A stretch of 29,728 bases of DNA, from the IMG/VR virus record IMGVR_UViG_3300040801_005641, positions 1-29,728 of that record. One strand, given 5' to 3'. Each line of letters opens with the position of its first letter. Position 1 is the stretch's first letter. Both the position numbers and the translations under genes were made by a program. Below are positions 1-29,728 of the stretch, piece by piece. The stretch comes from a virus. The notes under the pieces are model-generated. The model did not search any database, was not told the DNA's origin, and worked only from the letters and a program-made list of their open reading frames with translations.

Positions 1-1
1 A

Positions 2-994
2 ATCTTTTTTGCCAAGAAGCCATTCACATGGGAATTAGATGCAGGTGTAACTGTAATTATTGTTGGTATTACCGCTATTAGTAAGCCTAAAAGAAATATA
101 AATCCATATCTCGCAGAGGCAGACAATTTAATTATTTGCCCTAGAAATAATTCCATAAGCAATTTTCCTAAGATGACTTTGGGAAATGTACCTAAAGATG
201 GTGGGTATTTATTGTTAAATGAGCAAGAAAAAGAAGAAATGTTAAAAATACATCCTGGTGCAGAAAAATTTATTAAACGCTTTATAGGTTCGAATGAATT
301 TATCAATGGTTTAGTTAGATATTGCATATGGGTTGAAGATAATGAAATTGACAAAGCTTTAAGTTTTTCTTTGATTAGGCAAAGAATGGATAAACTAAGA
401 AATTATAGAGCAAAAAGCAAATCTCCCTCAACACAAAAATATAGTAATTATCCACATAGATTTGTCCATCTTAGCGCTCGAGCAAAAAATAATTCACTAA
501 TAATACCTCGCACTTCATCTGAAAGGCGTGAATTTTTACCTATAGGTTTCGTATCCTCAAATGTAATCATTTCTGATACCGCCCAAGCCATATATGATCC
601 TGAGCATTATATTTTTGGAGTAATTTCTTCCAAAATGCATATGGCTTGGGTTAGAGCGGTTGGAGGTAAGCTAGAAAGCAGAATAAGATACTCCTCCACA
701 CTTTGCTATAATAATTTTCCATTCCCTGAAATCACTGAGCGGCAAAAGCAGAATATCAAAGAATGCGTGCGTGATGTGCTTAATGAGCGGGAGAAACATC
801 CGGGCAAGACCATAGCAGAGCTTTACGACCCTGAGAAAATGCCAGAAGGCTTGAAGAGGGCACATCAAGATATGGACACAGCAATAGAGAATTGTTATCG
901 GCCAGGCCAACCTTTCAAAGATGATGAGGAACGTTTAGCTTATTTATTTGAGCTATATAAAAAGATGGTAAAGCATGAACATAAAACAAGCTAA
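2..994 (+). CDS. MmeI-type adenine DNA methyltransferase, C-terminal part (5' end outside the window)
   Basis: The reading frame is open from base 2, so the ATG at 173 is internal and the true start lies to the left. The visible 330 residues cover the end of the methyltransferase domain, the target-recognition domain and the C-terminal domain of MmeI-like enzymes. Signatures seen are SSERREFLPIGF, SKMHMAW, YNNFPFPEIT and ELYDPEKMPEGL. MmeI-family enzymes transfer methyl groups from SAM to adenine in DNA; classical members also carry an N-terminal nuclease, which cannot be judged here. It is clearly paralogous to the protein at 8436-10355, with near-identical C-terminal DNA (for example 704-744 matches 10080-10120 exactly). 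The recognition region diverges most (around bases 380-490), which suggests a different target sequence. The 3' end overlaps the next gene by 20 bases. GC content looks higher over about 735-930 than in the surrounding phage genes. Confidence 0.88.
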   Translation: MFFAKKPFTWELDAGVTVIIVGITAISKPKRNINPYLAEADNLIICPRNNSISNFPKMTLGNVPKDGGYLLLNEQEKEEMLKIHPGAEKFIKRFIGSNEFINGLVRYCIWVEDNEIDKALSFSLIRQRMDKLRNYRAKSKSPSTQKYSNYPHRFVHLSARAKNNSLIIPRTSSERREFLPIGFVSSNVIISDTAQAIYDPEHYIFGVISSKMHMAWVRAVGGKLESRIRYSSTLCYNNFPFPEITERQKQNIKECVRDVLNEREKHPGKTIAELYDPEKMPEGLKRAHQDMDTAIENCYRPGQPFKDDEERLAYLFELYKKMVKHEHKTS

Positions 995-2378
995 TACTTT
1001 AACAGAAGAGCCATTTGAACATCAATTTGATATAGTAATAGGCAACCCTCCTTATATTAGATCAAGATACCTTGGCGGGTTTAAAGATTATCTGGTAGAG
1101 CATTACCAGACTTATGAAGGTAATGCAGATATTTATGTATATTTTTATGAAAAAGCTTTGAATCTATTGAAAAACAAAGGTGTTTTGTCATTCCTAACCT
1201 CTAATAAATGGTTGCTAGCTAGATATGGAGCTAGATTACGTGGCTTTCTTAAAGAAAAAACCTATATAAAAAACCTTGTTAATTTAGCTGGTAATAAAGT
1301 GTTTGAAGGAGTATCAGTTGATGCTTCTATTATTTTACTTAGAAAAGAAATTAAAGAGGAAGAATATAAGATAAAAATAGGTGACACTAAGTTGGGAATA
1401 GAAGAATATTATATTTCCGTTGCTAACCTTACTGAGAAATCCTACTTTTTAGAAAAAGAGGAATTAATTAAAATCAAAAAGAAAATAGAACAAAACGGCA
1501 TTCCTTTAAAAGACTTAGATGTAGGAATACATTATGGTATTAAGACAGGCTATAATAAAGCCTTTATAATTGATAATGAAACTAAGGAAAAGTTGATTGA
1601 GGAAGAAATAAATATAAGAAGGGGGGTTTTGACAGGTTGCAATAAGGCCTTTATAATCTATGATGAAACTAAGGAAAAATTATGCGCCGAAGATCCGAAA
1701 TCCGCAGAAATCCTGAAACCTGTATTGCGTGGCCGTGATATTAACCGATATCATTATGAATGGAAAGGTTTGTGGTTGGTTTTTACTAGACGTGGTATGA
1801 AAATATCAGATTATCCCGTGATAAAAAAATATCTAAAAAAATTCTACAATGATATCAAGCCTAAAAGTAATTCTCAGCAATCAAAGGGTGGCAGAAAACC
1901 TGGTAGTTATCAATGGTATGAAATACAAGACAACATCGCTTATTATAAAGAATTCGAAAAAGAAAAAATTATTTGGCAGGAGATATCAAGCAAAAATCCA
2001 TTTTGTTGGGATGAAGGTAATATGTATTTAGATGCAACAAGTTACCTCATAAGTAATGCAGATAAATATCTTTTAGGAATATTAAACTCAAAAGCAATAT
2101 TATTTATTTTTAATATGATGTCTGTTAAATTTTCGAATAATGTTTTGCGATGGGAAAAATTTTATGTAAAACAACTTCCTATCCCCAAGCTGGATTTGTC
2201 ACAGCAAAAAGAGATGACAAGTATGGTTGAATCTATGCTGTGCTTGAAGAAAAAAGAATCAAACACAGATAATCAGAAAAAAATAGCAGATTTAGATAAG
2301 CAAATCGATCAATTAGTTTATCAATTATATGACTTAACAGAAGAAGAAATAAATATAATCGAATCTCATATAAGTTAA
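975..2378 (+). CDS. Eco57I/TaqI-like N6-adenine methyltransferase fragment starting at motif IV
   Basis: This 467-residue protein has the adenine methyltransferase motif IV (FDIVIGNPPY, residues 18-27) almost at its N-terminus. It continues with features of type IIG/TaqI-like enzymes: LSFLTSNKWL (about 71-80), the TG.NKAF.I motif, LRGRDINRY (251-259) and a C-terminal specificity region. The SAM-binding motif I, normally well upstream of motif IV, is absent, so on its own the protein should not be an active methyltransferase. A TG.NKAFII segment is duplicated in tandem (residues 188-208 and 217-237). The C-terminus (about 410-467) is charged and probably helical. The start overlaps the previous gene by 20 bases, which suggests translational coupling. 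The first residues (MNIK..N.LTEE) match those of the gene at 29543. It could be a decaying remnant, a specificity-domain donor or half of a split enzyme; the long intact frame argues against old decay. Confidence 0.8.
   Translation: MNIKQANTLTEEPFEHQFDIVIGNPPYIRSRYLGGFKDYLVEHYQTYEGNADIYVYFYEKALNLLKNKGVLSFLTSNKWLLARYGARLRGFLKEKTYIKNLVNLAGNKVFEGVSVDASIILLRKEIKEEEYKIKIGDTKLGIEEYYISVANLTEKSYFLEKEELIKIKKKIEQNGIPLKDLDVGIHYGIKTGYNKAFIIDNETKEKLIEEEINIRRGVLTGCNKAFIIYDETKEKLCAEDPKSAEILKPVLRGRDINRYHYEWKGLWLVFTRRGMKISDYPVIKKYLKKFYNDIKPKSNSQQSKGGRKPGSYQWYEIQDNIAYYKEFEKEKIIWQEISSKNPFCWDEGNMYLDATSYLISNADKYLLGILNSKAILFIFNMMSVKFSNNVLRWEKFYVKQLPIPKLDLSQQKEMTSMVESMLCLKKKESNTDNQKKIADLDKQIDQLVYQLYDLTEEEINIIESHIS
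1536..1685 (+). repeat. tandem duplication inside the Eco57I-like gene
   Basis: Two adjacent in-frame copies encode G.[KL]TG.NKAFII..ETKEKL, at 1536-1598 and 1623-1685 (offset 87 bases). They are similar but not identical in DNA. The family normally has one copy, followed directly by AEDPKSAEILKP-like residues, which here follow only the second copy. Confidence 0.75.
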
Positions 2379-2381
2379 TAA

Positions 2382-2410
2382 TTGCAAAAATCTGATAATA
2401 AAACTATCAT
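2382..2410 (+). promoter_or_regulatory. promoter-like element TTGCAA-N17-TATCAT
   Basis: TTGCAA at 2382-2387 and TATCAT at 2405-2410 are 17 bases apart and end 25 bases before the ATG at 2436. This is one of five similarly built elements in intergenic gaps of the window. It probably starts the transcription unit for the surface proteins and terminase. Confidence 0.5.
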
Positions 2411-2435
2411 AAAAATAAAACAAATAGGTATTTAA

Positions 2436-2723
2436 ATGTCAAAAATATTCACATTTTTCCAAGACCAAACCGTAAACGAAGTTAGCGATACATATGAAGT
2501 GCAAGATGGTGGTTATAGAATCATTAAAGCAACTGGCGTCTTTGATGGTGCTGAGATCCAAGTGCAATTCGATTTTGCTGATGATAAATTTGCTATAGCT
2601 AGAAGTTATCAATTTTCCGAAAGTGATGCCAAAGTTATCCAGCCTCTAAAAAGCGGCGTAAGAGTTAGAGCCGCCTTAGTTAATTCTGGTGCTAATACTT
2701 CTGTAACTGTAAAAATCCTGTAA
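2436..2723 (+). CDS. small beta-rich phage protein, putative virion component
   Basis: This 95-residue protein is not recognised by family. The sequence alternates hydrophobic and polar residues (IIKATGVFDGAEIQVQFDF and VRVRAALVNSGANTSVTVKI), typical of a compact beta-sandwich, and has no signal peptide or membrane segment. It is the first gene after a promoter-like element and is followed after 6 bases by a run of beta-rich virion-type proteins, so a decoration or fibre-associated role is inferred. The upstream ribosome site is weak (ATAGG). A small terminase would be expected near here, but this protein shows no helix-turn-helix or other terminase feature. Confidence 0.6.
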   Translation: MSKIFTFFQDQTVNEVSDTYEVQDGGYRIIKATGVFDGAEIQVQFDFADDKFAIARSYQFSESDAKVIQPLKSGVRVRAALVNSGANTSVTVKIL

Positions 2724-2729
2724 TAAACA

Positions 2730-3146
2730 ATGGCTTTATCTGGTAATGATATCATTATCAGGGATCTGATTGCTCCGAATCTTAAAAAAGAATTAGAAAA
2801 TCTAAACCTTGATAATGAAATCAGTTGGCAAGTAGTAAATCAAGATATCCAGCTTGAAAATGATACTGGTTATATTATAAGCGCTAATAACCAGGTAAAT
2901 CTTACCCTGCCAACAACTGCTAAAGTCGGTAATATTATCAGAATATTAGACTACTCAGCTGCTACTTTTAAAATAACCCAAAATGATAATCAACAAATAC
3001 TATTTGGTAGAAGCGAAACTACTATAGGCCAAAACGGTGAACTAATATCACCCAACTCTTATAGAAATGCCTTACATTTAATTTGTGTTTCTGAAAACTT
3101 GGAATTTATGATAGTATCTTCTATAGGTAATTTTAACTTAAAGTAG
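2730..3146 (+). CDS. putative virion surface or fibre protein with single beta domain
   Basis: This is a 138-residue protein. After a short, probably helical N-terminus (about 1-30), residues 31-138 form a beta domain with the pattern W.V....LE...GYI, LTLPTTAKVGN.I.I, TQNDNQQI.FG...TT.G and IV.S.GNF. The same pattern forms the C-terminal domain of the next protein (from about residue 135), so the two are related by domain duplication. Such domains are common in phage fibres and head decorations. The gene starts 6 bases after the preceding stop with only a poor ribosome site, so translational coupling is likely. The exact virion position is unknown. Confidence 0.65.
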   Translation: MALSGNDIIIRDLIAPNLKKELENLNLDNEISWQVVNQDIQLENDTGYIISANNQVNLTLPTTAKVGNIIRILDYSAATFKITQNDNQQILFGRSETTIGQNGELISPNSYRNALHLICVSENLEFMIVSSIGNFNLK

Positions 3147-3156
3147 GAGGTGGTTT

Positions 3157-3888
3157 ATGCCAACAACAGTAACAACACAAAATTCATGGAATAGCGATGT
3201 ACCAGTACAGGTCGATTTTGGTGGTACTGGTAATACAACATTAGCGCAAGGCGGTGTCTTAATTGGACAAGGCACAGATGCAGTAAATGTAACGACAGCT
3301 TTAACAGACGGACAGCTATTAATAGGTTCTACTGGTAATGATCCAGTTCCAGCTAATTTATCTGTCGGTGATGGTATCGCAATAACTGAAGGCGCTGGTA
3401 CATTAGAAATAGCAACTGATTTCGGATTGGAAGATGGTGAGCTATTAATTGGTCAAACAGGTTTAGATCCAGCAAGAGCAACTTTAACAGCCGGACTTGG
3501 AATAGATATAACTAATGCAGCCGGTGAAATAACAATAGCAGCAACTGGACAAAAGCCTTGGGAAGTAATTACAGCTGCTACTCACCAGATGGAAGAAGAC
3601 ATTAACTATGTAGCTAATAATGACACTGCTAAAGTAGTGTTTACTTTGCCAGCCACAGCCGATGTAGGTTCTGTATTTACAGTTGTTGCAGCTGAATCAG
3701 ATGGTTGGAGAATAGAACAAGGAGCTGGACAGCAAATTCTAATTGGTGATAAGGCAACTACTGAAGGTGCATCTGGTAATATTGAATCTAAAAGAGCTGG
3801 TGATAGTGTTACAGCGGTTTGTTTTGAAGCAGATAACAAATTTATCGTAACTTCCATGATGGGGAATGTTCAACTTGATGCAGCATAA
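3157..3888 (+). CDS. phage tail-fibre-like protein with LLIG repeats
   Basis: This is a 243-residue protein. The N-terminal half contains three repeats built on (D)G.LLIG.TG.DP..A.LT.G.GI.IT (about residues 31-46, 51-85 and 93-128), a motif common in phage fibres and collar-type surface proteins. The C-terminal half (about 134-243) is the same beta domain as the preceding protein: W.VI, FTLPATADVGSVF, QGAGQQILIG, ATTEG and VTSMMGN. It therefore looks like a shaft of short repeats carrying a globular tip. A strong ribosome site (AGGAGGTGG) sits just before the start. A role in the virion surface or host binding is inferred. Confidence 0.7.
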   Translation: MPTTVTTQNSWNSDVPVQVDFGGTGNTTLAQGGVLIGQGTDAVNVTTALTDGQLLIGSTGNDPVPANLSVGDGIAITEGAGTLEIATDFGLEDGELLIGQTGLDPARATLTAGLGIDITNAAGEITIAATGQKPWEVITAATHQMEEDINYVANNDTAKVVFTLPATADVGSVFTVVAAESDGWRIEQGAGQQILIGDKATTEGASGNIESKRAGDSVTAVCFEADNKFIVTSMMGNVQLDAA

Positions 3889-3900
3889 TAAAGGTTAAAT

Positions 3901-4329
3901 ATGCCAAGTTTTATAAATGGTGTAAATAACAGAAACTTAGATATAACCAGCAAAGGCACGTTGGTTGAAGAATTAACAGAGAGTCTTGATTTTAGTAAAG
4001 ATTTCTCTGTTGCTAAGTCACAAGATTATTTTGTTGATGTTAAGCTTAAGTTTAGCACTGTATCGATATCAGATGATTACACAGTAGATAAGGAAGATAC
4101 TTTTATTGGGGTTGATACTTCCAGTAAAAAGATAACTGTAACTTTATATGAAGGTGCTGAGAATGATAAAGTCATGGTAAAAGATACTAGTGGTAATGCC
4201 AGGAATTTTGATATAATAGTAGTCCCTTCTGGAAGTGATTCAATTGACGGGCATCAAGAAGTGCGTTTAGGTATAAATAATATTGGCATACAGTTTTTAT
4301 ATGCTGATGGACAATGGAGAATGTTATGA
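3901..4329 (+). CDS. phage structural protein with beta-sandwich domain
   Basis: This is a 142-residue protein. Residues from about 55 onward show a pattern frequent in phage fibre and decoration proteins: Y.VD.EDTFIGVDTSSKKITVTL, then MVKDTSGNARNFDIIVVPSGSDSI and a final FLYADGQWRML. The pattern is related in style to, but distinct from, the domain in the two proteins before it. Its stop codon overlaps the next start as ATGA, so the two are translationally coupled. The role in the virion surface is inferred from this fold pattern and from the position before the terminase. Confidence 0.65.
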   Translation: MPSFINGVNNRNLDITSKGTLVEELTESLDFSKDFSVAKSQDYFVDVKLKFSTVSISDDYTVDKEDTFIGVDTSSKKITVTLYEGAENDKVMVKDTSGNARNFDIIVVPSGSDSIDGHQEVRLGINNIGIQFLYADGQWRML

Positions 4330-5537
4330 GTTTTATTATTAATGATGAATTTGTTATTAAAGACAGTGATCAAGTAGATCCTTTTGGTAGAATGAGAGCC
4401 ACTACTCCCTTGTTAATCTTTAGTTCAGTGTTAGAAACTACGGATCAAGAAGGTTATAACTGGCATAGCCTAACTAATGGCACAGCAAGTTATACTTATT
4501 TACCTTTTGAATCCTCAGTAGAATTATCAATAGGCACCGATGCAGGTGATTATGTTGAAAGAAGAACATTGCGTAATTTTCAATATCAATCCAGCTATGG
4601 CATGACACTTTATATTAGTGGTGTTATCGGCACGATAGCAGATGGTTGTAAATCAGAGATTGGCTTCAAAGATGACGATAATGGCTTGTTTTTCCGCTAT
4701 ACAGTTAGTAATGGCTTATCTGTAGTTAGAAGATATACAATAGATAATACTGGAGTTGATGAAGACGTAGTAACTCAAAGTAATTTTAATTTAGACAAAT
4801 TAGATGGCACAGGCCCGAGCGGTTATAATATTGATCTAACTAAAACTCAAATATTCTTTGTTGATTATGGCTGGCTAGGTGTTGGCAGAATAAGATATGG
4901 GGTTTTTGTTAATGGTAAAGTGATATTTTGTCATGAGATAGAAACAGCTAATCTTTTAAGTACCGTTTATATGGGAGTTGGCAGCTTGCCTGTGGCTTAT
5001 AGAGTAGAAAATTTAACAGCAACTTCTTCTAGTTCTGAGATTAAGCAGATTTGCGCAGGGGTTTCGATAGATGGTGGTAGGCAAGAAATAGGGAGAAGCC
5101 GTGGTTTCCCTGCTACTGCTAATAATTTCTTATCAGCGCCTAGTGGTGCTACCTGGTACAATGTAATATCAGTCAGGATTGATTCTAATTATCCTTATGT
5201 TCAATATAACTTCTTGAATGCTTCTATAGTAAACACAGCTAATTCAGTAGGCGAATTGGCAATTATCAAAAATGGTGATATTTCAGGATTTACTTGGAGC
5301 TCAGATGGTGAATTTGCTGAGATCTCTGAGACACAGGATCCAGTAACAAACGGTAACATATTAGCATCTAGTGTATATGAAAGACGTGGGGATTCACAAA
5401 TAGCAAGCACCCAAATTAGTGATCGTATAGCACTAAGAGCTGATAATACTAGTGAAACACTAACCTTAGCAGCTAGAGGAGCTGATGGTAGTGTTGAAGT
5501 TACAGGTGGTTTGAACTTAGTTTTATATGGCGGGTAA
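4326..5537 (+). CDS. large phage virion surface protein (DPFGRMR / NLDKLDGTGPSG type)
   Basis: The start at 4326 (MSFIINDEF) is chosen over the in-frame ATG at 4314 because GGAGA lies five bases upstream and it gives an ATGA overlap with the previous stop. The product is 403 residues. Conserved-looking elements are VDPFGRMRATTP near the N-terminus, FNLDKLDGTGPSGYNIDL in the middle, followed by WLGVGRIRYGVF. These recur, from memory, in structural proteins of tailed phages and other large viruses, but no precise function is known to me. No transmembrane segment or enzyme motif is visible. Its position immediately upstream of the terminase, at the end of a fibre-like cluster, supports a structural role. 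The stop overlaps the terminase start by one base (TAATG). Confidence 0.68.
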   Translation: MSFIINDEFVIKDSDQVDPFGRMRATTPLLIFSSVLETTDQEGYNWHSLTNGTASYTYLPFESSVELSIGTDAGDYVERRTLRNFQYQSSYGMTLYISGVIGTIADGCKSEIGFKDDDNGLFFRYTVSNGLSVVRRYTIDNTGVDEDVVTQSNFNLDKLDGTGPSGYNIDLTKTQIFFVDYGWLGVGRIRYGVFVNGKVIFCHEIETANLLSTVYMGVGSLPVAYRVENLTATSSSSEIKQICAGVSIDGGRQEIGRSRGFPATANNFLSAPSGATWYNVISVRIDSNYPYVQYNFLNASIVNTANSVGELAIIKNGDISGFTWSSDGEFAEISETQDPVTNGNILASSVYERRGDSQIASTQISDRIALRADNTSETLTLAARGADGSVEVTGGLNLVLYGG

Positions 5538-6955
5538 TGAATATACCAGCTGCTGAAAAAAGAGCATTATTAAATGCCATCTTAAGGAATGATTTGTATT
5601 CTTATACTAGAAAAGTATTTGAAGTAGTATCACCCGGTGAAACTTTCTTAGGTAATTGGCATATAGAATTGATCTGTAAGTACCTAGAAGCTTGTAAGAA
5701 TGGTGATATTAATCGGCTTATCATTAACTGCCCGCCAAGGCACTTAAAATCCATATCAGTAGCAGTGGCTTTTACCACCTGGATTTTGGGTAAAGATCCA
5801 AGTGAAAAGGTAATATCAGCATCTTATTCCAAAGATTTAGCTTTAAAGCACTCACTTGATGCTAGGGCAGTTATTAATAGCCCTTTTTACCAAGAAATTT
5901 TTCCAGAAGTTAAAACTATAGATGATCAAAATACTAAATCGAAATTTATGACTACTCAAAGAGGTTTTAGGTATGCGGTCGGTGTAAATGGCACAATTAC
6001 TGGGGAAGGAGCTAATTATTTAATAATTGATGATCCACAAAATGCAGTCAATGCTCATTCAGATACTTATCGTAACAATGTCAATAACTGGTTTGATCAA
6101 ACATTTAGTACCAGACTTAACAATAGAAAGACTGGTAGAATGATAGTTATAATGCAACGTCTACATGAAGATGATTTGACAGGGCACTTACTGGAAAAAG
6201 GTGGTTGGGAGCATCTTAAGATTCCTCTAATTGCCGATGAAGAAAAAACTCATAAAATATATAGCTTTGAATATCATAGAAAAGAGCAAGAATTATTGCA
6301 GCCAGATAGAATGGGTTGGAAAGAAGTAGAACAAGCTAAAACAGAATTAGGCAGTAAAGCATTCACTGAACAATACCAGCAAGCACCAGCCCCGCAAGAA
6401 GGTTCTATTATTAAATATCATTGGATTAAAACCTATAAAGTGCTGCCACATATTAAGCTATATTCTTGGAGCTGGGATACTGCCATAAAAGAAGGGCAAG
6501 AAAATGATTATAGTGTCGGGTTATTATGGGGTGAAGCTGAGGACGGTTATTATCTTATAGATATGATTAGAAGAAAAATGGAGTATCCAGATCTTAAGAA
6601 ATGCGTGCAAAATTGCTATAATACTAGAAGATCCTCAGAAGTAATAATTGAAGATAAAGCAAGTGGACAGCAAATATATCAAGATTTTAAAAGATTAGGT
6701 AATTTACCTATATTACCAGTTTCACCTGGTAAAGACATGCCAAACACAAAAGTAGAAAGAGTAAATTTAGTATCACCACAGTTTGAAGCAGGCAGAATAT
6801 TTGTTCCTCAGAACTCCAACTTCACCGATGATTTTATCCATGAATTAGCACATTTTCCTAATGCCAAACATGATGATATTGTAGATGCAACTACTCAATA
6901 CCTCATAAAAAGGCTTAATTTATACAATAAAGTTCCACAAATTAGACGGCTTTAA
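5537..6955 (+). CDS. terL: terminase large subunit
   Basis: This 472-residue packaging motor has an N-terminal ATPase and a C-terminal RNase H-like nuclease. The ATPase shows a deviant Walker A (PPRHLKS, 66-72), a Walker B (YLIIDDP, 161-167) and the coupling-type motif MQRLHEDDL (206-214). The nuclease shows three acidic clusters: WDTA (D314), IEDKASG (E372, D373) and HDDIVDA (D446, D447). Known enzymes of this family cut concatemeric DNA and pump it through the portal, which is encoded next. The length is normal for the family. The start overlaps the previous stop by one base. No recognisable small subunit is encoded beside it, which is unusual. Confidence 0.96.
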   Translation: MNIPAAEKRALLNAILRNDLYSYTRKVFEVVSPGETFLGNWHIELICKYLEACKNGDINRLIINCPPRHLKSISVAVAFTTWILGKDPSEKVISASYSKDLALKHSLDARAVINSPFYQEIFPEVKTIDDQNTKSKFMTTQRGFRYAVGVNGTITGEGANYLIIDDPQNAVNAHSDTYRNNVNNWFDQTFSTRLNNRKTGRMIVIMQRLHEDDLTGHLLEKGGWEHLKIPLIADEEKTHKIYSFEYHRKEQELLQPDRMGWKEVEQAKTELGSKAFTEQYQQAPAPQEGSIIKYHWIKTYKVLPHIKLYSWSWDTAIKEGQENDYSVGLLWGEAEDGYYLIDMIRRKMEYPDLKKCVQNCYNTRRSSEVIIEDKASGQQIYQDFKRLGNLPILPVSPGKDMPNTKVERVNLVSPQFEAGRIFVPQNSNFTDDFIHELAHFPNAKHDDIVDATTQYLIKRLNLYNKVPQIRRL

Positions 6956-6975
6956 CCTCCAAACCTAGCTTATAA

Positions 6976-7004
6976 TTGCTAAATTACAATATAACAATTA
7001 AACT
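6976..7004 (+). promoter_or_regulatory. promoter-like element TTGCTA-N17-TAAACT
   Basis: TTGCTA (6976-6981) and TAAACT (6999-7004) are separated by 17 bases in the 90-base gap between terminase and portal. The hexamers match those before the protease gene closely (TTGCAA and TAAACT). It lies 41 bases upstream of the portal start. Confidence 0.5.
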
Positions 7005-7045
7005 TATATAATAATAAATATCTAGCAAATAAATCGTAGGTTATA

Positions 7046-8446
7046 ATGTCATTATTCAAGAAGTTTTTTAAGAAGCCAGAAAAAAAATCAGCTATTAGTA
7101 ATTTAGGTATGGCAGGTTTTATTAATAATTTGATGTATCAAGGATTTGATAATTTATCTAGTTATGTTGCTATTAGATATTACCAAAGTTGTGCTCCACT
7201 TAATGCTGCTATTGATATGATAGCAGAAGAATTTTGTGGTATTAACGTATATTTGTATGACAAACAAGAAAAGGATTATACAGATAATCATCCTGTATTA
7301 AATTTACTAGGCCATCCAAATGCCGATAAGACTGGTAGTGAATTTATGAAAGAATTAGCAGCTTATCTATTAATAACGGGCAATGTATACATAGTAGCAA
7401 GTGGTAACGTTAATAGGGAGCCTGTCGAATTATATGTTGTGCCATCACAATATGTGACTTTACAGCCCGGAAGGGATGGCTACACTGAAACTATTACTGT
7501 CACTTTTGAATCTAATAGATCTGAAGTATTTAGACGTCAAGAAGTTAAAAGACGTTTTAGATATTATAGCGGTGATGATAGAGAAATATGGCATATCAGA
7601 GACTTTAATCCAAAACAAAGTGCAAATGACTTATATGGTATGAGTAATTTAACGCCAATATTTTATGAGATTGAGCAATATATTGAAGCATCAATTCATA
7701 ATACTTCTTTACTTAGAAGGGGAGCTAGAGTAAGTGGCGCTTTACAAAGTGATAATAACTTAACCGATGAACAATTTATGAGATTACAGGAGCAAGTTAA
7801 TAATTTCTATAGTGGTAGTGATAATGCTGGCCGTCCTTTATTGTTAGAAGCTGGAATGAACTTTACAGAAATGTCCATGAATAACAAAGATATGGACTTC
7901 TTAGAGCTTAAGAAAAATGTTACTTATATGATTTACAACGCCCTTAAAATACCATTGCCATTAATAAGCCCTGAACACAGTACATTATCCAATATGGAAA
8001 TAGCTAAGCTTAATTTATATGATAATGCTATTTTACCAATAGCTAGACGTATTTACACTGAACTTAGTATTTTCTTATTACCACGTTATCGAAAGGATAA
8101 TGAATTAACAAGATATCGTTTAAGTTACAGCCCGGGGGAAATAACAGCCTTAGAGCCTAGAAGAAATGATGAGTTAAACAAGCTAAATGAACTTGGAATA
8201 TTAACTATTAATGAATTGAGAGCCAAAATAGGTTATGAACCACTTGAAGGTGGTGATAATGTTTTAAGCCGCTTTAATCAAACAACGGTGGCTACGGATC
8301 AATACACGGAGGATCAACCAGAAAGGCCAGTGCCTCGCAATCAAAAAGAATTTATAGAATCATTAAAAAAGCATCGGAACGAAAAGGGTGTAAGAATTTA
8401 TAGCGATAATTTTATAGATAGATTAATGAAACGGTATGGAAACTAA
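7046..8446 (+). CDS. HK97-family portal protein
   Basis: This 466-residue protein should form the dodecameric ring at the unique head vertex through which DNA is packaged. Seen are a basic N-terminus (LFKKFFKKPEKK), the early CAPLNAAIDMIAE segment, a central FMKELAAYLLITGNVYIV segment followed by VVPSQYV, and WHIRDFNP. The segment LKIPLPLISPEHSTLSNMEI is typical of the stem and crown region. Position after terminase and before a Mu gpF-like protein is the standard order. The last 11 coding bases overlap the start of the methyltransferase gene and form the left copy of a 12-bp direct repeat, so in an ancestor the portal gene probably overlapped the gpF-like gene directly. Confidence 0.93.
   Translation: MSLFKKFFKKPEKKSAISNLGMAGFINNLMYQGFDNLSSYVAIRYYQSCAPLNAAIDMIAEEFCGINVYLYDKQEKDYTDNHPVLNLLGHPNADKTGSEFMKELAAYLLITGNVYIVASGNVNREPVELYVVPSQYVTLQPGRDGYTETITVTFESNRSEVFRRQEVKRRFRYYSGDDREIWHIRDFNPKQSANDLYGMSNLTPIFYEIEQYIEASIHNTSLLRRGARVSGALQSDNNLTDEQFMRLQEQVNNFYSGSDNAGRPLLLEAGMNFTEMSMNNKDMDFLELKKNVTYMIYNALKIPLPLISPEHSTLSNMEIAKLNLYDNAILPIARRIYTELSIFLLPRYRKDNELTRYRLSYSPGEITALEPRRNDELNKLNELGILTINELRAKIGYEPLEGGDNVLSRFNQTTVATDQYTEDQPERPVPRNQKEFIESLKKHRNEKGVRIYSDNFIDRLMKRYGN
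8435..8446 (+). repeat. left copy of 12-bp direct repeat flanking the methyltransferase insert
   Basis: The sequence TATGGAAACTAA contains both the portal stop codon and the methyltransferase start codon. An identical copy lies at 10356-10367. The repeat spacing is 1921 bases and no terminal inverted repeats were seen at the ends. Confidence 0.8.
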
Positions 8447-10355
8447 TATAGCTCAAATTGGTAGAATTCCTAACCATTTCTTCCATATTGTATTCGATAT
8501 TGTTCTAAGTAATGCAACAATTGATTCTTTAGCTTCTTCTAATCTATATGAAGATTCTTTAGATGTAGAATTTAGGAAAAATTTTGGCATCTATTATACC
8601 GATGAAGAAAACATATTGAAGCTTATTAAACCCTTATTTTTGAGCAAGATAGAGAAGGAATATGAAGGATTTCAACATGACTCTGGAAAGCTAAAAGCCT
8701 TGCTTAACCGAGTAAGCAAAATTAAGCTATTCGACCCGGCATGTGGTTCAGGTAATTTCTTGATTATTGCCTATAAAGAATTGCGAAGGCTAGAAATGCG
8801 CATTCTAAAAAGCTTGCAACTCCTTGGAGCTGTCAGTGAGAATGAGCTGAAAAGCTGCATAAAGCTGGAGCAGTTTTATGGTATTGAAATAGATGATTTT
8901 GCTCATCAAGTGGCTACATTGTCCTTATGGCTTGCTCAACACCAGATGAATAAGGAGTTTGAAAAACACTTCAAAGTCTGTGAGCCGTTTTTGCCATTAA
9001 AACAAAGCGGTAAGATTATTTGCGCTAATGCGTTGCGGATAGATTGGCAAGAAATATGCCCAAAAACACCAGAGGAAGAAGTTTATTTGCTTGGTAATCC
9101 ACCTTATGTGGGATCAAAATACCAAATTAAACAACAGAAAGAAGATATGGCTTATATATTTAAAAATTCTAAAAGTTATAAGAAGCTTGATTATGTAGCT
9201 TGCTGGTTTGTTAAAGCAGCGGAATATAGTAAAGATTCAGAAGCAGAATTTGCTTTTTTTGCTACTAAATCTATTTGTCAGGGAGAACAAGTAGCAATAT
9301 TATGGCCAAATATTTTGGAGAAAAATCTAGAAATTAGTTTTGCGTATAAACCATTTAATTGGAGCAATAATGCTCGTAATAACGCTGGTATGCCTGTGAT
9401 AATTATAGGAATGCGCGCTCCTAAAAAGGAAAATAAATATCTTTATGAAGGAAAAAATAAAAAAATTGTGAGAAATATAAATCCATATCTTGCAGAAGGA
9501 GAAGATTTAACTATTTGCCCTAGAACTAATCCTATAAGTAATCTTCCGAAAATGATGAAGGGAAATATGCCTAATGATGGTGGGCATTTATTATTAAACG
9601 AAAAAGAGAAAGATGAAATGTTAAAAATACATCCTGGCGCAGAGAAGTTTATTAAACGTTTTATGGGTTCAAATGAGTTAATCAATGGTATAAAAAGATA
9701 TTGTGTATGGATTGAAGACAAAGAAGTTGAAGAAGCTTTAAATTTTTCTTTAATAGCTAAAAGAGTAGAATCAGTTAAAGAGACTAGACTTAAAAGCAAA
9801 GACCAAGGAGCACAGAAGCTCGCTAATTACCCATATAAATTCAGGGAACAACATATGGCTAAAAATAACTCACTCATAATTCCAGTGGTTTCATCTGAAC
9901 GGCGTGAATTTTTACCAATAGCTTTTTTAGATAAAAATATAATTGTTTCTGGCGTAACTCAAGCCATATATGATCCTGAGTATTATATTTTTGGAGTAAT
10001 TGCTTCCAAAATGCATATGGCTTGGGTACAAGTCACTTCTGGCAAACTCAACACACAACTCATGTATTCCTCCACATTATGCTATAATAATTTTCCATTC
10101 CCTGAAATCACTGAGCGGCAGAAGAAGAGCATTGCAGAATGCGTACTTGATGTGCTTAATGAGCGGCAGAAACATCCGGGCAAGACCATAGCAGAACTTT
10201 ATGACCCTGATAAAATGCCAGAAGGTTTGAGGCGAGCCCATAAAGATATGGACATGGCAATAGAGAATTGTTACCGGCCAGGCCAGCCTTTCGAGAATGA
10301 CGAGGAACGTTTGGCTTATTTATTTGAACTATATAAAGAAATGATACAGAGGTAA
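8436..10355 (+). CDS. MmeI-type adenine DNA methyltransferase lacking the nuclease domain
   Basis: This 639-residue protein contains the MmeI methyltransferase domain from about residue 45 (YYTDEENILKLI, 53-64), motif I (FDPACGSGNF, 99-108) and motif IV (GNPPY, 220-224). The recognition domain follows (about 430-555, with SSERREFLPIAF and SKMHMAW), then the C-terminal domain (ITERQKK to the end). Full MmeI-like enzymes are about 900 residues, with an N-terminal nuclease and helical linker; both are missing, so this should methylate but not cut DNA. It probably protects phage DNA from restriction; that is inference. The gene splits the usual portal/gpF pair and is bounded by a 12-bp direct repeat that supplies its start codon (METN against METK in the next gene). 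It is a paralogue of the gene at 2-994, and its C-terminal coding region is GC-richer than its neighbours. Confidence 0.92.
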   Translation: METNIAQIGRIPNHFFHIVFDIVLSNATIDSLASSNLYEDSLDVEFRKNFGIYYTDEENILKLIKPLFLSKIEKEYEGFQHDSGKLKALLNRVSKIKLFDPACGSGNFLIIAYKELRRLEMRILKSLQLLGAVSENELKSCIKLEQFYGIEIDDFAHQVATLSLWLAQHQMNKEFEKHFKVCEPFLPLKQSGKIICANALRIDWQEICPKTPEEEVYLLGNPPYVGSKYQIKQQKEDMAYIFKNSKSYKKLDYVACWFVKAAEYSKDSEAEFAFFATKSICQGEQVAILWPNILEKNLEISFAYKPFNWSNNARNNAGMPVIIIGMRAPKKENKYLYEGKNKKIVRNINPYLAEGEDLTICPRTNPISNLPKMMKGNMPNDGGHLLLNEKEKDEMLKIHPGAEKFIKRFMGSNELINGIKRYCVWIEDKEVEEALNFSLIAKRVESVKETRLKSKDQGAQKLANYPYKFREQHMAKNNSLIIPVVSSERREFLPIAFLDKNIIVSGVTQAIYDPEYYIFGVIASKMHMAWVQVTSGKLNTQLMYSSTLCYNNFPFPEITERQKKSIAECVLDVLNERQKHPGKTIAELYDPDKMPEGLRRAHKDMDMAIENCYRPGQPFENDEERLAYLFELYKEMIQR

Positions 10356-10367
10356 TATGGAAACTAA
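10356..10367 (+). repeat. right copy of 12-bp direct repeat flanking the methyltransferase insert
   Basis: TATGGAAACTAA is identical to 8435-8446 and contains the start codon of the gpF-like gene. Removing one copy plus the insert would recreate a portal/gpF-like overlap of 11 bases with both reading frames intact. Confidence 0.8.
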
Positions 10368-11160
10368 AGAGCGTGTAACAGCTGAAAGAAGAAGGGAAGC
10401 TGAGGAAAGTAGGGATAAAAAGATTGAATTTGAAAATGATTTTAGAGAAGTTATACAGCAATTTTTTACTGAGCAACTAATTCCCGAAGTGGTTGGAAAT
10501 TATAGAGACACTGGCGCTATTATGGGTGTTGAAGAAAACACTGATAATTTCACTGAAATCTTAATGGATAATTACCGTAAGATAGGCAGCTATTTTAAAA
10601 ATAATTTACGAAGGAAAATAGAGAGCGGTAAATCATTTGAAACTAAGCAGAATGCTAATGATATAATTGATGAAAGGCTGGAAACATTTTACGAATTACA
10701 TGCAGCCAAACAGGTAACGGAGTTGAATGATACTACTATGGATGAATTTAGTAATAATCTAAGTAAAATTAGACGGGATTTAACAGATCAAGGGATAGAT
10801 ATAACAGATGCAGCTATCGCAGAAAGGTTGGAAGAAGTTTCACAAGAAAGAGCACGGACAAGAAGTCAAATGATAGCTCAAACTGAAACTCAAATAGTAT
10901 CTGAGCAAGTTAAATTAACGGAAGCAGAAGTTTTAGAAGAAGAAGGGGAAGTAAGTGATGTTCGTAAGCAATGGATTACTATGGACGATCCATCTGTCAG
11001 GCCGGCACATGCGGCTGCTAATGGACAGCTTGTTGATGTAGAAGATGATTTCGTTGTTGGCGGTGAAAGATTAAATATGCCCGGTGATCCAGCTGGTAGT
11101 GCTGGGAACGTTATTAATTGTCGCTGTAATGCGGTGCTAGTAAGGGAGGGAGAGGTTTAA
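10357..11160 (+). CDS. Mu gpF-like minor head (head morphogenesis) protein
   Basis: This is a 267-residue protein. The C-terminal 70 or so residues carry the Mu gpF-like head domain signature: RKQWITMDDPSVRPAH, GQLVD, GGERLNMPGDP and a final NVINCRCN with paired cysteines. The N-terminal two thirds are highly charged and helical (ERVTAERRREAEESRDKK and others). Such proteins associate with the portal inside the prohead and normally follow the portal gene directly, as this one probably did before the methyltransferase insertion. Only one base separates it from the methyltransferase stop. Its stop overlaps the convergent antitoxin stop by three bases. Confidence 0.88.
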   Translation: METKERVTAERRREAEESRDKKIEFENDFREVIQQFFTEQLIPEVVGNYRDTGAIMGVEENTDNFTEILMDNYRKIGSYFKNNLRRKIESGKSFETKQNANDIIDERLETFYELHAAKQVTELNDTTMDEFSNNLSKIRRDLTDQGIDITDAAIAERLEEVSQERARTRSQMIAQTETQIVSEQVKLTEAEVLEEEGEVSDVRKQWITMDDPSVRPAHAAANGQLVDVEDDFVVGGERLNMPGDPAGSAGNVINCRCNAVLVREGEV

Positions 11161-11354
11161 CTCTCCTTACTTTCTTCTAATAAATCCATCATTGTTTCAT
11201 ATAATTTCGTAGGAACACAATAGAAAGCTGGCTTGCTACGATTAAGTATGGCAACGGTTTCACCATTTGCTTCATTAACTACTTTCATGGGGCTGCGTTT
11301 AAAATCACTTACATTAGCTATATTAGTTGCTAGAATTCTTCTAGTTTTTGACAT
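11157..11354 (-). CDS. orphan StbD/RelB-like (Phd/YefM superfamily) antitoxin
   Basis: This is a 65-residue protein. The pattern ISxLK-like VSDFKRSPMKVVNEANGE, then VAILNRSKPAFYCVPTKLYE, is that of the StbD/RelB branch of the Phd/YefM fold. Known members bind their own operator through the N-terminal domain and neutralise a RelE/ParE-type toxin with the C-terminus. The usual C-terminal toxin-binding extension is short (MMDLLEESKES). No toxin gene follows: the next gene downstream on this strand would lie inside the convergent gpF-like gene. It is therefore an orphan, possibly neutralising a toxin encoded elsewhere or acting only as a repressor. AAAGG lies just upstream of the start, and a perfect inverted repeat sits at 11363-11388. 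Confidence 0.85.
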   Translation of the reverse strand: MSKTRRILATNIANVSDFKRSPMKVVNEANGETVAILNRSKPAFYCVPTKLYETMMDLLEESKES

Positions 11355-11362
11355 GTTAACCT

Positions 11363-11388
11363 TTAATATATTTACAATTATATATTAA
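11363..11388 (-). promoter_or_regulatory. perfect inverted repeat, candidate antitoxin operator
   Basis: The arms TTAATATAT and ATATATTAA (9 bases each) are separated by 8 bases and end 9 bases upstream of the antitoxin ATG. Antitoxins of this fold typically bind such palindromes to autoregulate. The arms are purely A/T, so chance is a real alternative. Confidence 0.45.
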
Positions 11389-11394
11389 TATTTT

Positions 11395-11643
11395 TTATAT
11401 TATTTTCAATATATTTTTCAAGTTAGTTATAATATTTTCATTAGCACCACCTAATCTAAAAACTAGGTATATTTCTTGTGCTATGAAATGCATTGTTTTT
11501 TGATCGTTTAAATCTATTTTTTCTTCAAATTCATTTGCGACTTCACAAATCATTGTTTTTAATTTATAGCTTTCTAGGTCTTTTTTTTGACCTAGTTGCT
11601 TAGCTATATTTTCTATATTATTTTTTAAAATCTTGGTAAACAT
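11395..11643 (-). CDS. unknown small protein in reverse-strand island
   Basis: This 82-residue product is not recognised. The start at 11643 (MFTKILK) is preferred over the in-frame ATG at 11655 because GGAG lies six bases upstream of it; the upstream ATG follows the previous stop with no clear ribosome site. The sequence is mainly helical and polar, with no membrane segment. It lies 12 bases after the gene at 11656-11955 on the same strand, so the two form an operon, perhaps extended by the antitoxin gene 40 bases further on. An accessory (moron-like) function is inferred only from orientation and position. Confidence 0.6.
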   Translation of the reverse strand: MFTKILKNNIENIAKQLGQKKDLESYKLKTMICEVANEFEEKIDLNDQKTMHFIAQEIYLVFRLGGANENIITNLKNILKII

Positions 11644-11655
11644 AAATGACTCCAT

Positions 11656-11955
11656 TTATTGTGATACTTCTGAAATTACTTCTTCTTTAGCTTTATAAAG
11701 CGCTGCTAATATTTCTTCTTCTTTATCTTCAAAAATAAAAGCCTTAATTGTTGTAATTTCTTGTTGCAGCTCTTCGTGCTCTTTTTCTATTCTTTCTATA
11801 AGCTCTTCTCTTAAGCCTTGTTTTCTATTTACTGGTAAATCAAAATTTAAAATTCTTTCTTTACTGCCAGAGTTATAATCTGCTTCTTTACTTTCTACAT
11901 AAACCTTTTGTTTTAAAAGCTCTGTTAAGTTTAGTTTGATATTTAAGTTTGTCAT
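11656..11955 (-). CDS. unknown 99-residue helical protein
   Basis: This protein is not recognised. The N-terminus (TNLNIKLNLTELLKQKVYVE) could be a beta strand and helix; residues about 50-95 are strongly helical and charged (IEKEHEELQQEITTIKAF, EEEILAALYKAKEEV), compatible with a coiled coil. It is the first gene of the reverse-strand operon and has an excellent ribosome site (GGAGAAGGAGG) and a promoter-like sequence upstream. Strong expression signals in the opposite direction to the late genes suggest expression at another stage, for example in the lysogen. That is inference. Confidence 0.65.
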   Translation of the reverse strand: MTNLNIKLNLTELLKQKVYVESKEADYNSGSKERILNFDLPVNRKQGLREELIERIEKEHEELQQEITTIKAFIFEDKEEEILAALYKAKEEVISEVSQ

Positions 11956-11979
11956 GTTAGCCTCCTTCTCCTACTTATA

Positions 11980-12009
11980 GTTATATTATAACACATATTT
12001 TATTAACAA
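11980..12009 (-). promoter_or_regulatory. reverse-strand promoter-like sequence
   Basis: Read on the - strand, TTGTTA and TATAAC are 18 bases apart, with an additional TATAAT just upstream of the second hexamer. The element ends 24 bases before the ATG of the 99-residue gene. It is plausible but lies in AT-rich DNA. Confidence 0.45.
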
Positions 12010-12094
12010 GGCGTTAATTTTACCCTTTTAAGTTGATTAAATATTCAAATAATTATCTTGACTTAATTTTATTCCCAAAGCTTTCCCATTTTCC

Positions 12095-12106
12095 AACTTA
12101 TAAGTT
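12095..12106. promoter_or_regulatory. 12-bp perfect palindrome in the divergent intergenic region
   Basis: AACTTATAAGTT reads the same on both strands. It lies between the divergent reverse-strand operon and the protease gene, 40 bases upstream of the protease promoter-like element. It is a possible regulator site. Confidence 0.3.
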
Positions 12107-12130
12107 ACTTTAATCCCTTAATATCCAACT

Positions 12131-12145
12131 GTTAATCCGATTAAC
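12131..12145. promoter_or_regulatory. 15-bp palindrome directly before the -35-like hexamer
   Basis: GTTAATC-C-GATTAAC is a perfect 7-base inverted repeat with a one-base centre. It ends at 12145 and the TTGCAA hexamer begins at 12146. This position fits an activator or repressor site. Confidence 0.4.
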
Positions 12146-12174
12146 TTGCAATTGCTTTTTTCTTTTAATAAACT
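12146..12174 (+). promoter_or_regulatory. promoter-like element TTGCAA-N17-TAAACT
   Basis: TTGCAA (12146-12151) and TAAACT (12169-12174) are 17 bases apart and end 26 bases before the protease start. The second hexamer is identical to that of the element before the portal gene. It would restart transcription after the reverse-strand island. Confidence 0.55.
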
Positions 12175-12200
12175 ATTTGTAGTTAAATAAGTAGGTAGAT

Positions 12201-13730
12201 ATGCCATTACCAGCACCGCAGCAAAGCGAAGAAAGAGAAGAATTTATTCAAAGATGTATGTCGGATGAAAATGTGATTGAAGAATTTGCAGATAATAACC
12301 AGCGCCACGGGGTTTGTAGCAGCCTGTATGAAGGAACTGGTAATGATAATTTCTCAGGAAAAGAAATGTCACAGAATTTAGATTATCAAGGGCTTAAAGA
12401 AGGTGAGTATGTCCAGCTAAAGATAGGTATGGCAGTTACTACTGGTTATCTGGAAGAAATAATTGATAATAGCACGGTAATAGATCCTTCAACTAACTCA
12501 AATCTTTCACCAAAAGATGATGATCCTATTGGCTTAATTAGACTGGTAGATGTTGGTGAATCAGAAGCAGATAATTATAAACTCACTAACAAAATTGTTG
12601 CCAGATATTTATCAGAAATTAGAAGGTTAGGAATGGAAAGAGAAGAAAGCGAAAATAGTAAATCCAAAGATCAAAATAAAGAAGTTAAGCATTTTAAGTT
12701 TGAAGTAACTGAAACTAAGGCTGAAAGAGATATAGGTATAGTTAAGGGTTATGCTTCTACTTTTGGCAATATTGATCGTGGTGGTGATTTAATATCCCAA
12801 GGGGCGTTTAGCAAATCACTTGCTAGATATAAAAAGCAAGGCCGTCCAATCAAAATGTTTTATCAGCATGACAATATGGAAATTATCGGTGGCTTTCCGA
12901 TAGATAAAGTTGAAGAAACCGAATTTGGTTTAAAAGTAGAAGGACAAATTAACCTTAATGTTCAGCGTGGTAAGGAAGCTTACCATTTAGCACGTCAAGG
13001 TGTTTTAACTGACTTTTCGATCGGCTACACAGTAGAAGATTTTGAAATGAGAGAAAATTACAGGGAATTAAAAGAGTTAGAGCTTTGGGAAGTATCACTG
13101 GTTGGCGAACCAATGAATGAAATGGCAGTTGTAACCTCGGTTAAGTCGGTGCCAAGTGTAACTGATATGAAAATGGCTAGTAAAGAGGTTCCATTTAGAG
13201 AAGGGGAAGCTTTAGCAAGGGTCAAAGAGTTTTGTGGTGTCAAAGAAAAAGCTAACCGTCAATATAGGCGGGCTTTCATGTATTACGATGAAAAGCAGGC
13301 AGATAATCCAGACTCATACAAAATGTTAGTTACAGACATAGTTGATAATGAAATGAAAATAATACCTAAAGCAGTTAGAAAGGTATCTCGTAATTTGGAA
13401 GATTATGCTGAGGATCTAGATTTATCTGAAAATGAATATAAAAAGATCAAAAATAACTTGATTAAGCTTTATGAAAAAATGGGTAAAAGTTATCCATATA
13501 AAGAATTAGATAAATTATTTCATATCAAAGATGTTTGGCAAATAAAAGATAAAAAAGAATTCGAAGCGCTCCTGAGAGAATCAGGCGCCTTTTCTCGGAA
13601 GGCGGCAGTATATCTAGCCAGCCAATTTAATCCAGGACAGAGTGACTCTGTTGAGCAAAAGAAAAATGCTACTGATAACGATATATCAGAGCTAAAACAA
13701 TTAATTCAACAATATAAAGGTATAGTATGA
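12201..13730 (+). CDS. HK97-family prohead protease with N- and C-terminal extensions
   Basis: This 509-residue protein has three parts. Residues 1-150 start with a Cys-containing segment (FIQRCMSDENVIEEF, RHGVCSS) seen in many phage head-maturation proteases. Residues about 165-310 are the serine protease: GYASTFGNIDRGGDLISQGAF, then YQHD (probable catalytic H223), DFSIGY (probable S273) and LWEVSLVGEPMN. Residues about 320-440 (VPFREGEALARVKEFCG, MKIIPKAVRKVSRNLE) form a domain often fused to these enzymes and may act as scaffold. The enzyme is expected to cleave scaffold and capsid N-termini during prohead maturation. It overlaps the capsid gene as ATGA. The ribosome site is GTAGGTAG. Confidence 0.92.
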   Translation: MPLPAPQQSEEREEFIQRCMSDENVIEEFADNNQRHGVCSSLYEGTGNDNFSGKEMSQNLDYQGLKEGEYVQLKIGMAVTTGYLEEIIDNSTVIDPSTNSNLSPKDDDPIGLIRLVDVGESEADNYKLTNKIVARYLSEIRRLGMEREESENSKSKDQNKEVKHFKFEVTETKAERDIGIVKGYASTFGNIDRGGDLISQGAFSKSLARYKKQGRPIKMFYQHDNMEIIGGFPIDKVEETEFGLKVEGQINLNVQRGKEAYHLARQGVLTDFSIGYTVEDFEMRENYRELKELELWEVSLVGEPMNEMAVVTSVKSVPSVTDMKMASKEVPFREGEALARVKEFCGVKEKANRQYRRAFMYYDEKQADNPDSYKMLVTDIVDNEMKIIPKAVRKVSRNLEDYAEDLDLSENEYKKIKNNLIKLYEKMGKSYPYKELDKLFHIKDVWQIKDKKEFEALLRESGAFSRKAAVYLASQFNPGQSDSVEQKKNATDNDISELKQLIQQYKGIV

Positions 13731-14902
13731 CAGATGAATTAAAGGATCTAGTCTATGAATTCCGCAATACTCTTAATGAAAAAAATCAGGAGAGTACTGA
13801 GGTTAAATCCAAGCTGAGCAAGATCGAATCAGAACTTGATAAGCATGAAGAAAAAAATCAGAATCTCGTTAAAGAGTTAGCTGAAAAAGAAAAAAGACAA
13901 GCTGATATAGAAGAAAAGCAAAAAGAAATGGAAAGCAAGTTAAGTAGAATGCCAAGATCTGAAAGATCTGAATTTCAAACAACTCCTCATTACAAAGCTT
14001 TCGAAAATTTTGTTAGATATGGCAAACAATATTTGTCCCCAGAAGAAGTAAAATATCTTCGTACGGATAACGATCCAGAAGGCGGTTATTTAGCACCATC
14101 TGAATTTGTAACTGACATTATCAAAAAGATAACTGAGATAAGCCCGGTTAGACAGGTTGCTAGAATAAGACAAACCAACCGTCACAGCATAGAAATTCCT
14201 AAGCGTGAGAATCTAATACAAGGTGGTTGGATCGGTGAAGGACGTTCTTTCCCACAGGATAATTCCAACTATGGAACACAAGTCATTAAAGTAAATAAAA
14301 TGGCAGTATTCCCAACTATTACTACTGAAATGTTAACTGACAGTGCCTTTAATATGGAAGCTGAAATCAGCCAAGATATTGCTGAGGAATTTGAAAGAAT
14401 AGAAGGAGCTTCATTTATCAAAGGTAACAGCGTTAATCAACCAGAAGGCTTGTTAACTAACCCAGATGTACAAGAAGTAAATACTGGTATAGCAAATGAT
14501 ATCACAGCCGATGCTATCTTAGAATTGAGAGGTGAGCTTAAGCAAGGTTATCAAGGTGCTTATATGATTAATAGAAGAACCTTATCTAGAATAAGAAGAT
14601 TGAAAGCTGGGGATGGACATTATTTATGGCAGCCATCTTTGGGACAGTCACAGCCTAATACCATTAACGGGGAACCATATTATGAAGCTATAGATGTTGA
14701 TGATATCGAGCCAGGTTCTAACCCAGTTATATATGGGGACTTTATGCGTGGTTATACCATAGTTGATTCAACTCAAATGAGCTTGCTAAGAGATAATTAC
14801 ACATTAGCAGCTGAAGGCAAAGTTAGATTTGTTGCTCATAGAAGAGTTGGTGGACAGGTAACTTTAGCTGAGGCAATCAAAAAGCTTAATGTAGCTGAAT
14901 AA
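13727..14902 (+). CDS. HK97-family major capsid protein
   Basis: This is a 391-residue protein. Residues 1-75 are a highly charged coiled coil (KLSKIESELDKHEEKNQNL), equivalent to the HK97 delta scaffold domain that the protease removes. The HK97-fold body begins about residue 85 and shows NDPEGGYLAPSEFV, then GWIGEGRSFPQ, then FPTITTEMLTDSAFNMEAEI and EFERIEGASFIKGN, all typical of the family. The C-terminus contains VIYGDFMRGYTIVDSTQMSLLRD. Start and stop overlap the protease gene by four bases. Length and domain order are normal. Confidence 0.96.
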   Translation: MTDELKDLVYEFRNTLNEKNQESTEVKSKLSKIESELDKHEEKNQNLVKELAEKEKRQADIEEKQKEMESKLSRMPRSERSEFQTTPHYKAFENFVRYGKQYLSPEEVKYLRTDNDPEGGYLAPSEFVTDIIKKITEISPVRQVARIRQTNRHSIEIPKRENLIQGGWIGEGRSFPQDNSNYGTQVIKVNKMAVFPTITTEMLTDSAFNMEAEISQDIAEEFERIEGASFIKGNSVNQPEGLLTNPDVQEVNTGIANDITADAILELRGELKQGYQGAYMINRRTLSRIRRLKAGDGHYLWQPSLGQSQPNTINGEPYYEAIDVDDIEPGSNPVIYGDFMRGYTIVDSTQMSLLRDNYTLAAEGKVRFVAHRRVGGQVTLAEAIKKLNVAE

Positions 14903-14913
14903 TAGGAGGTTTT

Positions 14914-15324
14914 ATGACTACACAAGATTTATACAATAACGTTAAAGACGAAGTTGGTTTAGAAATACAAAGTATATCTACTGATACTACAACTGAGGGT
15001 GAAATCATAGATACTTATGGCTATGAATCATTAACTTATGTTTTATATTCACAAGCTATAACAGATGGTGATTATGCACCAGTTATAGAAGTGGGTAATG
15101 AGTCTGATTTATCAGATGCAGAAGCTATTGATTCTGATTTTCTTTTAGGGGCTTTGGCAGATGCTTCATTTGCTAGCAGCGATGCTAATTCTACTAAAAG
15201 AATAGGAGTTGTTAGTGAAAAGAGATATATAAGATTATCTATTGCATCAACTAATACCAGTACTGGAGGCACATTAGGTGCAACTGCTTTACTTGGACAT
15301 CCAAGAAGAGCACCAACTGAGTAA
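14914..15324 (+). CDS. probable head-associated phage protein
   Basis: This 136-residue protein sits directly after the capsid gene, with a strong ribosome site (AGGAGG). Seen are YGYESLTYVLYSQAITDGDYAPVI, then ESDLSDAEAID and VVSEKRYIRLSIASTNTSTGGTLGATALLG, a beta-rich pattern familiar from proteins encoded after HK97-type capsid genes. Head decoration is the likely role, but the family has no firm function known to me. A rho-independent terminator follows the stop. Confidence 0.65.
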   Translation: MTTQDLYNNVKDEVGLEIQSISTDTTTEGEIIDTYGYESLTYVLYSQAITDGDYAPVIEVGNESDLSDAEAIDSDFLLGALADASFASSDANSTKRIGVVSEKRYIRLSIASTNTSTGGTLGATALLGHPRRAPTE

Positions 15325-15330
15325 TAACTA

Positions 15331-15353
15331 AGGGAGGGTTAAGCCCTCCTTTT
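15331..15353 (+). terminator. rho-independent terminator after the capsid unit
   Basis: An 8-base stem built on GGAGGG/CCCTCC (15331-15338 with 15344-15351, including one G-T pair) has a 5-base loop (TTAAG) and runs into TTTT. It lies 7 bases after the stop of the head-associated gene. It may allow partial read-through, because no promoter-like element is seen before the next gene. Confidence 0.8.
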
Positions 15354-15370
15354 AATTAAAGGAGCGATCT

Positions 15371-15652
15371 ATGTTAATGAAAGCAAAAAAAACTTTTAAG
15401 TGGAGCCTTAGTGGTAACGTTAAAGAGTATATAGCAGGTGAAGTATTTGAAGTTAATGAAAAATGTGCTCATAAAATGGTAGCTAATAATTATGCTATTA
15501 GACACGAAGAAAAAATGAATAAAACCAAACCTGAAAACAAACAATATAACCCGAAAGAAGAAAATAAATCTGATAAAAGATTACGCACTAGAAAGAAAAA
15601 AATAGAAAATATTGAAGAAGAAAATTCAAATAAAGAGGTAGAAAATGAGTAA
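15371..15652 (+). CDS. small phage head-region protein with charged tail
   Basis: This is a 93-residue protein. Residues 1-45 (AKKTFKWS, VKEYIAGEVFEVNEKCAHKMVANNYA) resemble a small domain common in phage proteins encoded between capsid and connector genes, with the pattern of K.Y..GE.F...E..A..M...N.A. Residues 46-93 are extremely charged, rich in Lys, Glu and Asn, and probably disordered. GGAG lies six bases before the first ATG. The end overlaps the next gene by eight bases. Function is unknown. Confidence 0.6.
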   Translation: MLMKAKKTFKWSLSGNVKEYIAGEVFEVNEKCAHKMVANNYAIRHEEKMNKTKPENKQYNPKEENKSDKRLRTRKKKIENIEEENSNKEVENE

Positions 15653-16091
15653 TGTAGACAACTATTTTGCACAGCCAGCTGAAGGTGATAGTAAAAGCGA
15701 TAATAAGCTTAATGTTAATGGTACTATGGTAGTTAATGGTAGTGAAGTAGCAGCAAGAAAGCTTGGGAATATTTTAGCTAGCAATGATGTTGCTGAATTT
15801 AGTGAAGGCGGTGATTTAAATATTTCTGGCTTTAATATTATTGAAGGTGGCACAGGAATAGCTGATTTAATAATGCCAGCACCACAAGAAGGTGCTTATA
15901 ATGAAATCATATTAGATAGTATAAGCTCAGGCAGTGTAGTAGTAACTACGGAGGCTGGAACTACATTTGATGGTACTAATAACACAGCCACATTTGATGC
16001 AGCTGCTGAGTCTCTTAGATTAGCTTATAAATCTGATACTGAATGGCAGATAATAGAAAATAATGGCAGTGTAGCATTAAGTAGTGTGTAG
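15645..16091 (+). CDS. putative capsid fibre or decoration protein
   Basis: This is a 148-residue protein. Low-complexity, Gly/Asn-rich residues 1-75 are followed by a beta domain (about 76-148) ending in LRLAYKSDTEWQIIENNGSVALSS, a pattern shared by many phage fibre tips and head decorations. It is similar in layout to the proteins at 2730-3888 (LP..A...G.....I, then Q/G-rich turn, then W..I..NG), so the same fold may occur on both head and tail. It overlaps the preceding gene by eight bases. The exact location in the virion is unknown. Confidence 0.6.
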   Translation: MSNVDNYFAQPAEGDSKSDNKLNVNGTMVVNGSEVAARKLGNILASNDVAEFSEGGDLNISGFNIIEGGTGIADLIMPAPQEGAYNEIILDSISSGSVVVTTEAGTTFDGTNNTATFDAAAESLRLAYKSDTEWQIIENNGSVALSSV

Positions 16092-16096
16092 TAGTT

Positions 16097-16753
16097 ATGG
16101 TGTTTTGGTCTAGTTATAATTATGATTATCTTAAGCATAAAAATTATGCATACAAGGTAATTACAGCTCCTTCTAAACCTTATATGGATCTTGATCTAAT
16201 TAAGACTCATCTTAAGATAGATAATAATGATGAAGATACTTACCTGGAATTCCTAGGTAATGCAGTGTTTATATTTGCTGAGCAACAAACTAGACGAACA
16301 TTATTAACCACCGAGTATGAAACCTTTCGTGATAGCTTCGCTACACGTGGGTTTGAGATTCGGAAAACTCCAATGCAGCAAGTTAGTAAATTAGAATATA
16401 GAGATCAAAGCACTGATAGTTGGGAAATTTTGCACACTGATAAGTATGTAGTAACAGATGAAAATTATTATTCTAGGATAATCAGAGCCAACAATCAGCA
16501 ATGGCCGATAGAGTATGATAGAGGACAGCAAAATATAAAAATAACATTCACAGCTGGTTATGGTGATAATTTCGAAGATATACCAGATGATCTTAAGCTT
16601 GCCATGCTTAACCATGTAGCCAGGGTGCATGATGATAGAGGTGATTGTGATATTGAAAGAGCATTGCCACTTACCTCGGATGCTATTTACAACAAATATA
16701 GAGTTCCTAATATAACTGGAATGGAAAGTAGTGGGTTTGGGATGAATGTCTAA
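16097..16753 (+). CDS. head-tail connector (gp6-like / phiE125 gp8 type)
   Basis: This is a 218-residue protein. Residues about 22-110 fit the gp6-like connector pattern: ITAPSKPYMDLDLIKTHLKID, then FAEQQTRRTLLTTEYETFRD and KTPMQQVSKLEYRD. The C-terminal part has ITFTAGYGDNFEDIPDDLKLAMLNHVA, the classic end of the phiE125 gp8-type family. These proteins form a ring under the portal to which the tail docks. It overlaps the head-closure gene by eight bases. Position and length fit the family well. Confidence 0.88.
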   Translation: MVFWSSYNYDYLKHKNYAYKVITAPSKPYMDLDLIKTHLKIDNNDEDTYLEFLGNAVFIFAEQQTRRTLLTTEYETFRDSFATRGFEIRKTPMQQVSKLEYRDQSTDSWEILHTDKYVVTDENYYSRIIRANNQQWPIEYDRGQQNIKITFTAGYGDNFEDIPDDLKLAMLNHVARVHDDRGDCDIERALPLTSDAIYNKYRVPNITGMESSGFGMNV

Positions 16754-17135
16754 TTGTACAAAAATTGGAAGACCAAAAAGAGAAGTCTGTATCGGGAGCA
16801 TGAGCAATAAAATAACGCTTTATGTTAGAAAAATAGCAGCCCCCGATTTTAATGATATTGATTATGGGGAAACCTTAGAAGAACCCCGCCAAGTATGGGC
16901 TATGGTAAAAACTTCCAGAGGTGAAACTGTATTTGATAAGGCCAACCTTGAGCAAGATATAACTCATAGATTTTATATTAGATATATCTCAGATGTTACT
17001 TTCCAGGATTGGCTGCTATTTAAAGATAGATATTACAATATTGTTGATGTAGAAAATCTTGAAAATAGAGATGAGTTTTTATTGTTAAGATGCAATTTAC
17101 GTGGTGATAAAAATACTAATGTTAATTTGAGTTGA
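16746..17135 (+). CDS. head-tail adaptor (SPP1 gp16-like head closure protein)
   Basis: This is a 129-residue protein. The sequence shows the family pattern: ITLYVRKIAAPDFNDIDYG, then VWAMVKTSRGETVFD, then THRFYIRYISDV, and WLLFKDRYYNIVDVENLENRDEFLLLRC near the end. Known relatives form the second ring below the portal and close the filled head. The start at 16746 keeps the IGSMSNKITL segment in its usual place behind a short N-terminus; the ATG at 16800 is an alternative. It lies between connector and gp10-like genes, as expected. Confidence 0.87.
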   Translation: MSNCTKIGRPKREVCIGSMSNKITLYVRKIAAPDFNDIDYGETLEEPRQVWAMVKTSRGETVFDKANLEQDITHRFYIRYISDVTFQDWLLFKDRYYNIVDVENLENRDEFLLLRCNLRGDKNTNVNLS

Positions 17136-17136
17136 T

Positions 17137-17652
17137 ATGAGTAGTGTAAAGAATTTCGATCAATTTATATTTAAAGCGGGTCGCAATAATCATAAGGCAT
17201 ATAGATCAATAAGGGAGTTAACTGGCAATACTAGAAGAGGAATAAGGCAAGGTTTGATATTTTCAGGGCAAAAGCTTAAGACAACTGCCAGACGTGGAAT
17301 AATGACACCGCCTAAATCAGGCAGACGCTATAAAAAAAGGATAGGTGGCAGGTCTTATAATTGGCGTGCATCGGCTCCAGGGCAATTTCCAGCCAACGTA
17401 ACAGGAAGGTTAAGAGATTCAGTTGATTATCAAATGCAAGGTGATTTAAGACTTAGATTTGGTGTTAGGAAAACAGGATCGGCTAATGCAGGAGGCACAC
17501 CCCCAGATGTTTATGCTAAATTCTTGGAATTAGGAAGCCCAGCTGGAAAAATCAAGCCACGTCCATTTTTAAAAAGCTCCTTAGATGTTAATGAAGGGCA
17601 AGTGAAGGATTTTGTGCTTGAACAAATCAAAATGCAATCGAGTAGTAAATGA
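17137..17652 (+). CDS. HK97 gp10-like (tail completion / minor tail) protein
   Basis: This is a 171-residue basic protein. It contains the family signatures SGRRYKKRIGGRSYNWRASA, PGQFPANVTGRLRDSV and FLELGSPAGKIKPRPFLKSSL. In HK97-like phages this protein works at the head-tail joint during tail completion. Start follows the head-closure stop by one base and the stop overlaps the next gene as ATGA. Length is ordinary for the family. Confidence 0.86.
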   Translation: MSSVKNFDQFIFKAGRNNHKAYRSIRELTGNTRRGIRQGLIFSGQKLKTTARRGIMTPPKSGRRYKKRIGGRSYNWRASAPGQFPANVTGRLRDSVDYQMQGDLRLRFGVRKTGSANAGGTPPDVYAKFLELGSPAGKIKPRPFLKSSLDVNEGQVKDFVLEQIKMQSSSK

Positions 17653-18731
17653 AAACAGAGACAATAATAAGACAGCTATATAGTACTATTCCAAACTTTA
17701 CTAATTTATTTAGTGATCAAGTAGAAATAGATAGCATGTCAATAAGTGGTGATATACTAACTATCAACACAGCAACAAATCATGAGCTGCAAAACAATCA
17801 ATATATTAGTATAACGGGCGCTAGAACCCCGACTCCGATAACAGAAATTGTTATTAGCAATAATATAGCCACAGCAACTACGGACAGAGATCATGATTTA
17901 ACCGAAGGCTTTTTTGAAAATGTAGAAATAGCAGGTTCTGATATATCCGATATAAACGGCACACACAAGCTAAAATCAGTTCCTAACAGATTCACCTTTG
18001 TTTTTGAAATCAACCTAGCTGATCAAGCTATAAACGATCCTGAGATGGTTTTACTAACAGCAGGTGTTAATAATTATAATGGGCGTTATGCAGTTAATAT
18101 CATTGATAATAGTTCTTTTAGTCTTGAATTACCTTTTAATTCAAGTTTACTTCCAAGGGGTAATGTAACAATACATAAAAATATTAGGATAAGTGGAGCG
18201 GTTAATATAGAGCGTGCCATAGAAGGTTATACTAAGCAAAAGCCAAATGATTTATGGTTATTTGCCATATTAAATGACACTGAAACTAGTAAAGATCAAA
18301 TGACTCCTTCGGATGCAAGAGCCGTAAGAGGTGGAAGTTTGGATTTTAGATTAAAGCTAATGAAAAACTTTAGTTTGTATGTAGTGGTGCCAGCTACTAG
18401 CAGTATATCTGGCAGACCTGAAAGGGATTTAATGGAAGATATTTCAGTATATATATATAAATCAATTCTTAATATTGAGTTAGATCAAGAAACTTTAGGG
18501 ACTGTATGGTCGGTTGTTCCACTTAATAATGGCTTCTTTGATTATGTTAGAGCTTATTATGTTCATGAATTCCAATTCCAAACTGTAATAGAATTAGTCA
18601 ATGAAGACACAGCCTTTGGTCCAATGACAAGGGCATTTAGAGATATTAGTGTAGAAATGCTTGATTATGATGATTCTAAATTAACACCACCTGCTAAAGC
18701 TGATATCGATCTGGATGATGAACCAGTTTAA
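17649..18731 (+). CDS. probable tail terminator with inserted FCCH-like beta repeats
   Basis: This is a 360-residue protein. Residues 1-25 and about 175-345 look like one tail-terminator-type domain: LDFRLKLMKNFSLYVVVPA, then ERDLMEDISVYIYKSILN and WSVVPLNNGFFDYVRAYYVHEFQFQTVIE. Between them lie beta repeats resembling the E1-FCCH-like modules of phage baseplate proteins (about 26-58, 66-122 and a partial one at 130-162), with the pattern ATATT...HDLTEGFFENVEIAGSD...NGTHK...... FTFVFE. The protein is therefore longer than usual terminators (about 150-200 residues). Its place between the gp10-like gene and the sheath gene is the expected one. It probably caps the tail tube and sheath; the repeat function is unknown. 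Confidence 0.7.
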   Translation: MKTETIIRQLYSTIPNFTNLFSDQVEIDSMSISGDILTINTATNHELQNNQYISITGARTPTPITEIVISNNIATATTDRDHDLTEGFFENVEIAGSDISDINGTHKLKSVPNRFTFVFEINLADQAINDPEMVLLTAGVNNYNGRYAVNIIDNSSFSLELPFNSSLLPRGNVTIHKNIRISGAVNIERAIEGYTKQKPNDLWLFAILNDTETSKDQMTPSDARAVRGGSLDFRLKLMKNFSLYVVVPATSSISGRPERDLMEDISVYIYKSILNIELDQETLGTVWSVVPLNNGFFDYVRAYYVHEFQFQTVIELVNEDTAFGPMTRAFRDISVEMLDYDDSKLTPPAKADIDLDDEPV

Positions 18732-18796
18732 AAACCTCATTATCTTATACTTATGATACACTTTAACTATCCTTTGTCTACTTTCAATTGAAAAAC

Positions 18797-18825
18797 TTGC
18801 ATAACTTTAAGTTATAATTCATAAT
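18797..18825 (+). promoter_or_regulatory. promoter-like element TTGCAT-N17-CATAAT before the sheath gene
   Basis: TTGCAT (18797-18802) and CATAAT (18820-18825) are 17 bases apart and end 30 bases before the sheath start. A 12-base perfect palindrome, TTTCAATTGAAA, lies at 18782-18793, three bases upstream. An overlapping alternative is TTGAAA (18788) with TATAAT (18813-18818), spacing 19. This gap of 124 bases is otherwise empty. Confidence 0.5.
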
Positions 18826-18855
18826 GAAAAAATGAATTAATAATTGAGGGTATCA

Positions 18856-20421
18856 ATGGGTAATAGTACAATACAACGACCAAAAACCACACTTAATATT
18901 TTGCCAGCTGCATTAGATATATCAGTAGCAGAGCAAAAGATATTATATATCGGGCAAATGACTAGTAATGGCTCAGCAACCGGTGGTGAATTAATAGAGC
19001 GCATAGAAAACGATGGCAGTGAAGACAGTTTATTTGGAGCTGATTCAATGCTAGCCAATATGGTTAGAAATGCTAAGAAAATTAACAAAGTAACTAGAAT
19101 GGATGCTATCCCATTAGAAGATGATGGAACGGCAGTTAAAGCTAGTGGTGAAATTGCATTTTCAGGTTCACCAACCGAGGCTGGAACTATAACAGTTACT
19201 ATAGGGTCGGATGAAGATTATAAATATGAGATAGCAATATCAGAAGATAATGATGTTACAGATATAGGTGATGCATTAGTCACAGCAATATCTAATGATA
19301 ATCATAGTTTAGTCACAGCAACTAACACAACGGGAACTGTCGAAATAGAAGCCAATAATGGTGGTGAAGAAGGCAACGAAATAGGTTTAAGAGTAACAGG
19401 ATCGGTTGCTGGAGTTACAGTTTCTGTAACGGCAATGGCAGATGGTGCTACTAACCCAGATCTTACTAATTTATTTGATGTTATTGATGAAGAAAGATAT
19501 CAAACCATAGTATGGCCTTCCAGTTATGATTTAGATACTATCACAGATTTCTTAGATGGCAGATGGAATGTAACTAACAGAGTTCTAGATGGTGTAGCTA
19601 TAGTTACTAAAACAGATAGCAGCTCTAATTTAATAACTTTAGGTGATGGTGAAAATAGTCAAAGCCTAGTTATTTTTGGTAATAGAAGCCTTGATGATGA
19701 TCTTTGGAAAGGTCCATCAATGTTGGAAGTTAATAACCATGTATCTAGTCAATTCGCAGCTTTAAGAGCACTAAGGTTAACCGAGGATGCAAACTTAAGC
19801 GGTTATGTTATAGGAGCTACTAGAGGGGTTAATGATTCATTCGGTGGCCCTGCTTTAGCTAGCTTGCCTTACTTTAACACTCCATTCTCAGCTTTACCTA
19901 TTATTCCAACTGGTAAGGGTTTTACCAGACAGCAAATAAATGACATGGCAGATGCTGGTATCAGTGTATTTGGTAACAATGTAACTAAAACTACTATTAT
20001 TCTTTCAGATGTTTTAACTACTTATAAAACAGATGCAGCTGGGAATGAGGATGTTTCATTTAAGTATTTAAACTATGTAGATACGATGTCAACGATTAGA
20101 GAATATTACGTTAATAATTTACGTAGTAGATTTGCTCAAACCAGGTTAACGGAAGGCACAGTGGTACCTAATCGTAATGTAGCTAACGGCACAGTTATCA
20201 GAGCTTATGCAACGCAACTATATAGCAATTTAGCTAGTGAAGATTTTATTTTAGTGCAAGCAGGTGAGGATGCTCTCAATTTTTTCCGAGACAATTTACA
20301 AGTGAATATTGATCTGCAAGACGGGCAAGTCAACCTTAATATGGTTGTTCCAATCGTTACTCAGCTTAGAGAAATAATCGGAAACATACAAGTAGCGTTT
20401 AGCACAGAAGCATTACAATAA
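18856..20421 (+). CDS. Mu gpL-like contractile tail sheath protein
   Basis: The start at 18856 (MGNSTIQRP) is chosen because GAGGG lies five bases upstream; an in-frame TTG at 18844 is less likely. The 521-residue product is the contractile sheath subunit. Seen are ILYIGQMTSNGSATGGE and ADSMLANMVRNAKKIN near the N-terminus, a variable beta insert (about 95-195), then YQTIVWPSSYDLDTITDFLDGRWN, and the conserved C-terminal LNYVDTMSTIREYYVNNLRSRF with RAYATQLYSNLASEDFILV. It is followed by the tube gene, the standard order in Mu-like tails. It identifies the tail as contractile. Confidence 0.94.
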   Translation: MGNSTIQRPKTTLNILPAALDISVAEQKILYIGQMTSNGSATGGELIERIENDGSEDSLFGADSMLANMVRNAKKINKVTRMDAIPLEDDGTAVKASGEIAFSGSPTEAGTITVTIGSDEDYKYEIAISEDNDVTDIGDALVTAISNDNHSLVTATNTTGTVEIEANNGGEEGNEIGLRVTGSVAGVTVSVTAMADGATNPDLTNLFDVIDEERYQTIVWPSSYDLDTITDFLDGRWNVTNRVLDGVAIVTKTDSSSNLITLGDGENSQSLVIFGNRSLDDDLWKGPSMLEVNNHVSSQFAALRALRLTEDANLSGYVIGATRGVNDSFGGPALASLPYFNTPFSALPIIPTGKGFTRQQINDMADAGISVFGNNVTKTTIILSDVLTTYKTDAAGNEDVSFKYLNYVDTMSTIREYYVNNLRSRFAQTRLTEGTVVPNRNVANGTVIRAYATQLYSNLASEDFILVQAGEDALNFFRDNLQVNIDLQDGQVNLNMVVPIVTQLREIIGNIQVAFSTEALQ

Positions 20422-20438
20422 TATAAGGAGTATAAGAT

Positions 20439-20831
20439 ATGGCATTATCAAGATTAGCGACACCATCGGTTATAGTAAATAACGAACCAGCATATATAGC
20501 TGCGAACACAGTTATGTATGATGAAGGTTTGGGTGAAGATATAGTAACCCCAGAAAGCGCCGGTGGCAACAGAGTTAGAATGACTACTGCTAAAAATGTA
20601 GAAACCTTGAAATCCAAGGTTCAATTTGAGCTGCATAACACTAGTGAAAGCGTAAGTAAAGCTCGTAGCTGGAAAACTAATTCAGGGGATAATACTATTA
20701 CATTGCAAGATCCAAATGATCCTGAATTTAGTAAAACTTTCACAAATATGACTTTGATTAATCAATATGAAGTTAATCTAAGTAGTGATGGTACTATTTC
20801 AGTAGAATTTGAAGGTGATGCGGCAGTATAA
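20439..20831 (+). CDS. Mu gpM-like tail tube protein
   Basis: This is a 130-residue protein directly after the sheath gene, preceded by AAGGAG. The segment LKSKVQFELHNTSESVSKARSWK and the C-terminal MTLINQYEVNLSSDGTISVEFEGDAAV fit Mu-type tail tube proteins, small beta-barrel subunits that stack as hexamers around the tape measure. Size and position (sheath, tube, chaperone, tape measure) are those of known Mu-like tails. Confidence 0.85.
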   Translation: MALSRLATPSVIVNNEPAYIAANTVMYDEGLGEDIVTPESAGGNRVRMTTAKNVETLKSKVQFELHNTSESVSKARSWKTNSGDNTITLQDPNDPEFSKTFTNMTLINQYEVNLSSDGTISVEFEGDAAV

Positions 20832-20843
20832 GGAGCATAAAAT

Positions 20844-21305
20844 ATGGAAGATAGCAAAATACCAGAGCAAATAGAATTTAATTTAAAAAAGCCTGTTAAA
20901 TACCATAAAGATGGCAGTGAAGAACTTAGTTATCAGTTAACTTTGTATGCGCCGGCTGGTAGACATAGGCAGGAATTAGTCAAATTAAAGCAAGGCTTTC
21001 TTAAATCTATTAGCAGCTTACAAGGTAATTATAGCCAAAATAATGCTAATCAATCCCAAGAAAATCAAGGGATTGGTAGTGATGAAATTGTTATGATATT
21101 AATGATGTCCGATGTTGACATGAACAAATATTTCGATAACTTTAAGGCATTGCTTTGTAAGAATATTTGTTATGTAGATTCATCCCAGAAGCTAACAGAA
21201 TTTATTTATGACAATATTGATCTAGATGATTTAGAACGTTTATTGGGTGAGTATTTAAGTAATTTTTTGCTATCTTCATGGATACAGCGCTTGAACAAAA
21301 CTTAG
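20844..21305 (+). CDS. tail assembly chaperone (upstream frame)
   Basis: This 153-residue protein lies between the tube and tape measure genes. It begins with a beta segment (IEFNLKKPVKYHKDGSEELSYQLTLYAPAG) typical of Mu gp41-like chaperones, followed by helices and an Asn/Gln-rich linker. Near its end a TTTTTTG slippery site (21263-21269) is in the right phase for -1 frameshifting into the ORF at 21278-21454. The frameshifted product would be about 203 residues: 142 from this frame plus 61. Known chaperone pairs of this kind coat the tape measure and recruit tube subunits. The ribosome site is AAGGAG. Confidence 0.85.
   Translation: MEDSKIPEQIEFNLKKPVKYHKDGSEELSYQLTLYAPAGRHRQELVKLKQGFLKSISSLQGNYSQNNANQSQENQGIGSDEIVMILMMSDVDMNKYFDNFKALLCKNICYVDSSQKLTEFIYDNIDLDDLERLLGEYLSNFLLSSWIQRLNKT
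21263..21269 (+). promoter_or_regulatory. -1 ribosomal frameshift slippery site TTTTTTG
   Basis: In the chaperone frame the heptamer reads T TTT TTG, a canonical X XXY YYZ slippery sequence. The -1 frame opens only just before it, after a TAA at 21260-21262, and stays open to 21454. The zero frame ends at 21305. Tail chaperones of long-tailed phages very commonly use such a site. Confidence 0.8.
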
Positions 21306-21454
21306 AATGGTTATTTGCCAATTTAATGTATTTTTTTAAAGGTGGCCTTACTTATAGTGATCTCAATAACATGCCAATACCTGAGGTGCTGAGATATAAT
21401 GATTATGCCAAACGCATCAATAAAGATCAAGAACAAGCATCTAAGAGGAGGTAA
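21278..21454 (+). CDS. tail assembly chaperone frameshift extension (GT-like)
   Basis: This 58-codon frame overlaps the end of the chaperone gene in the -1 phase and ends just before the tape measure start. It reads MDTALEQNLEWLFANLMYFF from its first ATG, but is probably translated mainly as a C-terminal extension of the chaperone through the TTTTTTG slip, entering at 21269 as AIF-MDTA. Its C-terminus contains LTYSDLNNMPIPEVLRYNDYA, a pattern common in T-domains of such proteins, expected to bind the tape measure. AAGAGGAGG at its end is the ribosome site of the next gene. Confidence 0.78.
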   Translation: MDTALEQNLEWLFANLMYFFKGGLTYSDLNNMPIPEVLRYNDYAKRINKDQEQASKRR

Positions 21455-21456
21455 TA

Positions 21457-23379
21457 ATGGCATTTAGTATTGAATATATTGTCCAAGCCGTTGATAAGTT
21501 TAGTCCAACTATTAATAGGATCCGCCGCAGCGCTGAATCTACTCAGAACAAATTACAGAACTTTTCCCGTAAAATGACAGAGTTCGGGGGTAAAGCTAAA
21601 GAAACTGGGGGAAACCTTACTAGGAGCCTTAGCTTGCCTTTAGGTATAGTAGGTGGCTTAGCCTTTCGCACAGCCCTTAAATTTGAAGAAGCAATGAATC
21701 AAGTGTCGGCAGTTAGTGGAGCCACTGGTAAAGAGCTCAAAAGCCTTACTAATTTGGCAAAAGAATTAGGTGAAACTACACAATTTAGTGCCAGAGAAGC
21801 TGCGAATGCTCAAAGATTCTTAGCTATGGCAGGTATGGATACTAATCAAATAATAAAAGCATTGCCAGGAACTTTACAATTAGCTGCATCTAGTAACATA
21901 GATTTAGCATCATCCGCTGATATTGCAACTAATATTTTGACTGGTTATGGCTTAGAAGTTGAAGAATTATCAAGGGTCAATGATGTATTAGCTAAAACAC
22001 AAAGCTCGGCTAATACTAATATTATGGAATTAGCAGAAGCAACTAAGTTAGTAGCGCCACTTGCATCTAACGTTAACATGGAAGTTGAAGAAACTAGTGC
22101 TTTACTTGGTAAATTAGCTGATTCTGGGCTTAAAGGTTCTATAGCAGGTACTTCATTAAGAAGAGCAATAAGTAGTTTAATAAGCCCAACCGGAGAGGCT
22201 GGTAAAATTATTGATCAATTAGGATTACAGGTTAATGATTCAGAAGGTAATTTTGTTGGTTTGGTTGACATTGTTGGACAATTAGAAAAGTCAGGAGCTT
22301 CTGCTAGCCAGATGATGAGTTTATTTGGGCAACGTGCTGGACCTGCTATGTCTTCATTAGTTAAGACCGGTGTTGGTTCAATTACAGAATTACAAGAAAA
22401 ACTAGCTGAGTCTGGAGGGACAGCAGAAAAAATGGCTGAAACCCAAATGAAAGGATCGGTAGGGGCGGTGAAAGAATTTACCTCAGCCTTGGAAGGTTTA
22501 CAGCTTGCTTTTTTCAATAAAAAGGCTATGTCGACAGTTACTGATATTATCAATGGTATTACTAAATTTATAAGGCGCTTATCAGAAACTAGCCCTAAAT
22601 TAATGAATGTAATAGGAGTTATAGCAGTAATAGCAGCTACTTTAGGTCCAGCCATTTTTGCGGTTGGACAGCTTGCTATAGGATTTGCGTTGCTTGCTAA
22701 GCTTGGAATAGGGATTAGTATATTATTAAGCCCTGTAACTCTAATAGTGGCTGGTATAATAGCGTTGGGAGTTGCCCTTATTGTTGCTTATAACAAATCA
22801 GATAAATTCAGAAAAGTAATGGATAAAATATGGAGCGTTATAAAACCAATAGCTAAATTTATATATAATAGCTTTATCAATAGCTTAATAGGGTTAGTTA
22901 GAGGCATGGGCTTAGTTATTGATGGCATCAAAAAGCTTTGGGATATGATGAAACAAGCTTCTATTGCTATGGCGTTAGCCTGGGAATTTGTTAAAGAAAA
23001 AACTATTGATTTTGTTAAAAGTTCGGTGGAATGGTTTAAAGGGTTAGGTAAGGCCATATTATCCCATGTTATGGCGCCGATCAACAAAATAAAAGAAGGA
23101 ATGAGTTGGTTAGGTAATAAAGCCAAAGGAATTGGTGAAAAAGTAGCAGGTGGTGCCCGGAGCATAGGGGACTCAGCAGCTTCATTTTTAGGCTTTGGTG
23201 GTGATGATAAAAAGGCAATCAATGAAAATGAAGTAGTCAATAATGGCAATAGAAATAATCGGAATCAAATAGATGTTAATTTGCGTGGTAATACTGAGCA
23301 AGTAGAAAGAGTTAAAAGCAAAGGCGATGATGATGTTAGTGTAGATGTGGGACGCAATATGGCATTGGGAGGCGTTTAA
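21457..23379 (+). CDS. tail tape measure protein
   Basis: This 640-residue protein determines tail length. Residues about 55-345 are the TP901-family core: LALKFEEAMNQ-like RTALKFEEAMNQVSAVSGAT, then LAKELGETTQFSAREAANA, LAMAGM, GSIAGTSLRRAI and QRAGPAMSSL. Residues 384-446 form a long hydrophobic stretch with several possible membrane segments, as in most tape measures, where they may enter the host membrane during DNA delivery. The C-terminal part is helical and Lys-rich, ending in an Asn/Arg-rich tail. At 640 residues the tail is expected to be of modest length. A strong ribosome site (AGGAGG) precedes it; the stop overlaps the next start (TAATG). Confidence 0.94.
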   Translation: MAFSIEYIVQAVDKFSPTINRIRRSAESTQNKLQNFSRKMTEFGGKAKETGGNLTRSLSLPLGIVGGLAFRTALKFEEAMNQVSAVSGATGKELKSLTNLAKELGETTQFSAREAANAQRFLAMAGMDTNQIIKALPGTLQLAASSNIDLASSADIATNILTGYGLEVEELSRVNDVLAKTQSSANTNIMELAEATKLVAPLASNVNMEVEETSALLGKLADSGLKGSIAGTSLRRAISSLISPTGEAGKIIDQLGLQVNDSEGNFVGLVDIVGQLEKSGASASQMMSLFGQRAGPAMSSLVKTGVGSITELQEKLAESGGTAEKMAETQMKGSVGAVKEFTSALEGLQLAFFNKKAMSTVTDIINGITKFIRRLSETSPKLMNVIGVIAVIAATLGPAIFAVGQLAIGFALLAKLGIGISILLSPVTLIVAGIIALGVALIVAYNKSDKFRKVMDKIWSVIKPIAKFIYNSFINSLIGLVRGMGLVIDGIKKLWDMMKQASIAMALAWEFVKEKTIDFVKSSVEWFKGLGKAILSHVMAPINKIKEGMSWLGNKAKGIGEKVAGGARSIGDSAASFLGFGGDDKKAINENEVVNNGNRNNRNQIDVNLRGNTEQVERVKSKGDDDVSVDVGRNMALGGV

Positions 23380-24572
23380 TGACTTTATTAGAAAGATTAT
23401 ACACAGCAAGTTTTAGAGGTGTTGAATTTTATGTTACAGATGCCAGCACTAGGGGTGGAAGAAAGTTAGTTACTCATGAATTTCCAAATACAGATCGTAG
23501 ATATGTAGAAGATCTTGGCAGGCTACAAAAAGAGTTTACTGTAAGTGCTATAATTAGTGGCAATAATTATATTCAAGATCGTAATTCATTAATAGAAGCA
23601 TTAGAGACGCCTGGAAGGGGGTTATTAGTACATCCTTTTTATGGGAATTTACAAGTAGTTCCGAGGCCTTATACTTTAATTGAAGATACTAGGGAACTTG
23701 GACGCGCTAGATTTGATATTACTTTCCAAAGATCGGAAGAAAATATATTTCCAGAAGCAAATTTTTCTAATTTATCTAATATTAGTAGACAGGCTGATAA
23801 TTCCTTAGATAGATCTGTGCAAGATATCATAGATAATTTTAATGTAGATCCAAATTTCCCTGATAATTTTACAGATGCACAAAATACAATAGATAGAATA
23901 GTAGGATCTTTTGAAAGCAATTCTAGAACTTCAATAAGAAATAGAGATAATCTTAATCAATTTGATGCTGAGTTAAAAGATGCCGAAAGGGATAAGAATC
24001 AAGCTATAGATAATCCAGAACAATTATCGGAGCAAATAAAACAATTAATTGAGCTTTTAGAAAGGGTTTTAGAAGGCTCAGATCGTAAGATTAGAGTATA
24101 TAGTAGGTTTTATGATATTGGTGATAATAGAGCAAGGTTGGAACAAAACACCCAACAAAGAATAGAAAGACAAATCAATAGAGATACGCTTAATAAAGCA
24201 ATCCAAGCAGCTGCGCTTATCCAATCATATCGTAATGCAGTAATGATAGAATATGGTAATATCCGAGAGTTAAATGAAAATCGAAATTTACTTGAAGATC
24301 AATATAAGAAGGTACTTGCCAGCGATATCACAAGCAATGAAACAAAAAGAGAAATAGAAACTTTACGTAATGAGGTTCGTAAATTCTTTGAAGAAGAAGA
24401 GCTTAATGTTAATCGGATAGATGAAATTAATGTTAATACCCAGCCTCTAACATTGCTAACTTATAGTTATTATGGTTCCACAGCCAACGTAGAAAGGTTG
24501 GCAGATTTAAATGATATTAATGATAATGCTTTTATTGAAGGGCTAATAGAGATATTAACAGATGGCAGTTAG
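23379..24572 (+). CDS. Mu gpN-like protein (DNA circulation N-terminal domain)
   Basis: This is a 397-residue protein. Residues 1-110 fit the so-called DNA circulation N-terminal family: YTASFRGVEFYVTDASTRGGRK, then HEFPNTDRRYVEDLG, then GNNYIQDRNSLIEALETPGRG and HPFYGNLQV. Despite the name, Mu gpN is a baseplate component at the tail end. The rest (about 120-330) is helical and charged. It overlaps the gpP-like gene by 11 bases. Order tape measure, gpN, gpP matches Mu. Confidence 0.88.
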   Translation: MTLLERLYTASFRGVEFYVTDASTRGGRKLVTHEFPNTDRRYVEDLGRLQKEFTVSAIISGNNYIQDRNSLIEALETPGRGLLVHPFYGNLQVVPRPYTLIEDTRELGRARFDITFQRSEENIFPEANFSNLSNISRQADNSLDRSVQDIIDNFNVDPNFPDNFTDAQNTIDRIVGSFESNSRTSIRNRDNLNQFDAELKDAERDKNQAIDNPEQLSEQIKQLIELLERVLEGSDRKIRVYSRFYDIGDNRARLEQNTQQRIERQINRDTLNKAIQAAALIQSYRNAVMIEYGNIRELNENRNLLEDQYKKVLASDITSNETKREIETLRNEVRKFFEEEELNVNRIDEINVNTQPLTLLTYSYYGSTANVERLADLNDINDNAFIEGLIEILTDGS

Positions 24573-25701
24573 CATAGAAATTAATGGTATTAATTACACA
24601 GGTTTTACCTCAGTAAATGTCACTAAAGAAATAGATACTATTTCTGGAAAATTTAGTATTAATTCTGTATTCAGAGCGGGTGATAAATTTACTATATTAC
24701 GAGGTGATAGAGTTGTAGTTAAAGTAAATGATACTCCTATAATCAATGGTTATGTCGAATCTATATCAGCCAACTATACTTATGATTCTACTTCAATTAC
24801 AGTGCGTGGTAGGGATAAAACTTGCGATGTTATAGACAGCCAAATCGATGGTGATGTTGAATTTAACACCCCTTTATCTCTTACTAGAATAATCGAAAAA
24901 ACTTTAGAAAGAATAAATATACAAGATGTAAATGTAATTAATGAAGTGTCGGATTTGGAGCCTTTTACTGAATCAGATCTTATTAGTGGCCAGGTTGGAC
25001 AAACTGCGTTTGAGTTTTTAGAAAGTCATGCTCGGAAAAGGCAAGTTTTGCTCAGCACTAATGGTAATGGTGATATAGTAATAACCAGAGCAAGCGGTGA
25101 AACTATAAACGCATCGCTTCGACATAGGTTTAATGGTAATGATAATAATATATTAGAAGCCAGAGCCGAATATAGTATGAGTAGCAGATTTAATATTTAT
25201 CGCTGCAAAAGTCAAGGCAATACCTCGGGACTTAATGAGTTATCAATAAGACAATCAGAAGAAGAAAGTGAAAGCGTAGAAGAAACTAATATCAATTCAG
25301 ATGCCATAGATGATGAAATAAGGGATAGTAGAATACTAACATTTATAGCTGAGAATGCATCTGATTCCAGACAAGCCAGGCAAAGAGCAAGGTGGGAAGC
25401 AAATGTAAGAAGGGCTAGAAGTCTAAAATATTTAGTTACAGTGCAAGGTGATAGTTATGATGGTACTAATCCGTGGCCAGTTAACAGATTAGTTCAAGTA
25501 TTAGATGATTATGCCGATGTTAGTGCCTCATTGCTTATAGAGCGTGTAGAATTTAGTTTTGATCTTGATCAAGGCACTTTAACCAGTTTAAGTCTAGTGC
25601 CTCAAGATGCATATACTCCTGAGCCCGTTTTACCAGAGCCAACAGAGGAAGTTAATCCAACTGGAACAAAATATATATTGGAAGGTATTAATGGCAATTA
25701 G
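24562..25701 (+). CDS. Mu gpP-like baseplate hub protein
   Basis: This is a 379-residue protein. It begins with SIEINGINYTGFTSVNVTKEID and continues with FTILRGDRVVVKVNDTPIINGYVESI and the STSITVRGRDKTCDVIDSQI segment characteristic of Mu gp44/gpP and of gpD-like hub proteins. The hub forms the trimer through which the spike and tube connect. A probable domain near 280-345 (RARWEANVRRARSLKYLVTVQG) is also typical of gpP. It overlaps genes on both sides by 11 bases, so translation is coupled. Function is assigned by family and position. Confidence 0.88.
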   Translation: MAVSIEINGINYTGFTSVNVTKEIDTISGKFSINSVFRAGDKFTILRGDRVVVKVNDTPIINGYVESISANYTYDSTSITVRGRDKTCDVIDSQIDGDVEFNTPLSLTRIIEKTLERINIQDVNVINEVSDLEPFTESDLISGQVGQTAFEFLESHARKRQVLLSTNGNGDIVITRASGETINASLRHRFNGNDNNILEARAEYSMSSRFNIYRCKSQGNTSGLNELSIRQSEEESESVEETNINSDAIDDEIRDSRILTFIAENASDSRQARQRARWEANVRRARSLKYLVTVQGDSYDGTNPWPVNRLVQVLDDYADVSASLLIERVEFSFDLDQGTLTSLSLVPQDAYTPEPVLPEPTEEVNPTGTKYILEGINGN

Positions 25702-26347
25702 TTCAATGGTACGTAATGCATACAATAAGACTATCAATCTAATTAAAAGATGCTATATAAGTAGGGTTGGAAGCAATCAACAAAGATACCAAACTACACA
25801 AGTTAGTTATCTTAATAAAACAGCTAATATAGAAGTATTATATCCGTACGGTTTATCTGGCAACCCGCCACGTAATAGTCTTGGATTAATGTTTAATGTT
25901 CAGGGGCAGGAAGAAAATAGAGCTGCTATTTTTAACTTGCCAAGTAAAAGGGTTAGAAATTTAAAAGAAGGTGAAGTTGCTATATCTAATTATCTTACAG
26001 AAAGCAGAGTTGTCTTTAAGGAAAATGGTGATATAGAAGTTATAGGAAAAAATAATCAAACTATCAATATAACAAGCAACTCAGAAATAACGGTTGGAGG
26101 CGATGTAACAATTAATGTTACTGGTAATGTTGATCTAACTAGCAGCCTTACTACTATAAACAACGATGTTAAAGTTAATGGTAATGTTGATATTTCTGGC
26201 AGCGCAACTATAGGATCTGGAAGTGGAGCACAAAGCGCAGTAGCCACAGTTGGTGATTCAGTTGAAGTTGAAGTGACAGGTGGAAGTAGTGCGGGCACAT
26301 ATTCAGGTAGTATTACCAGCGGTTCTAATAACGCTACAACTAGTTAA
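25691..26347 (+). CDS. Mu gp45-like baseplate spike protein
   Basis: The start at 25691 (MAISSMVRN) is preferred over the in-frame ATG at 25607, which lies deep inside the gpP-like gene; GGAAGG precedes 25691. The 218-residue product matches Mu gp45: an N-terminal helix, an OB-like domain (KTANIEVLYPYGLSGNPP, GLMFNVQGQEENRAAI), and then a regular beta-helix of NI/VT repeats (TVGGDVTINVTGNVDL, VKVNGNVDISGSATI). Such trimeric spikes puncture the outer membrane. The C-terminus (Gly/Ser-rich) is unusual in lacking an obvious metal-binding HxH tip. A terminator-like hairpin follows. Confidence 0.88.
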   Translation: MAISSMVRNAYNKTINLIKRCYISRVGSNQQRYQTTQVSYLNKTANIEVLYPYGLSGNPPRNSLGLMFNVQGQEENRAAIFNLPSKRVRNLKEGEVAISNYLTESRVVFKENGDIEVIGKNNQTINITSNSEITVGGDVTINVTGNVDLTSSLTTINNDVKVNGNVDISGSATIGSGSGAQSAVATVGDSVEVEVTGGSSAGTYSGSITSGSNNATTS

Positions 26348-26352
26348 AAATC

Positions 26353-26379
26353 TAGTATAAAAAATACTATTTGTTTTTT
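26353..26379 (+). terminator. AT-rich terminator-like hairpin after the spike gene
   Basis: TAGTAT and ATACTA (26353-26358 and 26364-26369) form a perfect 6-base stem with an AAAAA loop, followed by TTTGTTTTTT. The stem has few G-C pairs and may be weak. The rest of this 121-base gap is AT-rich; no TTGC-type promoter was found in it. Confidence 0.45.
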
Positions 26380-26468
26380 ATTTATTAGCTAGCCTTTTGT
26401 TTATTTTATTATTCATCGTAATTATGATATATTAAAAATTGATTTATTAATATAGTTTTTTAACCTTG

Positions 26469-26954
26469 ATGACTAAGAAAGTAGACTTAAAACTAAGAAG
26501 AAGAAAAGATCTAAAAGATTTATATGATTTAGAGCTGCAAAATGGTGATTTAGCTTTGGTGAATAACTTCAACACAGCGCTTCAAATGGTTATATATTGT
26601 GAAAGAAGGGCTGATCCAAGTGAAGTAAGGCCGCCGCAGCTTCGTCGGGGATGGTGGGGAAATGAATTATCCTTAGTGGCTGGATTTGAAATTGGTTCTA
26701 AATTATGGTTGCTTAAGCAGGCAAGACGTACTCAAGATACACTTAACAAGGCTATTACTTATACTCAGGAAGGTTTGCAGTGGCTAGTTGATGATGGTTA
26801 TCTTGATAAGGTAGAAGTAGAAGGATTTTTCTCAGGTGATAGTGGTATTAGGTTAGAAATAAGGTTACTTAGACCTGATAATATAACAGAGACAAGGTTT
26901 TTTGATCTTTGGCAAAATACAGAAAGAACAATAGATGATGATAGGGTGCTATAA
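26469..26954 (+). CDS. Mu gp46-like baseplate protein
   Basis: ATG at 26469 is taken as start rather than TTG at 26466. The product is 161 residues. DLELQNGDLALVNNFNTALQ, then LRRGWWGNELS, then GSKLWLLKQARRT and YTQEGLQWLVDDG are the hallmarks of the Mu gp46 family, a baseplate wedge component equivalent in place to T4 gp25-type proteins. The stop overlaps the gp47-like gene by one base (TAATG), and gp46-gp47-gp48 is the normal order. Confidence 0.92.
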   Translation: MTKKVDLKLRRRKDLKDLYDLELQNGDLALVNNFNTALQMVIYCERRADPSEVRPPQLRRGWWGNELSLVAGFEIGSKLWLLKQARRTQDTLNKAITYTQEGLQWLVDDGYLDKVEVEGFFSGDSGIRLEIRLLRPDNITETRFFDLWQNTERTIDDDRVL

Positions 26955-28510
26955 TGCCATTCAATTTTCCAGAAAACAGAGATGAAATAGAGCAAAGAGC
27001 TAAATCAGATGTTCAGAATGAATTACCAGATTCCAACCCATTCTTACGTAACTCGTATTTATCGGCTATAGTAGTAGCTTTTTCAGGAAGAATTTTTGAT
27101 TTTTATTTGAAAGTAAAAAGATTAATTAGGCAGTTATTTCCAGACACAGCAACTAATGAATTTTTAGAACGCTGGGGCTCTTATGTAGATATATTACGCC
27201 GCCCTGGAACAAGGTCTAGTGGAAATATAACCATAACAGGTAATAGTGGTGAAACTATACCTAATGGCACTGAATTAACCGATGATAATAATAATGAATA
27301 TATAACATTGGTTAGTAGAACCATAAATGAACAAACAATAGAAATAGATAGTATAGAAAGAGATGGGGACACAGCCACAGTAACTACTCTTAATGCTCAT
27401 AGATTAATAACTGGAATGGAAGCCAGTATAAGCGGTGCCGATCAATCTGAGTATAATGGAACTTTTGAGATTTCAGTAACTTCGGAAACAGAGTTTAGTT
27501 ATCAGGTAACAGGTTCCCCTGCAACTCCTGCTACTGGTACTGATATAGAAGCAGCTGCAACATTTGCTAGTGTTAACATAGAAGCAAATGATTTTGGTAA
27601 TGAGCTTAATCTAACTGGTAATAATAGAGTTAGTTTGGTTTCTAATATATCTGGTGTAGATAATACTGCAAGGGTTCAATATCCAGGTTTAACTGGAGGA
27701 GCTGATCAAGAAGATGACGAATCCCTTAGACGTAGAATATTATTTCGTTATCAGAATCCAGTTGCCTTATTTAACGATAATGCTATAGAAGAAAAAGCGT
27801 TAGAAGTACCAGGAGTTACTAGGGTTTTTATTGAGAGCCCTGGAACATTAATTAGAACTTTGGATGTAGACAGCATAACAAGATCTAATCAAATAGCTAC
27901 TGTTACTACAACTACTTCTCATTTCTTAGAAGATGGGCAAATAATGGAAATATCAGGCGCCGATCAATCTGAGTATAATGTAAGTCGTAAAGTTATTACT
28001 ATAGATGGAACTAATTATGCTTATCGTGTAGAAGGATCGCCAGCAAGTCCTGCTACTGGTTCTGATATTACAGTACAAACTTCAATACCTAATGGACAAG
28101 TTCAAATATATTTTACCCGTGATGATGATGATAATATTATTCCTAATTCGGCTGAGATAGAAGCAGTTAAGAATAGTATATTAGAAATCAAGCCAGCCCA
28201 TGTTTCAGATGCAGATGTAGTGGTCTTAGCTCCTGAACCTATCGAAGTTAATTTTGAATTTGATTCTTTAGATCCTAATACTAGTTCAATGAGAAGTGCA
28301 ATAACTGCTAGTTTGGAAGCCTTCTTTGAGGAAAACACAACGGTTAGTCAAAATGTGCTTCAGGATCAATACAGGTCGGTAATATACCGTACTATAGATA
28401 CTACAACGGGCGATAGGGTAAGAAGCTTTACACTAACAACACCTAGTGGTGATATAGCTGTGGAATCAGGGCAATTACCTATTTTAGGTAATATTGAGTT
28501 TCCAAATTAA
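26954..28510 (+). CDS. baseplate J-like (Mu gp47) wedge protein with two inserted FCCH-like domains
   Basis: This 518-residue protein is about 150 residues longer than typical Mu gp47-like proteins (about 360). The core is typical: LRNSYLSAIVVAFSGRIFDFYL, then FLERWGSYVDILRRPGT, GNITITGNSGETIPNGTEL, TGGADQEDDESLRRRILFRYQNP and AIEEKALEVPGVTRVF. The extra length comes from two E1-FCCH-like repeats, at residues 131-197 and 304-372, sharing ATVTT...H.L..G....ISGADQSEYN....... Y.V.GSPA.PATG. The second copy lies immediately after the conserved VFIESPG segment. The gp47 family forms the wedges that surround the hub and trigger sheath contraction. The inserted domains may project outward; that is inference. 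Confidence 0.92.
   Translation: MPFNFPENRDEIEQRAKSDVQNELPDSNPFLRNSYLSAIVVAFSGRIFDFYLKVKRLIRQLFPDTATNEFLERWGSYVDILRRPGTRSSGNITITGNSGETIPNGTELTDDNNNEYITLVSRTINEQTIEIDSIERDGDTATVTTLNAHRLITGMEASISGADQSEYNGTFEISVTSETEFSYQVTGSPATPATGTDIEAAATFASVNIEANDFGNELNLTGNNRVSLVSNISGVDNTARVQYPGLTGGADQEDDESLRRRILFRYQNPVALFNDNAIEEKALEVPGVTRVFIESPGTLIRTLDVDSITRSNQIATVTTTTSHFLEDGQIMEISGADQSEYNVSRKVITIDGTNYAYRVEGSPASPATGSDITVQTSIPNGQVQIYFTRDDDDNIIPNSAEIEAVKNSILEIKPAHVSDADVVVLAPEPIEVNFEFDSLDPNTSSMRSAITASLEAFFEENTTVSQNVLQDQYRSVIYRTIDTTTGDRVRSFTLTTPSGDIAVESGQLPILGNIEFPN
27344..27544 (+). repeat. FCCH-like domain repeat, copy 1 in gp47-like gene
   Basis: This encodes residues 131-197. It shares an exact 22-base segment (27437-27458) with copy 2, against general divergence elsewhere, which points to a duplication or later conversion between copies. 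The encoded motif is ISGADQSEYN. Confidence 0.75.
27863..28069 (+). repeat. FCCH-like domain repeat, copy 2 in gp47-like gene
   Basis: This encodes residues 304-372. The exact match to copy 1 is 27959-27980. Both copies end in GSPA.PATG. The two copies are 519 bases apart, with core gp47 sequence between them. Confidence 0.75.
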
Positions 28511-28520
28511 GAGGTAAATA

Positions 28521-29156
28521 ATGAGTGTCTGTAAGAAGTTATTTAAGTCATTTACAAGACAAGAGCATACAGATAGTTTGGTGCAATATTTACCAGGAGG
28601 CGAAGCTTTTGATGCTAAAAATGAAGAAAGTTCAATATTAAGAAAATTATTTGCAGGTTTGGCAGTAGAAGTTAAACGCTCAGAAGATTTGCTTAATGAT
28701 ATAACTTCGGAGCATGATATAAGATGTACAACTAAATTTTTAAAAGAATGGGAAAAGGCACTTGGGATACCAGATAGCTGCTTTCCAGGCACTGGTTCAT
28801 TAGAAATTAGACGCCAACATGTGCTTATTAAACTTGCCTCTTTAGGTGTATCAACCGAGCAAGGTTTCATTGATTTAGCTGCCATGTTTGGCTTTAAATC
28901 TTTAATCCCATCGGCTGCTACATATGGGGTTTTTCCTTTAGCTTTTCCAGCCACATTTTACCAGTACCCACAAGATGCTAGATTTACTATGATAGTTTAT
29001 TTAGATGCAGATAATGTTCCAGAAGTATTTCCATTTGAAGTAACTAAATTTCCTATTCCTTTTTTCAGCAATGTTAGTAATATTGTCGAATGCTTAATTA
29101 GAAAATTAGCACCTGCCAATGTTAATGTAAGATTTGTATATATTGATCTGAGTTGA
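28521..29156 (+). CDS. Mu gp48-like baseplate protein
   Basis: This is a 211-residue protein. YLPGGEAFDAKNEESSILRKLFAGLAVEVKRSEDLLNDI at the N-terminus (positions about 23-61), then LKEWEKALGIPDSCFPGTGS with IEIRR-type SLEIRRQHVLIKLASLGV, is the signature of the gp48/DUF2313 family. It is the last wedge-type gene of the Mu tail module and joins baseplate to fibres. A GAGG ribosome site lies just upstream. In Mu the fibre genes follow next; here an unknown gene and a methyltransferase follow instead, so fibres must be encoded elsewhere, perhaps by the 2436-5537 cluster. Confidence 0.92.
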   Translation: MSVCKKLFKSFTRQEHTDSLVQYLPGGEAFDAKNEESSILRKLFAGLAVEVKRSEDLLNDITSEHDIRCTTKFLKEWEKALGIPDSCFPGTGSLEIRRQHVLIKLASLGVSTEQGFIDLAAMFGFKSLIPSAATYGVFPLAFPATFYQYPQDARFTMIVYLDADNVPEVFPFEVTKFPIPFFSNVSNIVECLIRKLAPANVNVRFVYIDLS

Positions 29157-29183
29157 GAAATACAAAAAGATGATAAAACAATA

Positions 29184-29212
29184 TTGCTATTCAACTTTTA
29201 ATATGGTAATCA
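29184..29212 (+). promoter_or_regulatory. promoter-like element TTGCTA-N17-TAATCA
   Basis: TTGCTA (29184-29189) and TAATCA (29207-29212) are 17 bases apart and end 22 bases before the ATG at 29235. A small inverted repeat, AATATG-N5-CATATT (29200-29216), overlaps the second hexamer. This is the weakest of the five elements. Confidence 0.4.
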
Positions 29213-29234
29213 TATTTAAAAATTACTAGGGGTT

Positions 29235-29543
29235 ATGGCGAAATTATTTTACAAAGTTGATACTTATATCGATTTATACCAACTAGCTTTTAACTTAAGC
29301 GAAGATTATAAAAATAATACATTTACTAAGGAACAAATCAAAAAATTTGATAAATTATTAGATCATTATATTAACCGAGTTATTATGCTGCGCTTATATA
29401 GGCACGATGGTTATTTAGAAGAATTATTTGGCAAAAAGTTTCTTAAATTATTCAAATCCTTAGAAGTTTATATTAAATCAAGGGAGCCTCTTAGAGTATT
29501 AGAAGATAAAATAGATGATAATTTTAATATCAAGTTTGGCTAA
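29235..29543 (+). CDS. unknown 102-residue helical protein after the tail module
   Basis: This protein is not recognised. It is mostly helical and rich in Lys, Leu, Asp and Tyr (LAFNLSEDYKNN, KEQIKKFDKLLDHYINRVIML, LEELFGKKFLKLFKSLEVYIK), with no signal peptide or membrane segment. AGGGG precedes the start. Its C-terminus, FNIKFG, is nearly repeated by the first residues of the next gene (MNIKYG), and the underlying DNA is a near-direct repeat 20 bases apart, possibly marking an insertion junction. The stop overlaps the methyltransferase start as TAATG. A chaperone or regulator role is possible, but nothing in the sequence decides it. Confidence 0.6.
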   Translation: MAKLFYKVDTYIDLYQLAFNLSEDYKNNTFTKEQIKKFDKLLDHYINRVIMLRLYRHDGYLEELFGKKFLKLFKSLEVYIKSREPLRVLEDKIDDNFNIKFG

Positions 29544-29728
29544 TGAATATCAAATATGGTAATTTTCTAACTGAGGAAGTATTTGATGATGCATTTGATA
29601 TAGTAATAGGTAACCCGCCTTATCGTGGTTTCAGTTATCAAACAGAGCAACAAAAGCAAGAAATGGGTTATGTGTTCCAAGGCTTTAAAAATTATAGAAA
29701 GCTAGATTATAGTGCAGCCTTTATGGTA
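29543..29728 (+). CDS. DNA adenine methyltransferase, N-terminal part of a motif IV-start form (3' end outside the window)
   Basis: Sixty-two residues are visible. The frame starts MNIKYGNFLTEE and reaches motif IV (FDIVIGNPPY) by residue 27, so as annotated it lacks the upstream SAM motif I. After motif IV the sequence turns MmeI-like: SYQTEQQKQEMGYVF and YRKLDYSAAFMV, matching KYQIKQQKEDMAYIF and YKKLDYVACWFV of the protein at 8436-10355. Before motif IV it resembles the Eco57I-like gene at 975. It thus looks like a chimera joined at motif IV. The start overlaps the upstream stop by one base. Confidence 0.75.
   Translation, partial: MNIKYGNFLTEEVFDDAFDIVIGNPPYRGFSYQTEQQKQEMGYVFQGFKNYRKLDYSAAFMV

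Follow-up and report, generated by a model that had tools for sequence, protein, structure and literature searches.

We found that an MmeI-type methyltransferase gene lies between the portal gene and the gpF-like head morphogenesis gene of a tailed phage, and that it is bounded on both sides by identical 12-bp copies, TATGGAAACTAA, corresponding to the place where portal and gpF overlap in relatives. The source is a viral record, a single metagenomic contig of 29,728 bases, the whole of which is called the window here. The duplicated overlap around the methyltransferase is confirmed. With a probability of roughly 0.8, we interpret it as the product of an ancestral portal/gpF junction at whose overlap a methyltransferase gene was inserted, took over a start codon, and would now be expressed late along with the head genes so as to protect progeny DNA. 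The window holds a tailed-phage head and tail operon (ORFs, Pfam, and PHROG), and the listed head genes are all on the + strand:

5537-6955, + strand, terminase large subunit (ORF, Pfam/PHROG)
7046-8446, + strand, portal (ORF; Pfam Phage_portal PF04860, E 3.4e-65; PHROG portal), with C-terminus ...EKGVRIYSDNFIDRLMKRYGN and stop codon TAA at 8444-8446
8435-8446, + strand, left copy of the 12-bp repeat, holding the last portal codons and stop and the methyltransferase start
8436-10355, + strand, MmeI-type methyltransferase, 639 aa (Pfam MmeI_Mtase 3e-107, MmeI_TRD 7e-78, MmeI_C 4e-21)
8447-10355, + strand, inserted segment between the repeat copies
10342-10359, + strand, SD-like AGAGG in the methyltransferase 3' end, methyltransferase stop TAA at 10353-10355, and gpF ATG at 10357 (from the sequence)
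10356-10367, + strand, right copy of the 12-bp repeat, with the gpF-like start codon
10357-11160, + strand, gpF-like (Mu F-like) head morphogenesis gene (Phage_Mu_F 3.7e-12; PHROG head morphogenesis 6.8e-31)
11147-11168, + strand, terminator-like hairpin at the gpF 3' end (pattern match only)
12201-13730, + strand, head protease
13727-14902, + strand, major capsid protein

Between gpF and the protease (11157-11955) sit three small minus-strand genes, one of them Phd/YefM antitoxin-like, and relatives L011 and L022 likewise carry minus-strand clusters of small genes at this place.

A repeat search found the exact 12-mer in the window only at 8435-8446 and 10356-10367, an offset of 1921 bases. 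The portal gene ends in TAT GGA AAC TAA, and the methyltransferase and gpF-like ORFs share the opening ATG GAA ACT AA. An earlier note on this DNA had described the repeat at both ends of the methyltransferase segment, the left copy with the portal stop and methyltransferase start and the right copy with the gpF-like start, and its coordinates proved exact. It had also stated that deleting 1921 bases restores an 11-base portal/gpF overlap, and indeed, when one such period is dropped, the overlap reappears and both frames stay open. The duplication, at 12 bp, is one base longer than the 11-base minimum that spares both genes. The AT-rich window contains 353 same-strand pairs of exact 12-mers, and at that frequency the repeat by itself means little. 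Agreement over 12 bases between two ATG contexts, by comparison, occurs in 4.8e-5 of ATG pairs, and only one of 435 gene-start pairs, that of the methyltransferase and gpF, matches at more than 10 of 12 positions. The phage therefore does not use the 12-mer as a common start context, a possibility that the earlier note had allowed, and a shared start context as the cause of the repeat is rejected on this comparison. The reading in which the 12-bp identity reflects convergence or start context, and the methyltransferase was merely added between adjacent genes, can appeal to the recurrence of chance exact 12-mers in AT-rich DNA; however, the start-aligned identity is unique among gene-start pairs and the predicted overlap is found at the same codons in relatives, and we give this reading almost no credence. 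A chimeric metagenomic contig joined at the methyltransferase is also very improbable. The record is one contig and bears two further methyltransferase pieces at its ends, as such an artifact might, but 12 matching bases are too few to misdirect an assembler, three frames are unbroken across both joins, and the insert is flanked by the expected neighbors.

Separate support for an insertion comes from junctions that lack it. Scans with the portal as query returned >100 viral loci, whose junctions were surveyed uniformly, and among 344 genomes from the order to which a Rickettsiales MAG belongs, a portal search recovered a single full-length relative, locus L154; start codons in relatives were computer-assigned. 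The earlier note had proposed that the portal might be joined directly to gpF in related phages, and this was found in ten loci with the junction TATGGAAATTGA (L154, L201, L208, L209, L210, L213, L220, L223, L227, and L232), namely nine viral contigs and the one Rickettsiales-order genome (L154). TATGGAAATTGA is identical to TATGGAAACTAA at 10 of 12 bases, and all ten loci have an 11-base overlap, with the portal ending in FYGN or YYGN before its stop and gpF starting MEID. An 11-base overlap also occurs in L180 (TATGGCGATTGA) and L034 (TATGGCTGCTAA). Overlaps at the same portal codons were seen in 11 loci beyond the ten, so that the gpF ATG falls within a (Y/H)-G codon pair of the portal in 21 loci altogether. 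Unrelated sequence at the insert-free junction, which the note had regarded as damaging to its model, is thus not what the TATGGAAATTGA and (Y/H)-G relatives show. Several of the ten loci are close to one another; nevertheless, ungapped identity among L154, L213, L220, L201, and L232 is 54-80% across the ~460 bases surrounding the junction, which indicates that several lineages stand behind it. The window portal C-terminus, RIYSDNFIDRLMKRYGN, aligns with RLYNDEYIELKVKEFYGN of L154, the final YGN and stop being common to both, and the left repeat is therefore the native portal end. Profile comparison identifies the downstream gene of L154 as gpF-like (hhalign 95%, E 2e-8), and the BLASTP match of this gene to the window gpF was not significant.

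These comparators are diverged relatives. TATGGAAATTGA-type loci are ~35-43% identical to the window in the portal, while junctions of another build occur in the relatives nearest in portal identity (46-48%), so that the ancestral state rests on the ~35-43% relatives, and overlap length at the junction varies widely among relatives. Near-identical relatives, whether carrying or lacking the insert, are not known; exact peptide patterns found no close relatives of the methyltransferase, gpF, or major capsid protein; and the portal had no match in an alignment search of a collection of genome contigs or, at a strict E value, in 385 genomes of the class. An MmeI methyltransferase was present in none of 30 portal-related viral records checked, and the L154 genome gave a weak match only, on another contig. 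An empty-site comparator and a flanking duplication are both present, and the methyltransferase stands, as phage morons do, between genes that are adjacent in relatives. Comparison shows a putative ancestral overlap of 11 bases, with the gpF ATG inside the last Tyr-Gly codons of the portal. As a separate observation, the gpF-like protein of L040 (16146-18131) contains an apparent intein in its conserved INCRC motif (INC-FPGDTRVSG...LLAHN-CRC).

From residue 33 onward, the window methyltransferase aligns to residues 294-903 of MmeI, a Type IIL RM enzyme (PDB 5hr4), with 39% identity over 611 columns. Since MmeI comprises a nuclease (1-155), spacer (156-300), methyltransferase domain (301-620), and recognition domain (621-825; PMC4833311), an alignment that begins at residue 294 means that the nuclease and spacer are missing from the window protein, and Pfam likewise gave no match to a PD-(D/E)XK nuclease or helical spacer in it. 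What the two enzymes have in common is the gamma-class N6A methyltransferase domain, the MmeI TRD, and the C-terminal bundle, all detected here by Pfam and fold. The description of the gene as a nuclease-free MmeI methyltransferase was thus borne out, and from its sequence we file it as a probable MmeI-type orphan methyltransferase rather than a Type IIL RM enzyme. Both motif I (DPACGSGNF) and NPPY are preserved in it, and they hardly vary among 23 sequences. The AlphaFold model has a pLDDT of 86, with low confidence at residues 1-53, and its best PDB match is MmeI 5hr4 (Foldseek E 1e-66); no relative of the first ~32 residues was detected. In prokaryote genomes, most relatives have 880-950 aa and include the nuclease/spacer region. 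CamA-like orphan methyltransferases form the next-best fold group after MmeI. Like the window protein, CamA of Clostridioides difficile is a nuclease-free N6A methyltransferase with a recognition domain, although identity is ~16% and CamA is a chromosomal regulator, whereas the window methyltransferase is a gene of a phage head operon. The MmeI homologue of phage NatCom_9287 is also phage-encoded, methyltransferase-only, and nuclease-free (37% identity) but belongs to another phage and another gene context. The GC content of the methyltransferase (0.347) does not set it apart from its neighbors (0.326-0.376).

Other MmeI-type sequence occurs in the window. A paralogous C-terminal part at 2-994 has 69% protein identity to the copy at 8436, with divergence that peaks in the recognition domain, and a dN/dS of 0.31, indicating purifying selection on the MmeI-type family here; the pattern suggests a maintained family that may differ in targets. 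Both contig ends (1-994 and 29543-29728) lie in MmeI-type methyltransferase sequence on the same strand. Between them, the pieces cover residues ~218-258 and 300-638 of the 8436 copy, are complementary, and resemble one gene minus ~40 residues; this could mean a circular or permuted record with a short stretch missing, or repeated methyltransferase genes at which assembly stopped. The methyltransferase genes at 975-2378 and 29543-29728 start just before NPPY (MNIKQANTLTEE... and MNIKYGNFLTEE...), without motif I, and the start of the 975 gene overlaps its upstream gene by 20 bases. In the 29543 gene, an Eco57I-type start appears to be joined at GNPPY to MmeI-type sequence, which suggests that it may be a product of module exchange. 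An Eco57I/TaqI_C-type gene has a near-duplicate, GIKTGYNKAFIIDNETKEKL / GVLTGCNKAFIIYDETKEKL, at the start of its specificity region (1520-1690), and a near repeat, AATATCAAGTTTGGCTAAT / AATATCAAATATGGTAAT, occurs at 29520-29565, where the 29235 ORF meets the 29543 methyltransferase.

Homology of position supports the view that the start codon of the 8436 methyltransferase is that of the ancestral gpF: it occupies the position of the gpF start in relatives, in agreement with the earlier suggestion that capture of the gene duplicated the translation start. We propose that a 5'-truncated MmeI-type gene entered exactly at the portal/gpF overlap; the truncation coincides with the boundary of the MmeI methyltransferase domain. 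The left copy still forms the portal end while offering, from the former gpF ATG, an in-frame start to the methyltransferase, and the right copy provides the gpF start 1 base past the methyltransferase stop. Ribosomes finishing the portal would reinitiate at the methyltransferase, as they once did at gpF, and then at gpF, for which AGAGG from the methyltransferase 3' end is a putative ribosome-binding element. Such stepwise reinitiation would make the methyltransferase late, in step with the head proteins, during packaging. The enzyme would methylate adenines at N6 in freshly replicated phage genomes ahead of packaging, and the modification would shield the progeny from a host restriction system that recognizes the same target. 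Since the nuclease is absent, protection of progeny DNA from a same-target host enzyme is the best-supported role; most likely, the gene is expressed late together with the head genes and its product methylates the progeny genomes, and possession of the modification half alone suggests counter-restriction rather than defense. Promoter-like matches were no commoner than in shuffled sequence and terminator-like matches inside the insert were only weak. No promoter or terminator of its own is evident for the methyltransferase, which may distinguish it from phage morons, and it would use the start signal of its neighbors.

How the insert arrived is a separate matter, and three accounts of it differ from the explanation above only in the route. 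We hold as tentative a history in two steps, in which the overlap was tandemly duplicated by polymerase slippage, harmlessly un-overlapping the genes, and the methyltransferase later came between the copies by illegitimate recombination; the repeat would then be older than the insertion and hence not a target-site duplication. L017 reads TATGGCTAATGGCTGAT where L034 reads TATGGCTGCTAAT, and the gpF proteins of the two are 83% identical; a small tandem duplication of ATGGCT (at about 1789-1810 of L017) un-overlaps the genes with no insert, which makes slippage first and insertion later plausible, and the variable overlap lengths among relatives point the same way. Nevertheless, this history requires an insertion that landed precisely between the two copies and placed the methyltransferase in frame with the left ATG, and a full tandem copy of the overlap is seen in no relative.

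It is likewise possible, though doubtful, that arrival took one step, with a methyltransferase fragment captured at a staggered break or by aberrant one-ended transposition and a 12-nt gap filled to leave a true target-site duplication. A clean duplication flanking one gene fits this account, as does the 12-bp repeat together with an uninterrupted site in relatives, although the repeat could be slippage-born. However, a stagger of 12 nt would be atypical for a homing enzyme. The insert ends, when re-examined, had no terminal inverted repeats, and the insert has no transposase, as the earlier note had reported; the methyltransferase is the only gene that it contains. Pfam gave methyltransferase domains only, with no homing endonuclease domain in the insert, and nothing was found in favor of homing-like insertion. 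According to PMC3031569, RM genes are reported to enter new sites with duplication of the target and through aberrant IS events, and Nobusato et al. (2000), as cited in PMC3031569 and PMC1643837, described target duplications that are long and variable. Such insertions resemble the present case in the modification gene, the comparator without it, and the target duplicated on both sides. They differ from it in the length of the duplication, which in the window is 12 bp and neither long nor variable, in that the modification half stands alone here, and in the target, which is a phage gene overlap. The 13 relatives with other genes or gaps at the portal/gpF junction showed no flanking repeats above chance, which also speaks against a one-step route; the junction is often interrupted, and the duplicated-overlap signature is found only in the window.

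Transfer by homologous recombination from a phage already carrying the methyltransferase between portal and gpF is unlikely. Phage head modules do recombine, and foreign genes occur at this place in other relatives, including an unrelated DNA methyltransferase in L021; yet a donor was absent from the viral and prokaryote collections searched, and such transfer merely shifts the original event elsewhere. In L021, that methyltransferase occupies 6294-7541 between portal and gpF, an independent modification gene at the junction. More improbable would be a mobilizing process specific to modification genes, by which truncated methyltransferases may enter stop-start overlaps of phage operons, the overlap being duplicated each time, the neighbors spared, and a start codon supplied. 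Whatever the route of the insertion that we favor, the extent of the repeat may have been set by selection and not necessarily by a cutting enzyme: an insertion duplicating <11 bases would break portal or gpF, so that selection alone may explain the 12-bp extent.

Phage-borne orphan methyltransferases, moron insertion, and target duplication are already known. What is unusual is the clarity of an exactly duplicated overlap, an in-frame takeover of a start codon, and relatives that show the prior state. Phage genes overlap tightly and yet phages continually gain genes, and here one such gain can still be read from the sequence: its site is given precisely by the repeat, and the newcomer's start codon is traceable to the gene that it displaced. 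The case provides a testable model in which an accessory gene may join an essential operon with its expression already arranged. A repeat at such a site may stem as much from selection for undamaged neighbors as from the cutting enzyme, and the window offers a clean example of how a phage gains a gene while its old genes stay unbroken.
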